64,000 bases of DNA from Planococcus antarcticus DSM 14505 (GTDB taxonomy: Bacteria > Bacillota > Bacilli > Bacillales_A > Planococcaceae): NCBI RefSeq assembly GCF_001687565.2, contig NZ_CP016534.2:496001-560000 (forward strand). The letters run 5' to 3'. The position numbers and the translations under genes are program-made. Positions 1 to 64,000 of this stretch are shown piece by piece. Within the stretch, counting starts at the first letter, position 1; each line of letters begins with the position of its first letter. Below the pieces are notes generated by a model. It was given only the letters and a program-made list of their open reading frames with translations. It was not told the origin of the DNA and did not search any database.

Positions 1-2
1 AT

Positions 3-518
3 ATTGCCGGTTTGATGCTGTCTGCTATTATTTCAGACTCACTTCTTTTTAAGTCACCGACCTGCACGCCACAAGATGTTGAAGCAGCGAAGGAACTAGC
101 GAGAATTGCTAATGTCGACATGCAGAACTACGGTCTTGACCTATTAAAAGCAGGAGCCGATTTAAGCAATAAAACTTTGGAGGACTTAATTTCATTGGAT
201 TCAAAAGAATTCGAAGCGGGAGACCGTCGATTTGAAGTTGCGCAAGTCAATGCTATCGACGTGGAAGAAGTCCTAGTTCGTCAAAAAGAGCTTGAATTGT
301 TAATGGGAAATACCATTTCTGCTAAGGGTCTGGATCTCTTTGTGTTTGTTGTCACTGATATTCTCAACAATAATTCGGTAGCCATCGTTCTTGGTGAAAG
401 AGCTGGTATCATCGAAAGTGCCTTCAAATCAAGTGTGGTTGATAACCGCGTCCTGCTGCCGGGTGTCGTGTCACGCAAAAAACAGATTGTTCCTGTCATT
501 ACAGAAGCATTGGGCTGA
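3..518 (+). CDS. ppaC: Manganese-dependent inorganic pyrophosphatase, C-terminal part
   Basis: Hydrolyses pyrophosphate to two phosphates in the cytoplasm and so drives biosynthetic reactions forward (family II, DHH/DHHA2 fold). The window opens inside the gene: the frame is open from base 3, reading [20 protein letters not shown], the typical stretch that joins the DHH and DHHA2 domains. The DHHA2 domain follows, with the substrate-binding SRKKQ motif near the C-terminus ([10 protein letters not shown]). The N-terminal metal-binding half lies outside the window. The stop codon overlaps a strong terminator. Family assignment is secure; the true start cannot be seen. Confidence 0.93.
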
Positions 519-543
519 TTCCCTATTGGGAGTCAGTTTTTTT
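515..543 (+). terminator. Rho-independent terminator of ppaC
   Basis: A 9-bp stem (CTGATTCCC / GGGAGTCAG, one G-T pair) with a TATT loop is followed by seven T. It overlaps the ppaC stop codon. Confidence 0.85.
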
Positions 544-599
544 GTGAATTAGTTATAGTAGAGGGAACATAGGAATTGTTTTTAAGCGTTTGAAATTCC

Positions 600-780
600 T
601 GGGTGATTTATGGGAGAGCCCTCTGTTATATGCCGCTTTGGGCATGGCTCACACAATGAACCGGGAAAAGCACTCGTTTCACCCCTCAGCGCCCAGCCCG
701 TAGAAGCGGCGGCGCTGAGGAATTTGTTAGTGAGAGCGTGTGCTGTTCCAAGGGGCATAGCATTTGATGCTTTGCTTTTT
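600..780. repeat. GC-rich palindromic intergenic block
   Basis: Between ppaC and the 123-bp repeats lies a stretch richer in GC than its AT-rich flanks. It holds a perfect 10-bp inverted repeat, CCTCAGCGCC (684-693) and GGCGCTGAGG (711-720), with a 17-nt loop that is itself GC-rich. No start codon with a ribosome binding site is seen on either strand, so I read it as a non-coding repeat element rather than a gene. Confidence 0.45.
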
Positions 781-855
781 ATTTTATAGAAGAAGATGAA
801 GATAGACAGCAAGCTAATCGAGAAAATTTTGCTACTTTTGTATGGTTTCATCTCT

Positions 856-1271
856 GCGTCTTATGCCCGTCAGGTCTAACACGATCGCCTACGCTTTTCT
901 TTGTCTAGCTCCGGCGATCAGACCTTCGGGTCATAAGTCACGCTAGCTGTGCGGCTGAAAAAACGCCGCTTCGCCACCGCGTCTTATGCCCGTCAGGTCT
1001 AGCTCGATCGCCTGCGCTTTTCTTTGTCTAGCTCCGGCGATCATACCTTCGGGTCATAAGTCACGCTAGCTGTGCGGCTGAAAAAACGCCGCTTCGCCAC
1101 CGCGTCTTATGCCCGTCAGGTCTAGCTCGATCGCCTGCGCTTTTCTTTGTCTAGCTCCGGCGATCAGACCTTCGGGTCATAAGTCACGCTAGCTGTGCGG
1201 CTGAAAAAACGCCGCTTCGCCACCGCGTCTTATGCCCGTCAGGTCTAACACGATCGCCTGCGCTTTTCTTT
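856..1271. repeat. 123-bp tandem repeat, three full copies and one partial copy
   Basis: The unit beginning GCGTCTTATGCCCGTCAGG starts at 856, 979, 1102 and 1225, an exact period of 123 bp. The fourth copy stops after about 46 bp. Copies differ at only a few positions (for example AACAC or AGCTC after CAGGTCT, and CAGACC or CATACC). Each unit contains several inverted repeats: GATCGCC/GGCGATC, GCGGC/GCCGC, and AGACCT..CATAAG against CTTATG..AGGTCT. There is no coding potential with a ribosome binding site. On the minus strand each unit carries the header AAAGAAAAGCGCAGGC, which resembles headers at 4583, 4704 and 48580. Confidence 0.92.
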
Positions 1272-1286
1272 CCACAGGCAAAAAAA

Positions 1287-1315
1287 TTGAGGGCTGTTGT
1301 TTTCGTTGCTATAGT
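1287..1315 (+). promoter_or_regulatory. Sigma-A type promoter of the DsbA-family gene
   Basis: TTGAGG (1287-1292), 17 nt, TATAGT (1310-1315), 20 nt before the start codon. It begins directly after the last repeat copy. Confidence 0.6.
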
Positions 1316-1335
1316 TAGTGACGAGGTGGATGATA

Positions 1336-2043
1336 ATGAAAATTGAAGTTTGGTCAGATTACGTATGCCCATTCTGCTATATAGGCAAGAGAACGTTGGA
1401 AAAGGCGTTGGTTCAATCAGGTTTTGAAAGCCAGGCTGAGGTTTCGTTTAAGGCGTATCAATTGGATCCGAATACTCCGACTGATTCTGCTGTCTCGACC
1501 CATGAAAGTCTAGCGGAAAAGCTAGGGAAAACTATGGAACAAGCGAAAGAAATGACTGAGGGAGTGGCGCAGCATGCCCGTTCCGTTGGTTTAGAATATA
1601 ATTTTGATGGTATGGTGGAAGCCAATACGTTGGCAGCTCATCGTTTGGTTAAATGGGCTGAAACCCAAGAAAAAGATGCAGAACTGACTGAACAGCTTAT
1701 GCATCAGTATTTCGTAGAAGCGAAAAACGTCAGCAACCACGAAGTTTTATTGAACCTTGCAGAAGCGGTGGGACTGCCAGGTGACGAAGCGAAAAAGGTG
1801 CTGGAATCGGATCAATTCATGGCCCAAGTGCAAGTAGATATTGAAGAAGCCAGCCAAATTGGCGTTCAAGGCGTCCCGTTTTTCGTGGTTAACCGCAAAT
1901 ATGCCATTTCTGGTGCCCAGCCTTTAGAAGCATTTGTTGAAGCACTTGAACAAATTGCTGAAGAAGAAGGAATTCGTCCTCAGCTAAAGCCAATGGGGAA
2001 GAAGAAAACCAGCTATTGCACTGGAGATTCATGTGACGGATAA
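1336..2043 (+). CDS. DsbA family (FrnE-like) thiol oxidoreductase
   Basis: A thioredoxin-fold protein of 235 residues of the FrnE/2-hydroxychromene-2-carboxylate isomerase branch of the DsbA superfamily, probably a cytoplasmic protein-disulfide oxidoreductase or isomerase. The active site CPFC is at residues 11-14 (SDYVCPFCYIGKR), the helical insertion follows, and the cis-Pro loop is GVQGVPFFVV. There is no signal peptide, so an extracytoplasmic role is unlikely. The start at 1336 is chosen because GAGGTGG ends 6 nt before it; in-frame starts at 1318 and 1330 are too close to or upstream of that site. The C-terminus is Cys-containing (SYCTGDSC), which is unusual and could bind metal or form a second disulfide. 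Confidence 0.88.
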   Translation: MKIEVWSDYVCPFCYIGKRTLEKALVQSGFESQAEVSFKAYQLDPNTPTDSAVSTHESLAEKLGKTMEQAKEMTEGVAQHARSVGLEYNFDGMVEANTLAAHRLVKWAETQEKDAELTEQLMHQYFVEAKNVSNHEVLLNLAEAVGLPGDEAKKVLESDQFMAQVQVDIEEASQIGVQGVPFFVVNRKYAISGAQPLEAFVEALEQIAEEEGIRPQLKPMGKKKTSYCTGDSCDG

Positions 2044-2053
2044 TAAGACTGAG

Positions 2054-2083
2054 GCAGAGTAATTGACTTTTACTCTGCTTTTT
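2054..2083 (+). terminator. Terminator of the DsbA-family gene
   Basis: GCAGAGTAA / TTACTCTGC stem with a 7-nt loop, then TTTTT. Confidence 0.85.
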
Positions 2084-2154
2084 CTTAGGATAACAAAGTG
2101 CTTTTAATTTGAGATAAATAATTTTAATGTAATTACAAAAGGAGTTTTAACCTG

Positions 2155-2793
2155 ATGACAAATGTTTTAGTAGTAAAAGCAAACAATCGCCCTGCATCTG
2201 AAGGGGTTTCAAGTAAAATGTATGAAGTATTCATGGATTCGATCGGTATGGGTACGGAACTTGATGTCAATACCTTCGACGTATTCAAAGAAGATATGCC
2301 CTATTTCGGTCAGGATTTTTTTGATGCAATGCAAAAATCTGCACAGGCTGAAGAAATGACGGAGTTGGAGCAACGCATTTTGACTGCTGCCAACAAAGCA
2401 ATGGATGCATTCATGGATGCTGACGTCGTTGTATTCGCATTCCCATTATGGAATAAAACAATTCCTGCGCCATTGCAGACGTTCATCGACTACGTTTACC
2501 GTGCGGGCGTTACGTTCAAATATACAGCTGAAGGCCCAGTTGGTCTTGTTCCTGAGAAGAAAGTCATTATCTTGAACGCACGCGGCGGAGTTTATTCAAC
2601 ACCTGAAATGGCTCCTGCTGAAATGAGCGTCAACTATATTCGGTTGATCATGGACTTCTTCGGCATCACTGATATTGAAGAAGTAATCATCGAAGGACAC
2701 AATATGTACCCGGACCGTGCTGAAGAAATCATTGCTGAAGGTATGATACGCGTAGAGCAATCGGCAAATTCGTTAGTAAAAGTAAACGCATAA
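2155..2793 (+). CDS. azoR: FMN-dependent NADH-azoreductase
   Basis: A flavodoxin-fold quinone and azo-compound reductase of 212 residues. It uses NADH and FMN for two-electron reduction and thereby protects against quinone stress. Family marks are the N-terminal VLVVKANNRP with following Ser residues (FMN phosphate site), FAFPLWNKTIPAPLQTFIDY and the NARGG loop. Length matches the family. The start has AAAGGAG upstream. The leader contains AATTTGAGATAAAT, which resembles one half of an MhqR-type operator, so quinone-responsive control is possible; the other half-site is poor. Monocistronic, with its own terminator. Confidence 0.93.
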   Translation: MTNVLVVKANNRPASEGVSSKMYEVFMDSIGMGTELDVNTFDVFKEDMPYFGQDFFDAMQKSAQAEEMTELEQRILTAANKAMDAFMDADVVVFAFPLWNKTIPAPLQTFIDYVYRAGVTFKYTAEGPVGLVPEKKVIILNARGGVYSTPEMAPAEMSVNYIRLIMDFFGITDIEEVIIEGHNMYPDRAEEIIAEGMIRVEQSANSLVKVNA

Positions 2794-2805
2794 TATAAAG
2801 CAACG

Positions 2806-2835
2806 AAGGACGGCCTTAACGGGGCGTCCTTTTTT
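2806..2835 (+). terminator. Terminator of azoR
   Basis: AAGGACG / CGTCCTT stem around a GC-rich loop, followed by a T run. Confidence 0.8.
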
Positions 2836-2839
2836 GTTT

Positions 2840-2941
2840 GGACAGTAAATTTGGCGAAGCGGACAGTAAAATAGCTGGAACGGACAGTATTTTTAATAGG
2901 TGGAAAGTATTCAAGCTTTTTCCGACAGTATATCCAAATAA
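2840..2941. repeat. Degenerate 20-21-bp array with GGACAGTA core
   Basis: GGACAGTAA at 2840, GGACAGTAA at 2861, GGACAGTAT at 2882, GGAAAGTAT at 2902 and CGACAGTAT at 2933. The first three are exactly 21 bp apart, the fourth 20 bp and the last 31 bp. The bases between the cores are not conserved. The array lies just after the azoR terminator and before the next gene. Confidence 0.6.
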
Positions 2942-3035
2942 CTGGGAAATTGCGATATTTTGTGCAGTTAAGCTGATTAAGAATTTCCAATAGGGGTAGA
3001 CATCTATTAAAAGCTTTCTGAGGAGGAATGGCATA

Positions 3036-4583
3036 GTGCAGAGTGATAACGTGAGTCGGGTTCCGGAAGTGCAGAAGTCGTATTGGAGAGAATATAAAGA
3101 TATTCCAAGCTATCCCGCTTTACAGGAAAATGAGTCGACAGATGTTGCTGTTGTCGGCGGGGGGATGGTCGGTATCATTAGTGCTTATCTGTTGGCAAAA
3201 GCCGGCAAGAAAGTAACGTTGATTGAAGCTGGGAAACTGGTGGATGGTGTAACGGGCCGTACAACGGCGAAAATAACAGCACAGCATGGCTTGTATTATG
3301 ATTCGTTGATCAAACTGGTAGGAGAAGAACAAGCAAAACTGTATTATGAGGCAAATATGGAGGGTTTGAAATTTATAGAAGGAACTGCCCATGAACTTGA
3401 TATCGATTGTGATTTCTCTCACCACAATGCGTTTGTCTATGCCCACACGGCTGCAGGGGCAAAGCTTGTCGAAAAAGAAGCGGAAGCTTATCAAAGGCTG
3501 GGTATTGACGGTGAGTTGGCAAAAGAAGAAGTGGAACTGCCATTCCCTGTGACAGAAGCAGTGGTCATGCGCAGCCAGGCTCAGTTTCACCCGGTGAAAT
3601 TTTTAGCAGGATTAGTGAAAGAAATCGAACGTCTGGGTGGGAAAATTTACGAACAGACCCGTGCTATGAAGATTCTGAGTAAAAACGATCCAGTCATCCA
3701 AACGGAAAATCTTTCGCATTTATCGTGCAATAAAGTCATCGTCGCTACCCATTATCCATTCAATGATTTTGACGGCTTGTATTTTTCGCGATTATCCGTC
3801 AATCGTTCGTATGCCATTGCAGCTAAGGTGAGTGGCAATATCCCGAACGACATGTACATCAGCGGCGATATGCCTTCCCGCTCTCTGCGCTATGCACCAG
3901 GTGAAAATGGAGAAAAGCTACTGCTAATCGGTGGTGATGGCCATGCCACAGGCAAAAGCTCCAGCGAGACGATGGAGCATTACCGCAACCTTGAAAAATT
4001 TGGCGACGAGCATTTTGACATTCAGGAGATTCCGTATCGCTGGTCATCTCAAGATATGACAACGCTTGATAAGATCCCATACATTGGAACCATTACGGCT
4101 GGCTATGAGCATATTCTAGTAGCGACTGGTTTTCATAAATGGGGAATGTCGAACGGCGCATTAGCGGGTATGATGCTGTCGGATCAAGTGCTTGGTATCG
4201 AAAATCGATATGCAGCTTTTTTCAGTCCAACCCGTACGAAGGTTAAAGTTGAAGATGCCAAAAATTTTGCGAAAGACAATGCATCGGTTGCCAAGGCAAT
4301 GATCACAGGCAAACTGAAAAGAACATCTAAAACAGTTGAGGATCTAGGCAAAGATGAAGGTTCATTAGTTAAAGTAGGTAAGAAAAAAGCAGGCGGCTAC
4401 CGAGATGAATACGGTCAAGTCCACCTTGTCGATACCGCATGCACTCACATGGGATGCGACGTCGCTTGGAATGATGCAGAGCGTTCTTGGGACTGTCCAT
4501 GCCACGGCTCGCGTTTTTCTTATACCGGAGATGTATTGAATGGGCCAGCGGTTAAACCACTAAAGAAAATAGAACAGGAATAA
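3036..4583 (+). CDS. FAD-dependent oxidoreductase with C-terminal Rieske [2Fe-2S] domain
   Basis: A 515-residue fusion. Residues about 35-400 form a DAO-type FAD-dependent oxidoreductase, with the dinucleotide-binding VAVVGGGMVGIISAYLLAKA followed by an acidic residue (LIEAG). Residues about 420-515 form a Rieske domain with the ligand pairs CTHMGC and CPCHGS. Such proteins probably pass electrons from an amine or amino-acid substrate through FAD to the iron-sulfur cluster; the substrate is unknown. The start is GTG 3036, 8 nt after AGGAGGA; an ATG at 3029 is out of frame and runs into a stop at once. No signal peptide. It stands alone and has no clear terminator; the repeat block at 4583 begins right at its stop codon. 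Confidence 0.88.
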   Translation: MQSDNVSRVPEVQKSYWREYKDIPSYPALQENESTDVAVVGGGMVGIISAYLLAKAGKKVTLIEAGKLVDGVTGRTTAKITAQHGLYYDSLIKLVGEEQAKLYYEANMEGLKFIEGTAHELDIDCDFSHHNAFVYAHTAAGAKLVEKEAEAYQRLGIDGELAKEEVELPFPVTEAVVMRSQAQFHPVKFLAGLVKEIERLGGKIYEQTRAMKILSKNDPVIQTENLSHLSCNKVIVATHYPFNDFDGLYFSRLSVNRSYAIAAKVSGNIPNDMYISGDMPSRSLRYAPGENGEKLLLIGGDGHATGKSSSETMEHYRNLEKFGDEHFDIQEIPYRWSSQDMTTLDKIPYIGTITAGYEHILVATGFHKWGMSNGALAGMMLSDQVLGIENRYAAFFSPTRTKVKVEDAKNFAKDNASVAKAMITGKLKRTSKTVEDLGKDEGSLVKVGKKKAGGYRDEYGQVHLVDTACTHMGCDVAWNDAERSWDCPCHGSRFSYTGDVLNGPAVKPLKKIEQE

Positions 4584-4770
4584 AAGAAAAGCGTAAGCAG
4601 CCGTGTAGCCCCGACAAGCGCTGGAAGCCTTGCCGGTAATGGCGTCCTTTGCCATTGGTGGAAAGGCTGAAGCGACTCGAGGGGCAGGCTGCTCGAGTCT
4701 GGACAAAGAAAAAGCGTAAGCAGCCGTAGCCCCGACAAGCGCTGGAAGTCTTGCCGGTAATGGCTCTCTG
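4583..4770. repeat. Tandem ~121-bp palindromic repeat (two copies, second partial)
   Basis: Two copies share AAAGAAAAGCGTAAGCAGCC and then CCCCGACAAGCGCTGGAAG and CTTGCCGGTAATGGC. They begin near 4583 and 4704. The first copy is complete and carries strong inverted repeats: GCCTT..AATGGC against GCCATT..AAGGC, and GACTCGAG against CTCGAGTC. The second copy lacks the tail. Small indels separate the copies. The header resembles that of the 123-bp unit and of the remnant at 48580. Confidence 0.85.
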
Positions 4771-4791
4771 ACGGCGGGTGATTCAATTAAA

Positions 4792-4827
4792 AAAAGCAGT
4801 GTGAGGAATTTTCCTCACACTGCTTTT
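4792..4827. terminator. Terminator of yceI (usable in both directions)
   Basis: A long perfect stem, AGCAGTGTGAGGAA / TTCCTCACACTGCT, flanked by A and T runs. Confidence 0.9.
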
Positions 4828-4839
4828 AATGTTTTATGG

Positions 4840-5361
4840 TTATGCTGGATTTCCTTGTAATTCCAATGTGATTTTGATGTCTTCGCCGACCATGACGCCA
4901 CCTGTTTCAAGTGCCTGGTTCCAAGTGAGGCCGAAGTCTTGACGATTTACTTCTCCTACCACGCTAAACGCCACTATTTCAACGCCCAGTAGGTTTGTTC
5001 CTTTGCCGCTATATTCCACTTTAAAAGTGGCTGGGCGTGTAATGCTTTTCATGGTAAAATTTCCAGTCACTTCATATTCATCTTCTTTTTTAACGATATC
5101 ATTAGCTGTAAACGTGATGTGCGGAAATTTCTCAGCATCAAAAAAATCAGCAGAGCAAAGGTGTTCGTCACGATCTGGATTATTTGTATGAATGCTGGCG
5201 ACATCGATTTTGAAATTGATCAACGCCCCTTGCAAATCCTCTTCGTTTGCTTCAATGGTTGCTTCATAAGATGTAAAAGAGCCTCTTATTTTTGAAATCA
5301 TCATATGTTTTACTGAGAAACCGATTTCTGAATGTGTAGAGTCAATTGCCCATTTCCTCAT
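4840..5361 (-). CDS. YceI family protein
   Basis: A 173-residue YceI-like lipocalin-fold protein, a family that binds isoprenoid-type lipids such as ubiquinone precursors. Marks are the opening W-x-I-D-x-x-H-S-x-I-x-F-x-V-K-H-M, the middle TFTA segment and the IKITLELQ ending. No signal peptide, so it is probably cytoplasmic as in other Firmicutes. It has its own promoter and terminator. In Staphylococcus aureus a yceI gene belongs to the quinone-responsive QsrR regulon (from memory), which fits the MhqR-like palindrome upstream here. Confidence 0.9.
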   Translation of the reverse strand: MRKWAIDSTHSEIGFSVKHMMISKIRGSFTSYEATIEANEEDLQGALINFKIDVASIHTNNPDRDEHLCSADFFDAEKFPHITFTANDIVKKEDEYEVTGNFTMKSITRPATFKVEYSGKGTNLLGVEIVAFSVVGEVNRQDFGLTWNQALETGGVMVGEDIKITLELQGNPA

Positions 5362-5394
5362 ATATAAGTACCTCCAATTCGATCATTTAACTTA

Positions 5395-5423
5395 AATATA
5401 GCCCCATCAAATCTAAAAGTCAA
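5395..5423 (-). promoter_or_regulatory. Promoter of yceI
   Basis: On the minus strand TTGACT (5423-5418), 17 nt, TATATT (5400-5395): a near-consensus sigma-A promoter about 35 nt before the start codon. Confidence 0.75.
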
Positions 5424-5438
5424 TAACTTCGAATTAAT

Positions 5439-5456
5439 AATTCTCGAATTCAAGGT
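5439..5456. promoter_or_regulatory. MhqR-like palindrome upstream of yceI
   Basis: TTCTCGAATTCAAGGT (5441-5456) matches the operator-like site at 18677 at 14 of 16 positions. It lies about 17 nt upstream of the yceI -35 box, between yceI and murB. The palindrome is visible; binding of an MhqR/QsrR-type MarR regulator is inferred. No such regulator gene is in the window. Confidence 0.4.
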
Positions 5457-5562
5457 GTTATTTTATTGGACTTTTGACCTGAACCTTGCTTTATTGCTTG
5501 TCAAATCAAGATGAAAATTGGATACTAGTAGAAGCTATAAGTTTAGAAAGGATTTGCTTCAG

Positions 5563-6480
5563 ATGACGAAAGAACAATGGTTAACGGATTTGCGTGATTT
5601 TTTGACAGATGATCACGTCAAAATGGATGAACCGCTACACCTTCATACATTAACTAAAATGGGTGGGCCAGCTGATATTTTTGTAACACCAACGACTGAA
5701 GATGAAACTGCATTTACAGTGAAATATGCATATAACAATAATATACCTTTGCTGCTTCTCGGGAATGGATCAAACATGGTCGTCCGGGATGGAGGATTCC
5801 GAGGAATCGTCCTGACTTTAAAGAGTTTGAAGGCGATTCGTATAGAAGGTACGAAAGTTTATGCCCAAGGTGGGGCAAACATCAAAACGGTATCGAAAAC
5901 AGTTGCAGCAAAACAGCTGACAGGATTTGAGTTTGCTTGTGGAATTCCAGGTTCCATCGGTGGTGCCATGGCGATGAACGCAGGCGCTTACGGTGGAGAA
6001 ATCAAGGACGTCATTAAACAGGCGACAGTTCTTTCAAAAGAAGGAGAAAAGCTGGTTTTATCTAAAGAAGAACTAGATCTTGGTTACCGAAAGAGCATCA
6101 TTACAAAAAAAGGTTTCTACGTCTTGTCGGCGGAGTTTGAGCTGGAGGTTGGTAGGCAAACGGTCATTGATGCCAAAATGAGCGAACTGACCTATCAGCG
6201 AGAAACGAAACAGCCTTTGGAGTTTCCTTCTGCAGGCAGTGTTTTCAAACGTCCGCCCGGAAATTTTGCGGGTAAGTTGATTCAAGACAGCGGTTTGCAA
6301 GGACGAGGATTTGGCGGAGCAGAAGTTTCTACTAAACACGCTGGTTTTATCGTCAATAAAAACAATGCATCCGCTAATGATTACATCCAGACCATCGACA
6401 TGGTCAAAGCAGCTGTCCAGGAGAAATTCGGTATCGATTTGGAACTGGAAGTAAAGATTGTAGGAGAAGACCAATTTTGA
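5563..6480 (+). CDS. murB: UDP-N-acetylenolpyruvoylglucosamine reductase
   Basis: Catalyses the NADPH-dependent reduction of UDP-GlcNAc-enolpyruvate to UDP-MurNAc in the cytoplasm, the second committed step of peptidoglycan synthesis. This is the type II form, 305 residues: FAD-binding segment with LLLGNGSNMVVRDGG, ACGIPGSIGGAMAMNAGAYG in the middle, YRKS near the substrate site, the catalytic Ser in PSAGSVFKRP, and the C-terminal QDSGLQGRGFGGAEVSTKHA. ATG 5563 is preferred over an upstream in-frame TTG (5518) because GAAAGGA lies about 10 nt before it and because the family begins this way. A terminator follows at once. Confidence 0.95.
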   Translation: MTKEQWLTDLRDFLTDDHVKMDEPLHLHTLTKMGGPADIFVTPTTEDETAFTVKYAYNNNIPLLLLGNGSNMVVRDGGFRGIVLTLKSLKAIRIEGTKVYAQGGANIKTVSKTVAAKQLTGFEFACGIPGSIGGAMAMNAGAYGGEIKDVIKQATVLSKEGEKLVLSKEELDLGYRKSIITKKGFYVLSAEFELEVGRQTVIDAKMSELTYQRETKQPLEFPSAGSVFKRPPGNFAGKLIQDSGLQGRGFGGAEVSTKHAGFIVNKNNASANDYIQTIDMVKAAVQEKFGIDLELEVKIVGEDQF

Positions 6481-6485
6481 TGGAA

Positions 6486-6519
6486 AAAAGATGTCCTTTA
6501 ACTGGGGCATCTTTTTTTA
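6486..6519 (+). terminator. Terminator of murB
   Basis: AAAAAGATG / CATCTTTTT stem with extra C-G pairs around the loop, ending in seven T. Confidence 0.85.
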
Positions 6520-6629
6520 CGTGAATTGGAGGTAAGTGAGATGGTGCATACAAGCATATTATATTTTCAAAAAAGGGATTTATCCTTCGTCAGTCGAATA
6601 AAATACCATAGGAAAAAGGGGGTTAGACA

Positions 6630-8996
6630 GTGGAGAGAAAAGTAAAAAAAAGAAGATGGTTGAAATGGCTTTTGGGTGTTCTGGGCGTTCTTGTGGCAGT
6701 GTCGGTAGCAGTGCTTATTTTTGTAAACGTTTACATATCGAAGTCCAAGCCCGTTATTGAAGGAGAAGCGGTAGTAGCCATATTGGACAGCGATGCTACA
6801 GTCATCCGTGATGAGATTGGTGTTCCGCATATTCAGGCGGATACAGATGCTGATCTTTACAGAGCACAGGGATATGTTCAAGCGCAGGATCGCATGTTCC
6901 AAATGGATTTATCGCGCAGACAAGCGAGTGGTCAATTGGGGGAAGTAATCGGAGCAGATGCAGTCGATACCGATAAATTTTTCCGGACCTTTAGTTTACG
7001 AGATGCTGCTGAAAAATCTTGGGAAGGCTACGACGCAGAAGCTAAGCAAGTGCTAGAATGGTATGCAGAAGGCGTCAATGCCTATATAGAAGAGGCAAAA
7101 GAAAACGGTGATTTGAGTTTTGAATTTGCTCTTCTCGGCTACGAACCTACCGAATGGACAGCCGTCGATTCGCTGACAATCGGCAAATTTATGGCTTATG
7201 ATCTTGGGGGTCACTGGAATACGCTCGCTGTTCGTCACTGGGCATTAAACGAATTTTCTGAAGACAAAGCACGCGAGCTATTTATTAACTATCCGGAAAA
7301 TGCACCAGCAATTTTGGCTGCAAATAAACAACAGCAAGTCAAGGTGGCCGACGAATTCGATGCTTCTGTGATTCCGCCCGAATTTAATGGCAGCAACAAC
7401 TGGGTGGTGTCAGGTGATAAAACAGCAAGTGGCAAACCGCTGCTCGCAGATGACCCGCATCTGGGTCTCAGTACGCCATCAATCTGGTACCAGATGCATT
7501 TGGAATCTCCTGAACAAAATGTCAGCGGCGTCATTTTTGCCGGTATTCCAGGAATCATTCTAGGGCACAACGAAGAAATTGCCTGGGGCGTTACCAATGT
7601 GGGACCGGATGTCCAAGACCTTTATATCGAAACACCCAATCCTGAAGATCCCACGCAGTTCCGTTACGAAGGTGAATGGGAGCAGGCAGAAGTAAGAAAA
7701 GAACCAATCAAAGTGAAAGACGAAGAAACAGAAGACTATGAAGTGTTGGTAACACGTCATGGCCCTGTCGTTTCGAATATCTTGTACGACGACGAGGAAG
7801 CGGGAGCGGTCTTTTCCATGCAATGGACAGCCCTTGAGCCGACGCTCGAGTTGCAAGCGGTGCTAAATTTCAATAAAGCGTCAAATTGGGAAGAGTTCGA
7901 ACTGGCGTTAGAAGATTTCCAGGCACCTGCGCAAAATTTTGTCTTTGCATCTACAGATGGAACCATTGCCTACAAAGCAAATGGTCGGATTCCTATCCGT
8001 AAATCTGGAGACGGACAATTGCCGGTTCCGGGAGATTCGGCAGAATATGGCTGGGAAGGATATGTGCCTTTTGAAGAGTTACCGCAAGCGCTCAATCCGG
8101 AAAGTGGCTTTATTGCCACAGCGAATAATGAAGTGATTGATGATTCCTATCCTTACCACATCACCGATTTTTGGGCACAGCCATATCGCTACGAACGGAT
8201 TGCTGAGGTGCTAGAAGCATCAGATGAACTGACGGCACAGGATATGATGGAGCTACAGATGGATCAAAAGAATTTGTATGCAGCTGAATTTTTAAAGAAT
8301 ATGATTTCCGCGGTGCGCAGCAGCACTGATGAATACGATGAAGTACTCACCATTCTTGAACAGTGGGATCAGGTCGACAGTCAAGAGCAGGCTGCGCCTT
8401 TAGTATTCCACACATGGATGAGGCAATTACCGGAGACGCTGCTGGCAGATGAATTTCCGGAAGACGTTTTCGAAATGCTAGCAGGCAAAAATCATATTAC
8501 TGATGAAATGATGCGCAATGCGTTTGCCGGAAATGATGGGGTTTGGATAACAGAATACGGCGGCGCGGAAAAATGGCTCGTGGATTCGCTAGAGGCAGCA
8601 GTAGCTGAAATTGAAGAAGAGCAAGGAATTGACCTTGCTGATTGGAATTGGGGAGAAAATCATCAATTGACTTTCCCGCATCCACTGGCAGGTGCCTCCG
8701 CAATTTTTGCTGAATTTCTTAACCCGGACCCTGTGCCAATGGGTGGCTCCAACGTCACGGTTCAAGCCGCTGCGTCAACGCCTGAAGGCAATGTCGATCA
8801 TGGGGCATCTTGGCGTTTTGTAGCAGATCTCGCGGATTTATCAAGTGCTTACCACATTGTTGGACCTGGCTTGAGTGGACATTTGAAATCGGATTACTTT
8901 CATAATCAAGTGGATGATTGGGCAGAAGGTGATTTCCATGAAACAGAAATTGTGGACGATATAGAAGGATCAACATTAATTTTAAAAGCTGAATAA
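6630..8996 (+). CDS. Penicillin acylase family protein (Ntn hydrolase), membrane-anchored
   Basis: A 788-residue precursor of the penicillin G/AHL acylase family, which hydrolyses N-acyl bonds after self-cleavage into alpha and beta chains. Residues 1-35 hold a basic stretch (RKVKKRR) and one membrane segment (WLLGVLGVLVAVSVAVLIFV), so the enzyme faces outward. The beta chain should begin at the Ser of FNG-SNNWVV near residue 251, where Ser is the nucleophile; downstream features DPHLGLSTPS, ILGHNEEIAWGVTNVGPDVQ and TPEGNVDHGASWR agree with the family. Start GTG 6630 follows a G-rich site (GGGGG). The substrate cannot be told from sequence; beta-lactams, acyl-homoserine lactones or N-acyl amino acids are all possible. 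The high acidic residue content suits a surface enzyme of a salt-tolerant bacterium. Confidence 0.9.
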   Translation: MERKVKKRRWLKWLLGVLGVLVAVSVAVLIFVNVYISKSKPVIEGEAVVAILDSDATVIRDEIGVPHIQADTDADLYRAQGYVQAQDRMFQMDLSRRQASGQLGEVIGADAVDTDKFFRTFSLRDAAEKSWEGYDAEAKQVLEWYAEGVNAYIEEAKENGDLSFEFALLGYEPTEWTAVDSLTIGKFMAYDLGGHWNTLAVRHWALNEFSEDKARELFINYPENAPAILAANKQQQVKVADEFDASVIPPEFNGSNNWVVSGDKTASGKPLLADDPHLGLSTPSIWYQMHLESPEQNVSGVIFAGIPGIILGHNEEIAWGVTNVGPDVQDLYIETPNPEDPTQFRYEGEWEQAEVRKEPIKVKDEETEDYEVLVTRHGPVVSNILYDDEEAGAVFSMQWTALEPTLELQAVLNFNKASNWEEFELALEDFQAPAQNFVFASTDGTIAYKANGRIPIRKSGDGQLPVPGDSAEYGWEGYVPFEELPQALNPESGFIATANNEVIDDSYPYHITDFWAQPYRYERIAEVLEASDELTAQDMMELQMDQKNLYAAEFLKNMISAVRSSTDEYDEVLTILEQWDQVDSQEQAAPLVFHTWMRQLPETLLADEFPEDVFEMLAGKNHITDEMMRNAFAGNDGVWITEYGGAEKWLVDSLEAAVAEIEEEQGIDLADWNWGENHQLTFPHPLAGASAIFAEFLNPDPVPMGGSNVTVQAAASTPEGNVDHGASWRFVADLADLSSAYHIVGPGLSGHLKSDYFHNQVDDWAEGDFHETEIVDDIEGSTLILKAE

Positions 8997-9032
8997 GTTA
9001 TACTGAAAGAAAACAGATGCGAGGCGTTTTGA

Positions 9033-9386
9033 ATGAAAAGGATACTAGCGGTGGGATTTGGCGGAATGATAGGCTCACTTTTACGTGCAAGTATATACGT
9101 GGCGTTTACAGGGGGGATGGGACTTTGGCTTGTTAATATAGCTGGAAGTTTTTTGATCGGAGTTGCTGCCATCCGTTTGGCACGCAAGTCAGTAGAACTG
9201 CGTCTAGTAGTGTCGACAGGCCTGTTGGGATCATTTACGACATTTTCTGCGTTCTCTGCTGACTGGTTTCATTATCTTGAGTCATCTATCTGGTTGGGCT
9301 TGGCTTTTGCTGGAAGTATGATGGTCAGCTGCATTGTGTCAGCTGCAGCAGGATTGTGGGTTGGTCGGAGAGAGGTGCCTTTATGA
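9033..9386 (+). CDS. crcB: Fluoride ion channel CrcB/Fluc, subunit 1
   Basis: A 117-residue, four-helix fluoride exporter of the CrcB (Fluc) family. Visible family marks: GGMIGSLLRASIY at the N-terminus, N-I-A-G-S-F-L-I-G, and GLLGSFTTFSAFS with the conserved T-T-F-S that lines the pore. Fluc channels are antiparallel dimers; gene pairs encode the two orientations. The following gene overlaps it by 4 nt, so the pair is translationally coupled. I see no fluoride riboswitch: only 36 nt separate it from the acylase gene, too short for one. Confidence 0.93.
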   Translation: MKRILAVGFGGMIGSLLRASIYVAFTGGMGLWLVNIAGSFLIGVAAIRLARKSVELRLVVSTGLLGSFTTFSAFSADWFHYLESSIWLGLAFAGSMMVSCIVSAAAGLWVGRREVPL

Positions 9387-9715
9387 TCGGCATAGCGATT
9401 GGCGGATTTTTAGGCGCCATCACACGATACTTATGCTACCTGCTAGTTGAAAGCAAGATGTGGCAGCCGAAAGCTGCAACTTGGCTGGTCAACAGTACCG
9501 GTTCATTCGCTCTGGGCCTGTTTATTGGCAGTGGCAACTTGCCGGTTTTTTGGATTACCGGTTTTCTTGGAGCCTTTACTACATTTTCGACGATGGCTTT
9601 GGACGTCGTTAAAGATCTCGAAGATGGAAAATGGCTACAGGGCTGCGGATATATTCTCTCAACTTTAGCCAGTGGGCTGTTATTATTCAGCCTCGGCTAC
9701 GTCTTGATGCAATAA
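9383..9715 (+). CDS. crcB: Fluoride ion channel CrcB/Fluc, subunit 2
   Basis: A 110-residue partner of the preceding protein, with GGFLGAITRYLCY, N-S-T-G-S-F-A-L-G and GFLGAFTTFSTMALD. The start is ATG 9383 within an ATGA overlap with the stop of the first crcB; GAGAGGTG lies just upstream. A GTG start at 9356 is possible but lacks a ribosome binding site. The two probably form an obligate antiparallel heterodimer exporting fluoride. Confidence 0.93.
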   Translation: MIGIAIGGFLGAITRYLCYLLVESKMWQPKAATWLVNSTGSFALGLFIGSGNLPVFWITGFLGAFTTFSTMALDVVKDLEDGKWLQGCGYILSTLASGLLLFSLGYVLMQ

Positions 9716-9720
9716 TTTCG

Positions 9721-9755
9721 GACTCTTCCTGTGATTGCTATGGGGGAGTTTTTTC
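9721..9755 (+). terminator. Possible weak terminator of the crcB pair
   Basis: ACTCTTCC against GGGGGAGT, imperfect and with a long loop, followed by TTTTTT. Its position right after the stop is the main support. Confidence 0.4.
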
Positions 9756-9757
9756 GT

Positions 9758-9877
9758 GAGCGACGATACAATTTGTCGAGCGGTCACAAATTCGACTGAA
9801 CGACCGTAAATCTTGTTGAACGACTACACATCCGAATGAGCGATCACAAATCCTATCGATCGACTGAAAACTGAAAA
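9758..9877. repeat. Degenerate array with exact 20-bp period, six units
   Basis: Units begin at 9758, 9778, 9798, 9818, 9838 and 9858 with GAGCGACG, GAGCGGTC, GAACGACC, GAACGACT, GAGCGATC and GATCGACT. The consensus is about GARCGAYCRYAAATC followed by five variable bases. The period is conserved exactly although the sequence is not. It lies in the convergent gap between crcB and uspA. No function is known to me. Confidence 0.75.
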
Positions 9878-9881
9878 AATT

Positions 9882-9915
9882 CAGCCGCTTTTCGCAAATT
9901 CACGAAAAGCGGCTG
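9882..9915 (-). terminator. Terminator of sulP-uspA
   Basis: A 13-bp perfect stem (CAGCCGCTTTTCG / CGAAAAGCGGCTG); on the minus strand it is followed by AATTTTTTC. Confidence 0.88.
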
Positions 9916-9920
9916 GGCTA

Positions 9921-10340
9921 TTATTTTACGATGATGACAGGAGCTTGAACGCGTTTAGCCACCTTATGACTGACGCTGCCGAGTACCATTTCCTGTAGCG
10001 CGTTCAACCCGCGGCTACCAATCAGCACGACATCGTAGCCGGTTTCATTGGCGTGCTTGACGATGGTTGGGCCAGGAACGCCATGCAACGTTTTGGTTTC
10101 GAAATCAACACCTGCAAAACGGAAGATTTCTTCAAGCGGTACTAAATGCTTGCGACGTTCTAGGTGAACTTCCTCGCTGCTGTGCCCGTGGAGAATTTCG
10201 GTCCGTGCTTTCTCGTAATCGATAACGTACAGCAACGTGACAAAAGCCTGTGGATTGGCTTTAGCCATTCGGACAGCTTCATGAGCAGCTCGTTTTGAAT
10301 GGTCAGAGCCGTCGGCCGCAACTAAAATTTTCTCATACAT
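9921..10340 (-). CDS. Universal stress protein UspA family
   Basis: A 139-residue cytoplasmic UspA-fold protein. The N-terminal KILVAADGSDHSKRA and the C-terminal G-S-R-G-L-N-x9-G-S-V-S-H-K-V give the ATP-binding G-x2-G-x9-G-S/T pattern, so it is likely a nucleotide-binding member. ATG follows AGGAGGAT. It is the second gene of an operon with sulP (15-nt gap), a common pairing in which a Usp protein accompanies a transporter; its exact role is unknown. Confidence 0.92.
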   Translation of the reverse strand: MYEKILVAADGSDHSKRAAHEAVRMAKANPQAFVTLLYVIDYEKARTEILHGHSSEEVHLERRKHLVPLEEIFRFAGVDFETKTLHGVPGPTIVKHANETGYDVVLIGSRGLNALQEMVLGSVSHKVAKRVQAPVIIVK

Positions 10341-10355
10341 AGAACATCCTCCTAA

Positions 10356-11819
10356 TTATATGCCTTTGTCTGCATTGCTATAGGTCGCTAGCTTATCGAT
10401 AAGCTTATGACTCGAAGCGTTCAAACCGACAATTTCAACAGTCTGTCCCTGTGCTTGTAGTTTATTCATGACTCGGTCGATTGCACCGACGCCTGAGTCG
10501 TCCCAGACGGTTGCATCTGAAAAATCCAGTACAATCTCTTCGGAAGTCTCAACTTTATCGAATGCAGAAACAAAGTCTTGGGAAGAAGCGAAAAACAATT
10601 GTCCGTGTACGGTATATCTATTCGACGGATTGGTTTCCAATCCTTCTTTACGTACTTCTACTTTGGAAATTTTAGCGGCAAACAGCAAAGCACTTAAAAT
10701 AACACCGGCAAATACACCTTTGGATAAGTCATGCGTGTAAACGACAACGACAACAGTCAGCAGCATGACGAGGGCATCTGGTTTCGGTGCAGTCGCCAAA
10801 TATTTGAACGAGCCCCAATCAAACGTACCAATGCAGACCATGACCATGATGCCTGCCAAGACCGGCATTGGGATTTGAACCACCCAATTGCCGAGGACGA
10901 TGATCAGGAACATCAGGAAGACACCGGCCGTAAAAGTAGACAGCCGTCCACGACCGCCGGATTGAACATTGATGCCAGACTGACCGATCATGGCGCAGCC
11001 TGCCATTCCACCAAAAAATCCAGTGATGATGTTGGCGATTCCTTGTCCACGAGCTTCTTGATTTTTATCTGATCCGGTTTCTGTTGCATCATCGATAATC
11101 GATGCAGTCAACAAGGACTCCAGTAGGCCAATGACGGATAAAGCCAGTGCAGTGGGGAAAACAATCTGCAGGGTTTCAAAATTGAACGGCACGCTCGGTA
11201 TAAAGAAGCTCGGCAAGGTTTGCGAAATGGTGCCGAGACTGCCAACATTCTGCATATCGATTCCTCCGTATATGACCACTCCTGTCAACACCAGAATAGC
11301 AATCAAAGGTGCCGGAATGGCGGTGAAAAACCGCGGTAGAATGTAAACAATCGCTAGCGTGACTCCAACAAAAACGTAGGTGAGGGTGTTGACGCCGAAA
11401 ATGAATGGCACCTGTGCCATGAAAATAAGGATAGCGAGTGAATTGACAAAGCCAATCATGACGGCTCGAGGAATGAATTTCATGAAGCGGGCAACTTTTA
11501 ATACTCCAAAGATTAATTGCAGCACACCGGTAAGGATAGTCGCTGCGAGTAAATAATCCAGTCCGTGATCACGGACCAGCAATACCATGGCCAGTGCCAT
11601 GGCACCGGTAGCGGCTGAGATCATAGCAGGCCGCCCACCGACAAAAGAAATGATGACAGCGATGGAAAACGAAGCGTATAAGCCAACCATCGGATCTACT
11701 CCAGCGATGATGGAGAAAGCAATTGCTTCTGGAATAAGCGCGAGAGCCACAACAATTCCGGCAAGAATGTCACCGCGGATATTGCCAAACCATTGCTCTT
11801 TGTAAGATAAGGTATTCAA
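10356..11819 (-). CDS. SulP family anion transporter with STAS domain
   Basis: A 487-residue inner-membrane anion transporter (sulfate, bicarbonate or other substrate; SLC26/SulP). Residues about 15-370 contain the 10-14 helices with the signature [20 protein letters not shown] and later [19 protein letters not shown]. Residues about 395-487 form a STAS domain ([21 protein letters not shown]). I prefer TTG 11819 because GGAAGTGGAG is 5-9 nt upstream; a longer in-frame reading to 11936 has no ribosome binding site and would run through a structured segment and an operator-like palindrome. It is co-transcribed with uspA. Confidence 0.9.
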
Positions 11820-11880
11820 AAAAACTCCACTTCCTTCTATATTAATTGAACTATATAAGTTGAACTTAAGAAATAGCATT

Positions 11881-11895
11881 TCAAACGCGCTTTGA
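11881..11895. promoter_or_regulatory. CadC-like half-perfect palindrome upstream of sulP
   Basis: TCAAACGCGCTTTGA is identical to the cadC operator at 12206-12221 (TCAAACGCGCGTTTGA) except for one missing G. It sits 62 nt before the sulP start, in the expected promoter region of the minus strand. Confidence 0.4.
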
Positions 11896-11929
11896 GTAGA
11901 GCAAAGATAATTGCGCCTAAGCCGGCTCA

Positions 11930-12045
11930 TCGCCAAGGCGGGCCCAGGATTACCTGGATTCTCCCCAGCTCATACAGTAAGCCGGGGAGAAAACCTGTCT
12001 CATCGCTCTGTCTAGCCCGTGGCTGCACTTGCGCTAGGCCAGTAC
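11930..12045. other. GC-rich structured non-coding segment between sulP and cadC
   Basis: Within the 470-bp divergent gap this stretch is clearly richer in GC than its surroundings. It can form hairpins CCAGG-atta-CCTGG (11945-11958), CTCCCCAGCT..AGCCGGGGAG (11961-11989, one mismatch) and TAGC..GCTA further on. I do not recognise a known riboswitch. It could be an RNA leader of sulP (minus strand) or the remnant of a repeat. Confidence 0.35.
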
Positions 12046-12205
12046 ATTGGAAAATAGGCCAGCTTCAATTGTTCTGGTAGTTTAGTTGAGATATGGAGCA
12101 AATCGGCTACTCTTTCAAATTCAGCAGATGAGTCGCATCCAATGTTCTTCGTGCAATAACTTTAAAACTGTAGCACCTTTTTTTCAGCTTGTAAATAAGC
12201 TTCAT

Positions 12206-12276
12206 TCAAACGCGCGTTTGACTGTGGTGGGAGGAATAGATATACTGTGGAAAACAGTCAAATGCTAGTTTGAATG
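12206..12276 (+). promoter_or_regulatory. cadC promoter with two CadC operators
   Basis: Promoter TTGACT (12218-12223), 17 nt, TATACT (12241-12246). Operator 1 is the perfect palindrome TCAAACGCGCGTTTGA (12206-12221), overlapping the -35 box. Operator 2, TCAAATGCTAGTTTGA (12258-12273), lies in the early transcribed region. Both fit the known CadC/ArsR-type pattern TCAAA-N6-TTTGA. The layout predicts repression that is lifted by metal. Confidence 0.8.
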
Positions 12277-12290
12277 AAAGAGGTGTCGAC

Positions 12291-12647
12291 ATGAAAGAAT
12301 TATGTGAAGTGACAAAAGTTCATCCAGAAGTAGTCGACCGTGTACAGAAGAGCATGACCAATTTGAGTGAGGTAGCCAGTCTTTTTAAAGCGCTGGCGGA
12401 TGAAACTAGACTGAACATCGCGTATGCCTTAACAATAGAGCAAGAAATGTGCGTCTGTGATATCGCTGCGGTCATTGGATCTTCTACAGCAACGGCTTCT
12501 CATCATTTGCGTTATCTAAGAGAAAGAGCATTAGCGAAGTCGGAGCGTAAAGGAAAGCAAATTTATTATTCGCTGTCTGATGATCATGTACGTCAATTGG
12601 TGACGATTGCTCACGAACACACGAAAGAAGGTGTGGGAATTGATTAA
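12291..12647 (+). CDS. cadC: Cd/Pb/Zn-responsive ArsR-family repressor (CadC-like)
   Basis: A 118-residue winged-helix repressor. The metal site of CadC needs an N-terminal Cys and the ELCVCD-type motif: here Cys5 (MKELCE) and Cys54/Cys56 (EMCVCD). The recognition helix region SSTATASHHLRYLRE follows, then a beta-wing (SERKGKQIYYSL). The start at 12291 has AAAGAGGTG upstream; the longer in-frame reading begins inside operator 2. It overlaps cadA, and the two palindromes in its promoter point to autoregulation. Confidence 0.92.
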   Translation: MKELCEVTKVHPEVVDRVQKSMTNLSEVASLFKALADETRLNIAYALTIEQEMCVCDIAAVIGSSTATASHHLRYLRERALAKSERKGKQIYYSLSDDHVRQLVTIAHEHTKEGVGID

Positions 12648-14709
12648 AACGTATCGTCTTGAAAATTTATCGTGCACTAGTTGCGCAGCTAAATTTGAAA
12701 AAAATATCTTGAATTTGCCTGAAATTAAAAATGTTAAGTTGAATTTTGGTGCTTCTAAGCTGATGATTGACGGAAATGTGACGATTGAAGCGCTTGAAAA
12801 AGCAGGAGCTTTCGATCATATCCGTGTCTATCCTGAAAAACAAAAGATCAAGCACGTTCCTTTCTATCGACGACGCCAGACGATAGAGACCGCTTTTTCA
12901 CTGCTATTGTTGATTGCGGGAATTATCGCATCGTTCCGACTAGACGAAACACATCCTTGGTCGATCGTTTTGTTTGCGAGCTCTATGGCAATAGGCGGTT
13001 ACCACATGTTCTGGAGCGGGCTAAAAAATCTCACTGCTTTCCAGTTTGATATGAAAACATTGATGACCATCGCGATTATTGGTGCCGTCATTATTGGAGA
13101 ATGGCGTGAAGGTGCTGTAGTGGTGTTTCTTTTTGCTATCAGTGAAGCATTGGAATCTTTCTCCATGAACAAAGCGCGCCAGTCTATCCGTAGTTTGATG
13201 GATTTGGCACCAGCACGCGCATTGGTTCAACGCGCTGGTGAATTGGTCGAGCTGGATACAGAAGATATCCGCATAGGAGATATTTTGATCGTCAAACCAG
13301 GACGGAAAATCGCCATGGATGGAACAGTCCTTCGCGGACAATCTGCCGTCAATCAAGCAGCGATTACAGGAGAGTCAATTCCTGCAGTCAAAATGGTAGG
13401 AGACGAAGTTTTTGCGGGTACCATGAATGAAGAAGGGGCACTCGAAGTTACGGTCACAAAACGTGTCGAAGATACCACCATCGCTAAAATTATTCATTTA
13501 GTAGAAGAAGCTCAAGCTGAAAAAGCGCCGACTCAGAAGTTTATCGATCAGTTTGCAAAATACTATACACCGGCAGTCATTATCGTCGCTTTCTTGGTAG
13601 CGTTAGTTCCGGGCTTTCTGACCGGCAACTGGGAACTATGGGTTTATCAAGGCTTAGCGGTGCTCGTCGTGGGATGTCCATGCGCGCTGGTAGTGTCAAC
13701 ACCAGTTGCCATCGTGACAGCCATCGGCAATGCTGCGCGTCAAGGAGTGCTCATCAAAGGCGGTATTCATTTAGAAGAAACCGGACGGATCAATGCCGTC
13801 GCTTTTGACAAAACAGGAACTTTAACAAAAGGATATCCGGAAGTGACGGATATTTTAGCACAGGGAGCAATTGAACGACGAGAGCTGCTGAAGCTTGCGG
13901 CATCAGTAGAAACGATGTCACAGCACCCGTTAGCTAGAGCCATTACAAAACAAGCAGCGAGCACATATCCTTCTGAAAACTTTAACTCAGTTACAGGTAA
14001 AGGTGCGTATGCAACCGTTAATGAAGAAGTCCTTTACGTCGGCAGTTTAAATTGGGCTGAAGAAAAGGGCTTACGTATTCCTGAGAAAGCGCGTAAACTG
14101 CAAGAGAGTGGAAAGTCTGTCACTGCCGTATTTTCAAAAACGGTATTGCTCGGCATTATCGCGATAGCCGATGCCATCCGTACAGAAAGTCCTTCAATTA
14201 TTCAGAAACTGAAAACGATGGGCATCAACCAGATTATCATGCTGACAGGAGACCACCCGGCAACGGCAACAGCTATTGCAGCAGAAATCGGTGTTACAGA
14301 TGTTCGAGCAGGATTAATGCCGGCAGATAAATTAGCAGCGATTAAAGAGCTGCAAAAACAATACGGCCGAGTAGCGATGGTCGGAGATGGCATTAATGAT
14401 GCACCGGCTTTGGCCGCTTCAAGTATCGGGATCGCAATGGGTGGAGCAGGAACGGATGCAGCATTGGAAACGGCGGATATCGCGCTGATGGCTGATGATT
14501 TGGAAAAACTTCCTTATACGATTCGACTCAGCCGAAAAACATTGCGTATAATAAAAGAAAACATCGTCTTTGCATTAGGACTCAAGATCATTGCATTGTT
14601 GTTAATAATTCCGGGTTGGCTAACCTTGTGGATTGCAATCTTTGCAGACATGGGAGCCACGCTGCTTGTTATTTTGAATGCGTTACGTCTTGTAAAAGTT
14701 CAGAAGTAA
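12640..14709 (+). CDS. cadA: Cd/Zn/Pb-exporting P1B-type ATPase
   Basis: A 689-residue membrane ATPase that exports divalent soft metals. In order: one N-terminal HMA domain with CTSCAAKFE (about residue 12-20), six predicted core membrane segments plus two N-terminal ones, the ion-translocating CPC (VGCPCALVVSTP), the phosphorylation site DKTGTLTKG, TGDHP and the hinge GDGINDAP. TTG 12640 is chosen because AAAGAAGG lies 8 nt upstream and family members begin with K-T-Y-R-L-E-N-L-S-C; it overlaps the cadC stop by 8 nt. Co-transcribed with cadC. Confidence 0.93.
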   Translation: MIKTYRLENLSCTSCAAKFEKNILNLPEIKNVKLNFGASKLMIDGNVTIEALEKAGAFDHIRVYPEKQKIKHVPFYRRRQTIETAFSLLLLIAGIIASFRLDETHPWSIVLFASSMAIGGYHMFWSGLKNLTAFQFDMKTLMTIAIIGAVIIGEWREGAVVVFLFAISEALESFSMNKARQSIRSLMDLAPARALVQRAGELVELDTEDIRIGDILIVKPGRKIAMDGTVLRGQSAVNQAAITGESIPAVKMVGDEVFAGTMNEEGALEVTVTKRVEDTTIAKIIHLVEEAQAEKAPTQKFIDQFAKYYTPAVIIVAFLVALVPGFLTGNWELWVYQGLAVLVVGCPCALVVSTPVAIVTAIGNAARQGVLIKGGIHLEETGRINAVAFDKTGTLTKGYPEVTDILAQGAIERRELLKLAASVETMSQHPLARAITKQAASTYPSENFNSVTGKGAYATVNEEVLYVGSLNWAEEKGLRIPEKARKLQESGKSVTAVFSKTVLLGIIAIADAIRTESPSIIQKLKTMGINQIIMLTGDHPATATAIAAEIGVTDVRAGLMPADKLAAIKELQKQYGRVAMVGDGINDAPALAASSIGIAMGGAGTDAALETADIALMADDLEKLPYTIRLSRKTLRIIKENIVFALGLKIIALLLIIPGWLTLWIAIFADMGATLLVILNALRLVKVQK

Positions 14710-14730
14710 GGTATGTTTGGAGGTTTTGTA

Positions 14731-15849
14731 TTGAAGTTAACAGAATGGACAATGGAAGAGCAAGAGCAGCTGATTCATTTTATGACAACAAATTCATGGC
14801 CTTTTCATGGCCATGAACATCCAGTCCGTGCTTTGATCGAGAAAACGATTGAAGAAGGCGGCTATAAGTCGGATCAAGTGACGACGTTCTGGATTGAAAA
14901 CGAAGAAAATCAGCAAGTAGGCTTAGTGAAAATATTTGATCTGCAAGATGACATCCCTCTTTTTGATTTGCGGATTGCAGATCCTTACCGCAGCAAAGGC
15001 TATGGTCCAAAAGCATTAAAAATGGTCGCCGATTTTGTTTTTTCGTTGCCGGAAAAGAAGATTCGTCTAGAAGGCAATACACGCCATGATAATTTTGCGA
15101 TGCGCAAAGCTTTTGAACGAACTGGTTTTGTCAAGGAAGCTCATCTGCGGCAAGCTTGGTTTTCTCCGCGGGAAAACCGCTATTACGATGCGGTGATTTA
15201 TGGCATGACGCGAGAAGACTGGCAGGCTGGAATTACCACACCGGTCTTGTGGGACGACGCCGTAATAGAAACAAAAGAACCGCCATTCAATCCGGTATTG
15301 CTTGATTTCCCCGAAGAGTTTGAGTCCGAACGATTGCTGATACGTGCACCTAGGAGAGAAGATGCAAAGGCCAGTTACGAAGCTGTCATGCACTCCCTAG
15401 AAGCATTCCGTCCATGGCTGCCGTTTGCACAACAAAAACCCGATCTGTCGGAAACAGAAGCAACATTAATAGAAGCTGCAGCAAATTTTAAATTGCGCAA
15501 GGATTTGCGCCTGCATTTCTTTCTGAAGGAAACCGGCCAGTTTATCGGTTCTACAGGGCTTCACCGCATTGACTGGGAAGTGCGCAAGTTTGAAATCGGC
15601 TATTGGATCGACAGCCGCTTTGAAGGCAAAGGATTTGCTACGGAAGCGGTGGAACGTATCACGCGCTTTGCTTTCGAGGAATTGGGCGCTAATCGCGTTG
15701 AAATTCGTTGTGACCCAGACAATGTCCGTAGCCGTGCAGTAGCCAACCGGCTACATTTCGAACTGGAAGGGACGTTACGCAATGATGCGGTTTCCCGGGT
15801 AGGCAACAAGCTTCGGGATACATGCGTCTATGCAAAAATCAGACAATAA
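14731..15849 (+). CDS. Protein with two GNAT acetyltransferase domains
   Basis: A 372-residue protein made of two GNAT folds. The first (about 1-165) has R-S-K-G-Y-G-P-K-A-L in the acetyl-CoA loop; the second (about 195-372) is RimJ/RimL-like, with ESERLLIRAPRREDA at its start and RFEGKGFATEAVERI in the loop. TTG 14731 follows GGAGG by 7 nt; ATG 14713 lies upstream of that site and is less likely. It sits 21 nt after cadA on the same strand and may be read through from it. The substrates are unknown. Confidence 0.85.
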   Translation: MKLTEWTMEEQEQLIHFMTTNSWPFHGHEHPVRALIEKTIEEGGYKSDQVTTFWIENEENQQVGLVKIFDLQDDIPLFDLRIADPYRSKGYGPKALKMVADFVFSLPEKKIRLEGNTRHDNFAMRKAFERTGFVKEAHLRQAWFSPRENRYYDAVIYGMTREDWQAGITTPVLWDDAVIETKEPPFNPVLLDFPEEFESERLLIRAPRREDAKASYEAVMHSLEAFRPWLPFAQQKPDLSETEATLIEAAANFKLRKDLRLHFFLKETGQFIGSTGLHRIDWEVRKFEIGYWIDSRFEGKGFATEAVERITRFAFEELGANRVEIRCDPDNVRSRAVANRLHFELEGTLRNDAVSRVGNKLRDTCVYAKIRQ

Positions 15850-15867
15850 AATGATGCCTGCCATAGG

Positions 15868-15921
15868 CAATAATAAAGCAGGAGAGAAAATCGATGATTT
15901 CTTCTTCTGCTTTTATTATTG
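15868..15921 (+). terminator. Probable terminator of cadC-cadA-GNAT unit
   Basis: CAATAATAAAGCAG / CTGCTTTTATTATTG, a long stem with one bulge and a 25-nt loop. The U-rich part lies inside the descending arm. Confidence 0.6.
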
Positions 15922-15930
15922 AACTGATAA

Positions 15931-15979
15931 ACAAAAAAGGTTATCCCGAAAGCCGTGTATCGTGGCTTTTGGGATAACC
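15931..15979 (-). terminator. Terminator of the lmo0937-family gene
   Basis: GGTTATCCC..AAAGCC paired with GGCTTT..GGGATAACC; on the minus strand the stem is followed by TTTTTTG. Confidence 0.82.
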
Positions 15980-16003
15980 GTGTGTGTTAGATTGATGCTA
16001 TGG

Positions 16004-16159
16004 CTATACGCCTTTCCGTCCAGTAACCAAATTGATAACTAGTACGATTGCAGCAATAATTAAAAGAATGTGTATTAGTCCGCCTGCTACGTCCATTAAG
16101 AATCCGATAAGCCATACTACAATAATAACTGCTAGAATAATCCAAAGAATGCGTCCCAT
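16004..16159 (-). CDS. lmo0937-family small membrane protein
   Basis: A 51-residue protein with a start MGRILWIILAVIIVVWLIG, a glycine hinge (VAGGLIHILL) and a second hydrophobic stretch ending in NLVTGRK. This two-helix plan with a central GG-L-I-H is that of the lmo0937 family (DUF5670), often general-stress controlled in Listeria and Bacillus. It has its own terminator and a convincing sigma-B promoter 50-75 nt upstream. Its molecular role is not known. Confidence 0.85.
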   Translation of the reverse strand: MGRILWIILAVIIVVWLIGFLMDVAGGLIHILLIIAAIVLVINLVTGRKGV

Positions 16160-16207
16160 GTTTTTCACCTGACCTTTCTATAATAATTTTTTTGGTTATA
16201 GTAATAA

Positions 16208-16235
16208 GTACCCCAGAGATAATTGCCGTAAACCT
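16208..16235 (-). promoter_or_regulatory. Putative sigma-B promoter of the lmo0937-family gene
   Basis: On the minus strand AGGTTTAC (16235-16228), exactly 14 nt, GGGTAC (16213-16208). This fits the known sigma-B pattern RGGNTTRA-N14-GGGTAT at 7 of 8 and 5 of 6 positions. Confidence 0.65.
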
Positions 16236-16334
16236 TTCTGAAAAAACGGACTGTTTTAAAGGGGGTCCAGCCCAGTTGTTTCAATGATGGCGGTATAGTA
16301 AACTGAACATAGCTACGTGAGGGAGGAAAGAATT

Positions 16335-16757
16335 TTGCCTACTCCAAGTATGGAAGACCATATTGAAATCATTTATTCATTAATCGAGCAAAAGGGCTAT
16401 GCGCGCGTATCGGATATCGCGGAGGCCTTATCCGTGTTGCCTTCTTCTGTTACCAAGATGGTGCAGAAGCTGGATAAAGACGGATACTTGATATACGAAC
16501 GCTATAGAGGTCTTGTGCTGACGCCAAAAGGTCAGAAGCTGGGGAAACGGTTATTGCAGCGGCATGGCTTGCTTGAAGAATTTCTTCGGTCAATCGGAGT
16601 GGAAGAAGAGCGAATCTATGGGGACGTTGAAGGAATTGAACACCACTTAAGCTGGAATTCAATCGATCGGATTGCCGATTTGGTCCAACTGCTAGAAGCA
16701 AGTCCAGATTTCAGAGACAAACTTGAACGGCTGAGAAAAGAAGGAAAAGACAGTTAA
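16335..16757 (+). CDS. mntR: Manganese-dependent transcriptional regulator MntR
   Basis: A 140-residue DtxR-family regulator that senses Mn(II) and represses manganese uptake genes. Residues 1-70 form the winged helix ([26 protein letters not shown]). All six B. subtilis metal ligands can be matched: Asp8, Glu11, His77, Glu99, Glu102 and His103. TTG 16335 gives the canonical MPTPSMED start and follows GGGAGGAAAG. No Mn transporter is adjacent, so its targets lie elsewhere. Confidence 0.95.
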
Positions 16758-16778
16758 CGAAATTAGGAGGAGCTTATT

Positions 16779-17639
16779 ATGGCTTTACACCCAGGATTAA
16801 AAGCAATATTACAAGTAAAAGACCGTTCGACATCGCAATGGATCTTATCAGATGGTTCAGGTGACGAAGTAATGATGAATGCATCAGAAATAGAAGAAGG
16901 ACAGGAAATTGGCGAACAAATTGAAGTCTTCCTTTACCGTAATCGTCAAGGTGGCGTTTCGGCAACACCGATGATTCCTCACATTCTGCCAAGCGAATAC
17001 GGATGGGCGAAAGTTTTGAAAGTGTCCGCTCGAGAAGGCGCAGTAGTTGATATCGGCACAACACGTGAAGTCTACTTACTGCCGGCGGATCTTCCGCAAA
17101 TCATGGAATTATGGCCAAAGCAAGGGGATCATATTTTTATGACGCTTCGGACCGATCGCCACGGCGATTTATACGGACGCTTGGCGACAGAAGAAAAAGT
17201 GTTGGAGTTGATGCAGCCAGCACCCGAAACTATTTTTAACCAAAACCTGCAAGCACGTGCTTACCGTTTGTTGCCAGTCGGCACCTTTATGCTGTCCGTG
17301 CCTGACATGCACCGGATTTTTGTACACGAAACTGAGCGGGAAGAAGAGCCGCGTCTGGGCGAAGAAAAGACAGTCCGTATCATTGGCGTAAAAGATGATG
17401 GTACGTTAAACGGCTCTTTGCTTCCAAGAAAACAAGAGCGCTTACTGGATGATTCTGAACAAATCATGCGTTACCTAGAGGAGTCGGGTGGCAAAATGCC
17501 GTTTACCGATAAATCTTCTCCAGACGAAATCCAGGAAATCTTCGGCATGAGTAAGGCTGCTTTTAAGCGGGCAATTGGCAAGTTGTATAAGAACCGTCAA
17601 ATCATCCAAGAAGAAGGATGGACCAAGTCGACCAAGTAA
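16779..17639 (+). CDS. cvfB: S1-like RNA-binding protein CvfB
   Basis: A 286-residue protein of the CvfB/YitL family. It has three S1-like domains and a C-terminal winged helix; in S. aureus CvfB binds RNA and affects virulence gene expression. Visible: HPGLKAILQVKDRS at the start, GWAKVLKVSAREGAVVDIG in the second S1-like domain, and the C-terminal MPFTDKSSPDEIQEIFGMSK followed by KRAIGKLYK. ATG follows AGGAGG. It lies 21 nt after mntR and may share its transcript. Confidence 0.9.
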   Translation: MALHPGLKAILQVKDRSTSQWILSDGSGDEVMMNASEIEEGQEIGEQIEVFLYRNRQGGVSATPMIPHILPSEYGWAKVLKVSAREGAVVDIGTTREVYLLPADLPQIMELWPKQGDHIFMTLRTDRHGDLYGRLATEEKVLELMQPAPETIFNQNLQARAYRLLPVGTFMLSVPDMHRIFVHETEREEEPRLGEEKTVRIIGVKDDGTLNGSLLPRKQERLLDDSEQIMRYLEESGGKMPFTDKSSPDEIQEIFGMSKAAFKRAIGKLYKNRQIIQEEGWTKSTK

Positions 17640-17648
17640 AGGAACCTT

Positions 17649-17675
17649 TTCAAATTAATTTCGTATTAATTTGAA
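17649..17675. promoter_or_regulatory. AT-rich 11-bp perfect palindrome before the DUF1002 gene
   Basis: TTCAAATTAAT (17649-17659) and ATTAATTTGAA (17665-17675) with a 5-nt spacer, between the cvfB stop and the next ribosome binding site. There is no T run, so it is more like an operator or a hairpin protecting mRNA than a terminator. Confidence 0.4.
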
Positions 17676-17692
17676 GAAAGGGGCAATATGAA

Positions 17693-18580
17693 ATGAAGAA
17701 ATTACTAACTATTATAGCATTACTGTTCACTTTGTCTGTTACGCTGCCGTCATACAGTTCGGCAAATGTCGGCATTAATGAAAAGTTTGGCCTGCCAATC
17801 GTTGTGTACGGAGGCAATCTATCTGCTGATGAAAAAGCATCTGTTGCTGAAAGCCTGAATGTTGCAGGAGAAGTGGATGTGGAAGAAATTGAAGTGACGG
17901 GTGAAGATCTGGTCAACTACATTAAAGATGGCGATTCCCGTGCCAATATGTATTCATCCGCTAAAATTACTCGTAAAGATGAAGGTGCTGGACTAGTCAT
18001 CGAAATTGTAACTCCTGATAACATTACGCAGGTTACGTCTGAAATGTACGCCAATGCCATGCTGACTGCGGGTATTGAAAACGCGACTGTAGAAGTGGCA
18101 TCGCCTAAAGCAGTAACTGGCCATTCCGCGCTCGTAGGAATCTACAAAGCCTATGAAGTAAATGGTGAGGAATTGGATCCGGAACGGACGGACGTCGCAA
18201 ATGATGAATTGACCGTTGCTACTGAACTTGCAGACGGCGGCGTGGAAGACGCTAAAGTCAGTGAGCTATTAACCGAAATCAAAAAGCAGATTGCTGAGCA
18301 AAACCCGGCTTCACGTGAAGAAGTAGAACAGATAGTCGAAGAGCAATTGAACAAGCTGCAAATTGAATTAAGCCCCGAAGATCGTCAATTATTGGTGGAT
18401 CTAATGGATCGCATCCGTCAGCTTGATATTGATTTTTCACAATGGTCAACGCAATTAGAAGACTTGAGCAAGACCATTGAAGACAAAATTGGTACAATCG
18501 TCAATGATGAGGGATTTTGGGAAAGTGTGAAGAATTTCTTTAAAAATCTAGCAGATGCAGTACGTGGCTGGATAAACTAA
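17693..18580 (+). CDS. DUF1002 protein (YpuA-like), secreted
   Basis: A 295-residue protein with a clear signal peptide (MKKLLTIIALLFTLSVTLPSYSSA, cleavage after SSA) and a DUF1002 core such as B. subtilis YpuA. The C-terminal third (about residue 200-280) is rich in charged and hydrophobic repeats and probably forms coiled coil (EEVEQIVEEQLNKLQIE, QLDIDFSQWSTQLEDLSKT). ATG 17693 has AAAGGGG 9 nt before it. Function is unknown; it probably acts at the cell surface. Confidence 0.85.
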   Translation: MKKLLTIIALLFTLSVTLPSYSSANVGINEKFGLPIVVYGGNLSADEKASVAESLNVAGEVDVEEIEVTGEDLVNYIKDGDSRANMYSSAKITRKDEGAGLVIEIVTPDNITQVTSEMYANAMLTAGIENATVEVASPKAVTGHSALVGIYKAYEVNGEELDPERTDVANDELTVATELADGGVEDAKVSELLTEIKKQIAEQNPASREEVEQIVEEQLNKLQIELSPEDRQLLVDLMDRIRQLDIDFSQWSTQLEDLSKTIEDKIGTIVNDEGFWESVKNFFKNLADAVRGWIN

Positions 18581-18588
18581 CGCAAAAC

Positions 18589-18625
18589 AGGCAAATCCTA
18601 ATTCTTAGGAATGCCTTTTTTTTTT
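18589..18625 (+). terminator. Terminator of the DUF1002 gene
   Basis: AGGCAAATCCTA / TAGGAATGCCT stem followed by about ten T. Confidence 0.88.
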
Positions 18626-18640
18626 ATGGAACAAAATAGC

Positions 18641-18694
18641 TTGTGCAACAAAAAAGACAGTGATAGTATGGATTAATATCTCGAATTCAAGATA
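18641..18694 (+). promoter_or_regulatory. Promoter and MhqR-type operator of the dioxygenase gene
   Basis: Promoter TTGTGC (18641-18646), 17 nt, TAGTAT (18664-18669). The 18-bp palindrome TATCTCGAATTCAAGATA (18677-18694, one mismatch) begins at about +1. It equals the known B. subtilis MhqR box consensus TATCTCGAATTCGAGATA at 17 of 18 positions, so control by a MarR-type quinone sensor is likely. Confidence 0.78.
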
Positions 18695-18711
18695 AAGAGG
18701 AGAGAGTTAGC

Positions 18712-19677
18712 ATGAAATTAGAAGGAATTCATCATGTTTCTGCGATAACAGCCAACGCCGATGCTAATCATGACTTTTTTACAAGGATCCTTGGAATGCG
18801 TTTAGTGAAAAACAGTTTTAATCAGGATAACCCATCTTCGTATCATTTGTTTTATGCCGATGCTGTCGGAACTCCAGGGACTGATATGACGTATTTCGAT
18901 ATCCCGATGGCAGGGCGAACTTACCCAGGCGTTTCAAGCATCAGTAATACGGCGTTCCGTGTGAAAAGCGAAAGAGCATTAGGTTACTGGATCGAACGCT
19001 TTGATGAATTGGAGGTCCCGCATGGCAGTATTGAGCAGCGCTTCAAACGTTCGACGTTAACGTTCCAGGATTTCGAGGGTTCTAGATTGATGCTTGTTGT
19101 CGATGACGGCAGTGGTATTGAATATGGAATACCTTGGACCAAAGCCGGGATTTCGGAAGAGTTTGCGATTGTCGGATTGGGGCATGTCCGATTAACGGTT
19201 CGGAAAAGCGATAAAACGGCATCCGTTCTGACAGACATTATGGGATTTGAACAAATAGGGTATTATCCGTCCACAGTGGAAGGGCAAAAAGATATTTTGG
19301 TCTTTTCGACAGGAAAAGGGGGTCCTGCTGGCGAAATACACTTAGAGGAACGTTTAGACCTTCCGCCGGAACGTCCAGGAAGAGGGAGTGTCCACCATGT
19401 TGCGTTCCGTGTGAAAACGTATGAAGACTATAGCAAGTGGAATAATTATTTGAAATCGAATGGTTTTGTGACTTCCGGTGAGGTCGACCGTTATTACTTT
19501 AAAGCAATTTATTTCCGTGAGCCTAATGGGATTCTTTTTGAATTGTCGACAGATGAGCCAGGATTCGCGACGGACGAACCGATGGATGCTTTAGTGCAAG
19601 AATTAGCGTTGCCGCCATTTTTAGAGCCGAAACGTGCTCAGATTGAAGCATCTCTTCGTCCGCTGAGTATCAATTAA
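18712..19677 (+). CDS. Ring-cleaving dioxygenase / glyoxalase-fold protein (MhqO/MhqA-like)
   Basis: A 321-residue vicinal-oxygen-chelate protein with two paired glyoxalase/bleomycin-resistance modules. Predicted metal ligands are His in GIHHVSAITAN, His in RGSVHHVAFRV and Glu in FELSTDEPG. Members named MhqA, MhqE and MhqO in Bacillus (CatE in Staphylococcus) cleave hydroquinone or catechol-type adducts and are induced by quinones. ATG follows AGAGGAG. The MhqR-type operator overlapping its transcription start supports this role. The small GNAT gene downstream may be co-transcribed (21-nt gap). Confidence 0.9.
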   Translation: MKLEGIHHVSAITANADANHDFFTRILGMRLVKNSFNQDNPSSYHLFYADAVGTPGTDMTYFDIPMAGRTYPGVSSISNTAFRVKSERALGYWIERFDELEVPHGSIEQRFKRSTLTFQDFEGSRLMLVVDDGSGIEYGIPWTKAGISEEFAIVGLGHVRLTVRKSDKTASVLTDIMGFEQIGYYPSTVEGQKDILVFSTGKGGPAGEIHLEERLDLPPERPGRGSVHHVAFRVKTYEDYSKWNNYLKSNGFVTSGEVDRYYFKAIYFREPNGILFELSTDEPGFATDEPMDALVQELALPPFLEPKRAQIEASLRPLSIN

Positions 19678-19698
19678 TGAATAGGAGGAGAATGGAAG

Positions 19699-19980
19699 AT
19701 GGATTTCAAATTGATTGAACTGGGGAGCGACGAATTTGCTTATCGCCTTGAAGAAGAAGGTAAGATAAAAGCGGAAATTACGTGGACAGAGCTGGCAAAT
19801 GTTATGGTTATCGAACATACCTTTGTCGATGAAACGATGCGCAACCACGGCCTGGCCAAGAAACTTTTGGATCGGGCAGCAGACTATGCCCGTGAACACA
19901 GCTATAAAATAGAACCAGTCTGCTCTTATGCGGTAACGGCTTTTGATCGTTACAAAGAATACGATGATGTCAAAATATAA
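19699..19980 (+). CDS. Small GNAT-like N-acetyltransferase (YjdJ/NATD1 type)
   Basis: A 93-residue single-domain protein of the Acetyltransf_CG (NATD1-like) family. After a beta-rich first half, the acetyl-CoA loop is EHTFVDETMRNHGLAKKLLD and the end is the family's PVCSYAVTAFDRYKEY. It may be in one transcript with the dioxygenase. Substrate unknown. Confidence 0.87.
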   Translation: MDFKLIELGSDEFAYRLEEEGKIKAEITWTELANVMVIEHTFVDETMRNHGLAKKLLDRAADYAREHSYKIEPVCSYAVTAFDRYKEYDDVKI

Positions 19981-20043
19981 AGAAAATCTTTAGTGCGATG
20001 CATGTTACTGCTTCTGGTCAAAAAATAGAATAATGGGCATATG

Positions 20044-20079
20044 AAAAGCAATCCGCTGTCAGTCGAGTGGATTGCTTTT
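20044..20079. terminator. Convergent terminator between GNAT gene and 32-aa gene
   Basis: AAAAGCAATCC / GGATTGCTTTT, a perfect 11-bp stem usable from both sides. Confidence 0.75.
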
Positions 20080-20120
20080 GCTAATTGAAGACTATGTATT
20101 TTTGTGTTCGGTACCTCCGG

Positions 20121-20219
20121 TTAAATGCTTGTCATTAAGAACACGATAGCTGTTAAAACTGAAGCTCCGCCAACACCGTACATGAAATCTGCTTGGCTAA
20201 AAATTATATTTTTTTCCAT
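20121..20219 (-). CDS. 32-residue membrane peptide with sigma-B promoter
   Basis: A short frame encoding MEKNIIFSQADFMYG followed by VGGASVLTAIVFLMTSI. It has a perfect AAAGGAG 9 nt before ATG. The first half is polar and the second is a hydrophobic helix long enough to enter a membrane, with a Gly-Gly at its start. The gene is preceded by a sequence matching the sigma-B consensus at both boxes and is followed by a hairpin terminator. I do not recognise a family; it is too short for usual gene callers. It may be a stress-induced membrane peptide or a toxin-like peptide. Confidence 0.68.
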   Translation of the reverse strand: MEKNIIFSQADFMYGVGGASVLTAIVFLMTSI

Positions 20220-20256
20220 TATTTAGAACTCCTTTCAAATCTTTGTTGTTAATAAA

Positions 20257-20281
20257 ATACCCTTCTTTTCGCTTTTTAAAC
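20257..20281 (-). promoter_or_regulatory. Putative sigma-B promoter of the 32-aa gene
   Basis: On the minus strand GTTTAA (20281-20276), 13 nt, GGGTAT (20262-20257): both boxes are identical to the sigma-B consensus. The start codon is about 30 nt downstream of the expected transcription start. Confidence 0.75.
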
Positions 20282-20308
20282 AGGTTTTATTAATTTTATT
20301 AGGGGAAC
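20282..20308 (+). promoter_or_regulatory. Putative sigma-B promoter of the DUF4064 gene
   Basis: AGGTTTTA (20282-20289), 13 nt, GGGAAC (20303-20308). Its -35 box directly abuts the -35 box of the divergent promoter at 20281. Confidence 0.5.
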
Positions 20309-20385
20309 AGAGTAATATAGTAAGGGACCAAAACCTTAACTGTGCGTATACTCATGAGACATAAAAAAAGGAAGAGGTGGATTGA

Positions 20386-20964
20386 ATGAATCAAGACATG
20401 GTGAACAGATCGGGAGAGAAAGTGCTTGGCATTATCGGAATTGTTTTTAATATTTTGGCAATTGCTTTGATCGGTGTTGCGATGGCGAGTTACTCGACTA
20501 TGCCAGAAATGCGGCAGTTTATGGAAGATGAAATTTTGGCGGATCCAACTATAACAAACCCTGAAGACGTGCAAATAATGCTAGATATGATGTCTTCAGG
20601 CTTTACTGTTATGGGATGGGTGATGATTGCATTATTGGGATTAAGTACAATTTTGGCAATTATCGCTTTGGTTAATCTTCGCAAAAAAGGAAAAGCATCC
20701 GTTGCAGGTATTTTCTTTATCCTCGCTGGCTTGTTTGCGGGGCTACTGTCACCGACATCTATTGTTTTCTATATCGCTGCAATTATGTGCTTTGTCCGCA
20801 AACCACAGATACAGCACAAACAGAGCTTGCGCGATGATGACTTCAAGTACCAAGAAGATCAGCTTCATCGCAAAGAAGATTCAGTGCCCCGGGAAGAGGA
20901 GGTGCGTCGTGATGACACTACAACAACCCGCAACGATGACGATACGCCTTACCGCCCCTTGTAA
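20386..20964 (+). CDS. DUF4064 domain membrane protein
   Basis: A 192-residue membrane protein. Helices lie at about 15-37, 75-98 and 105-140; the loop between the first two holds the acidic segment MRQFMEDEILADPTITNPED. The DUF4064 marks are the opening GEKVLGIIGIVFNIL and the second-half ARNL-like ALVNLRKKGKASVAGIFFILAGL. The C-terminal 45 residues are highly charged, with R/D/E/T repeats (REEEVRRDDTTTTRNDDD), and are cytoplasmic by charge. It is probably transcribed from the sigma-B-like promoter at 20282. Confidence 0.85.
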   Translation: MNQDMVNRSGEKVLGIIGIVFNILAIALIGVAMASYSTMPEMRQFMEDEILADPTITNPEDVQIMLDMMSSGFTVMGWVMIALLGLSTILAIIALVNLRKKGKASVAGIFFILAGLFAGLLSPTSIVFYIAAIMCFVRKPQIQHKQSLRDDDFKYQEDQLHRKEDSVPREEEVRRDDTTTTRNDDDTPYRPL

Positions 20965-20984
20965 AGCAGGCGTTAGTGCGACAA

Positions 20985-21028
20985 CAAAAAGAGACGTTCA
21001 GGCAGAAGTGCCTGAACGTCTCTTTTTG
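20985..21028. terminator. Bidirectional terminator
   Basis: A 20-bp perfect stem, CAAAAAGAGACGTTCAGGCA and its complement, with a GAAG loop. It serves the DUF4064 gene and the convergent GNAT gene. Confidence 0.93.
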
Positions 21029-21052
21029 TGAGTCTATGAAAAAATCAATTGC

Positions 21053-21544
21053 CTATAAGACAGCTGCTTTTAGGTCGTAGACATATTTAGTTGTTTGCAA
21101 AGGATGACCTTCAAATAATTCCTCAAATTCTTCGAGAAGTTCAAAGCCGTTTGCTTCATAGAAATTCCGGCCCTTCACGTTTTCGCTCTCTACGTATACG
21201 AAAAGTTTGTTGCCATTGAGCAGATAGCTCAAACCGCTGTTGAGCAATTGTTTGCCATAGCCCGAGCGTTGAAATTCCGGTTTCATGTAGATAGCAATAA
21301 GCTCAGCATCACCATCTTCATCCACTTTTGTGAAATTTGCGAAGCCGATGGGTTGTCCTTCGTGCTCTGCAAGCAATATAAGTGTTCTTTTTAAACGCAT
21401 CTCCATCATTGGAGTAGAATAAGATTTATCCAGAAAAATTTGTTGGACTGTAGAGGGGATGATACCAGCGTACGTATCACTCCAGCTAACTTTAGCAATT
21501 TCTTGAACAGATGTGATATCTGCGGATGTACCAGTACGAATCAT
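21053..21544 (-). CDS. GNAT family N-acetyltransferase
   Basis: A 163-residue single GNAT domain. The start is MIRTGTSADITSVQEIAKVSW; the acetyl-CoA loop is PEFQRSGYGKQLLNSGL, followed by YVESENVKGRNFYEANGFE, the usual motif-B region. ATG is preceded by GAGGTGATT. Similar proteins acetylate small molecules or protein N-termini; the substrate here is not identifiable. Confidence 0.9.
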   Translation of the reverse strand: MIRTGTSADITSVQEIAKVSWSDTYAGIIPSTVQQIFLDKSYSTPMMEMRLKRTLILLAEHEGQPIGFANFTKVDEDGDAELIAIYMKPEFQRSGYGKQLLNSGLSYLLNGNKLFVYVESENVKGRNFYEANGFELLEEFEELFEGHPLQTTKYVYDLKAAVL

Positions 21545-21639
21545 GTAATCACCTCTGGAATTCTTTCTGCAATCATATCAAAAAAAGAGTCCAATAGCCA
21601 CTAATGTGGAATAATAGAAGTAAAGGGAGGCTGGAAAGT

Positions 21640-22092
21640 GTGGACTGGAAGATCTATCGATTTGATGAATTAACAGCAAAGGAATTATATGACATATTAA
21701 AGCTGCGAGTGGATGTATTTGTTGTCGAACAAAACTGTCCTTACCCGGAACTGGACGATTTCGATCAATTATCCATTCACTTGCTGTATCGCGAAAATGG
21801 CAACGTGTTGTCCTATGCGCGTTTGGTCCCGGGAGGCGTGAAATACGAGTTGCCTTCCATTGGGAGGGTCATCGTGCGTAAAGAAGCGAGAGGGCGTGGC
21901 TTTGCCAAGGAGTTGTTGGAGCGCAGCATTGATTACATATTGAACGAGTGGAATGCACCAGCGATTCAATTGCAAGGACAAGTCTATCTCCAGGAGTTTT
22001 ACCAATCCTTCGGTTTCGAGCCTGTCTCAGACAGCTACGATGAAGATGGAATTCCGCATGTAGACATGAAACTTACGCGCAGTGAAATGTAA
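21640..22092 (+). CDS. ElaA-type GNAT acetyltransferase
   Basis: A 150-residue ElaA-like protein: opening W-K-I-Y-R-F-D-E-L-T, then LKLRVDVFVVEQNCPYPELD, an ElaA signature, then GRVIVRKEARGRGFAKELL in the acetyl-CoA loop and QVYLQEFYQSFGFEPVSDSY. GTG 21640 is chosen because GGGAGG ends 9 nt before it; the upstream in-frame ATG (21604) lies before that site. Substrate unknown. Confidence 0.88.
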   Translation: MDWKIYRFDELTAKELYDILKLRVDVFVVEQNCPYPELDDFDQLSIHLLYRENGNVLSYARLVPGGVKYELPSIGRVIVRKEARGRGFAKELLERSIDYILNEWNAPAIQLQGQVYLQEFYQSFGFEPVSDSYDEDGIPHVDMKLTRSEM

Positions 22093-22111
22093 TACTTTTG
22101 ACATATAGAAA

Positions 22112-22138
22112 AGGATTAGCTTTATGAAAAAAGGGTAA
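22112..22138 (+). promoter_or_regulatory. Possible sigma-B promoter of the YtxH-like gene
   Basis: AGGATTAG (22112-22119), 13 nt, GGGTAA (22133-22138), close to the RGGNTTRA / GGGTAT pattern; the start codon is 40 nt further on. Confidence 0.45.
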
Positions 22139-22178
22139 ATACTAAGCATTAGACAAAACAGATGGAGGAGTGTTGTAA

Positions 22179-22571
22179 ATGGCAAGAGGAAGAGGTCTTT
22201 TATTAGCAGGATTGGCTGCTGGAGCATATGCATATTTCAAAAATCCTGAAAACCGTGAAAAAGCCACTAAGGCTTTCAATGATACGAAAGTGAAGGTGAA
22301 TTCTTACATGGAATCTCAAAACTTGGACAAGAAAGAACATCCAACTTCAAAAAATGAAGATACGCCAGACACAACAGAAAAACGCAAAGAAAAAATGGTT
22401 GCAGAAGGCGGATCATCAGCAAGCATCCAATACTATAACGAGCAGCAGCAAAAGAAGAAAGACCAGGAAACTGGAGACGTAAAGCTGTCACCAAATGACG
22501 TAAGCAGTGAAAAAGCTGAAAATACGGCATCAGTTGATCCTGAAAATAAAATCAATACAGATAACCTATAA
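22179..22571 (+). CDS. Small YtxH-like protein with glycine-rich N-terminal segment
   Basis: A 130-residue protein. It begins with MARGRGLLLAGLAAGAYAYF, a short glycine/alanine-rich hydrophobic stretch like that of YtxH-type general stress proteins, then an amphipathic region (NPENREKATKAFNDTKVKV) and a long, highly charged, probably disordered tail rich in K, E, T and Q. GGAGGAG precedes ATG. A likely sigma-B promoter is upstream. Function unknown; the pattern fits a membrane-associated stress protein. Confidence 0.7.
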   Translation: MARGRGLLLAGLAAGAYAYFKNPENREKATKAFNDTKVKVNSYMESQNLDKKEHPTSKNEDTPDTTEKRKEKMVAEGGSSASIQYYNEQQQKKKDQETGDVKLSPNDVSSEKAENTASVDPENKINTDNL

Positions 22572-22573
22572 GA

Positions 22574-22601
22574 AAAAGGATGGTCCCGGACCATCCTTTT
22601 T
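22574..22601. terminator. Bidirectional terminator
   Basis: AAAAAGGATGGTCC / GGACCATCCTTTTT with a C at the loop; lies between convergent genes. Confidence 0.88.
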
Positions 22602-22608
22602 ACTGCCG

Positions 22609-23784
22609 TTATTTTCTGGAAGTTAGTATATTAAGTAATGAAGCAGCCAGCAATAATAAGCCGCTGACGATAAATCCCTGGTTAGGGCTTAAAGCCAAAG
22701 CGCCTGTAATGCTAGAACCAGCTACGACACCGATAGAAAAAAAGGCGTAAAAATAGCCATAGGATCGCCCTCTGGATGAAGTATTGGTCGAATCGATCAA
22801 GATGGAATTGATGGATGGAAACAATAGCGCAAAGCCCAGTCCGTAACTGCACATGCTGGCATACAGTGATAGTTCAGTTGTGGCTGCACTTAAAAAGAAC
22901 AACGAAGCACCCATAACCGTAAATCCCGCAATTAACGTATAGATGGGCTTGGCAGCATCAAAAATTCGATTGATCGGCAGCAAGAACACCAAGATAGCCG
23001 AAATTCCGAAAGTACTCAACAGCAACCCGGTGAGTTGGGGATCTAATCCGAGCCGTTCGACTTTAAAAGGCAGCATATAAGCCAGAACACCTTGCGAGAA
23101 CATCAGGAAAAAAGCGCCTGAAAAAGAACGGATCAAGCCACTGTTTTTTACGATATCCATCACGGAGATAGAGCTTTTGACAGTCTTTTCTTTTTTTATG
23201 GACGTTTTGCGCAACACCCAAAATGCCGCAATGCCAATGAGCAAAATCATGGTTCCGGTAAGGGACATGGTTGCAGGTACATCATTTCGGCTCGTATAGA
23301 CAGCTCCATAAGCTGGGCCAAGGATTGCGGCTAATCCGACAAACGCACCTGATAATGCAGCCCCTTTTCCACGTTTGGCTGCTTCTGTTCGGTTGGCCAA
23401 GTAGGTAAATGCAGCAGGAACCGTAAGTCCAGCTGCCAGGCCGTGAAGAAATCTCACTACCAATAGAATATATGGTCCATCGACTGCGGTGTATGTAAAC
23501 AATGTGATGCTTGTCGACAATAAGCCGATGACCAAAATGGCAAACGGCCCTTTTCGATCGGAGAATATACCGGAAATGACGTTCCCAAATGTGTTGGACA
23601 GCGAGTACATGCCAACTGCCAGTCCAGCGATAAAGGGGCTGGCACCCAAAGACACCGCATAGGTGCTCATGATGGGAAGTTGGGCAAATAGGTCAAAGAA
23701 AGCAAAAAATATAACAACATAGATGAAAAGGCGCAAGACAGTTCCTACTTTCTTGAAAAAAATCGCAGTTTTCTGGATTTTCAC
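22609..23784 (-). CDS. Major facilitator superfamily transporter
   Basis: A 391-residue, 12-helix MFS permease. The loop after helix 2 reads GIFSDRKGPFAI, a shortened form of the MFS motif A, and the C-terminal half repeats the plan. The GTG at 23784 has no clear ribosome binding site; TTG 23736 (giving L-R-L-F-I-Y-V-V) with GTAGGA upstream is an equally good start. It is likely a drug or metabolite exporter. It is divergent from the lipid kinase gene. Confidence 0.85.
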   Translation of the reverse strand: MKIQKTAIFFKKVGTVLRLFIYVVIFFAFFDLFAQLPIMSTYAVSLGASPFIAGLAVGMYSLSNTFGNVISGIFSDRKGPFAILVIGLLSTSITLFTYTAVDGPYILLVVRFLHGLAAGLTVPAAFTYLANRTEAAKRGKGAALSGAFVGLAAILGPAYGAVYTSRNDVPATMSLTGTMILLIGIAAFWVLRKTSIKKEKTVKSSISVMDIVKNSGLIRSFSGAFFLMFSQGVLAYMLPFKVERLGLDPQLTGLLLSTFGISAILVFLLPINRIFDAAKPIYTLIAGFTVMGASLFFLSAATTELSLYASMCSYGLGFALLFPSINSILIDSTNTSSRGRSYGYFYAFFSIGVVAGSSITGALALSPNQGFIVSGLLLLAASLLNILTSRK

Positions 23785-23839
23785 CCTGATTCGGGTGTAA
23801 AGATAGCTATAGCTGTATTATACCATCGGAGGTCTGATG

Positions 23840-24736
23840 ATGAAAAAAGCAATGTTTATATTAAATCCGTCTGCCGGAAAAGAGCGTGCTGCTGAATATC
23901 GGGGGCAAGTGGAAGAAACACTTGTCTCGATGGGCTATGAAGTGGACACAAGGGAAACACAAAAGGAAAAAGATGCGACACATTTTGCGGCAGAGGCATG
24001 CGAGAAGGAATATGATTTCGTTGTGACTATGGGCGGAGACGGCACTATCAATGAGGCGGTATCTGGAATAGCTGAGCAGTCGCATCAACCTTTGTTTTCA
24101 CTGATTCCACTTGGCACTGTCAACGATTTCGCCAGGGCTTTGGGAATTTCCTTGGATCCCCCGGAAGCTATCGAAGCGCTTAAAACTGGCTATGAAAAGC
24201 GAGTGGATATCGCCAAAGTTGGAGAACACTTCTTCATGAATATATTGGCAATCGGGGATATAGCTGAGTCTACTTATGATGTTGATCCGGAGCAAAAAAC
24301 CAAATTTGGAGCTTTGGCTTATTTCATCGAAGGTGTGAAGGCTGTAACCACAGATACAGAAACATATTTTGAGATTGAGCATGACCATGGAACATGGTCT
24401 GGAGAAGCGAAGCTGGTACTAGTCGCCCTGACAAATTCAGTAGGCGGTTTTGAGAAATTAGCGCCGGAGGCTTTGACTGATGACGGTCTGTTGCACTTGT
24501 ACATTGTGGGAAATGCGGCTCTTCCAGCCTTTATACGCATTGCAACTTCGGTGATAAGAGGCAAACTGGAAGAAGATCCTTCGGTAGAGGTCGTTCACAC
24601 AACAAAAGTGTCGATTAAAACCAATGAACCTTTGTCCTCCAACATTGACGGTGACGAGGGCTGTAAGACTCCTTTTGTCATTGAAGTATTGCCCCGCCAT
24701 ATTCGGGCGTTGATTCCGCCGGGTGAGGACGAATAA
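23840..24736 (+). CDS. Diacylglycerol/lipid kinase family protein
   Basis: A 298-residue DagK/YegS-type lipid kinase. The N-terminal catalytic domain carries the ATP-binding MGGDGTINEAVSG (about residue 66) and PLGTVNDFARALG; the second, beta-rich domain includes LVLVALTNSVGGFEKLAPEA, with the D-D-G-L-L-H-L-Y-I sequence typical of the family. ATG 23840 is preferred over ATG 23837 because GGAGGT would lie only 3 nt from the latter. It may recycle diacylglycerol or phosphorylate another membrane lipid. Confidence 0.9.
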   Translation: MKKAMFILNPSAGKERAAEYRGQVEETLVSMGYEVDTRETQKEKDATHFAAEACEKEYDFVVTMGGDGTINEAVSGIAEQSHQPLFSLIPLGTVNDFARALGISLDPPEAIEALKTGYEKRVDIAKVGEHFFMNILAIGDIAESTYDVDPEQKTKFGALAYFIEGVKAVTTDTETYFEIEHDHGTWSGEAKLVLVALTNSVGGFEKLAPEALTDDGLLHLYIVGNAALPAFIRIATSVIRGKLEEDPSVEVVHTTKVSIKTNEPLSSNIDGDEGCKTPFVIEVLPRHIRALIPPGEDE

Positions 24737-24753
24737 CAGTAGAATATTTTACC

Positions 24754-25215
24754 GGATGGATTTCAGGGTGTAAACGCTGAAATCCATTCGACTGCCAAGT
24801 GGGAATTTAAAGAAAACTGTACATGTTGAACTCATTATTCGTAATAAGAACGATTTTGTTATGGGCATTTCGAAAGCATTCGCCTGGATTGATTTCTTCG
24901 GTTAGCTAATCTTATCGAGTTGAAAAAGCTACCTCTTTAGTTCAACTTAGATATCTGTTTTCTTTGGTTTGTTTTCTATTCCTGTTAAAATTAAGTTTTA
25001 TAGAATGAAATGAAACCTTTTTAAAACGATTACGTTATATATAGTATAAATTTTGTATTAAAACATTACTGATGGCATAAGAGGGGTTTTAGCTAATAGA
25101 GCAAATTGCACAAAAAAATTACAAAATTAGCAGCTTAACTCTATTATTTTAGATTATTTCAGTATATAGTTGAGATATTGTTGCAAAAACTTGTACAAAG
25201 AAAGACGGGGAAACA
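24754..25215. other. 480-bp AT-rich intergenic region before the AraC gene
   Basis: It begins with a hairpin without T run (ATGGATTTCAG / CTGAAATCCAT, 24756-24787) after the kinase gene, then a smaller one (AGTTGAA / TTCAACT, 24919-24947). The rest is very AT-rich with several TATA-like runs, for example TATATATAGTATAAA near 25035. I see no reading frame with a ribosome binding site. It is probably a long regulated promoter and leader of the AraC gene. Confidence 0.4.
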
Positions 25216-26001
25216 ATGAATATTATCACAGCACCATCTATTCAAGAAACTATTTCAAAAATCTTTATGAACGAAACAGAAAATTTAAACCAAATTGAAG
25301 GGTTGGATAAATTTTTTGAAGTTGAAACACAATTAATGTATGAGATTCATCACCTTGAAAAAGAGCGTGCAAAAGAGACATTGAGAGAATTGATTGATAT
25401 GCTCTCACTTCGTTCGGAAAAAGATATTATCCGCTCTATCCGCAATTATTACATCATCTTGTCTTCCGTTATGGCACGTAAACTTTATGAAATGCGCGTA
25501 CCTCCTAAAAAAGCATTCGCTTTCAACTCAGCTTGTGTGGAATTGGTGGATAAGCATATGAATGATTCAGAATTCATGTTTGTGGCAGATGAACTGATTG
25601 AGTTCTTTGTGTCGATCATTTCTGAACGTAAGCAGCCTTCTTTCGGGCATCAAACAGTCAACAAAGTAGTTATCTATATCAATGATGAAGTAGAGCGTGA
25701 TTTATCAGTCGAAGAAATCGCTAAGCATTTTAATATTTCGACGAGTCATCTATCCCGAATCTTCAGAGAACACGCCGGTATTACGCTTGTTGAATACTTA
25801 AACGTCCGCCGTGTAGAAGAATCTCAATACTACCTCCGCCATTCAGATAAAGGCATTTCGGATATTTCTAAGCAATTCCACTTCTGTAATCAAAGCTATT
25901 TTACACGAATCTTCAAAAAATACACTGCAGTCACGCCAAAGCAATTCCGTGACAGCCAGCACATTCCGTATTTTCGCTATACATTGCCAAATGCTAAGTA
26001 A
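25216..26001 (+). CDS. AraC family transcriptional regulator
   Basis: A 261-residue regulator. Residues about 155-255 hold the two helix-turn-helix units: DLSVEEIAKHFNISTSHLSR with IFREHAGITLVEYLNVRRVE, then GISDISKQFHFCNQSYFTRI with FKKYTAVTPKQFR. The N-terminal 150 residues are helical with no cupin-like motif; the section SLRSEKDIIRSIRNYYIILS resembles the YSIRN-type regulator family of Gram-positive bacteria. It probably responds to an envelope or metabolic signal, but this cannot be told. Single gene. Confidence 0.9.
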   Translation: MNIITAPSIQETISKIFMNETENLNQIEGLDKFFEVETQLMYEIHHLEKERAKETLRELIDMLSLRSEKDIIRSIRNYYIILSSVMARKLYEMRVPPKKAFAFNSACVELVDKHMNDSEFMFVADELIEFFVSIISERKQPSFGHQTVNKVVIYINDEVERDLSVEEIAKHFNISTSHLSRIFREHAGITLVEYLNVRRVEESQYYLRHSDKGISDISKQFHFCNQSYFTRIFKKYTAVTPKQFRDSQHIPYFRYTLPNAK

Positions 26002-26024
26002 GGAGAAGAAATTCTCCTTTTTTT
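26001..26024 (+). terminator. Terminator of the AraC gene
   Basis: AGGAGAA / TTCTCCT with a GAAA loop and seven T. Confidence 0.85.
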
Positions 26025-26117
26025 CTTACTCATTTTTCAACGTGATCAAGCTATATGAGTCGAACTGAAGAATTCATATTTTCGAATGGATTAACAGGAA
26101 CGAGTATAAGCTTCACT

Positions 26118-26185
26118 CCGGGCGGACGCATTTCAGCAAACCTGAAAGTGGAACTGTCTGCGAGAGTTCTCCAGTTAAGATAATT
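26118..26185 (+). other. GC-rich hairpin segment in the yidC leader region
   Basis: Inside the 320-bp AT-rich gap, this part contains TTTCAG/CTGAAA with flanking pairs, and an overlapping alternative stem GGAACT/AGTTCTCC. The two stems are partly exclusive. The opening CACTCCGGGCGGACGC resembles repeat sequences I recall from Bacillales intergenic regions, so it may be a decayed repeat rather than a leader. Confidence 0.3.
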
Positions 26186-26321
26186 AGCTCTACTTGTCGT
26201 GCGGAAAGCCGTAATTTTGTCACAAAAATTAAAAAATCCAACAGTGTTTGCTTCATGGATTGAATTTTGCTACGCTTATCGTTATACTTCATAGTAGTTA
26301 AAAAAGGTGAAGGTGACTAAT

Positions 26322-27101
26322 TTGAAAAAGAAAATCACATTATTAATAATGATGGCTGTTGCTGCTGTTCTATTAAGTGGGTGTTCGGCTGTTGAAAACA
26401 AAGAAGGATTCTTTTACTCGATTTTCGTTAAACCATTCGATTTCTCATTGGATTATTTGGGGGGATTGTTCGGCGGTAGTTATGGCATGGCCATTGTTGT
26501 CATTACGCTTGTCATTCGATTAGTATTGATGCCCTTTATGCTGCGCACATATAAGCGTCAGCAAGGAATGAAAGTGAAAATGGATGGAATGCGTCCTGAA
26601 ATGGAAGACATTCAAAAGCGCTTGAAAGAAACGAAAGACAAAGAAGAACAGATGAAATTGCAGCAGGAAATGATGGGGTTATATAAAAAACACGAGGTCA
26701 ACCCGTTGAATATGGGTTGTTTGCCTGTCGTTATCCAAATGCCAATTATCATGGGTCTATACTTTGCCATTCTTTACTCGCCAGATGTTCAAGCTCATGA
26801 GTTCTTATGGTTCAATCTGGGCTCACCAGATATCATTATGACTTTGATTGCTGGAGCAGTTTACTTTTTCCAGGCAAAAGTGTCGTTATGGACCATGCCT
26901 GAACAGCAGCAAAAGCAGATGAAGTTATTCGTTTACATTTCGCCCATTATGATCATGTTCATTTCATTTACATCGATGGCGGCTCTACCGGTTTACTGGG
27001 CAGTCGGAGGGATCTTGTTGATCATTCAAACCTTTATTGGCCGTAAATTCTATTCAAACCATCCAGAAAAAGCACTTGAAGCAGTGGAAGATAAAAAATA
27101 A
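26322..27101 (+). CDS. yidC: Membrane protein insertase YidC/OxaA, lipoprotein form
   Basis: A 259-residue YidC2/SpoIIIJ-type insertase that inserts and folds membrane proteins. It has a lipoprotein signal with the lipobox LLSGC (Cys21), five membrane segments, and the conserved positively charged groove residue, Arg66 in VITLVIRLVLMP. A cytoplasmic coiled-coil hairpin follows (EMEDIQKRLKETKDKEEQMK), then NPLNMGCLPVVIQMPIIMG. TTG 26322 has AGGTG 6 nt before it. Bacillales usually carry two yidC genes; this one lies outside the rnpA-yidC locus and is presumably the second copy. Confidence 0.93.
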   Translation: MKKKITLLIMMAVAAVLLSGCSAVENKEGFFYSIFVKPFDFSLDYLGGLFGGSYGMAIVVITLVIRLVLMPFMLRTYKRQQGMKVKMDGMRPEMEDIQKRLKETKDKEEQMKLQQEMMGLYKKHEVNPLNMGCLPVVIQMPIIMGLYFAILYSPDVQAHEFLWFNLGSPDIIMTLIAGAVYFFQAKVSLWTMPEQQQKQMKLFVYISPIMIMFISFTSMAALPVYWAVGGILLIIQTFIGRKFYSNHPEKALEAVEDKK

Positions 27102-27107
27102 TAATGA

Positions 27108-27138
27108 AAAGCCGGCAAACATTGCCGGCTTTCTTTTT
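27108..27138 (+). terminator. Terminator of yidC
   Basis: AAAGCCGGCAA / TTGCCGGCTTT, loop ACA, then CTTTTT. Confidence 0.87.
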
Positions 27139-27152
27139 GGGGAGATGCTTAC

Positions 27153-27398
27153 GTGAATATGAAACTCGTGCAAGGGATCGGAATTGCGCTTTTAAGTGTC
27201 ACCGCATTAACTTTTCTGGTATTCGGATATCTTGACGTAGCTGTGCTGTTCATGACTATGCTGTTCGTCTTGACCAACAGCTTTCGTTATCGCCATATGA
27301 AGACGCTTGGCATGCACCGAGAAGCCAAGTGGATGCTCGTCATGACCATCATTTTTGGCGTTCTGTTTTTTGTCGTACTGGCAACTATTCTGGTATAG
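27153..27398 (+). CDS. Small membrane protein of unknown function
   Basis: An 81-residue protein with two or three hydrophobic helices (IGIALLSVTALTFLVFG, VAVLFMTMLFVLT, MLVMTIIFGVLFFVVL) separated by a basic loop, SFRYRHMKTLGMHREAKW. GTG 27153 follows GGGGAG by 8 nt. It lies 14 nt after the yidC terminator and may be transcribed by read-through. I do not recognise a family. Confidence 0.7.
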   Translation: MNMKLVQGIGIALLSVTALTFLVFGYLDVAVLFMTMLFVLTNSFRYRHMKTLGMHREAKWMLVMTIIFGVLFFVVLATILV

Positions 27399-27410
27399 TA
27401 ATGAAAAAAC

Positions 27411-27445
27411 AGCGCATTCTCAGTTATTGAGAGTGTGCTTTTTTT
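27411..27445 (+). terminator. Terminator of the 81-aa gene
   Basis: AGCGCATTCTCA / TGAGAGTGTGCT stem, loop GTTAT, seven T. Confidence 0.87.
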
Positions 27446-27537
27446 GTATATTCGTACTTTTCTTTCATTCGTTCTTCGAGTAGTGTATCCAATTGTTTCA
27501 TTAATGTCTGGATATCACATTTTGTTATTCGATCCAA
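27424..27537 (-). CDS. Possible 37-residue charged peptide
   Basis: An open frame on the minus strand starting with TTG 27537, which has AAGGAG followed by TGGAAACG upstream. The peptide starts MDRITKCDIQTLMKQLDTLL and continues with a charged helix EERMKEKYEYTKKAHSQ. It is amphipathic and its last codons lie inside the terminator of the facing gene. The good ribosome binding site supports translation; the length and overlap are against it. No family recognised; Spo0E-like phosphatase peptides are similar only in length. Confidence 0.4.
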   Translation of the reverse strand: MDRITKCDIQTLMKQLDTLLEERMKEKYEYTKKAHSQ

Positions 27538-27559
27538 CGTTTCCACTCCTTACGTATTT

Positions 27560-27940
27560 GTACTCATTTGTTCGATAAAAATATAAGTCTTATGGGGGTC
27601 TAAGGTCAATTTAAATGTAAAATATATTGTTAAATACATACAATGAAAAGTAAAGTCAAAGAAATGGTATTGTACAAGTTGTATTAAAATATGGTTTTTT
27701 TAAACTACTAAAAGATTCAGATTAGAAGGAATAACCTACAAGTAGATGCTTTTCGAAAAGGTGTCTTGGATTATCACTGTATTGATCTCAAGAAACGGCT
27801 AAAGGGACTAGTAAATTTGAAGAACTACGCATATAGAGTTTTAAGATGATATTGTTCATTTCCAGGGGGCTTAGAGAAAATACTGCTCGTTGAAGAAGAA
27901 ATTCAGCAATAAGAATGGTAGAATTATGAGGAAGCTTACA
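27560..27940. other. AT-rich gap before the vanY-like gene
   Basis: About 400 bp without a supported gene on either strand. It is AT-rich, with candidate promoter sequence around 27640-27700 but no clear two-box match. I see no repeat or hairpin of note. Confidence 0.4.
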
Positions 27941-27955
27941 GAAGGAAGGACAAGC

Positions 27956-28798
27956 ATGGATTTTATGGATAAAATTAAACAAAAAAACAAAAATTTCTAT
28001 ATAAAATGGATGGTGATTTCCATGTCAGCAATTATGGCTACTCTTGCAGCAGTATGGTTTTACATGCACGATTGGGATGTGGAGCAAAGCATGAAAGCAT
28101 TGGCTGAGGCTGTGGCGATTGAAGAGCCGACTACAGAAATACCGAAGGAGGAAGTGGCAGTGCCAACTGAACCCGAAGAGCCGGAAACGTCGGAAGAACA
28201 ACCGGCGGCAGAAGAAGAGCCTGCAGTAGAGAAGACACCGGATGCTACGGTCTATCCGGAAAACAGTAAATTACCTTCACAACCAACCTTGATAAATGGC
28301 GTGCTGCTTGCGAACAAGCAGCATCCATTGCCTGAAACTTATGCGCCAGGAGAAGTGGCGGAAGCGCGTACAGCTTTTGAAACGATGAAATCCGCTGCCG
28401 CTGAAGCTGGCCTCAATCTGTCGGCATTTAGCACCTATCGGGATTTTGCAAGGCAAAAACAATTGTATGAAGGCTATGTAGCGAAGGATGGCCAGCAAGC
28501 AGCAGACCGATACAGCGCGCGCCCTGGCTATTCCGAACATCAGACGGGTCTTGCATTTGATATCGGCGAAGCCGGACTGGAACAGCATTGGGCTTCTGCT
28601 TCCTTTGGTGATACCACAGGCGGCAAATGGCTGGCAACTAATGCCCATAAATACGGTTTTATTCTGCGCTATCCAGAAGGCAGCGAACAAATCACAGGCT
28701 ATATGCATGAATCCTGGCATTTTCGTTATGTCGGCAAAGATATTGCCACAGAAATTTATCAAAAAGACATTACCTTGGAAGAGTATTTAGGAATTTAA
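27956..28798 (+). CDS. D-Ala-D-Ala carboxypeptidase, VanY/M15B family
   Basis: A 280-residue zinc peptidase that trims peptidoglycan stem peptides. After a signal anchor (WMVISMSAIMATLAAVWFYM, about residues 18-37) comes a low-complexity linker rich in E, P and T (residues about 55-90), then the M15 domain. Zinc ligands are the His and Asp of SEHQTGLAFDIGE and the His of ESWHFRYVG. ATG 27956 follows GGAAGGA by 7 nt; the longer frame to 27890 lacks such a site. It is anchored outside the membrane. Confidence 0.9.
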   Translation: MDFMDKIKQKNKNFYIKWMVISMSAIMATLAAVWFYMHDWDVEQSMKALAEAVAIEEPTTEIPKEEVAVPTEPEEPETSEEQPAAEEEPAVEKTPDATVYPENSKLPSQPTLINGVLLANKQHPLPETYAPGEVAEARTAFETMKSAAAEAGLNLSAFSTYRDFARQKQLYEGYVAKDGQQAADRYSARPGYSEHQTGLAFDIGEAGLEQHWASASFGDTTGGKWLATNAHKYGFILRYPEGSEQITGYMHESWHFRYVGKDIATEIYQKDITLEEYLGI

Positions 28799-28800
28799 GA

Positions 28801-28835
28801 AAAAAAGCGTCTCCGTTGTTCTCGGAGACGTTTTT
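28801..28835 (+). terminator. Terminator of the vanY-like gene
   Basis: AAGCGTCTCCG / CGGAGACGTTTTT with a short loop. Confidence 0.87.
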
Positions 28836-28885
28836 CTATGGGCAAAATCCTACTACTCAGGGTTTGCGAAACCATTCCACTTTCA

Positions 28886-30340
28886 TCATAAGATAGGTGC
28901 CAGCAGGCGAGCGATTGATTCTTTGGTTTTGATCATTCGCGTACGATCTAAATACATTTCGTAAGTCAATTCAGTCGAAAGCTTCACATCTCGATGGAAG
29001 AGTTCTGCAAGATCAGTAGATATCTTTTCATCGTAAATGAAGGCATTCACTTCAAAGTTCAATTTAAAGCTTCTAACATCAATATTGGCAGTGCCAACAG
29101 TGGATGCCTTATTGTCTGTCACAATCATTTTGGTGTGCAAAAAGCCATTATCGTAAATAAAAACGCGTGCTCCTGCTCGTAACATTTGGCCAGCATAGGA
29201 ATAGGTAGCCCAGTAGACGAAAGGGTGATCCGGTTTGTTTGGGATCATGATGCGTACGTCGATGCCCGATAAGGCTGCAATGCGGATAGCGTCATAAAAA
29301 CTAGCATCGGGTATAAAGTAGGGAGTTTGTATGTAAATATAGTCTCTTGCTAAGTGAATCAGCTTCAGGTAACCGTCTTTAATCTGCTCCCAATCTTCGT
29401 CTGGACCGCTAGAAACGATTTGCATGGAGGTATTTCCTTTAGCTGGTTTAACTGGGAAGAAGAATTCATCGTACTCGATATCGTGGCGTGTAGATGCCTG
29501 ATTCCAGTCACGAACAAAGCGTGTTTGCAAAGGATGAAGTGCGCTGCCCTCGATGCGCAGATGTGTATCCCGCCAATAGCCGAATTTGCGGCTTAATCCA
29601 ATGTACTCATCACCCACGTTAAAGCCACCGATATAACCGACCTGGCCGTCAATTACTGAGATTTTCCGATGATTTCGGTAATTCAAACGTGGATTGATAA
29701 TCGGCAAAATTGAAGGGAAGAAGGTTTCAACTTCTCCACCGGCTTCTATAAGTTGCTTGAAATGCCGTTTACTCAAGCTGCGTGAGCCCATATCGTCATA
29801 AAGTAAGCGCACTTTGACACCTTCTTTTGCCTTCTCGGTTAAGGCATTGACAATCCGTGTGCCCAACTCGTCCAGTCGGAAAATATAGTATTGGATGTGA
29901 ATATGATTTGTGGCTTGTTCAATATCCTTTATGAGCGAATTGAATTTTTCGCGACCATCATTGAATATTTGGACACTGTTGTCTTGAGTCAGCAAAGCGC
30001 CATTGTTCCGCAGGTGCAGGTAAATCAAATCTTTGTATTTTTTTGTATTGTAATCTTTAAATGCAAAGCTGTTATCGTGCAACTCATTCATTTGTTGAGC
30101 AATTAGGCTTTCAATCCCAATCCTTTTATTGCCTTTCCACTTAAAAAGTGTTTTTTTACGTAAACGTCTGCCTAAAAGCAAGTAAATAAAGAAGCCGAAA
30201 ATTGGAATGAAAAACAATACCAGTAACCAAGCCCACGTAGAAGAGGCATCCCGTCTTTCAAGAAATACAAGAGCCGCTGCAAGAATGATATTGAAAATAA
30301 AAATCGCAGCAGTGAAAATACTGAAAATAGTAACAGTCAT
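28886..30340 (-). CDS. cls: Cardiolipin synthase
   Basis: A 484-residue membrane enzyme joining two phosphatidylglycerol molecules to cardiolipin and glycerol. Two N-terminal helices (residues about 5-50) precede two PLD domains with HKD motifs: NHRKISVIDGQVGYIGG and FLHTKMIVTDNKASTVGTAN. Length and the C-terminal end (SIARLLAPIL) fit ClsA-type enzymes. The start at 30340 has AGGGGG just upstream; an upstream TTG (30361) precedes that site. Cardiolipin supply is often raised in salt stress, in keeping with the neighbours. Confidence 0.94.
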   Translation of the reverse strand: MTVTIFSIFTAAIFIFNIILAAALVFLERRDASSTWAWLLVLFFIPIFGFFIYLLLGRRLRKKTLFKWKGNKRIGIESLIAQQMNELHDNSFAFKDYNTKKYKDLIYLHLRNNGALLTQDNSVQIFNDGREKFNSLIKDIEQATNHIHIQYYIFRLDELGTRIVNALTEKAKEGVKVRLLYDDMGSRSLSKRHFKQLIEAGGEVETFFPSILPIINPRLNYRNHRKISVIDGQVGYIGGFNVGDEYIGLSRKFGYWRDTHLRIEGSALHPLQTRFVRDWNQASTRHDIEYDEFFFPVKPAKGNTSMQIVSSGPDEDWEQIKDGYLKLIHLARDYIYIQTPYFIPDASFYDAIRIAALSGIDVRIMIPNKPDHPFVYWATYSYAGQMLRAGARVFIYDNGFLHTKMIVTDNKASTVGTANIDVRSFKLNFEVNAFIYDEKISTDLAELFHRDVKLSTELTYEMYLDRTRMIKTKESIARLLAPIL

Positions 30341-30344
30341 TGGA

Positions 30345-30600
30345 GTCCCCCTAACTTGCAAATCTTGTATAAGCTGAACTGAGCAAATCGACTTTTACCG
30401 ATCATTCTAATTAATTGCTTTGGACGTAGCCCATACTAAGAAAGTGAAAGTTCAATCATCTTGCCTAAGCTGGCGTAATAACGAAGAAGTACGGAGTTCT
30501 CCATAACTTGCTGCGGCATATTGATAGGTAAAAGTCATTAGTTGACTCTTTATAAGCGAAATAGAGTAAAATTCCTAAATTTCACAAATCTTGCATTACG
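30345..30600. other. Intergenic region between cls and the squalene synthase-like gene
   Basis: About 300 bp upstream of cls (minus strand). It contains TTGACT on the plus strand near 30542 and several AT-rich boxes but no clear gene, repeat or operator. It probably holds the cls promoter. Confidence 0.35.
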
Positions 30601-30604
30601 ATTC

Positions 30605-30640
30605 AAAAAAATCCGACCTCTCAATAAAGCTGGGCCGGAT
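30605..30640 (-). terminator. Terminator of the squalene synthase-like gene
   Basis: ATCCGACCT / GGGCCGGAT stem; on the minus strand followed by TTTTTTTG. Confidence 0.75.
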
Positions 30641-30644
30641 AAAT

Positions 30645-31475
30645 TTAACTTAAGCGTTCTTCTTGTTTTAACTGTTCGACGATACCTTCAACTTCTTGGC
30701 GACTCATTTTTTCTTTGCCGGATTTCAATGCTTTTAAAGTATTGTGGGCTAAGGCTAAAGGTACTTTGCAGAACATGAGAATCCGTTTATTTTTGATCGG
30801 TTTAACATAGAGGTCGGCTTTTGCCAAATTGTCTTTAGCATAGTTGAACATATCCTCGCGTGTCCATCCTTCTGGCACGAATGTTACGCCTCGCTCAAAA
30901 TCCTCATCGTAATTCCGCAGCATGTTGACCGCCTGTAACCCGCGGCCAAAGGCAATGGCATGGTCTGGATCTGTTTCAGTGCCATCATACCAGTACCAGA
31001 TGTCTGATAGCATGGTGCCAACAAGACCAGCTACGTAATAGGTATATTCATCCAGATCTTCTTTCGTCTTGATAACCCAATCTTTTTCCACCCATTTGGA
31101 CATGCCGCCCGCCATAATGGCGGTGGATTCCATCACTTTTCCCTTTATATCTTCAGGGCATACGCTAATCCAGTCAGCTAAGCGCATAGTGACAGGAGGA
31201 AGAAACTGCTCATAGGGAGTGACGAGTTCCAAATAGTACGCTTCATCAAAATCTGTAGCCAGCATCTTTTGAATACTGCTTAGCAGCTTGATTTTTATCT
31301 GGTCTTCCAACTCTGGATGATCTTCAATTTCATCAATCGCCCGCATGCAAAGGTAAGCAGAGCCGACAGTTTTCTTTAAAGTTGGTTCCAAAAAGCTGAT
31401 TGGGATGAAAAAGGTCCGGCTTGTTTCTTTTAGCATAACCAAGGACTCTTTTTGTAGATTCGAAACTTTGCTCAT
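30645..31475 (-). CDS. Squalene/phytoene synthase family protein
   Basis: A 276-residue all-helical head-to-head prenyl synthase homologue. Two aspartate-rich Mg-binding motifs are visible: DEIED (in CMRAIDEIEDHPEL) and the second in LQAVNMLRNYDEDFERG. TRTFFIPISFLEP and YTYYVAGLVGTMLSDIW fit the family, closer to squalene synthase (ERG9-like YVAGLVG) than to plain phytoene synthase. Planococcaceae make C30 carotenoids, and a CrtM-like step from farnesyl diphosphate is likely; however no crtN-type desaturase is adjacent, so squalene formation or, as for B. subtilis YisP, farnesyl diphosphate hydrolysis are alternatives. AGGAGG precedes ATG. Confidence 0.85.
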   Translation of the reverse strand: MSKVSNLQKESLVMLKETSRTFFIPISFLEPTLKKTVGSAYLCMRAIDEIEDHPELEDQIKIKLLSSIQKMLATDFDEAYYLELVTPYEQFLPPVTMRLADWISVCPEDIKGKVMESTAIMAGGMSKWVEKDWVIKTKEDLDEYTYYVAGLVGTMLSDIWYWYDGTETDPDHAIAFGRGLQAVNMLRNYDEDFERGVTFVPEGWTREDMFNYAKDNLAKADLYVKPIKNKRILMFCKVPLALAHNTLKALKSGKEKMSRQEVEGIVEQLKQEERLS

Positions 31476-31660
31476 CTCAATTTCCTCCTGTTGTGGATTG
31501 ACGTTACATACTATTATGTATAAAAACTTCTCATTCTAAAATGGCTTCTTACTAAATATAAACTATATAGGACAAAAAACAAACGATTACCATGCAAGCT
31601 TGTTCTTTGAGGAAAAAATAATCCCCATGAACAAATTTTTCATGCTCAAAGGGGAAGAGT

Positions 31661-32383
31661 TTAATCCGTATAGAAATGGCTCCATGCTTCATGGATACCG
31701 CCGGCATATTTTTTTTGGGCCCGATAAATGGACGGATGTTCAGCCTGTTCAAGCAGTTCAGGCTGCGCATTTCCAACAATGACAGAAGGGAAGCCCATAG
31801 TGAGCATCTCTACATCATTTCCGGAATCGCCGGCAACCAGCAACTTTGCTTCCGATAGGTTGTACTTATCTAAGATATATTGAAGAGCTTGTCCTTTGCC
31901 GCTTCCAATCGGGAGAATATCAACATCACGTCCACCGCTGTAAATCAACTTGTGTGGAATGCCCGCTTTATCCAGCTCTGCACGAAACACTTCTACAATA
32001 GCAGAATCAGAGGCGAAATAGGAACAACGATTAGCAATCGGCAGATTCTGAGAAACCAATCCTGAAATCTGGCTAGCAACAGAGTCTATCTTGTCAGGCA
32101 TCCAAGCTTGTTCTAGTTGTTCAGTCCATGCCATTTCTTGTTGCAAAGAATCGCCGGTGTAAATGCCGGTTCCCACGTCTGTGATTAGCACTTGGGGAAC
32201 CGGCAGATTTTCTTTTGCTATAAGTGATAAAGCAGATTGATAATGACGGCCGGTAATATAGATTAGCGACACCTTGTAAGTTCGGGTGCCATAGAAATCC
32301 AACAGCGCCATTAAACTAAACTTATCACCGACTAGTGTCCCGTCTAAATCTGTTGCTAACAAATGCGTTGCTCCGTGCACCAA
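31661..32383 (-). CDS. HAD-family sucrose-phosphate phosphatase-like protein
   Basis: A 240-residue HAD hydrolase of the S6PP (sucrose-6-phosphate phosphatase) class. Motif I is ATDLDGTLVGD, motif II lies in YITGRH, motif III includes the Lys of IGSGKGQAL, and motif IV is VAGDSGNDVEML. GTG 32383 is preceded by GAGGTGA; it lies inside the end of the glycosyltransferase gene, so the two overlap by 59 nt in different frames and are surely co-transcribed. It probably dephosphorylates the sugar phosphate made by that enzyme. Confidence 0.87.
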   Translation of the reverse strand: MVHGATHLLATDLDGTLVGDKFSLMALLDFYGTRTYKVSLIYITGRHYQSALSLIAKENLPVPQVLITDVGTGIYTGDSLQQEMAWTEQLEQAWMPDKIDSVASQISGLVSQNLPIANRCSYFASDSAIVEVFRAELDKAGIPHKLIYSGGRDVDILPIGSGKGQALQYILDKYNLSEAKLLVAGDSGNDVEMLTMGFPSVIVGNAQPELLEQAEHPSIYRAQKKYAGGIHEAWSHFYTD

Positions 32384-33587
32384 TGATCACCTCATACAAT
32401 GAATTTATTCGAGCGGAAATTGAATCCCAGTCAAAGTCTTTACGAGCAATTTGTACGGCTTGGCGGCTTAATCGTTCAGTTAATAGCGAGTTCGCTGACA
32501 ACACTTCCATGGCGATTGCCAAGTCGATCTCATTTTTCGTCTCAACGAGTAGCCCCGTAATTCCGTCTTGAACAACATTTTTCAGTCCGCCAACATCTGA
32601 CGCAATAATTGGACTGCCACAAGCCTGAGCTTCTGCAGCAACCATACCAAATGATTCATAGAAGCTAGGCACAATCGTTGCTGTAGCTGAATTAAATAAT
32701 AAGGCTAGCTCATCTTGAGACTGCGGCCCCAAAAATTCAACTCGGTTCTCGATCCCTTTGATGGCCTCCAGTAACTTTTCGTCTTTAGGTAATTTGGTTT
32801 CCAAATCGATGGATTCCGCATCGCCGCCTGCAATGACTAAATGTGGGGTGTTGGAAGGGCCAGTTTTTTCTGCCAGCAATTGAAAAGCTTTGAGTAAAGT
32901 GAAAATACCCTTGGTTACTTCCAATCTTCCAGCAAAAACAAAGAGAGGGTTGCTGTAGCCGAATTTTCTTCGCAAATGTGTTCGGTTGCCACGCACTTTG
33001 AATGCCTGGTCTACTCCGATGGGGATAACTTTGATGGGAGAAGGAGAATCAACAAAAGTTTTGATCAATTGCTTTTCATTATTAGTGGTAGCCAATACTT
33101 GATCAGCATTTCTCAAAATCGCTCCTTCTGCATTGATTCGACGTTGATCGTGTACTCCTGTCGCTTGTTCTTTTGCCCATGCGAGTGAATGTGCTGTGTG
33201 TACGTAGGGCAGTCCAAAGTCTTTTTTTAGTTTTTTGCCGATTAAGCCCGATAGCCAGTAGTGGGTATGGACAATGTCATAGGATTCAAGACTGACTGCG
33301 CTTTTTAACTCTTCGTAAAAGGCAGGGAGCATGGAGTACATTTCATCTTTTGAAACAAAACCTCTATGGCCGGCTTCCAGTCTGACTACACGACATGCGG
33401 TTCCGAAAGTTTCTATTTGAGGAGCTGAAGAATCGCACCAATGAGTGGCGACATCAACTTGCCAACCTTTATTTTCTAATGCAAGCGCTAATTGTTTTAC
33501 ATAATTATTTTGGCCACCCGCTTGTTTGCCACCGAGTTTCGCTAAAGGATCACCATGATCCGAAATAAATAATGCTTTCTTACTCAT
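32325..33587 (-). CDS. GT4 glycosyltransferase, sucrose-phosphate synthase-like
   Basis: A 420-residue GT-B retaining glycosyltransferase. The N-terminal loop KLGGKQAGGQNNYVKQLALA resembles the GGQ-V-Y loop of sucrose-phosphate synthases, with DIVHTHYWLSGLIGKKL as in SPS/sucrose synthase. The C-terminal half has FAGRLEVTKGI and the E-x7-E motif PSFYESFGMVAAEAQACGSP. With the S6PP-like phosphatase it suggests synthesis of a non-reducing sugar (sucrose, mannosylfructose or glucosylglycerol type) as compatible solute. ATG 33587 follows AAAGGAG by about 10 nt. A putative sigma-B promoter lies 65-90 nt upstream. Lipid or carotenoid glycosylation is an alternative role. Confidence 0.85.
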   Translation of the reverse strand: MSKKALFISDHGDPLAKLGGKQAGGQNNYVKQLALALENKGWQVDVATHWCDSSAPQIETFGTACRVVRLEAGHRGFVSKDEMYSMLPAFYEELKSAVSLESYDIVHTHYWLSGLIGKKLKKDFGLPYVHTAHSLAWAKEQATGVHDQRRINAEGAILRNADQVLATTNNEKQLIKTFVDSPSPIKVIPIGVDQAFKVRGNRTHLRRKFGYSNPLFVFAGRLEVTKGIFTLLKAFQLLAEKTGPSNTPHLVIAGGDAESIDLETKLPKDEKLLEAIKGIENRVEFLGPQSQDELALLFNSATATIVPSFYESFGMVAAEAQACGSPIIASDVGGLKNVVQDGITGLLVETKNEIDLAIAMEVLSANSLLTERLSRQAVQIARKDFDWDSISARINSLYEVIIGARSNAFVSNRFRRDTSR

Positions 33588-33650
33588 CAAAGCTCAACTC
33601 CTTTTTGGTCTTGCTTTCATCCCCGTTAGAGCAGAGACTACTTTTCTTAT

Positions 33651-33676
33651 TTACCCATCTCTTTAAAAAACTAAAC
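33651..33676 (-). promoter_or_regulatory. Putative sigma-B promoter of the glycosyltransferase-phosphatase pair
   Basis: On the minus strand GTTTAG (33676-33671), exactly 14 nt, GGGTAA (33656-33651), each one base from the sigma-B consensus. Confidence 0.6.
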
Positions 33677-33706
33677 ATTTGTCTTTCTAATTTTTTAAAA
33701 ATTGCA

Positions 33707-33748
33707 TAAAAAGCAGAAACAGTGGGACTAGTACCCACTGTTTCTGCT
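33707..33748 (-). terminator. Terminator of the MBL-fold gene
   Basis: A 15-bp perfect stem AGCAGAAACAGTGGG / CCCACTGTTTCTGCT; on the minus strand followed by TTTTT. Confidence 0.9.
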
Positions 33749-33759
33749 GATTGCTGAGC

Positions 33760-34605
33760 TTATTTTGTATGGACGTATTTGCCATAAGCGGGTACAGCAG
33801 TTTGTTGGAAATTCTCAGCGAGATCGACTAATCCTTTTGCGAGAACTGCACCCGCCATTGGTTTGCCATGTCCAGTTGCAGCAATGGAAGGCTGCAAATC
33901 TGCCAGCTTGCAGACCGACTCCCAGGCTGCGCGCCAATTGGTCGTCAAATAGACCGGGGGACCGTGAATTTCTTTTTTCTGGCGTAAAACTTTATAAAGC
34001 GAGTCCTGTTTCACTGTCACAAAAGCATCTCCTGCGATGAGTACGCGTCCCTGTTCCCGAAACAATGAGATATGGCCTTCTGAGTGGCCAGGCGTATGAA
34101 TCCATTTCCAGTCCGGCATTTCTGGTACGCTGCTGTCTGATGGCAATTCATGAATATGCGCAGAAATGTCGATAGCTTTGATAGGGAAAATTTTCGATAT
34201 TTTGGCCACCATGCCGCCTTCGACGGAATGATCGGGCTGCGGATAATCGGTTATGCCTGTCAAATAGGAGAATTCAAGCGGATGCGCATAGACTGGAACT
34301 TTATATTGCTCCAAAATATCGATTAGTCCGCCAACATGATCGAAATGGCCATGCGTCAAAATGATGGCCTTTAATTGATGATCGGGTCCAAAACGATTTT
34401 CAGCCACTTTCAGTATTTTTTCTGCGGAATGTGGCATGCCTGCATCAATCAACACCCATTCGTTGCTGATGTTGGGATTGCCAATAAGAAAAACATTTGC
34501 CACCTGGACCGTATAGCAATAAACATCTGGAGCAATTTCGGTTCCTGAGCCGCTACGAATAGATGTCATGGGCAAAATGCTTTCGGTTGCTGAACTTCTT
34601 TCCAT
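33760..34605 (-). CDS. MBL-fold metallo-hydrolase
   Basis: A 281-residue metallo-beta-lactamase-fold hydrolase. The metal-binding motif is THGHFDHVGG, with further ligands in HTPGHSEGHIS, the Asp of AGDAF and a late His (ATGHGKPM). It resembles glyoxalase II-like and quorum-quenching lactonase-like families, but the exact substrate cannot be told. ATG 34605 follows GAGGAGG; the longer frame to 34719 is not supported by a site. Its upstream DNA contains a weak sigma-B-like sequence (GGATT, GGGTAA around 34655-34682). Confidence 0.88.
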   Translation of the reverse strand: MERSSATESILPMTSIRSGSGTEIAPDVYCYTVQVANVFLIGNPNISNEWVLIDAGMPHSAEKILKVAENRFGPDHQLKAIILTHGHFDHVGGLIDILEQYKVPVYAHPLEFSYLTGITDYPQPDHSVEGGMVAKISKIFPIKAIDISAHIHELPSDSSVPEMPDWKWIHTPGHSEGHISLFREQGRVLIAGDAFVTVKQDSLYKVLRQKKEIHGPPVYLTTNWRAAWESVCKLADLQPSIAATGHGKPMAGAVLAKGLVDLAENFQQTAVPAYGKYVHTK

Positions 34606-34771
34606 AAGAATAATTCCTCCTCTAGTAAACTTCCGCTGACTTCCTATTGTAACTTTACCCCAAAATCTAAATTCGAATCCGCCTAGCTGACAAATTCGTG
34701 AGATGGATTTGAGTCTCATAGCTGACTGGATTAGAATAGAGACACAAGACTTTGTGAAACTGGGTGTTTAA

Positions 34772-35887
34772 ATGAAATCATTGATTATTATCGGGTCAGG
34801 AATTTTGGGAGCCTCTACGGCGTATCATGCGGCGAAGGCAGGAGCATCGGTGTCATTAATAGACCGGGGAGATAAAGGGCAGGCAACGGGAGCTGCAGCT
34901 GGAATCGTTTGCCCATGGATTTCACAACGCAGAAATAAAGCCTGGTACGGTTTGGCGAAAAATGGTGCCAAGTATTATCCGGAATTGATTGGTGAGCTTG
35001 AAGCTTTAGGTGAGAAGGATACGGGCTACAAACAAGTTGGCATTGTTAGTATCCACGAAGACAGCAAGCTCGACAAAATGGAGCAAAAGGCTCGCGAACG
35101 ACGGTTGGATGCACCCGAAATGGGCGACATCAAGAGATTATCGCCAGATGAAACGAGACTGCTTTTTCCATTTGCAACGGAAGAATATGGATCTTTGTGG
35201 GTCAGTGGAGCTGCTCGCGTCGATGGCCAAGCCATTCGCGATGCCTTAATTTCTGCGGCCGTCAAACTGGGAGCGAAACGTCTGACAGGTGATGCTGAAC
35301 TATTGATTGAGAGTTCGTGTGTTGTTGGAGTTAACATGAACGGCCAGCATTTATTGGCCGACCGAGTCGTCTCGACAGGAGGTGCTTGGGCAGCGGAGCT
35401 GTTCAAGCCATTGGGATTGGATTTAGACATTGTGCCGCAAAAAGCTCAAATCCTTCAGTTGCAAGCAGATGACCCGACTACAGGCGATTGGCCAGTTGCC
35501 ATGGTTCCTTACGGTCAATACATTGTGCCTTTTGCGAGCGGCAGAATTGTTGCTGGAGCTACCCATGAAAATGGTGTAGGCTTTGATGACAAATTAACGG
35601 CGGGCGGTATTCACCACATTCTGGATAAAACATTACAAGCAGCGCCTGGACTTGGCCAAACGGAAATGGCCGGCGCTGCCACTGGATTTCGTCCTGCTAC
35701 CACAAGTGCGTTGCCGTTTATCGGTCAAGTTCCTGGCTACCCAAGCTTTTTTGCAGCGAATGGACTTGGCGCTTCGGGTCTGACTGCTGGCCCATATCTC
35801 GGTGGCCAACTTGCGAAGTTGGCACTCGGGGAAACCGTTGATATCGATTTGAGTCTTTATCAAGTAGAAGATGCGTTCAGGAGCTAA
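34772..35887 (+). CDS. FAD-dependent amino-acid oxidase/dehydrogenase (DAO family)
   Basis: A 371-residue DAO-type flavoenzyme. The nucleotide-binding motif is IIGSGILGASTAYHAAKAGA, followed by D in LIDRG; the FAD-contacting C-terminal motif is FFAANGLGASGLTAGPYLGG. It probably oxidises a D-amino acid, glycine or an N-methyl amino acid to the oxo acid. It is followed after 16 nt by the GNAT-aminotransferase fusion, so the two form an operon; an oxo acid released here would be a natural substrate for the aminotransferase (inference). Confidence 0.88.
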   Translation: MKSLIIIGSGILGASTAYHAAKAGASVSLIDRGDKGQATGAAAGIVCPWISQRRNKAWYGLAKNGAKYYPELIGELEALGEKDTGYKQVGIVSIHEDSKLDKMEQKARERRLDAPEMGDIKRLSPDETRLLFPFATEEYGSLWVSGAARVDGQAIRDALISAAVKLGAKRLTGDAELLIESSCVVGVNMNGQHLLADRVVSTGGAWAAELFKPLGLDLDIVPQKAQILQLQADDPTTGDWPVAMVPYGQYIVPFASGRIVAGATHENGVGFDDKLTAGGIHHILDKTLQAAPGLGQTEMAGAATGFRPATTSALPFIGQVPGYPSFFAANGLGASGLTAGPYLGGQLAKLALGETVDIDLSLYQVEDAFRS

Positions 35888-35903
35888 AAGGAGGCGGAAG
35901 ATT

Positions 35904-37454
35904 ATGTATTGGTGCAAAGTCGCTCGAACCGAGTCGGAATTTGATGGAATCGCACGTTTAAACTATGAGACCTTTGTAGAGGAGATTCCTCAACATGAAG
36001 CAAATGGTAGTGGAATGCGTACCGATCTATATCATGCGCAAAACACTTATTTGATTGTGCTATCTGGAATAGAAGTGGTCGGAATGATTGCTTTACGCTC
36101 TGAACGCCCTTTTTCTTTGGACCTCAAGATCGGATCAATTGAAGAGTTTCTACCAGATGCCGGCAAGGTTTGTGAAATCCGTTTGCTCGCTGTACGCAAA
36201 GAACATCGCAATGGACGTGTTTTTTTCCTTTTGGCACGAGCCTTATCTGATTATTGCCTCGAACAAGGGTTTGACTCTGCAGTGATTTCTGGAACAGTCC
36301 GTCAGTTGAAACTTTACGGACAACTAGGGTTTCGAGCGTTTGCGGAACCAGTAGGGATAGGAGAAGCTGTTTTTATTCCGATGGTCACGACACGTCGTCA
36401 GTACAATGACTCTGTCGCAGCGAGGTTACAAACAAAACGTCGCTTGTTTTTACCTGGTCCCGTCGCGTTAACTGCCCAACTCGCTGCTCCGTTTCAAGAA
36501 GCACCTATTTCTCACAGGTCGGCCGCTTTCCGTGAAGTTCGACAAGAAGTAGACCGCATGCTCGAAGAAATGACAGGAATGACCCCTCATTTACTTTCGG
36601 GAAGTGGCACGTTAGCAAACGAAGCAATGCTCGCACAAATAAAGGGGCTAAATTCAAAAGGACTGATTTTAGTAAATGGGGAATTCGGCAAACGATTAGT
36701 CCAACAAGCGCAGCGATGGAGCTTGGAGTTTGAGCTAGTAGAAGAATCATGGGGACAAGCTTTTCGGACAGAAAAAATAGCGGAACAGCTGGAACAAGGA
36801 GGCTTTGGCTGGGTTTTGATGGCGCATGGTGAAACGTCTACAGGTCAATTAAATGACTTTCGTGCATTAGCTGATATTTGCAAAAGACAAGACGTCAAGT
36901 TGTGTCTAGATTGCATTAGTAGCTTTGGTGCTGTGCCGTTTTCACTAGAAGATATATGGCTTGCGACAGCAACGAGTGGCAAAGCACTTGGCACATTAAG
37001 TGGTGTTGCCATTGTCTTTGCTAGCCATCCCATTGATCCAGACGGCAGTTTGCCAAGTTATTTGGATCTTGGGCTTTACGCGACAGACATTCCGTTTACG
37101 TTTTCTGCAAGTTTATTAGAAAGCTTGCGCTGTGCATTAGGAGCTTATCCCGCACGTTACGAAACATTAAACCAGCATGTCAAAAAATTGCAAGAAGATA
37201 CGAAAGACTGGCCAAACTTGGCCGCTGGCTACCCGACGTCCCGCACGTTTAAAGCAGTAGAAGATATTCAGTTTTTAGTCGAAGATGCTCATCTTTCAGG
37301 ATTTGAGTTGCATTCTGCCAGTGGTTATTTGAAAACGCGTCAGCTGTTCCAGGTTTCTTGCATTCAACCCGAGTTCGAAAAAGACTGGCAGCATTTTCTC
37401 GCGTTTTACGATATCTATCAGCGCTACCATGCAAAAGCAAAAGCCCATCATTAA
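35904..37454 (+). CDS. Fusion of N-terminal GNAT-like acyltransferase and class V aminotransferase
   Basis: A 516-residue two-domain protein. Residues about 1-165 form a GNAT-like domain resembling the FeeM/LuxI-like branch: LNYETFVEEIPQHE, TYLIVLSGIEVVGMIALRSE, then CEIRLLAVRKEHRNGRVFFL and LYGQLGF. Residues about 185-510 form a fold-type I class V aminotransferase (alanine-glyoxylate type): LFLPGPVALT, LSGSGTLANEAML, HGETSTGQLND, LCLDCISSFGAVPF, and the PLP lysine in TSGKALGTLSG. ATG 35904 follows AAAGGAGGCGG. The fusion implies coupled transamination and N-acylation. No frameshift is seen; codon use is like its neighbours. Function is not known. Confidence 0.85.
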   Translation: MYWCKVARTESEFDGIARLNYETFVEEIPQHEANGSGMRTDLYHAQNTYLIVLSGIEVVGMIALRSERPFSLDLKIGSIEEFLPDAGKVCEIRLLAVRKEHRNGRVFFLLARALSDYCLEQGFDSAVISGTVRQLKLYGQLGFRAFAEPVGIGEAVFIPMVTTRRQYNDSVAARLQTKRRLFLPGPVALTAQLAAPFQEAPISHRSAAFREVRQEVDRMLEEMTGMTPHLLSGSGTLANEAMLAQIKGLNSKGLILVNGEFGKRLVQQAQRWSLEFELVEESWGQAFRTEKIAEQLEQGGFGWVLMAHGETSTGQLNDFRALADICKRQDVKLCLDCISSFGAVPFSLEDIWLATATSGKALGTLSGVAIVFASHPIDPDGSLPSYLDLGLYATDIPFTFSASLLESLRCALGAYPARYETLNQHVKKLQEDTKDWPNLAAGYPTSRTFKAVEDIQFLVEDAHLSGFELHSASGYLKTRQLFQVSCIQPEFEKDWQHFLAFYDIYQRYHAKAKAHH

Positions 37455-37470
37455 GACTGATGGGCTTTTG
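37439..37470 (+). terminator. Terminator of the oxidase-fusion operon
   Basis: AAAAGCCCATCA / TGATGGGCTTTT; contains the stop codon of the fusion gene. Confidence 0.88.
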
Positions 37471-37478
37471 CTATGCGG

Positions 37479-37721
37479 TTATTTTTTGTACACCTTTAGA
37501 ACAAATGCTTTATGAGGGAAATTAGGTATAGGTTCAATCAAATCTTTAGCATTAGTCGTGTGTTTTACTGTGAGTTCTTTGTCGCCAAGTTCTTGGTAAA
37601 TCAGTGCCATGTAAGCATCTTTTTCATAATGCAAAGACAAATCATATGGATGGTGGAGAAATTCCTGAAGTTCATGTTTTTTCAGCCATTCTAAAGCTTC
37701 TTTTATATGGCAATTATGCAC
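37479..37721 (-). pseudogene. C-terminal remnant of a helical (TPR-like) protein
   Basis: An 80-residue frame read from GTG 37721 without a ribosome binding site, ending in PNFPHKAFVLKVYKK. The sequence EALEWLKKHELQEFLHH with YMALIYQELGDKELTVKHT has the helical pattern of tetratricopeptide-type repeats, as at the end of XRE/Rap-type regulators. A stop codon lies a few codons upstream in frame, and no continuation in other frames is clear. I take it as the decayed tail of a larger gene; a short intact gene is less likely. Confidence 0.4.
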
Positions 37722-37729
37722 TTGGGTAT

Positions 37730-38050
37730 TTACTGTTTAGCTTACTTTATGATATTTTCCCTGCACAATACATTGTGGAAGCAAGTAGTATTTGCTTGAT
37801 TGCATTAACTAGTTAGTTGATGCGCCGATCAGTTATGAAAGAAGCTGCACTGCCACTTCAACAGGCGTAAATGGTGAACTTATATAATTAAACGAGAAGG
37901 GATTATCCGGTTGCTTTCTCGTTTTTAATGGAATCCACTTCTTATTACTAGTTGTACAAAAAAATATATGAAAAAATACCTGTTTTTATTGTCTGAAAAT
38001 TTAGATTTAAGGGTAACCCATTACTAAGGTCATGTATTTCTAGTAAATGG
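37730..38050. other. Gap with gene debris and a terminator
   Basis: Between the remnant and the DUF5658 gene. A short open stretch in one frame (DAPISYERSCTATSTGVNGELI, read from 37819) without a start ends just before a hairpin AACGAGAA / TTCTCGTT with T run (37891-37926), which looks like the tail of a lost gene. The rest is AT-rich. Confidence 0.35.
37889..37926 (+). terminator. Orphan terminator
   Basis: AACGAGAA / TTCTCGTT, 17-nt loop, TTTTT; no intact gene ends here. Confidence 0.6.
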
Positions 38051-38060
38051 GGTGTGAAGC

Positions 38061-38381
38061 ATGAGGACTGATCAGCAAAGTACACCGTTAAGAAAATATG
38101 TCTGGAGCTTAGTTATTTTGAATTTTTTCGATGGTTTATTGACCTATATAGGTCTTTCGTTTGGTGTTATAAATGAAGCCAATCCATTATTAGTATCGTT
38201 GTCTCCCTTAGCCCTCCTCGGTATCAAAATCTTGTTGTCCTTCTGTCTCTTCAGCTTTCTCTTTACACCATTCATTGAGATTCAATCCCGCATGTGGCGG
38301 TATGCGCTTTTTTTCGTAAACTTGCTTTATTCCGGCATTCTCCTGCTTCATTTATTGTGGCTAATCATTTTGTTTGTGTAG
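38061..38381 (+). CDS. DUF5658 family membrane protein
   Basis: A 106-residue protein with three hydrophobic helices. The family motif N-x2-D-x3-T is visible in VILNFFDGLLTYIGL, followed by NEANPLL. Members are small integral membrane proteins of unknown function. ATG follows GGGGTG. Single gene facing the MFS gene. Confidence 0.82.
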   Translation: MRTDQQSTPLRKYVWSLVILNFFDGLLTYIGLSFGVINEANPLLVSLSPLALLGIKILLSFCLFSFLFTPFIEIQSRMWRYALFFVNLLYSGILLLHLLWLIILFV

Positions 38382-38401
38382 CTAGAAGAAATTCGACCAT
38401 G

Positions 38402-38427
38402 AAAAAAGCACCGCTAGAAGCGATGCT
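38402..38427 (-). terminator. Terminator of the MFS gene
   Basis: On the minus strand AGCATCGCT / AGCGGTGCT (one G-T pair), loop TCT, followed by TTTTTT. Confidence 0.82.
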
Positions 38428-38448
38428 CATACTAAGTGAAATTGCCAA

Positions 38449-39630
38449 TTACGCAGAAGCGCTGGCTTTTTTTGTCGTTGCCAAGGATTTGGTAGAAGCC
38501 TTAAACAACATGATTAGCAAAATGCTGGCTATCGCTAAAGCAGCTGATAAATAATAAATACTTCCAGCTTGCATCGTTAGAAGCCACGTAAATGCTAAAG
38601 GTCCAATGATACGACCGAGGTTATCCATTGAATAAGTCAAACCAGCAGCCGTGCCATATTTGCCGCCTGATTCTTTTGAAGTTAGCGACACCAATGCGGT
38701 ACGTGAAAGAGCATTACCGGCAGTAAAGATGCTCAGTGCAACACCTGCGAAGATTAGGCTGCTAGTGAAGGGCAGAAGTACTAAACCAAAAGCCGTAACA
38801 AATTGAGCACCAATGATCCATTTTGTTTCAGCACCATTTTTTATTCGGCGTACGACGCCGCCTTGAATCGTAGCATCAACTAGTCCGCTAGCGATAAATA
38901 AGTAGCCAAGCTGAAGCGGCGTAATGCTAATTTGATCGATTTGAAACAGTTGGAAAGTGGATTCTAATCCTGCCAGTAGAACGGTTACCATAAAGGACAT
39001 TAAAAACAAGTAACGGATACGGAATTGCCAAAGTGTGCTGGAGCCTTTTGGCAAAATTGCACGCTTTGTTGCTTCGCCTTTACGAACAGGTTCTTTTAAG
39101 ACGAGGCTTGCATAACCCATCAACAGTAAAACCAGGACTGCAGACACTGTGAACGGCAAAGAAAGCGACACCGCTCCGAGCAAACCTCCGATTGCAGGTC
39201 CGAAAATAAATCCAAGACCGATTGACATACCCAGAAAACCCATGTATTTATTGCGATCTTCATTTGTCGTGATGTCTGCTACGTAACCTGTCACAGCAGT
39301 ATAAAGTGCGCCGGAGAATAAGCCGCCAACAATGCGTGAAAGATACAACAGAACCAGGTTATCGAGAAATAGCGAAAATAAGAAGAAACTCAAACTAAAA
39401 CCGGCTAGACCCAAAAGAATGAGCTTTTTGCGTCCGGTTCTGTCGGAAAGCTTTCCCCAAAGTGGTGCGGTGAAAAAAGAAGACAAGGCATAGATAGTGA
39501 TTAGTCCACCGACGTGAATTTCCGAGTAGCCTTGCTGAACGACGACCTCGGGTAAAATGGGTATGATAATGCCGAATCCTAGGTAAACGAAAAATTGAAC
39601 GGACATCAGCAGTAAAATAGTTTTTTTCAT
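38449..39630 (-). CDS. MFS drug-efflux type transporter (TetA/Bmr-like)
   Basis: A 393-residue 12-helix antiporter-type MFS protein. Motif A is GKLSDRTGRKKLIL and motif C is LGFIFGPAIGGLLG, typical of drug/H+ antiporters such as TetA, NorA and Bmr. The start at 39630 (MKKTILLLMSVQF) has GCAGGA upstream; the longer frame to 39654 would include that site. Drug range cannot be told. Single gene. Confidence 0.87.
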   Translation of the reverse strand: MKKTILLLMSVQFFVYLGFGIIIPILPEVVVQQGYSEIHVGGLITIYALSSFFTAPLWGKLSDRTGRKKLILLGLAGFSLSFFLFSLFLDNLVLLYLSRIVGGLFSGALYTAVTGYVADITTNEDRNKYMGFLGMSIGLGFIFGPAIGGLLGAVSLSLPFTVSAVLVLLLMGYASLVLKEPVRKGEATKRAILPKGSSTLWQFRIRYLFLMSFMVTVLLAGLESTFQLFQIDQISITPLQLGYLFIASGLVDATIQGGVVRRIKNGAETKWIIGAQFVTAFGLVLLPFTSSLIFAGVALSIFTAGNALSRTALVSLTSKESGGKYGTAAGLTYSMDNLGRIIGPLAFTWLLTMQAGSIYYLSAALAIASILLIMLFKASTKSLATTKKASASA

Positions 39631-39704
39631 AATAATGAATTCCTGCTTTCTCAAAAGAATATGCCCTTATTTTACCCTTGTTTCATCTTAAGAACAATGA
39701 CAGC

Positions 39705-39731
39705 AAAAAAGAGGCCCATTTTTGGACCTCT
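39705..39731 (-). terminator. Terminator of the copper operon
   Basis: GAGG-CCA / TGG-CCTC stem with a T-rich loop; on the minus strand followed by TTTTTT. Confidence 0.7.
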
Positions 39732-39745
39732 CAGCAAATGGATCA

Positions 39746-42133
39746 TTATTTGTTTAATTTTACACGTTGGAGACGCAATGCGTTCATGACAACTGATACG
39801 GAGCTGAACGCCATAGCTGCACCGGCAAGCCAAGGAGCAAGAAAGCCTGCTGCGGCAATAGGAATGCCGATTGAGTTATAAGCAAGTGCCCAGAATAGGT
39901 TCTGCTTGATGTTACGAACAGTCAGCCGGCTCAGTTGGATAGCATCAACAACCCGCATCAAGTCGCCTTGCATTAAGGTGATGTCAGCGGCTTCCATGGC
40001 GATGGCCGTTCCAGTGCCCATTGCCATGCCCACATCCGCGCTGGCGAGTGCGGGTGCGTCGTTCAACCCATCTCCTGCCATCGCGACGCGGCGGCCCTGC
40101 CCTTGAAGCTTGAGGACAACATCCGCTTTTTCAGCCGGAAGGACGCCTGCAAAAACTTCATCGATTCCAACTTGTTTGGCAATTGCCAATGCTGTCCGTT
40201 CCTGGTCTCCTGTTAACATGACGACATGTAATCCCATATTCTTCATTTCTTGAATTGCTTGTTTGGCCGTTTCTTTAATGGTATCGGCAACAGCAACGAG
40301 TCCACTGTATTGGCCATCCACTGCGATGAACATGACAGTTTTGCCGTCACGTTCAAAAGCCTCAGCCTGAGCTTCGTCAATTGTGAGCCCCTCCATCAAG
40401 CGGCGATTTCCCATGACTACTTTCCGGTCGGCTACTGTAGCCCGGATGCCGTGACCTGGCACCGCTTCAAAAGACCTGACGCTTAGGTTTGATTCGCCAA
40501 ACTCGGAGATGGCCTGTGCCACTGGGTGCTCAGATTGACTTTCCGCACTGGCTGCTAAATTCTTCAATTCCGATAATTCAAAATGGTCCGCTGGAATAAA
40601 GTCCGTTACGACAGGGCGCCCGTTGGTGATGGTGCCTGTTTTATCCAGCACAATAGTGTCGACGTGTTTAGTATTCTCCAAGGATTCTGCTGTTTTGAAC
40701 AGAACACCTTGCTCGGCAGCCCGCCCGGAGCCAGCCATAATCGATGTCGGTGTAGCCAAGCCGAGTGCACAAGGGCAGGCAATGACCAGAACCGCGATGG
40801 TACTTTCAAGTGCAGCCGCAAAGTTACCGGGTGCAACCAGGAAATACCAGACGACAAACGTAACAATGGCAATGCCCACGACAATCGGAACAAAGATGCT
40901 GGAGATTTTGTCAGCGAGACGTTGAATCGGCGCTTTGGAGCCTTGCGCCTGTTCGACAACGCGGATGATATTCGATAGAACCGTATCTTTGCCGATTTTA
41001 TCGGCGCGTACACGGAGCGAGCCGTTAGAATTGACGGTTGCAGCGAATACCGCGTCACCCGTTTCTTTATCGACCGGCAAACTTTCACCAGTCAGCATGG
41101 ATTCATCAACGGCCGAGTTGCCGGAAAGGACAGCGGCATCGACCGGGATGGATGCTCCTGGTTTAATCAGCAGGATATCTCCGGTGTTAACCTCAGAAAT
41201 TGGTAGGCTGATGAATTCACCTCGGCGTTCAACCAATGCATGTTGGGGCTGCAGCTTCATCAGCTTTTTGATGGCATCAGAAGAACGGCCTTTAGCTCTT
41301 GCTTCAAAAACTTTTCCTAAAATAATCAGTGTGATCAAAACGGCACTGGTTTCAAAATACAGCCCCATATTGTGGTTCATACTCCAATTAGCCAGAACCA
41401 GATAAACACTATAGAAATAAGCGGCTGATGTCCCGAGTGCGACCAGAACGTCCATGTTGGCAGATTTGTTTTTCAAAGCGAAATATGCACCTTTATAGAA
41501 AGAAGCGCCAATCCAAAATTGGACGGGTGTTGCCAATGCCCATTGGACAAGTGGATTCATCAAGATGTCAGGTACATACATCCAGGACGTAAAGGAAAAG
41601 TGGCTGAACATGGTCCACAGCAATGGAAAGGAAAGTGCAGCAGAAATCCAGAACAGGCGTGTTTTCTTTTTAATTTCTTGTTTCTTGTGATCTGTTGCTT
41701 CTTCGGTTTCCTGGTTGAGCACAGCATCATAGCCTAATGACTGAATCCGTTTGACAAAATCCTCAGGAGTGACAGTGTTAGGACTATACGATACATGGCC
41801 GGTTTCCATTGCCAAATTGATATTGGCCAGTTGAACGCCTTCCATTTTATTCAAAACTTTTTCAATACGTGCCGAACAATTGGCGCAAGTCATGCCCTGT
41901 ATGGAAAAATCGACTTCTTCCTGCTGGATACCATATCCTAATTGTTCTACTTTTTTTTGTACATCAGTCATGGAAGCCTGCTGGTCATCAAAAATCACGG
42001 AAGCTTTCTCAGTGGCGAAATTAACGCTAGCTTCCGAAACGCCTGGCAATTTTTGAAGTCCTTTTTCAACGCGATTGGCGCATGCAGCACAAGTCATGCC
42101 GGTAATCGCCAATTCAGTTTGTTTGGTGCTCAT
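39746..42133 (-). CDS. copA: Copper-exporting P1B-type ATPase
   Basis: A 795-residue Cu(I) export ATPase. Two N-terminal HMA domains carry [15 protein letters not shown] and [15 protein letters not shown]; eight membrane segments follow, with the Cu-binding CPC ([14 protein letters not shown]), the phosphorylation site DKTGTITNG, the HP motif SEHPVAQAI and the hinge [11 protein letters not shown]. The C-terminal membrane motifs ([11 protein letters not shown] and M-x2-S-S) mark a copper-specific member. It is the third gene of csoR-copZ-copA and has its own CsoR box just upstream. Confidence 0.96.
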
Positions 42134-42158
42134 AGTAATCCCGCCTTTTTTGAGATTG

Positions 42159-42177
42159 TATACCTATTAGGGGTATA
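42159..42177. promoter_or_regulatory. CsoR operator upstream of copA
   Basis: TATACCTATTAGGGGTATA, matching the box before csoR in both arms; it lies 26 nt before the copA start. On the minus strand TACAAT follows, as in the csoR promoter, but the -35 box is weak. Confidence 0.75.
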
Positions 42178-42216
42178 TTATTTTGAAAAAAATAACTGCG
42201 TTTCCGCAGCTATTCA

Positions 42217-42438
42217 CTATTCACTTAAAGTGGCAACATCGTATCCTTGATCTTCGATTGCTTCTGCAATTTGACTGACTTCTACTGCCGAAGTATCGTA
42301 AGCGATGTCAACAGAACCGTTTTCCAGAGAGACCTCCACTTTGTCGACTCCTGGTAAAGCCATGACGCTGTCTTTTACTGAACTCACGCAATGCTGGCAT
42401 GTCATGCCGCTAACCTGTAGGTTGATTTGTTCTTTCAT
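42217..42438 (-). CDS. copZ: Copper chaperone CopZ
   Basis: A 73-residue cytoplasmic Atx1-like chaperone that passes Cu(I) to CopA. The metal site is GMTCQHCVSSV, followed by the typical E-V-S-L-E-N-G-S-V-D and the ending G-Y-D-V-A. The spacing to csoR is 15 nt, so the two share a transcript. Confidence 0.95.
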   Translation of the reverse strand: MKEQINLQVSGMTCQHCVSSVKDSVMALPGVDKVEVSLENGSVDIAYDTSAVEVSQIAEAIEDQGYDVATLSE

Positions 42439-42453
42439 GAAAAATTCCTCCTT

Positions 42454-42777
42454 TTATTTACGCATCATTTTTTGGATGGTGATAAGTAATTCATCTAATA
42501 CTTCTTCTTCGCCATTTTCCAGGCGATCTTTGACGCAGCCCTTCAAATGGCCTTCTAGCAAAACTTTGGTGACACTGTTTAATGCCGACTGTGTGGCGGC
42601 AAGCTGCGTGATGATATCATCGCAATAAACATCTTTTTCCACCATGCCTTTAATACCGCGTATCTGTCCTTCCACCCGGTTCAACCGATTGGACAAATCC
42701 CGTTTGACGGAAAGGGGGTGGTGGCTTTTTCGGCAAGAGTTGTCCAGTGCAAAGGTTTCTTCAATCAATTCGCTCAT
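42454..42777 (-). CDS. csoR: Copper-sensing repressor CsoR
   Basis: A 107-residue helical repressor of the CsoR/RcnR family. Cu(I) ligands are the Cys of DVYCDDI and the His and Cys of EGHLKGC; the arginine-rich first helix is LSNRLNRVEGQIRGIKGM. AGGAGGAT precedes ATG. It controls csoR-copZ and probably copA through two identical-type boxes. Copper binding releases the DNA. Confidence 0.95.
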   Translation of the reverse strand: MSELIEETFALDNSCRKSHHPLSVKRDLSNRLNRVEGQIRGIKGMVEKDVYCDDIITQLAATQSALNSVTKVLLEGHLKGCVKDRLENGEEEVLDELLITIQKMMRK

Positions 42778-42804
42778 CTGAAGATCCTCCTATCCTTATT
42801 TCTG

Positions 42805-42833
42805 ATTGTAGCATACCTCTTAGGGGTATGCAA
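42805..42833 (-). promoter_or_regulatory. csoR promoter with CsoR operator inside the spacer
   Basis: On the minus strand TTGCAT (42833-42828), 17 nt, TACAAT (42810-42805). The spacer is filled by the palindrome ATACCCCTAAGAGGTAT (42829-42813), the typical GC-rich CsoR box, so repressor and RNA polymerase compete directly. Confidence 0.85.
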
Positions 42834-42878
42834 ATCAATCGATTTACACCATATTCATAATTGTCATCAAAATGATAA

Positions 42879-42903
42879 GTTTAAAATCATGAAATGATGG
42901 TAT
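42879..42903 (+). promoter_or_regulatory. Possible sigma-B promoter of the 46-aa gene
   Basis: GTTTAA (42879-42884), 13 nt, TGGTAT (42898-42903). The same two boxes occur before rsbV. The leader would be about 100 nt and contains a small hairpin AACTTG..CAAGTT. Confidence 0.5.
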
Positions 42904-43010
42904 TATAAACATAGACACAGAAAAGTCAACAATTTATAACTTGTCCTCGAAACAAGGCAAGTTCAAATACGTCTCTAATAAGTAACGAAAAATACAAAGA
43001 GGTGATATGG

Positions 43011-43151
43011 ATGGCGAAAAACGTAGATGTTCGCACTATTGTTTCAAACTTATCGAAACTTGGAATCCAAGCAAAAATCACAAAATCCCGCGTTGAATTA
43101 ATTAAAGCGATTGCCTTGCCTCAACCAATTCAAGCGCATTCTCAACAATAA
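43011..43151 (+). CDS. 46-residue basic protein of unknown function
   Basis: ATG 43011 follows AGAGGTGA by about 5 nt. The product begins MAKNVDVRTIVSNLSKLGI and ends ALPQPIQAHSQQ. It is basic in the middle (KITKSRVELIKAI) and probably forms two short helices. The good ribosome binding site, candidate sigma-B promoter and terminator right at its stop support a real gene. I do not recognise a family. Confidence 0.72.
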   Translation: MAKNVDVRTIVSNLSKLGIQAKITKSRVELIKAIALPQPIQAHSQQ

Positions 43152-43180
43152 AAACTCCGACGTAGGACGTCGGAGTTTTT
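43151..43180. terminator. Bidirectional terminator
   Basis: AAAACTCCGACGT / ACGTCGGAGTTTTT with loop AGG, between the 46-aa gene and convergent rodA. Confidence 0.92.
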
Positions 43181-44360
43181 ATTGTTTGTTTTTATCGAAC
43201 ATATAATTTTTATGATGGAATTTCATGCTGAAGACAATTCCGAGTGCCAGCATGTTGCCGATCAGCGAACTGCCTCCATAGCTGATAAAAGGAAGCGGAA
43301 TGCCGGTGATGGGTAAAAGTTGAATTGTCATGCCAATATTCTGGAATACGTGAAAGGTAATCATGGCGATAATCCCTGCGCATACATACGTGCTGAATGT
43401 GTCCTTGAACTGCAATGTGATTTTCGTCAAGTGATAAATCAACATGAAGAATAAGATGATGACGGCGCTAGCTCCGATAAACCCGAAGTCTTCTGAAATA
43501 ACCGTGAAGATAAAATCTGTATGGTTTTCCGGTACATAAACTTGTCGTCCCTGGTAACCTTTTCCAAAGACTTCTCCCGATCCGATGGCATTCATTGCGG
43601 CAATCAGGTTGTATCCCCCGGATTCTGCATAGGAATAGGGATCGAGCCACGTATAAATACGTTCAAACATATAGGGCTTCAAACCAAAGGCGTTAGACAG
43701 GAAGTTCTGCGCATTGATAGTCATCCACAGCAACAAGGCACCAACGACGGCAACTCCGCCAAAGCTCGGCACGATGATTTTCCAGGAAATTCCTGAAACC
43801 ACTACTATAGCCAAAGTGATAGCGATAAACACGAGAGCAGTCCCAAGATCCGGCTGCAGAAGGATAAAGCCTAGTGGAATGACCAGACAAAGGGCGATTT
43901 TTCCCAGTAAATAAAAATCAGATTTAATGGTTTTCAACAGGTTTTGTTCATGATGGGAAGAAATCATTTTTGCGAGTGCTAATATATAGAAGGTTTTCAT
44001 GAATTCAGCCGGCTGAATATTAACAAACGGCGTATGGAACCAGGCTTTTGCGCCGTTGACCGGTTCAGCAATCTGCCCTACACCGTCTGGCGAAATCATT
44101 AACAGGACGAGCAGGAAGACACCGAAACCGTATAAATAATAAGCCATCTTTTTATATTGCTCAGGGTCAAAATACATCAAAACTCCGATCATTGCGATAG
44201 AAATGATGTAAAACACAGCTTGCCTTGGAACGAAATTCGTTAAATACTGACCGGAAGTCTGTGCAGAAGAAATAGCCACCAGACTGACGATAAAGAACAG
44301 AAATAAGATGAAAGCCAGCGACCAATCGATTCGGTCGGTAAAGCTTTTGTTAGTTTGCAT
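43179..44360 (-). CDS. rodA: Cell-shape SEDS glycosyltransferase RodA
   Basis: A 393-residue SEDS-family peptidoglycan polymerase with ten membrane helices, working with a class B PBP in elongation. Family marks are the catalytic Asp region LLQPDLGTALVF, NHTDFIFTVISEDFGFIGA and LPITGIPLPFISYGGSSL near the C-terminus. The family is FtsW/RodA/SpoVE; the NGAKAWF sequence and the short C-terminal tail favour RodA over FtsW. Confidence 0.9.
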   Translation of the reverse strand: MQTNKSFTDRIDWSLAFILFLFFIVSLVAISSAQTSGQYLTNFVPRQAVFYIISIAMIGVLMYFDPEQYKKMAYYLYGFGVFLLVLLMISPDGVGQIAEPVNGAKAWFHTPFVNIQPAEFMKTFYILALAKMISSHHEQNLLKTIKSDFYLLGKIALCLVIPLGFILLQPDLGTALVFIAITLAIVVVSGISWKIIVPSFGGVAVVGALLLWMTINAQNFLSNAFGLKPYMFERIYTWLDPYSYAESGGYNLIAAMNAIGSGEVFGKGYQGRQVYVPENHTDFIFTVISEDFGFIGASAVIILFFMLIYHLTKITLQFKDTFSTYVCAGIIAMITFHVFQNIGMTIQLLPITGIPLPFISYGGSSLIGNMLALGIVFSMKFHHKNYMFDKNKQ

Positions 44361-44524
44361 GTAATTTCACCTGTACTTTTTATTATTATGAGTCGAAAAC
44401 TATTATAACGTATATATCTGTAATATGCGCATGACAAAAGTAATGACGCATTCGGAGCAGGTATGTTTCATATTTAACTCTTTTGGTCGTATAATAGTAA
44501 ATGGAATGGAATGGAGTGGGGGAT

Positions 44525-45295
44525 ATGGTAAAAAAACCGTTGAACACGGATGCGTACATACAGCATTTGTACATTTATCTAAACGAATCTGATCAGTTTG
44601 CCTTATTCAGCGGACTTACCTTTGCCCATTTTTTGGATGCCATGAAATTGCCTAAAAACCTGCTGCTGTTAAAACACCCATATGAAGATGCGTCTTTTAA
44701 CATGCACACTCACATGGAATTCGCTACACAGGAAGAGTTTGGACAGTTGCGGAAAGCGCGGGCAAACAAAAAAAGCGAATTTTGCTGGATTGATTTTAAA
44801 AGTGAAAAGCAGTTAAATTCTCTGACACCTCAGGAGCAAGCTGAACTATTGTATATTGGACACAAAAAAGAGCCGGTTAAGACACCGTTCTATTCAACTC
44901 TTCAAAATGAATTTGTGTATTTATCCAGCGAAGAAGAAGAAACCACAAAAATTTACTTCCGCAGATTAGAACGCCTGAATGAGCTTGTTGGAAATTACTT
45001 TACGTATTTAATTCGCCGGGAAGAGAATGGACAGAATTTCTGGCGCCGAAAAGCCAAGGATCTGATTCCGGAATTGCCAGCTGAAATTCTGCAATCCTTA
45101 AAAAAGAATTACCGTGAAGGCGTGCTCATCTCATTGGCAGACCCCGAAAAAACTAAAAACACCATCGAATTGCATATTCGCCCAGTAGAGGAAATTTCCT
45201 TTCTGGACGAGTTCTGGTCCGATATTGAAGAATACACAAAACAGGGGATTTCACGCAAGATCATCTATGACAGAAAACAAAAAATATGGAAATGA
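44525..45295 (+). CDS. Hypothetical protein, 256 residues
   Basis: A soluble, charged protein without signal peptide or membrane segment. It has an N-terminal segment AYIQHLYIYLNESDQFALFS, a middle rich in K/E and a C-terminal portion ELHIRPVEEISFLDEFWSDI. I do not recognise the family. ATG 44525 follows GGAG by 8 nt; ATG 44501 lies at the expected transcription start after TATAAT (44490-44495), so it cannot be used. Single gene with a terminator; function unknown. Confidence 0.75.
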   Translation: MVKKPLNTDAYIQHLYIYLNESDQFALFSGLTFAHFLDAMKLPKNLLLLKHPYEDASFNMHTHMEFATQEEFGQLRKARANKKSEFCWIDFKSEKQLNSLTPQEQAELLYIGHKKEPVKTPFYSTLQNEFVYLSSEEEETTKIYFRRLERLNELVGNYFTYLIRREENGQNFWRRKAKDLIPELPAEILQSLKKNYREGVLISLADPEKTKNTIELHIRPVEEISFLDEFWSDIEEYTKQGISRKIIYDRKQKIWK

Positions 45296-45320
45296 TACCT
45301 GGAAACAGGTATCATTTTTT
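45292..45320 (+). terminator. Terminator of the 256-aa gene
   Basis: ATGATACCTG / CAGGTATCAT, loop GAAA, then TTTTTT; overlaps the stop codon. Confidence 0.9.
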
Positions 45321-45384
45321 TCGGGCTCACTTTCAGTTGCGGTAAGACAGTGAAGCATGTCTGAAAATGAAAGAAGGAAATTAT

Positions 45385-45732
45385 GTGGCTTGGATTTATC
45401 TTTTGATTGCGGGGGTTACGGAAATTGTCTGGGCGATTGGCTTGAAGCTTGCTGATGGCTTTACAAATTTAGTTCCTTCTCTCATAACATTAATTTTTAT
45501 CGTTATCAGCTTTTGGCTGTTTGCCATCGCGATGAAGACAATCCCGATCGGTACAGCCTATGCAGTTTTTACCGGCATCGGTGCTGTAGGAACGGCCATT
45601 CTGGGAGTTTTGGTATTTAACGAAAATGCCAGTTTGGAAAAACTATTCTTTTTAAGTTTGCTGCTGTTCGGCATTATCGGGCTAAAAGTGCTGGACGGAA
45701 AAGAAACGACTAGCAAGAGGGTGGAGTCATGA
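45385..45732 (+). CDS. Small multidrug resistance protein, subunit 1
   Basis: A 115-residue four-helix SMR exporter. The active Glu is in IAGVTEIVWAIGLKLADGF; the second family mark is GTAYAVFTGIGAVGTAI. It is most like the YkkC/SugE (guanidinium exporter) branch. GTG 45385 follows AGAAGGA. It overlaps the next SMR gene by ATGA, so the two form a heterodimer of opposite orientation, as YkkCD does. I see no guanidine riboswitch upstream. Confidence 0.9.
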   Translation: MAWIYLLIAGVTEIVWAIGLKLADGFTNLVPSLITLIFIVISFWLFAIAMKTIPIGTAYAVFTGIGAVGTAILGVLVFNENASLEKLFFLSLLLFGIIGLKVLDGKETTSKRVES

Positions 45733-46049
45733 TAGATTGGCTGATTTTGATTGTCGCTGGATTATTTGAAGTGGTTTTTGTTACGACAATGAAACTATCG
45801 AATGGTTTTAAAGTGAAACGATATACAGCTTTGACCATTGTGTCCGGTGCGCTCAGCTTTTATCTATTGTCATTAGCTTTAACGACTATTGAGCTGGGGA
45901 CAGGGTATGCAGTGTGGACCGGAATCGGCGCGGCTGGCAGTGTTTTGGTTGGCATGTTGTTTTTCAATGAAAGCCGGCAGCCGGCGAAGTTATTCTTTCT
46001 GTCTTGCATCATTGCCGGAGTAGTCGGCCTGAAAATTTTTGGCGGCTGA
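45729..46049 (+). CDS. Small multidrug resistance protein, subunit 2
   Basis: A 106-residue SMR partner. Active Glu in VAGLFEVVFVTTMKLS; GYAVWTGIGAAGSVLVG is the family loop. The start overlaps the stop of subunit 1 (ATGA at 45729-45732), which suggests translational coupling and obligate pairing. Likely substrates are guanidinium or quaternary ammonium compounds. Confidence 0.9.
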   Translation: MIDWLILIVAGLFEVVFVTTMKLSNGFKVKRYTALTIVSGALSFYLLSLALTTIELGTGYAVWTGIGAAGSVLVGMLFFNESRQPAKLFFLSCIIAGVVGLKIFGG

Positions 46050-46122
46050 CAGGAAAAAAATATTCGTCACTGAAGGTTCATGATAAACTAAGCAATATGG
46101 AAAACGAAATGAGGTTTCTTGG

Positions 46123-47193
46123 ATGAAAAAACGAATTGGTTTATTATATGGAGGGAAATCGGCAGAGCATGAAGTTTCGCTGTCGACAGCTTTGGCAGTT
46201 ACAAAAGCAATTGATTTTGATGCATATGAAGTTTATCCAATCTATATCACACAAGATGGCGAGTGGAAAAAAGGCAATCGCCTTGAAGAAATCGCAAAAA
46301 CGATTGAACAGCTTCAATTGTCTGGAGAATCTTCAAAACCGAATGATATTTCTGGTTTCCTCCCGTCACAAAGCAGCGAGATGCTAGATGTCATCATTCC
46401 TTTACTGCACGGACCAAATGGAGAAGATGGAACGGTCCAAGGTCTTCTAGAAGTCATGAATATTCCATATGTCGGAAATGGTGTATTAGCATCTTCAGCA
46501 GGAATGGACAAAGTGGTGATGAAGCAATTGTTCGAACAGGCAGGTTTAAAACAAACGCCATATGTGTATTTTATAAGAAGAGAGTGGGACAAAAATCAGG
46601 ACTTCTGGTTGGATAAGATAGAAACCGAGCTCGCTTGGCCGGTTTTCGTAAAGCCTGCTAATTTAGGCTCAAGTGTCGGCATCAGCAAAGTGGATAATCG
46701 CGAAGAATTGGTTGCTGCTATAAAAGAAGCCTTGAAATTCGACCGCAAAATCGTCGTTGAACAGGGAGTAGTCGCCCGTGAAATCGAAGTGGGTGTTCTT
46801 GGGAATGACGAGCCTGCCTGTTCAGTCGCAGGAGAAATCAAACCTTTAAAAGCGTTTTATGATTATCAAGCAAAATATAAGGATGGCAATACAGCGATGA
46901 TTATCCCTGCTGAATTGGCTGAATCAGTTTATGAAAAACTTGAAGTAGACGCCAAAAAAGCCTTTAAAATCCTGGATTGCTCTGGGCTTGTGCGTGCAGA
47001 CTTTTTTGTCACTGAGGCCAATGACATCCTGATTAATGAAGTCAATACCTTGCCGGGCTTCACGCCATATAGTATGTTCCCACTGCTTTGGGAGCATACA
47101 GGGCTGCCGTATCCGGAACTAATCGAACGTCTTATCGCTTTAGCGATTGAACGGCACGAAGAAAAACAATTACTTCAAGTTAAAATAGATTGA
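46123..47193 (+). CDS. ddl: D-alanine-D-alanine ligase
   Basis: A 356-residue ATP-grasp enzyme making D-Ala-D-Ala for peptidoglycan. N-terminal [18 protein letters not shown], central [19 protein letters not shown] and [18 protein letters not shown]-binding [16 protein letters not shown], and metal-binding [17 protein letters not shown]. The Tyr of the active site seen in D-Ala-type enzymes (YDYQAKY) argues against a D-lactate ligase. It forms an operon with murF (13-nt gap). Confidence 0.96.
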
Positions 47194-47206
47194 GTGGAGA
47201 AGCCAA

Positions 47207-48565
47207 ATGAAAAAAAAGATTGAGCAAGTAGCCAAGTGGCTGAATATCAAAACTAACTTAAAAGGCTTTGACATTACGGGGGTCTCGATCAACACGAGAA
47301 CGCTTGAGCCAGGCGATTTGTTCATTCCTTTCCGTGGCGAAAAAGTGAATGGGCACAAGTATGTCCGTTCAGCCATCGAATTAGGCGCAACTGCTTCTTT
47401 ATGGCAGCGCGACGAGCCGGGTGCTCCAGAAGATTTGCCTCTGCTGTTCGTGGATGACTGCGAAGTGGCATTGCAGGAGATGGCCCGCGCTTACCGCGAT
47501 GAACTGTCGGCAATTGTCATTGGAATCACAGGTTCCAACGGCAAAACTTCGACGAAAGATTTGGTGGCAAGCGTTTTGAAGCCTTATTTCAAAGTGCAAA
47601 AAACACCGGGTAATTTCAATAATGAGTTGGGACTGCCTTTGACGATCTTGTCTTTAGATGAGGATACCAAAGTCGCTGTCCTCGAAATGGGCATGAGTGG
47701 CAAAGGGCAGATTGAATTTCTTTCTGAACTGGCGCGCCCTGATTACGCCATCATCACTAATATTGGAGAAGCGCATCTGCAGGATCTTGGATCGCGTAAG
47801 GCGATCGCAGAAGCAAAATTTGAAATCACCGCTGGCCTGCAGCCGCATGGCAAACTTTTCTATGACGGGGATGAGCCGCTATTGCAGCCATTCATGGAAA
47901 ACTTTCCACAAGGTGTCTCTTTTGGGTTCGACGACAATAACGAATTGACGGTCACAGACATCAAAGCCACTGAAAATGGCAGCAGCTTCATGGTCAGCGG
48001 AATTATTGACGCTGCGTTCACAATTCCAGTATTGGGTGAGCATCAGGTGAAAAACACCTTAGCAGCCATTTTGATCGCTCTTGAATCAGGCTTGTCTGAG
48101 GAGCAAATCCGGAAATCCCTAAAAGATGCCGCATTGACCGATATGCGCATGCAGATGATTCAAGCAGATAACGGGGCCATTTTCATCAACGATGCGTATA
48201 ACGCTGCTCCTTCATCAATGAATGCGGCTTTGAATTTTATTCGCGAAACAACGATGAAGGAAAAGAAGTGGGTTGTTCTTGGTGATATGTTAGAACTTGG
48301 AGACGATGAGCAATCGTATCATGAAGCACTGAGCAAATACATTTCCGAAAATCTGATGGGTGTTTGTCTTTACGGTCCACGTATGAAATGGCTGTACGAC
48401 AAGTTGCAAACCAGCTACAATGGCAAGTTGTTGTGGAGCGAAACGGATTATGAACCGATTATCACTGTATTGAAAAAATACACAAATGAAAACTCGGTGA
48501 TTTTGGTGAAAGGCTCCCGGGGCATGGCTCTGGAAAACATTATTGAACCCTTTGCTAAATCCTGA
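47207..48565 (+). CDS. murF: UDP-MurNAc-tripeptide-D-Ala-D-Ala ligase
   Basis: A 452-residue Mur ligase adding D-Ala-D-Ala to the UDP-MurNAc tripeptide. The ATP-binding P-loop is GITGSNGKTSTKDL, followed by NFNNELGLPLTIL and EMGMSGKGQIEFLS; the C-terminal domain has INDAYNAAPSSMNAAL and LGDMLELGD. It uses the product of the preceding ddl gene directly. Confidence 0.96.
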   Translation: MKKKIEQVAKWLNIKTNLKGFDITGVSINTRTLEPGDLFIPFRGEKVNGHKYVRSAIELGATASLWQRDEPGAPEDLPLLFVDDCEVALQEMARAYRDELSAIVIGITGSNGKTSTKDLVASVLKPYFKVQKTPGNFNNELGLPLTILSLDEDTKVAVLEMGMSGKGQIEFLSELARPDYAIITNIGEAHLQDLGSRKAIAEAKFEITAGLQPHGKLFYDGDEPLLQPFMENFPQGVSFGFDDNNELTVTDIKATENGSSFMVSGIIDAAFTIPVLGEHQVKNTLAAILIALESGLSEEQIRKSLKDAALTDMRMQMIQADNGAIFINDAYNAAPSSMNAALNFIRETTMKEKKWVVLGDMLELGDDEQSYHEALSKYISENLMGVCLYGPRMKWLYDKLQTSYNGKLLWSETDYEPIITVLKKYTNENSVILVKGSRGMALENIIEPFAKS

Positions 48566-48579
48566 AATCTGGATAATAA

Positions 48580-48640
48580 GAAAAGCGCAAGCGACTGATA
48601 CAGCCTATGACTCGAAGCAGTGTAGGCTTTCAAGCGTTGA
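48580..48640. repeat. Single remnant of the ~120-bp palindromic repeat family
   Basis: It begins AAGAAAAGCGCAAGCGACTG like the headers at 4583 and 4704, and carries the stem AGCCTA..TAGGCT (48602-48628). It lies between murF and the esterase gene. Confidence 0.6.
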
Positions 48641-48655
48641 AAAGAGGAGAAGGAT

Positions 48656-49354
48656 TTGAAAACTGGCGTCCTTTGTATACATGGCTTTACAGGAGGCCCT
48701 TTTGAAGTCGAACCATTTGCTGATTTTCTAATCGAGCAGACCGACTGGATTGTGGAAATACCGACACTCCCCGGACACGGTGAAAAATTGGCTTTAAAGA
48801 GCATTTCAGCTGAAAGCTGGATGATGGAAGCGGAACTGGCACTGAAAAAATTGAAGAAATCAGCGGATCGCATCATCATTGTTGGTTTTTCGATGGGCGG
48901 CTTGATCGCGATGTACTTGGCGATGCGCTACAAGGTCGATCGCTTGGTTTTGTTGAGCGCCGCTGCTAAATACATCAGTCCTGCACAGATTTTTGAGGAA
49001 GTGCAGGAGGCAATGCGGGATGTGTTATCTGGAAAAATGGCGGAAAATGCATCTTTTCATCTTTACGAATACAAACTGATGAATACGCCTGTCAGTTCAG
49101 CCGTTGAATTTCTGCGAATCGTAAAAATGGTGGAACCTTATTATGACAAGATTAAAGTCCCGGTTTGCATTGTTCAAGGCGGCAAGGACAGTGTGGTCCC
49201 GGCTTCTGCAGCGGACTTCATCTATGACCACGTTGGTTCAGATGAAAAGTATAAAATTTATTCAGAAACCGGCAAGCATTTAATCTGTTACAGCGACGAT
49301 TGCGACAGTTGGTTTAACGAAGTTTTTGAATTTATGAATAAAGTCGCAGAGTAA
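48656..49354 (+). CDS. Alpha/beta hydrolase, carboxylesterase Est30-like
   Basis: A 232-residue cytoplasmic carboxylesterase of the Est30/YvaK type. Oxyanion HGFTGGPFEVEP, nucleophile elbow GFSMGG (Ser about residue 82), acid in QGGKDSVVPASA and catalytic His in ETGKHLICYSDD. TTG 48656 follows GAGGAGAAGG. In many Bacillales this gene sits between murF and cshA, as here. Confidence 0.9.
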   Translation: MKTGVLCIHGFTGGPFEVEPFADFLIEQTDWIVEIPTLPGHGEKLALKSISAESWMMEAELALKKLKKSADRIIIVGFSMGGLIAMYLAMRYKVDRLVLLSAAAKYISPAQIFEEVQEAMRDVLSGKMAENASFHLYEYKLMNTPVSSAVEFLRIVKMVEPYYDKIKVPVCIVQGGKDSVVPASAADFIYDHVGSDEKYKIYSETGKHLICYSDDCDSWFNEVFEFMNKVAE

Positions 49355-49440
49355 ACTGATTATTGGAACCTTTGCGTATTGATTGCAAATGGAAAAAATA
49401 CATGTTATTCTTTTGAAAGCAATGGATACATTTTTGAGAA

Positions 49441-49467
49441 ACTCTTCCCCGTGAAGAGTATTTTTTT
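49441..49467 (+). terminator. Terminator or attenuator 1 in the cshA leader region
   Basis: ACTCTTC / GAAGAGT, loop CCCGT, seven T. It ends about 220 nt before cshA and 110 nt after the esterase stop. Confidence 0.7.
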
Positions 49468-49520
49468 GAGCAAAACGGTTTGTTCTATAGATAGGGCATC
49501 AAACACCCGTCGATCAGACC

Positions 49521-49542
49521 GCTCGGCAAAGCCCGAGCTTTT
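49521..49542 (+). terminator. Terminator-like hairpin 2 in the cshA leader region
   Basis: GCTCGG / CCGAGC with loop CAAAGC, then TTTT. Second hairpin of the kind within 100 nt. Confidence 0.4.
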
Positions 49543-49682
49543 CCTGTTCACACATCCCCTCTGACTTAAAACTACAGAGTATGATTTTCGACGTGAAACT
49601 TCCTCATAAAGGCTCGCCCTTGTCACGAATTCATCTAAAATGTACACCATTTGTAAATCAGATGAAGACAAAAGGAGATTGA

Positions 49683-51212
<1,530 letters not shown>

Positions 51213-51228
51213 TACCGATTAACTCGAA

Positions 51229-51272
51229 GGACGTATACAAAACAGGAAACTGTTTTGTATACGTCCTTTTTT
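51229..51272 (+). terminator. Terminator of cshA
   Basis: A 17-bp perfect stem GGACGTATACAAAACAG and its complement with GAAA loop, then TTTTTT. Confidence 0.93.
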
Positions 51273-51357
51273 GCTGTCCGAATATCAGTTACAATGAAAT
51301 GAAACGTTGTTGTGAATAAATCGTATAATAAATAGGCGCGCGATTGGAGAGAAGAAA

Positions 51358-51837
51358 ATGGACAACCAACCAAAAAATCAAATTTCACGAAAAGGCTTAA
51401 CGGTGTGGCGTGTATACGGCAGCATGGAAACTGCAGTTATTGCGCTGGTTGCTATTGGAGCAGGTGTTCTAACGTATATCTTTGATTGGCCACAATGGCT
51501 GTATGCTGTTTACGGAGCAGTCACTTTGCTGTTTGGTTTCCTGCTGATTTACTGGTTCCCGAAAATCCGCTGGCAACGCTGGCGTTACGAGGTGCGTGAG
51601 CAGGAAATTGAATTGCAGCATGGCTTATTTATCGTTACCCGGACATTGGTGCCGATGGTGCGGGTACAGCATGTGGATACCGAACAGGGACCGATTTTGC
51701 GGAAATACGACTTAGCAGAAATTTCGATTTCGACAGCTGCAACCACTCATACGATTCCAGCATTAGTAACCGCAGAAGCAGATGAGCTGAGAGCAAGGAT
51801 TTCAGTGTTGGCAAGGGTGGCGGAAGATGATGTATGA
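51358..51837 (+). CDS. ydbS: Bacterial PH domain membrane protein YdbS
   Basis: A 159-residue protein with two N-terminal helices (AVIALVAIGAGVLTYIF and YAVYGAVTLLFGFLLIYWF) and one bPH2 domain with YEVREQEIELQHGLF, V-R-V-Q-H-V and the D-L-A-E-I-S-I ending. YdbS and YdbT of B. subtilis belong together; here the genes overlap by 11 nt. Function is unclear; in B. subtilis they are linked to bacteriocin resistance. Confidence 0.92.
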   Translation: MDNQPKNQISRKGLTVWRVYGSMETAVIALVAIGAGVLTYIFDWPQWLYAVYGAVTLLFGFLLIYWFPKIRWQRWRYEVREQEIELQHGLFIVTRTLVPMVRVQHVDTEQGPILRKYDLAEISISTAATTHTIPALVTAEADELRARISVLARVAEDDV

Positions 51838-53338
51838 AGAACGTTATAAATTGCATCCCATTTCGGCATTTTTAAATTTCATTAAGGGTTTAAAGGAACT
51901 GATTCTACCGTTCATTATCATTTTTGGGGTCAATATATTCAGAGACGGTGGCGTCGGTTCGATGTTCAATCAAGGGTGGCAGGGGTTAATTCCTATCATG
52001 GTGGGCAGTGTCATTCTTGTTTTTTTACTAATTGCTGGAATCATTAAGTGGAAACGCTTTGTTTATTGGTTCGAAGACGGGGAATTGCGTATTGAATATG
52101 GGCTTTTTGTAAAGAAAAAGAGGTATATTCCTTTTGACCGCATCCAAAGCTTAAATTACACAGAAGGCATTTTCCATCGGCCGCTTGGCTTGGTGAAGGT
52201 GAAGGTGGAAACAGGGGGTTCCGGCAAAGTGGGGGAGGCGGAAGCTGAACTAACAGCAATATCAAGGGAAGACGCGGATCGTATCGAAAATGAAATGGAA
52301 AACGCTAAATATCATCTGAAAGAAGCTACTGCAGCGATGGGACCAGTAGAATATGTAGAAACGCCGGCTAAAAAAGAGGTGAAAGTACTTTATCGCATGT
52401 CCATCAAGGAATTATTGATTCTCGCAACGACCTCCGGAGGAATCGGCGTGGTGATTTCGGCAGTTGCGCTTTTCCTATCACAGTTTTCTGAACTGATTCC
52501 GTACAATGCCATTTACGAGGAAGTCATGCTGTTTCTGCGTTTTGGGGCATTGATTGTGGTGTTGACAATCTTTTTAGTGCTGTTGGTTGCATGGGTCATT
52601 TCGGTTATTATGACCGTCGTGGCGAATTACCAATTCACCATTCAACGTGACGAGGATCATATCTATATCACTAGAGGATTGTTGGAAAAGAAAAAAGTTT
52701 CAGTACCATTGAAACGCGTCCAAGGAATCAAAGTGAGTCAAAATCCGCTGCGTGAATTTTTTGGATACGCAACGGTCCTGGTTGAAAGTGCGGGAGGATC
52801 GATCGGCGATAAAGATGAAAAAATCCGCTTGTTTCCGTTGGTGAAAAAAGACCGAATGATCCCCATTCTGGTTGAATTGTTTCCGGAGCTGGAATGGACA
52901 CCGGAATTGGTGAAGGCGCCGAAACGCAGCGTCCACTTTTTCTATCGTCTGGATCTGCTTTGGCTGTCGCCTTTTTTGGCCGCAGCAGGTTACTTTTTCT
53001 ATCCGTACGGCTTGCTGGGACTAATCCTTGTGCCAATTGTTGTAGCCATTGGAGTTTGGCAACATCGGACTGTAGGCTATGCACTGGATGAAAAACAACT
53101 GACAATGCAATTCAGAGGACTTAGCAAGCACCGCTTTTTCATGTTGAAGAAGCGGGTACAGGTTGTTCAAGTAACACAAAGTTATTTTCAGCGACGCAAA
53201 GGGATTGCTTCCATCAATTCGACCATCAAATCGGGAATGATGGGAGCTACCGCAACCACTCAACATATGGAAAAAGAAGACGCCAGCCGAATTTTGGCCT
53301 GGTATGAACCGTCTGGAACGAAAGAAATAAAAAGCTGA
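51827..53338 (+). CDS. ydbT: Bacterial PH domain membrane protein YdbT
   Basis: A 503-residue partner of YdbS with three bPH2 modules, each preceded by membrane helices. Repeated marks are YWFEDGELRIEYGLFVKKKR, ITRGLLEKKKVSVPLKRVQG and MQFRGLSKHRFFMLKKRVQV. ATG 51827 or 51830 may be used. The overlap with ydbS shows co-translation. Confidence 0.93.
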   Translation: MMYEERYKLHPISAFLNFIKGLKELILPFIIIFGVNIFRDGGVGSMFNQGWQGLIPIMVGSVILVFLLIAGIIKWKRFVYWFEDGELRIEYGLFVKKKRYIPFDRIQSLNYTEGIFHRPLGLVKVKVETGGSGKVGEAEAELTAISREDADRIENEMENAKYHLKEATAAMGPVEYVETPAKKEVKVLYRMSIKELLILATTSGGIGVVISAVALFLSQFSELIPYNAIYEEVMLFLRFGALIVVLTIFLVLLVAWVISVIMTVVANYQFTIQRDEDHIYITRGLLEKKKVSVPLKRVQGIKVSQNPLREFFGYATVLVESAGGSIGDKDEKIRLFPLVKKDRMIPILVELFPELEWTPELVKAPKRSVHFFYRLDLLWLSPFLAAAGYFFYPYGLLGLILVPIVVAIGVWQHRTVGYALDEKQLTMQFRGLSKHRFFMLKKRVQVVQVTQSYFQRRKGIASINSTIKSGMMGATATTQHMEKEDASRILAWYEPSGTKEIKS

Positions 53339-53354
53339 TAAATGATATTTTCTC

Positions 53355-53400
53355 AAAAAAAAGACAGCCGGAATTTTTAATTCCGGCTGTTCTTATTTTT
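53355..53400. terminator. Bidirectional terminator
   Basis: AAGACAGCCGGAATT / AATTCCGGCTGTTCTT between convergent ydbT and the rhomboid gene, with A and T runs on either side. Confidence 0.9.
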
Positions 53401-54001
53401 TAGCCCGCCAGCTGACGATCCGTTTTGGATGGAAATAACTGAGTCCAATTAGAAACCCGGTAATCATTCCAGCGATATGAGCTGTAACATTGACGTTCGG
53501 CGTCAGGAAAGTCATGACTATACTAATGACGATAATTGGGAGTATAATTTGTTTGAGTTGAGGCAAAGCGCGCCCCCCGTAATACACCAATGCTCCAAAT
53601 GCGCCAAAGACTCCAAAAATCGCACCACTAGCTCCAACATGGGCATAATCGAGCGGCTGTAAAAAGTAAGTAGCCGCTGAAGCGAACAATCCTGCCGACA
53701 GGTAAATTGTGGTAAAGCGGACTTTGCCTGTTAAACGCTCTAATTCAGGTCCGAATAGGAACAATGAAAACATATTAAACAGCAAATGCATCAATCCGCC
53801 ATGCAAAAAAATCGGCGTAAAGAAGCGCCACCATTGGCCTTCTGCAATGTAAAAGTTGGAGCCGACACCATAAAAGTAAAGCCAATCACCAAGCAAAGGC
53901 AGCCATGTCAGTGCATAGACCAACAGATTAAGAGCGATCAAAGTGGAAACGACCGGATACATACGCAGGTATTGCTTAAAGCTTTCTGTTCGAATAAACA
54001 T
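53393..54001 (-). CDS. Rhomboid family intramembrane serine protease
   Basis: A 202-residue six-helix rhomboid. Catalytic Ser in HVGASGAIFGVFGAF (about residue 124) and catalytic His in NVTAHIAGMITGFLIG; the H-x2-L-M-H-L-L-F-N-M-F of helix 2 is also present. It corresponds in position to ydcA of B. subtilis. Substrates unknown. Confidence 0.93.
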   Translation of the reverse strand: MFIRTESFKQYLRMYPVVSTLIALNLLVYALTWLPLLGDWLYFYGVGSNFYIAEGQWWRFFTPIFLHGGLMHLLFNMFSLFLFGPELERLTGKVRFTTIYLSAGLFASAATYFLQPLDYAHVGASGAIFGVFGAFGALVYYGGRALPQLKQIILPIIVISIVMTFLTPNVNVTAHIAGMITGFLIGLSYFHPKRIVSWRAKK

Positions 54002-54069
54002 TTTGTCACCTCTATTTCATATCTTTAATTATACCTGTTACCTGTTTGCGATTGAAAGGAGAAACATTT

Positions 54070-54423
54070 ATGATTACAGGAATCGGGTTGGATGTCGTTG
54101 AATTGTCACGAATCCGACGGTTGGATGCCAAATCACCGAAATTTCGTGAGCGTATTTTAACTGAATACGAACAACTTGAATACGATCAATTAACAGTGGC
54201 GCGAAAAGTAGAATTTTTAGCAGGGCGCTTTGCAGCAAAAGAAGCTTTTTCTAAAGCTAAAGGCACCGGAATCGGCAGTTCCTGTTCTTTCCAAGATATC
54301 GAAGTCAGAAAAGATGCCAAGGGCAAGCCATCTGTTTATTTCCGGGACATAGAAACGGGTCTCGTCTCCATTACGCATTCAAAAGAATTTGCAGCAGCGC
54401 AAGTTCTGATACAAACAAATTAA
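54070..54423 (+). CDS. acpS: Holo-[acyl-carrier-protein] synthase
   Basis: A 117-residue phosphopantetheinyl transferase that activates acyl carrier protein. GIGLDVVELSRI at the start, FLAGRFAAKEAFSKAKGTG with the Mg-binding Glu, and ITHSKEFAAAQVL at the end. ATG 54070 follows AAAGGAG. It is followed at once by alr, probably in one operon. Confidence 0.95.
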   Translation: MITGIGLDVVELSRIRRLDAKSPKFRERILTEYEQLEYDQLTVARKVEFLAGRFAAKEAFSKAKGTGIGSSCSFQDIEVRKDAKGKPSVYFRDIETGLVSITHSKEFAAAQVLIQTN

Positions 54424-54438
54424 TTGGGCGGTGTTACG

Positions 54439-55596
54439 ATGACGGAACATTATCGACCGACAAAAGCGGTCATTGATTTAGGTGCAATCAAAAAGAATCT
54501 GGTGGCTTTTCAACAAAAGAGCGGGGATGCTCAAGTAATCGCAGTAGTAAAAGCGGATGCTTATGGGCACGGAGTTTTAGCAGTAGCAAAGACGGTAATC
54601 GAAAATGGCGTCAGTATGCTGGCAGTCGCAACTCCGGATGAAGCGCTTTTTTTGCGCAACGAAGGCATCGAAACTGAGTTGCTGGTAATGGGTGCAACCC
54701 CATCTAGTTTTATTCCAGTCGCGCAGCAACGCAATATAATCGTCACTGCAGTTTCTTTAGAGTGGTTGTCAATGGCAGCGGTTCAGTTGTCTCCGGATTT
54801 GAACGAGCTAAAAATTCATTTAAAAGTAGACACCGGCATGAGGCGCATCGGCATTCAATTGGATGAAGTAGACGAGGCCTTTGGTTTTATCGCTGATCAT
54901 GATTTTGCCTTTCAAGGCATCTTCACACATTTTGCGACTGCCGACGAAAAAGATTCTTCGCTGTTTCATGAGCAGGTTCACGCGATGAATAGCGTCATCG
55001 ATATATTGGAGGATCCTTCTGTTATGGTCCACGTTTCCAATAGTGCTGCTGCTACCATGCATCCGGAATTGGCTTGCGATGCGGTGCGCATCGGAATTTC
55101 GCTATATGGCATCGCACCTTCGCCTTATGTGGGAGAGGAAATGGACTTTAAATTATATCCAGCTCTCAGCCTAGAGACGGAAATCATTCACGTGAAACAA
55201 ATAAAAACTGGCGAAGGGCTGAGTTACGGCGCTACTTACCGTGCCGAACAGGATGAATGGATTGCGACTTTGCCAATTGGTTATGCGGATGGCATGCTGC
55301 GTGGGCTGCAGGGGCAAGACGTTTTAGTGAAAGGGCAGCGCGTGCCGGTGGTAGGGCGGATTTGCATGGATCAATGCATGATACGCCTTTCTGAAAAGTT
55401 ACCGGTTGGAGAAAAAGTGCAATTAATTGGACACCAAGGCGGGCAGCAGATTTTCATTGATGAATGGGCACGTAGACTGGAAACAATCCCGTATGAAATT
55501 CCCTGTATTTTAACAAAACGAGTGCCGCGGATTTACTCGGATAGTACCGAAGTTTCCAATTTACCTTTTCAGGAGCCTGATATAATGTTAAGATGA
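54439..55596 (+). CDS. alr: Alanine racemase
   Basis: A 385-residue PLP enzyme giving D-alanine for peptidoglycan. The PLP lysine is in AVVKADAYGHG; the second catalytic Tyr is in GLSYGATYRA; MRRIGIQ and ICMDQCMI agree with the family. ATG 54439 follows GGGCGGTG. In B. subtilis, ydcC separates acpS and alr; here it is absent. mazEF follows. Confidence 0.96.
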   Translation: MTEHYRPTKAVIDLGAIKKNLVAFQQKSGDAQVIAVVKADAYGHGVLAVAKTVIENGVSMLAVATPDEALFLRNEGIETELLVMGATPSSFIPVAQQRNIIVTAVSLEWLSMAAVQLSPDLNELKIHLKVDTGMRRIGIQLDEVDEAFGFIADHDFAFQGIFTHFATADEKDSSLFHEQVHAMNSVIDILEDPSVMVHVSNSAAATMHPELACDAVRIGISLYGIAPSPYVGEEMDFKLYPALSLETEIIHVKQIKTGEGLSYGATYRAEQDEWIATLPIGYADGMLRGLQGQDVLVKGQRVPVVGRICMDQCMIRLSEKLPVGEKVQLIGHQGGQQIFIDEWARRLETIPYEIPCILTKRVPRIYSDSTEVSNLPFQEPDIMLR

Positions 55597-55639
55597 GAAA
55601 GATAAAGACATAAGAACGGGATTTTCGGAGGTGTCGGCT

Positions 55640-55924
55640 GTGTACGAGAAGTCAAAAACAAAAGAAGTGGTTGTAAAATTGCCAAAACAATTTATTTCGG
55701 AGTTGACAACTCATTCAGATGAACGTGTTCAAGAAAGTGGAGATTTTATTTATGTTTCCACGCATCGGGTGACAAAGAATCTGTACAACTCATATCATAT
55801 TCGGGAAGCGATGATCAAGGGCTACGTAGAGATGTCACAGATCAATCTATCGATTGCTTGTGAATGTTCTCACGCTGAGTACGAAGCGGAGCACACGACA
55901 GTGCGACTCGTAAGCGGAGGGTGA
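55640..55924 (+). CDS. mazE: Antitoxin MazE/NdoAI (EndoAI)
   Basis: A 94-residue ribbon-helix-helix antitoxin. The N-terminal [17 protein letters not shown] binds DNA; the C-terminal half ([20 protein letters not shown], then [12 protein letters not shown]) wraps the toxin. GTG 55640 follows CGGAGG by 8 nt. It neutralises the following MazF. Confidence 0.93.
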
Positions 55925-55928
55925 CAAC

Positions 55929-56279
55929 TTGATTGTAAAACGCGGGGATGTTTTTTTTGCAGAATTATCACCGGTCGTCGGGTCTGAGCAAGGTGGGACC
56001 CGTCCTGTCCTGGTGATTCAAAATGATATAGGCAATCGTTTCAGTCCTACTGTAATCATTGCTGCAATTACAGCGCAGATTCAAAAAGCTAAATTGCCGA
56101 CTCATGTGGAGATCAACGCCAAGAGGTATGGCTTTGAGCGTGATTCAGTTATTCTGCTTGAACAATTGCGGACCATTGACAAGTCTCGACTGACCGATAA
56201 AATCACTCAACTTGATGACACGTTGATGGAAAAAGTGGACGAAGCATTGGAAATTAGCGTTGGCCTCGTGAAATTTTGA
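55929..56279 (+). CDS. mazF: mRNA interferase MazF/NdoA (EndoA)
   Basis: A 116-residue endoribonuclease; the B. subtilis and S. aureus relatives cleave at [25 protein letters not shown], then [14 protein letters not shown] with the catalytic Arg, and [20 protein letters not shown] with the catalytic Thr. TTG follows GGAGGGTG. Gene order alr-mazEF-rsbR is as in B. subtilis. Confidence 0.95.
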
Positions 56280-56296
56280 GCATACATACTCCTTCA

Positions 56297-56334
56297 AAGA
56301 CACCTTGAGAGTTTTTCTCGAGGTGTCTTTTTTT
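56297..56334 (+). terminator. Terminator of mazEF
   Basis: AAGACACCTTGAGA / TCTCGAGGTGTCTT stem, then TTTTTT. Confidence 0.9.
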
Positions 56335-56447
56335 AGGGGATAGACTTGCCGACAAAAAAGATGTGAAAAAAACGAATTTCCGATACAATAAAGGGTAGTA
56401 GATAAAATTTAAGATACATAGTGTCGCAGGGAGGGTTTTTAACCAGT

Positions 56448-57275
56448 ATGAATAACCAGATGGCTCAACATATACAGGGCAACTTAACCGAAATCATTTC
56501 GCAATGGCAGGAAAAAATGAAGAGCGAGCAAAATGAACGTTCTTTTCAGGTGATGCCTCAAGAATTGATGAATCAAACCAGCCATGAGTTCGCGGAGTTG
56601 ATGATTTCAAATTTACTTGAAAGCCATCAAGCCTATGAAAGCCAATTGAATGATTTTGCTGAAAAAGTGGTTCGCATCGGATGGTCCGTTACGTTCGTGA
56701 CAAAAGCAATTGGTAATTTTGCTGAAATTGTTTATGAAAGTATGAGCAATGAAGGAGTTATTCATGAAGGCAATATTGCTGCTTATGTAAAGGAATTCAG
56801 TAATTGGATATCACCAATTCGTGAGAGCACGATTCAGGCATACGCCAAAACATGGGAGCGTACCGTCAGCTTGCAAAAGATTGCCCTGCAGGAACTCTCA
56901 GCATCACTTATTCCTGTCTTCGAAAAGGTATCAGTTATGCCATTAGTCGGAACAATCGATACAGAGCGAGCAAAATTGATTATGGAGAATTTGCTAGAAG
57001 GTGTCGTAAAGCATCGGGCAGAAGTCGTATTGCTCGATATTACCGGTGTTCCTGTAGTGGATACAATGGTCGCTCATCACATTATCCAAGCTGCAGATGC
57101 TGTCCGTCTGGTCGGAGCAAAGTGCATGCTCGTCGGAATTCGTCCCGAAATTGCCCAGACAATCGTTACGCTCGGCATTAATTTGAATGATTTTACAACA
57201 ACAAGCACTTTGCAGCGAGGCGTGGAACAGGCATTGGCTTGGACAAATCGGAAAATTGTGGAGGTTGAAGACTGA
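56448..57275 (+). CDS. rsbR: Stressosome co-antagonist RsbR
   Basis: A 275-residue stressosome scaffold protein. Residues 1-140 form the non-heme globin-like sensor domain; residues about 150-275 form a STAS domain with the phosphorylatable Thr in [11 protein letters not shown] and the second in [14 protein letters not shown] 56448 is chosen; GGGAGGG lies about 12 nt before it, a longer gap than usual. First gene of the sigma-B operon. Confidence 0.95.
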
Positions 57276-57637
57276 TGAATTTTAGAATTCCAATTTTAAA
57301 GTTAAGAGACACATTAATTGTTTCGATCCAGTGGGAACTTGATGACCAGACAGCCCTTCAATTCCAGGAGGATTTATTGGCAAAGCTGCACGAAACAAGT
57401 GCACGCGGCGTCGTGATTGATTTGACGTCTATTGATTTTATCGACTCATTTATTGCGAAAGTTCTGGGGGACGTCATCAGCATGTCAAGCCTGATGGGGG
57501 CCAGAGTAGTCATTACCGGCATCCAACCAGCAGTTGCTATCACTTTGATCGAGTTGGGAATTCGACTTGAAGATGTTATGACAGCACTAGATCTAGAAAA
57601 TGGTTTGGATAAACTTCAATTGGAATTGGAGGCTTAA
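57275..57637 (+). CDS. rsbS: Stressosome antagonist RsbS
   Basis: A 120-residue STAS protein that holds RsbT in the stressosome. The phosphorylated Ser is Ser58 in [15 protein letters not shown]. It overlaps the rsbR stop by one base. RsbT phosphorylates it under stress. Confidence 0.96.
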
Positions 57638-57639
57638 AA

Positions 57640-58041
57640 ATGAGCGACCAGTCCTCGGTGGAAATTTTGACAGAATGGGATATTGTTGCTGCAAGACAAC
57701 TCGGACGCAATGTGGCGAAAGAGCTTGGCTTTGGTACAGTTGACCAGGCCCGTATTACGACGGCCATCAGCGAGCTTGCTCGCAATATTTATTTATATGC
57801 CGGCAAAGGCAGAATTGAAATTCAGCAATTAACTGAAAATGGCATCAAAGGGATTTTAATTATTGCTGCAGACAGTGGTCCTGGAATACCAGATATTCGC
57901 AAAGTGATGGAAGATGGCTTTACGACTTCTGGTGGATTAGGAGCGGGACTTCCAGGAGTCAAGCGGTTGATGGATGATTTTAAAATCGAAACAATTTTAG
58001 GCGAAGGTACAGATATAAGAGCTACCAAGTGGCTTCGTTAG
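57640..58041 (+). CDS. rsbT: Switch kinase RsbT
   Basis: A 133-residue GHKL-type serine kinase. N-box AISELARNIYLYA, ADSGPGIPD and the lid GLGAGLPGVKRLMDDF. Under stress it leaves the stressosome and activates RsbU. Two nt separate it from rsbS. Confidence 0.96.
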   Translation: MSDQSSVEILTEWDIVAARQLGRNVAKELGFGTVDQARITTAISELARNIYLYAGKGRIEIQQLTENGIKGILIIAADSGPGIPDIRKVMEDGFTTSGGLGAGLPGVKRLMDDFKIETILGEGTDIRATKWLR

Positions 58042-58053
58042 GGGGAACGCCCG

Positions 58054-59055
58054 ATGGTTCAAGAAATTGAGAATCAATATAAAGAGATTCTAAATGAATA
58101 CATGAAAAAACAGACGGAACAGAATTTGTATGTCGGCCAAAATTTCAGTCGGCAGCTTATTCTGGAAAATATTGCTCCAGAAGACGTCATCAGCATGCAC
58201 AAAGTGGCAATACAAGAGCTTTATGGTGAGTTGCCGGATGTCGTATGGCATTCTTTTGATTTTCTGATTGAAATGATGATCAATTATGGGTTGGCACTTC
58301 AGGAACGGCAAAGCCTCTTAAAGCAGCAAGAAGAGCTGAAAGTGGAAATGGATTTGGCTGCGAATGTTCAGGAAACGTTGCTAAAAACTAAATTGCCTTT
58401 ACTTGAAGGTTTGGATATCGGTCTTCTGTCTATTCCTGCGCGAAAAATGAACGGAGATTATATTTACTTTGTCAGTGATCATGATGGTTATGCTGGGGTG
58501 GCTATTGCAGATGTAATTGGCAAAGGCCTTCCGGCTGCTCTTTGCATGTCCATGATTAAATTCGGCATGGACAGTTTGAATAGTTCACATGCGCTGCCAA
58601 AAGACGTATTGAGCGTTATCAACCGGATTGTTGAGAAAAGTGTTGATGATTCGATGTTCGTTTCCATGTTCTACAGCAATTACGACTCTAAGCAAGCGCG
58701 ATTGACTTATGGCTCGGCAGGACACGAACCGGCTATCATGTATCGCTCCAAAGACAAGGAGTTTGTTGAGCTGCACGCAAAAGGTCTGTTGCTGGGCGTC
58801 TCTCCGGCGGCTGTCTATGAAGAACATACGGTTGATTTGGAAAAAGGCGACTTGGTGATCATGATGACAGATGGCGTAACAGAAGGCCGGAACGACGAAG
58901 GCTTTATTGAGCGTGAAGTTATTTTTGAATTGGTTGAACAGAAAAAAAACGAGTCTGCACAAACGATTGTACAATACGTTTATGATGAGCTTGAACGTAT
59001 GCAAAACGCACAGTTTCAGGATGATTTTACACTAGTGATCTATAAAAAAGTGTAA
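58054..59055 (+). CDS. rsbU: Serine phosphatase RsbU
   Basis: A 333-residue protein with a helical N-terminal RsbT-binding domain (about 1-85) and a PP2C phosphatase domain. Metal-binding residues are in GDYIYFVSDHDGYAGVAIADVIGKG and MMTDGVTEGRND. It dephosphorylates RsbV. Confidence 0.95.
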   Translation: MVQEIENQYKEILNEYMKKQTEQNLYVGQNFSRQLILENIAPEDVISMHKVAIQELYGELPDVVWHSFDFLIEMMINYGLALQERQSLLKQQEELKVEMDLAANVQETLLKTKLPLLEGLDIGLLSIPARKMNGDYIYFVSDHDGYAGVAIADVIGKGLPAALCMSMIKFGMDSLNSSHALPKDVLSVINRIVEKSVDDSMFVSMFYSNYDSKQARLTYGSAGHEPAIMYRSKDKEFVELHAKGLLLGVSPAAVYEEHTVDLEKGDLVIMMTDGVTEGRNDEGFIEREVIFELVEQKKNESAQTIVQYVYDELERMQNAQFQDDFTLVIYKKV

Positions 59056-59061
59056 GGCAAG

Positions 59062-59087
59062 GTTTAATTGTGCATAAATTGTGGTAT
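59062..59087 (+). promoter_or_regulatory. Sigma-B promoter before rsbV
   Basis: AGGTTTAA (59060-59067; core GTTTAA), 14 nt, TGGTAT (59082-59087). The position matches the autoregulatory sigma-B promoter known before rsbV in B. subtilis. Confidence 0.75.
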
Positions 59088-59153
59088 TAGAGCTTAGAAC
59101 AGCTTTTGCAAAAAAGCGGGATTGAATTCAAAAAAACGGGGTGTCGAATCACA

Positions 59154-59483
59154 ATGAATATTCAAGTAGACTTAACGGAGTCGAACAATGTCCTGAAGGG
59201 CTTTGTGCACGGGGAAATCGATGCACATACCGCACCGGTTCTACGTGAAAAATTAGAAGCTTATCAGAATCACCAAGGTTTAAAGGCAGAGTTGGATCTT
59301 TCCGACGTTGATTATATGGATAGTACAGGATTGGGAGTTTTCGTAGCTTTTTACAAGTCGGTCAATGCAAATGGTGGCCATGTGAAGTTAAAAGGACTCT
59401 CTGCACGATTAAAACGGCTTTTCGATATCACAGGTTTAGGCGATATTATGGATATCGAATCCGCCGCGAAGGAGGGTAACTGA
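59154..59483 (+). CDS. rsbV: Anti-anti-sigma factor RsbV
   Basis: A 109-residue STAS protein that frees sigma-B by binding RsbW. The phosphorylated Ser is Ser57 in DVDYMDSTGLGVFVAF. ATG 59154 is chosen because GGGGTG lies 10 nt before it. Confidence 0.96.
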   Translation: MNIQVDLTESNNVLKGFVHGEIDAHTAPVLREKLEAYQNHQGLKAELDLSDVDYMDSTGLGVFVAFYKSVNANGGHVKLKGLSARLKRLFDITGLGDIMDIESAAKEGN

Positions 59484-59484
59484 C

Positions 59485-59955
59485 ATGCGCCCTTTCGATT
59501 ATGTGGAAATGAGAGTTCCTGCTAAATCCCAATACGTAGGTGTTGCAAGACTGACCATTTCGGGTCTGGCAAGCCGTATCGGTTTTTCGTTTGACGATAT
59601 AGAGGATTTGAAAATCGCTTCAAGTGAAGCGGTGACCAATGCAGTTCAACACGCTTACGCAGAAGGTGAAGAAGGCGAAGTCGTCATCGGTTGTGCACTG
59701 TATGAAGATAAGATTGAAATTATGGTAGCAGACCACGGCCAAAGCTTCAATTTTGAAGAAACTAAGGCAAAAGTAGGTCCTTACCACGATCAAGAAGAAG
59801 GTGCTTTTCTTCGTGAAGGAGGTCTCGGCTTGTATTTAATTGAAACATTAATGGATGAAGTCAAAGTTCACCATCAAGAAGGAGTAACAATCTTCATGAC
59901 AAAGCATGTTGAAGGAGAGCAGGTGGAGAAGGATGTCGAAACAGTCTCATCCTAA
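59485..59955 (+). CDS. rsbW: Anti-sigma-B factor and kinase RsbW
   Basis: A 156-residue GHKL kinase. N-box SSEAVTNAVQHAY, G1-like ADHGQSF and G2-like REGGLGLYLIETLMDEV. It binds sigma-B in unstressed cells and phosphorylates RsbV. It overlaps sigB by 23 nt. Confidence 0.96.
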   Translation: MRPFDYVEMRVPAKSQYVGVARLTISGLASRIGFSFDDIEDLKIASSEAVTNAVQHAYAEGEEGEVVIGCALYEDKIEIMVADHGQSFNFEETKAKVGPYHDQEEGAFLREGGLGLYLIETLMDEVKVHHQEGVTIFMTKHVEGEQVEKDVETVSS

Positions 59956-60715
59956 CCAGCCTACTAAAGAGCAGGTGCTTGAGTGGATTGAAGCTTATCA
60001 AAAGACAGAAGATGAAGAAGCCCAGACAAATTTAGTGTTGAATTATAAGCGTCTTGTTGAATCCATTGCGCGAAAATACTCTAATGGTAAATCTTACCAC
60101 GAAGACATCGCGCAAGTAGGCATGTTGGGACTTTTAGGAGCCATTAGGCGCTATGATCCTTCATTCGGTCGTAGCTTCGAGGCTTTCGCCGTGCCTACAA
60201 TTATCGGCGAAATCAAACGCTTTTTGCGCGATAAAACTTGGGCAATCCATGTTCCGCGGCGCATAAAGGAATTGGGGCCACGTATCAAAGCGACGGTGGA
60301 AGTGCTGACAACAGAGCTTCAGCGTTCACCGCAAGTGTGGGAAATCGCCGAATATCTGGATGTTGAAGAAGACGATGTTCTGGAAGCAATGGAAATGGGC
60401 AAAAGCTATCAGGCACTTTCAATGGACCACTCTTTAGAGGCGGATTCAGACGGCAGTACAGTTACATTATTTGACGTAGTCGGACAAGAAGATGATGGAT
60501 ACGAGAAAGCGGATCAGCGGATGCTTGTAGCTGAAGCGATGAATGTGCTTTCTGAACGAGAAAAGCAGATCATCCAATTCACTTACATAGAGCAGCTGAG
60601 CCAAAAAGAAGCCGGAGACAAACTCGGTATTTCTCAAATGCATGTTTCCCGTTTGCAAAGAAAAGCCATTAAAAAACTTCAGGAAGCTATTCTCGCGGCC
60701 GGTGGGGTTTCGTAG
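59933..60715 (+). CDS. sigB: RNA polymerase sigma factor SigB
   Basis: A 260-residue sigma-70 family general stress factor. Region 2: YHEDIAQVGMLGLLGAIRRY and FAVPTIIGEIKRFLRDKTW, with HVPRRIKELGP of region 3; region 4: LSEREKQIIQFTYIEQLSQK and LGISQMHVSRLQRKAI. ATG 59933 has GGAGAAGG close before it inside rsbW. Confidence 0.97.
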   Translation: MSKQSHPNQPTKEQVLEWIEAYQKTEDEEAQTNLVLNYKRLVESIARKYSNGKSYHEDIAQVGMLGLLGAIRRYDPSFGRSFEAFAVPTIIGEIKRFLRDKTWAIHVPRRIKELGPRIKATVEVLTTELQRSPQVWEIAEYLDVEEDDVLEAMEMGKSYQALSMDHSLEADSDGSTVTLFDVVGQEDDGYEKADQRMLVAEAMNVLSEREKQIIQFTYIEQLSQKEAGDKLGISQMHVSRLQRKAIKKLQEAILAAGGVS

Positions 60716-61314
60716 TGGAGAAAATTCAGCATAGTTTCGTAAATGCTTTTATTTTCAACGAAGCAAAAAAAGGGAATTTTGAATCCGGCGACAGCTATCA
60801 CACTGTGTTGACGGACGATTATTTCATTTGCTCTGTAGCCGATGGATTGGGAAGTGGTCCTGTGGCGCGTGAATCGTCTCAAGTCATTCCCGAAATTTTA
60901 CGAGAATATCACCATGAAACAATTGATCAATTAATGTATCGCTTTAACGGATTGATGCTCCAAAAACGCGGGGCTGCCGTAGCCATCTTTAAAGTCGACT
61001 TTAATAAAAAAACGCTTGAATACAGTTGTGTCGGCAATATCCGATTTTACCTATACCGCAAAGCGACAGATGAGATCATCTATCCGCTGCCGGTAATGGG
61101 ATATCTGTCAGGACGACCGCAGAAATTGCGCACTCAGCTTTACACATACGAGGAAAACGATTTGTTCCTGATTCATTCCGATGGAGTGGATTTAAGGAAT
61201 CCGAAAGCCATGATGCGTAAAGCTGCAGTTCCCGAGCAATTATACCGTGACATCTTGGCATCTATTCAAACGGGTGACGATGCAACATTTATAGCAGGAA
61301 GCCTTCTCAAATGA
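60715..61314 (+). CDS. rsbX: Negative regulator phosphatase RsbX
   Basis: A 199-residue PP2C-type phosphatase that resets the stressosome by dephosphorylating RsbS and RsbR. VADGLGSGPVARESS and IHSDGVDLRNP hold the metal-binding Asp residues. GTG 60715 overlaps the sigB stop by one base. Last gene of the operon; no strong terminator is seen after it. Confidence 0.95.
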   Translation: MEKIQHSFVNAFIFNEAKKGNFESGDSYHTVLTDDYFICSVADGLGSGPVARESSQVIPEILREYHHETIDQLMYRFNGLMLQKRGAAVAIFKVDFNKKTLEYSCVGNIRFYLYRKATDEIIYPLPVMGYLSGRPQKLRTQLYTYEENDLFLIHSDGVDLRNPKAMMRKAAVPEQLYRDILASIQTGDDATFIAGSLLK

Positions 61315-61502
61315 GATGGTTTCTTTTTTTGTTTGCTGGAGAATTATATTTCAAGATTTGCTTTAAGGGGATAGCTTGGTGGCTTAAAAGAGTCTTTCGG
61401 GATTGTGTACAGAACACGCAGTTGCATTAGTTGCTTGGCTCTGGCACGCGTACACTTTTCTGAATGTGTTAAAATAAAAAGGAACTGAAAGGAAGTGTCC
61501 AG

Positions 61503-63668
61503 ATGGAAATGCAGCAGATACACGCTTTGATTGCTAAAGAAACTAGCGTGAGGAACAACCAGGTCGCGCAAGTCATCGCATTGATTGAAGATAGCAATAC
61601 CGTGCCTTTTATCGCACGTTACCGAAAAGAAGCAACCGGATCTTTGGATGAAGTCCAGATCAAAGCAATTGATGACCGGTATACATACATTCAGAATTTA
61701 GAGCAACGGAAAATAGAAGTGATTCGTTCTATCTCGGAACAGGAAAAGTTGACAGATGAACTTGAAAAGACAATTCACAATGCCACGGTCCTGCAGCGTG
61801 TCGAAGATTTATACCGGCCATACAAGCAGAAGCGCCGTACTAAAGCGACCATCGCGAAAGAAAAAGGCCTGCAGTCATTGGCGGATTGGCTAATGGAGCC
61901 TGGCAATGAAAAATTATCCGATAAAGCGCTGCTATTTGTAAACGAAGAATCGGGTGTCGCGTCAGCAGAAGAAGCAATTCAAGGAGCACAGGATATTTTG
62001 GCAGAACTATTTGCGGATGATCCGGATATCCGTGAAAAAACCCGCTACATGACACGTAAAGACGGAACAATTGCTACTGTTGCCAAGAAAAATCACGAGG
62101 ACGAGAAGCAAGTCTTCCAAATGTATTATGAATACGAAGAAGCCATTCAGAAAATTGTGCCGCATCGTATTTTGGCCATTAACCGCGGGGAAAAAGAAGA
62201 TGTCTTGAAAGTTTCCATCAATCCACCGGTCGACCGCATCGTAACATTGATGAAAAACAAATGGATGAAACAGGCGCGTTCGACAAGCGAAGTGGTCGCT
62301 ATAGCTATTGAAGACAGCTATAAGCGGTTGATTCAACCGTCAGTTGAGCGGGAAATCCGAACTGAATTGAGTGAAAAAGGAGAAACTCAAGCTATCCACA
62401 TCTTTTCCGAAAACCTGCGGAATCTACTATTGCAACCACCGATGAAAAACAAAATGGTATTGGGTGTCGACCCGGCTTATCGGACAGGATGCAAGCTGGC
62501 AGTCATCGACGAGACAGGTAAAATGCTGGAAGTTGCAGTCATTTATCCGCACCCACCTAAATCAGATCAAGCCGGCTCGAAGAAAATCATGGAACGTTTG
62601 ACGGCCAAATACCCGATTGAGATCATGGCAATCGGCAACGGTACCGCGTCGCGCGAGACCGAACAGTTTGTTGCGGACTTCCTGTCAGAAACTTCAGCGG
62701 ACATTTCGTATGTTATCGTCAATGAAGCGGGTGCCAGTGTCTATTCGGCATCTGATATCGCACGTGCCGAGTTCCCAGATCTGAAAGTTGAGGAGCGAAG
62801 TGCGGCATCGATTGCACGCCGTCTGCAGGATCCATTATCTGAACTGGTGAAAATCGATCCGAAAGCGGTCGGTGTTGGACAGTATCAGCATGACGTCTCT
62901 CAGAAGAAGCTAGCAGATCAGCTGACCTTTGTCGTAGAGACAGCCGTTAACCAGGTTGGTGTCAACGTCAATTCGGCATCTTCTTCTTTATTGCAATACG
63001 TGGCTGGCTTAAGCAAAACCGTAGCAGAAAATGTCATCAAGGTCCGCGATGAGAATGGCCGCTTTACTTCACGTGTCCAGCTGAAAAAGATTCCGCGTTT
63101 AGGAGCAAAAACCTATGAACAGGCGATTGGATTCTTACGGATTCCAGAAGGCAAGAATTCACTCGACGCAACAGGGATTCATCCGGAGAGCTATGACATA
63201 GCGGAAAAGCTATTGAAGCTAGTGGGCGAAGACAAAAAATCTGTCGGAAAAACAGGCGTCTCCGAAAAATTAGAGACGCTAGAGTTATCTGGGTTAAGCG
63301 AGACGTGGGGCGTCGGGGAAATCACTTTAAAAGATATTGTGGATGCACTAAAGAAACCGTTCCGTGATCCACGCGATGAATTCCCACAACCTCTGTTGAA
63401 GAACGATATTTTGAAGATGGAAGATCTGCTGCCAGGCATGGAAGTTCAGGGAACTGTCCGTAATGTCGTCGATTTCGGCGCATTCGTTGATATTGGTGTA
63501 AAGCAGGATGGCTTGGTACACATCTCGAAATTGAAAAAAGGTTTTGTGAAGCATCCGCTGGAAGTGGTAGCGGTCGGAGACATTGTCACGGCTTGGGTGG
63601 AAAAAGTGGAAAAAGACAAAGGGCGCATTGCCTTAACGATGCTACAGCCGAAAGAGCAAACTCTTTAA
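61503..63668 (+). CDS. tex: Transcription accessory protein Tex
   Basis: A 721-residue RNA-binding protein of the Tex/YdcI family. N-terminal helical part with [18 protein letters not shown], a YqgF-like RNase H fold ([18 protein letters not shown]), helix-hairpin-helix repeats ([20 protein letters not shown]) and a C-terminal S1 domain ([20 protein letters not shown]). Position after rsbX is as in B. subtilis. Confidence 0.95.
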
Positions 63669-63690
63669 CATTGAACATAGGGGAGTTAAT

Positions 63691-64000
63691 ATGACGAACG
63701 AAGAACTAACAGGACTGATCAAGGAGATTTCACTGGCAATATTTCATAAGTCGTTCCGCCATGAAGGTCTTTTCAATTCTCGGTTGCGAACCACAGGAGG
63801 CAGATACTTGTTGCGTTCCCACAATATTGAAATCAATCCAAGCTCCTACGAGAAGTTTGGCTATGTTGAACTCGAAGGCATCATCAAACACGAACTCTGT
63901 CATTATCATCTTCATATAGAAGGTAGGGGATATAAACATCGCGACAGGGACTTTAGAGAATTGCTGGAAGAAACAGGAGCGCCGCGTTTTTGTTCGATGC
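63691..64000 (+). CDS. SprT family protein, N-terminal part
   Basis: A SprT-like metalloprotease-fold protein, cut by the window end after about 103 residues. The zinc motif is [15 protein letters not shown] (HExxH), and [10 protein letters not shown] agrees with B. subtilis YdcK. ATG 63691 follows GGGGAG. It lies 22 nt after tex and may share its transcript. Confidence 0.9.

What the first reader, a model, noticed from the sequence alone, without database searches (positions are those of the whole stretch)
20121..20308. Back-to-back sigma-B promoters drive a 32-residue membrane peptide and a DUF4064 gene
Seen: on the minus strand GTTTAA-N13-GGGTAT, identical to consensus at both boxes, then AAAGGAG and a 32-codon frame with a hydrophobic C-terminal helix and a hairpin terminator. 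The divergent AGGTTTTA-N13-GGGAAC begins at the very next base. Inference: an unannotated stress-induced membrane peptide co-expressed with DUF4064. Such short genes are normally missed.
Basis: partly seen in the sequence, partly recalled or inferred. Interest (0 to 1): 0.72.

Follow-up and report, generated by a model that had tools for sequence, protein, structure and literature searches.

The report
Conserved stress-promoter membrane peptide gene
A tiny 32-amino-acid gene sits behind a near-perfect general-stress promoter in Planococcus and related bacteria; its coding frame is clearly conserved, so it is very probably a real small membrane protein, although its function has not been shown.

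Summary
Homologues occur in 45 of 46 genomes of the genus and in 113 of 250 family genomes at E<1e-7. Across 42 distinct gene copies dN/dS is about 0.12. The sigma-B-type box is kept in 79 of 84 loci against 0.8% in shuffles; the divergent DUF4064-side box in 50 of 84 against 1.4%. sigB and its rsb operon lie in the same window. Distant homologues occupy the same slot in five more genera. Pfam's only recurring hit is DUF3948, always below its cut-off.

In 37 of 54 surveyed genomes without a profile hit, DUF4064 sits beside the slot and no peptide is found.

New here: between peptide and terminator, 59 of 84 loci have a Shine-Dalgarno site, an ATG and a 5-10-codon ORF. About 2 are expected by shuffling; about 1.6% of other gene ends have one. 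The encoded mini-peptide is not conserved, and the window's own copy has lost its ATG. Expression and function are untested.

The parts
20121..20219 (-). CDS of the 32-aa membrane peptide (ATG...TAA)
   Evidence: homologues; codon-level selection; helix 3-31 in the AlphaFold2 single-sequence model, mean pLDDT 86.6
20229..20235 (-). Shine-Dalgarno AAAGGAG of the peptide
   Evidence: Sequence; AAAGGAG or AAAGGGG in many relatives (correctly oriented rows)
20257..20262 (-). sigma-B-type -10 box GGGTAT of the peptide promoter
20276..20281 (-). sigma-B-type -35 box GTTTAA of the peptide promoter, 13-bp spacer
20282..20289 (+). -35 region AGGTTTTA of the divergent DUF4064 promoter; the GTTTAA and GTTTTA hexamers are 2 bp apart
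   Evidence: 50 of 84 loci keep at least 5/6 plus GGG[TA]A
20303..20308 (+). -10 box GGGAAC of the divergent DUF4064 promoter
20386..20964 (+). DUF4064 membrane protein, 192 aa
   Evidence: Pfam PF13273 55.3 bits, cut-off 32.1; weak partial match to AuxB NF047418, 31.4 bits, cut-off 300
20081..20107 (-). decayed micro-ORF: Shine-Dalgarno GGAGG (20114-20118) kept, the ATG of relatives replaced by ACA, in-frame TAG kept
   Evidence: against the relatives (43 of 45 genus loci have the full element)
20044..20079 (.). bidirectional intrinsic terminator shared with the convergent acetyltransferase gene
19699..19980 (+). convergent neighbour, Acetyltransf_CG GNAT protein (conserved syntenic anchor)
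   Evidence: PF14542 82.5 bits; beside the peptide in 40 of 40 loci examined
56421..61314 (+). sigB operon with rsb genes upstream and an rsbX-like gene downstream; sigB ORF at 59906-60715
   Evidence: sigB by TIGR02941, E=2.4e-123; the other ORFs, their names by recalled gene order and resemblance, not by a search

Best explanation
The locus is a real, short sigma-B transcription unit encoding a 32-aa single-helix membrane peptide. Shown: the frame is under purifying selection, a sigma-B-type promoter is conserved in seven genera (weakest in g2), sigB is in the genome, and the gene ends in a conserved terminator. Inferred: under general stress, sigma-B polymerase makes an mRNA of roughly 200 nt; the peptide inserts in the membrane through its C-terminal helix (residues about 12-32), and the conserved residues (D11, Y14, G18, L22, with S20 and T23 nearly so) dock it on a membrane or envelope protein whose activity it tunes, as other small stress membrane proteins do. 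In Planococcus the same control point also faces DUF4064 in the other direction. Because the two -35 boxes are 2 bp apart, two polymerases probably cannot load together.
For: Homologues in 45 of 46 genus genomes and 113 of 250 family genomes at E<1e-7. 42 distinct CDSs: codon-position entropy 0.39/0.13/1.11; mean dN over mean dS 0.12 for the 416 of 861 pairs with usable dS; synonymous to non-synonymous codon differences 8949:5370 in frame against 1474:12554 and 537:13526 in the other two forward frames. Peptide promoter in 79 of 84 loci (null 0.8%), DUF4064-side promoter in 50 of 84 (null 1.4%). sigB present, rsb operon in the window. The lax motif in this genome also precedes two YflT-domain genes and an SDR gene. 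Single helix 3-31, best 18-residue hydropathy 1.87. Conserved columns. Distant homologues in the same slot in g7, g10, g13, g14 and g53; as a group their profile matches with probability 94%, E=1.1e-7.
Against: No expression data. Genome-wide enrichment of the consensus is modest (15 against 6) and absent for the exact form (2 against 4). Other genera carry no detected peptide, so it is not universal. No partner is known, and the nearest candidate, DUF4064, does not co-occur reliably. Only 1 of 3 g2 loci reaches 5/6, and the distant homologues in g7, g10 and g13 show no clear sigma-B box, so sigma-B control may belong only to part of the family.
Confidence: 0.72

Rival explanations
1. The transcript is mainly a regulatory RNA and the ORF is incidental.
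For: The transcript would be short and the terminator stem sequence is strongly conserved.
Against: Third-position substitutions dominate and dN/dS is 0.12; amino acids are kept across seven genera. In 19600-21100 Rfam gives 3 matches at E up to 0.5, all below gathering score and none over this gene. A dual-function RNA is not excluded.
Confidence: 0.07
2. The peptide is a dedicated partner or subunit of the neighbouring DUF4064 tetraspan protein.
For: Divergent, with sigma-B-type boxes on both sides in most Planococcus loci; DUF4064 beside the peptide in 39 of 40 loci with profile homologues. AuxB, a DUF4064 protein of Staphylococcus, binds membrane partners (PMC12505970, passages read).
Against: 37 of 54 genomes without a profile hit keep DUF4064 at the slot with no peptide found; 10 of the other 17 have a candidate peptide but no DUF4064 detected beside it. 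DUF4064 elsewhere in those genomes was not searched.
Confidence: 0.2
3. The peptide is a membrane-active toxin of a type I toxin-antitoxin pair.
For: Length and hydrophobic helix resemble such toxins (recalled).
Against: Nearly always one strong match per genome, at a fixed chromosomal place, with purifying selection; a general-stress promoter. An antisense RNA was not searched for beyond Rfam.
Confidence: 0.08
4. The inverted TTAAAC-NN-GTTT(T/A)A element is an operator for another regulator rather than two sigma-B -35 boxes.
For: It is a near-palindrome; a dyad pattern was counted in 38 of 84 loci.
Against: Each half has its own GGG(T/A)A box at 12-15 bp in the loci counted; in g2, g3 and g4 the peptide-side box is kept at 4/6 or better in 20 of 20 loci although no dyad was counted there.
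Confidence: 0.1

Closest known systems
Pfam PF13134, DUF3948
   Same: About 35 aa, alignable over most of its length; the only Pfam family that recurs, matched at E<=1 by 10 of the 18 peptides scanned.
   Different: Every match is below the curated cut-off (best 21.9 bits, cut-off 25). In Bacillus cereus G9241 five adjacent homologous DUF3948 genes give transcripts of about 110 nt with no known function (PMC10196113, section 8 read); here there is one gene at the place, with a conserved sigma-B-type promoter.
Small stress-induced single-helix membrane proteins of bacteria (for example those of E. coli; recalled)
   Same: Length, single helix, stress-type promoter.
   Different: No sequence relation was tested; in the class sample real hits to this one are confined to one family.
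AuxB / DUF4064 proteins (the divergent neighbour)
   Same: The neighbour carries DUF4064 and matches positions 13-192 of the 345-position AuxB model.
   Different: Far below the AuxB equivalog cut-off (31.4 against 300 bits); the long C-terminal tail of AuxB is described as loosely conserved only in Staphylococcaceae (PMC12505970, passages read).

Membership tests
sigma-B regulon | sigma-B consensus promoter at a fitting distance from the start codon | tested here: met
   GTTTAA-N13-GGGTAT; 79 of 84 homologous loci keep at least 5/6 plus GGG[TA]A. The consensus itself is recalled from Bacillus subtilis
sigma-B regulon | organism carries sigB | tested here: met
   TIGR02941, 411 bits, over the cut-off of 315
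sigma-B regulon | transcription depends on sigB and rises under stress | not testable with these tools
   No expression data available
DUF3948 (PF13134) | score above the curated cut-off of 25 bits | tested here: not met
   19 bits for the window peptide; best relative 21.9 bits. Related at most; not filed as a member
DUF4064 (PF13273), neighbour gene | score above the cut-off of 32.1 bits | tested here: met
   55.3 bits
AuxB equivalog (NF047418), neighbour gene | score above 300 bits | tested here: not met
   31.4 bits
Type I toxin | overlapping or nearby antisense RNA antitoxin | not tested
   Only an Rfam scan was run: nothing reached a gathering score
Type I toxin | toxic when over-expressed | not testable with these tools
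   Needs an experiment

The most novel reading that the evidence does not exclude
The sigma-B unit is bicistronic. After the peptide, a strong ribosome-binding site and an ATG open a 5-10-codon micro-ORF that ends at the terminator. The start site recurs in four genera while the amino acids do not, so selection would act on initiating translation there, not on the product: a built-in ribosome-loading element at the 3' end of a stress mRNA that protects it, recycles ribosomes or sets its lifetime.
Probability: 0.3. Interest if true: 0.75.

Novelty: new variant of a known kind. Interest (0 to 1): 0.55.

Why it matters
Genes this short are easily left out of genome annotation, and here one of 32 codons is shown by codon-level selection and promoter conservation. 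It gives a testable candidate of the general stress response in the Planococcus family, links distant short peptides by synteny, and points to a conserved translation start just before a terminator whose role I cannot name.

Tried and rejected
Genome-wide motif counting as proof of the promoter: too weak by itself.

In-frame stop as proof of the micro-ORF: all 57 loci with Shine-Dalgarno plus ATG by the count have an in-frame stop by the terminator, but from the first ATG the +1 frame stops there in 58 of 65 loci too (frame 0: 60, frame +2: 15). So the stop is little evidence; the start site is the evidence.

Codon test of the micro-ORF: 225 synonymous against 1085 non-synonymous codon differences in frame for the MxNYI group (29 loci, 26 distinct), no better than a shifted frame (262:952); 16:167 in the other group (14 loci, 10 distinct). 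No sign that the peptide is selected.

Plasmid search with a relative's peptide: no match. Pfam DUF3948 in 398 genomes of the class: 11 matches at E<=0.01, none over the cut-off; in the own genome E 0.03, with 6 of 14 control genomes also ringing at E<=1. Profile A2 in the class: 22 strong hits, all in the family, plus 3 weak ones outside. Rfam: nothing at gathering level.

The one genus genome without a hit (G003, 350 contigs): no peptide, no acetyltransferase neighbour and no match to a relative's 800 bases (the tool warns that an empty answer alone shows nothing), so locus loss or an assembly gap. A weak match in G047 away from the slot (E 0.38) was not followed.

Papers: the searches 'DUF3948' (2 papers), 'DUF4064'+'sigma B', 'DUF4064', 'Planococcus'+'sigma B'+'small protein', a five-term small-membrane-protein search, divergent/back-to-back (67, 8 of 554 listed) and minigene (68, 8 of 32 listed) showed no description of this gene in the titles and abstract starts listed. 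Passages on DUF4064 were read in PMC9439231, PMC12505970 and PMC12791056 (a Listeria DUF4064 gene in a table of bacteriocin-responsive genes), on DUF3948 in PMC10196113 (29, and its section 8). The library holds open-licence papers only.

Full report
Observation. The minus strand carries GTTTAA-N13-GGGTAT (20281-20257), AAAGGAG, and a 32-codon ORF ending at 20121. The plus strand carries AGGTTTTA-N13-GGGAAC, starting at the next base. The terminator is at about 20044-20079, outside the stated range, and can serve both strands.

Host and regulator. The window is G000:C1:496001-560000 of a 3.8 Mb genome. The five named records that hold DUF4064 homologues are Planococcus or Planomicrobium, family Caryophanaceae in the NCBI taxonomy. 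sigB lies in the window at about 59.9-60.7 kb, at the end of an rsb operon (the rsb names are by recalled order). In 249 of 250 family genomes the sigma-B model matches at E<=1e-40, in 241 over its cut-off, so presence of sigB hardly distinguishes genomes with and without the peptide.

The ORF is a gene. A single-sequence search finds it in 52 of 100 genomes at E<=1, including 45 of 46 genomes of the genus (own included; G003 missing); two of the 52 (G047, G091) are weak. A profile finds it in 117 of 250 family genomes, 113 of them at E<1e-7, these in 7 of 19 genera; the other 4 are at E 0.007 or worse. In the class sample there are 22 strong hits, all in the family, and 3 weak ones outside (398 genomes). 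All 50 copies first examined start with ATG; 48 have exactly 32 codons. Across 42 distinct 32-codon CDSs the third position carries most change and dN/dS is about 0.12 (mean dN over mean dS for the 416 of 861 pairs with usable dS).

Promoters. I examined 84 loci (45 of the genus, 39 of the 68 other genomes with E<1e-7). At least 5/6 of GTTTAA plus GGG[TA]A with a 12-15 bp spacer is found on the peptide side in 79 of 84 (45 of 45 in the genus, 9 of 9 in g5, 8 of 8 in g11, 3 of 3 in g4, 2 of 2 in g12, 11 of 14 in g3, 1 of 3 in g2), against 0.8% in shuffled upstreams, and on the DUF4064 side in 50 of 84 (38 of 45 in the genus, 4 of 9 in g5, 8 of 8 in g11, none in g2, g3, g4, g12) against 1.4%. 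The sequences are related, so these are not independent events. Exact-motif counts in the genome are not enriched (2 against 4) and lax ones only modestly (15 against 6), but several lax sites stand 34-56 bases before genes with YflT or SDR domains.

Synteny and depth. In 40 loci the Acetyltransf_CG gene is convergent with the peptide in 40, and DUF4064 is divergent in 39. In 54 genomes without a profile hit I looked at the same slot (14). Where DUF4064 is adjacent (37), no candidate peptide is found; in the 31 the gap from the acetyltransferase match to the DUF4064 match is 93-288 bases, once 476. Where DUF4064 was not detected beside the slot (17), 10 have a short hydrophobic ORF with a ribosome-binding site; I leave out one non-ATG ORF (L169) as implausible. 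As a control, the filter recovers the known peptide in 84 of 84 loci and gives one other candidate; one search used a different filter that was not tested so. A profile of eight of the candidates (A4) matches the Planococcus-like profile (A2) with 94% probability, E=1.1e-7. So a fast-evolving peptide family appears to sit beside this acetyltransferase gene in 12 genera and to be missing in others. Pfam's DUF3948 is the only recurring hit (10 of 18 peptides scanned), always under the cut-off.

Micro-ORF. Between the peptide's stop and the terminator, 59 of 84 loci contain a Shine-Dalgarno motif, ATG and a short ORF (3-12 codons allowed) ending by the terminator: g1 43 of 45, g4 3 of 3, g11 6 of 8, g3 7 of 14, none in g2, g5, g12. 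Shuffled spacers give about 2 in all. Of 312 ends of mechanically called ORFs of 90 aa or more with a terminator-like hairpin in the same taxa, 7 score, 2 of them this locus itself (some of these ORFs may not be genes). In the genus the ORF is 8 codons in 40 of the 41 loci counted, although the peptides differ (MKNYIVEH, MSQTFINT); 5 or 7 codons in g11, 5 or 9 in g3. Distant slots L167 and L171 also show 5-codon versions by eye; the g10 loci and L226 show none by eye. Against a selected product: no codon-level conservation. Against the in-frame stop as evidence: the +1 frame stops about as often. The window's own copy has ACA for ATG, and L027 keeps the ORF but lacks the Shine-Dalgarno motifs searched, so the element is dispensable in at least one species.

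Mechanism. Shown: gene, promoter conservation, sigB present, terminator, a predicted helix (single sequence). Inferred: stress induction, membrane insertion, a membrane partner. The 2-bp distance between the two -35 hexamers suggests that the two promoters exclude each other; this is geometry, not measurement.

Verdict. A sound first reading, confirmed in its core and extended; weaker on DUF4064; with one unexplained extra feature, the conserved micro-ORF start.

Noticed in passing
L053:822-955 and many contigs of G003: A dispersed repeat of about 130 bp, between terminator and acetyltransferase gene in one Planococcus relative, has 40 scored matches (of 109 candidates) in another genome of the genus.
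   Followed up: no
window 20081-20107, minus strand; L003-L057, L081-L120: Shine-Dalgarno plus ATG micro-ORF just before the terminator in relatives; start codon lost in this window.
   Followed up: yes
window 52061, plus strand: Another sigma-B-like site, GTTTAT-N13-GGGAAT, second best in the window.
   Followed up: no
L002 and L138 (own genome): Sigma-B-type sites (L002 exact, L138 lax) 56 and 35 bases before genes with YflT stress domains.
   Followed up: partly
L142 (own genome): A sigma-B-type site 37 bases before a gene of bacterial archaeo-eukaryotic release factor family 5, which might matter for ribosomes under stress.
   Followed up: no
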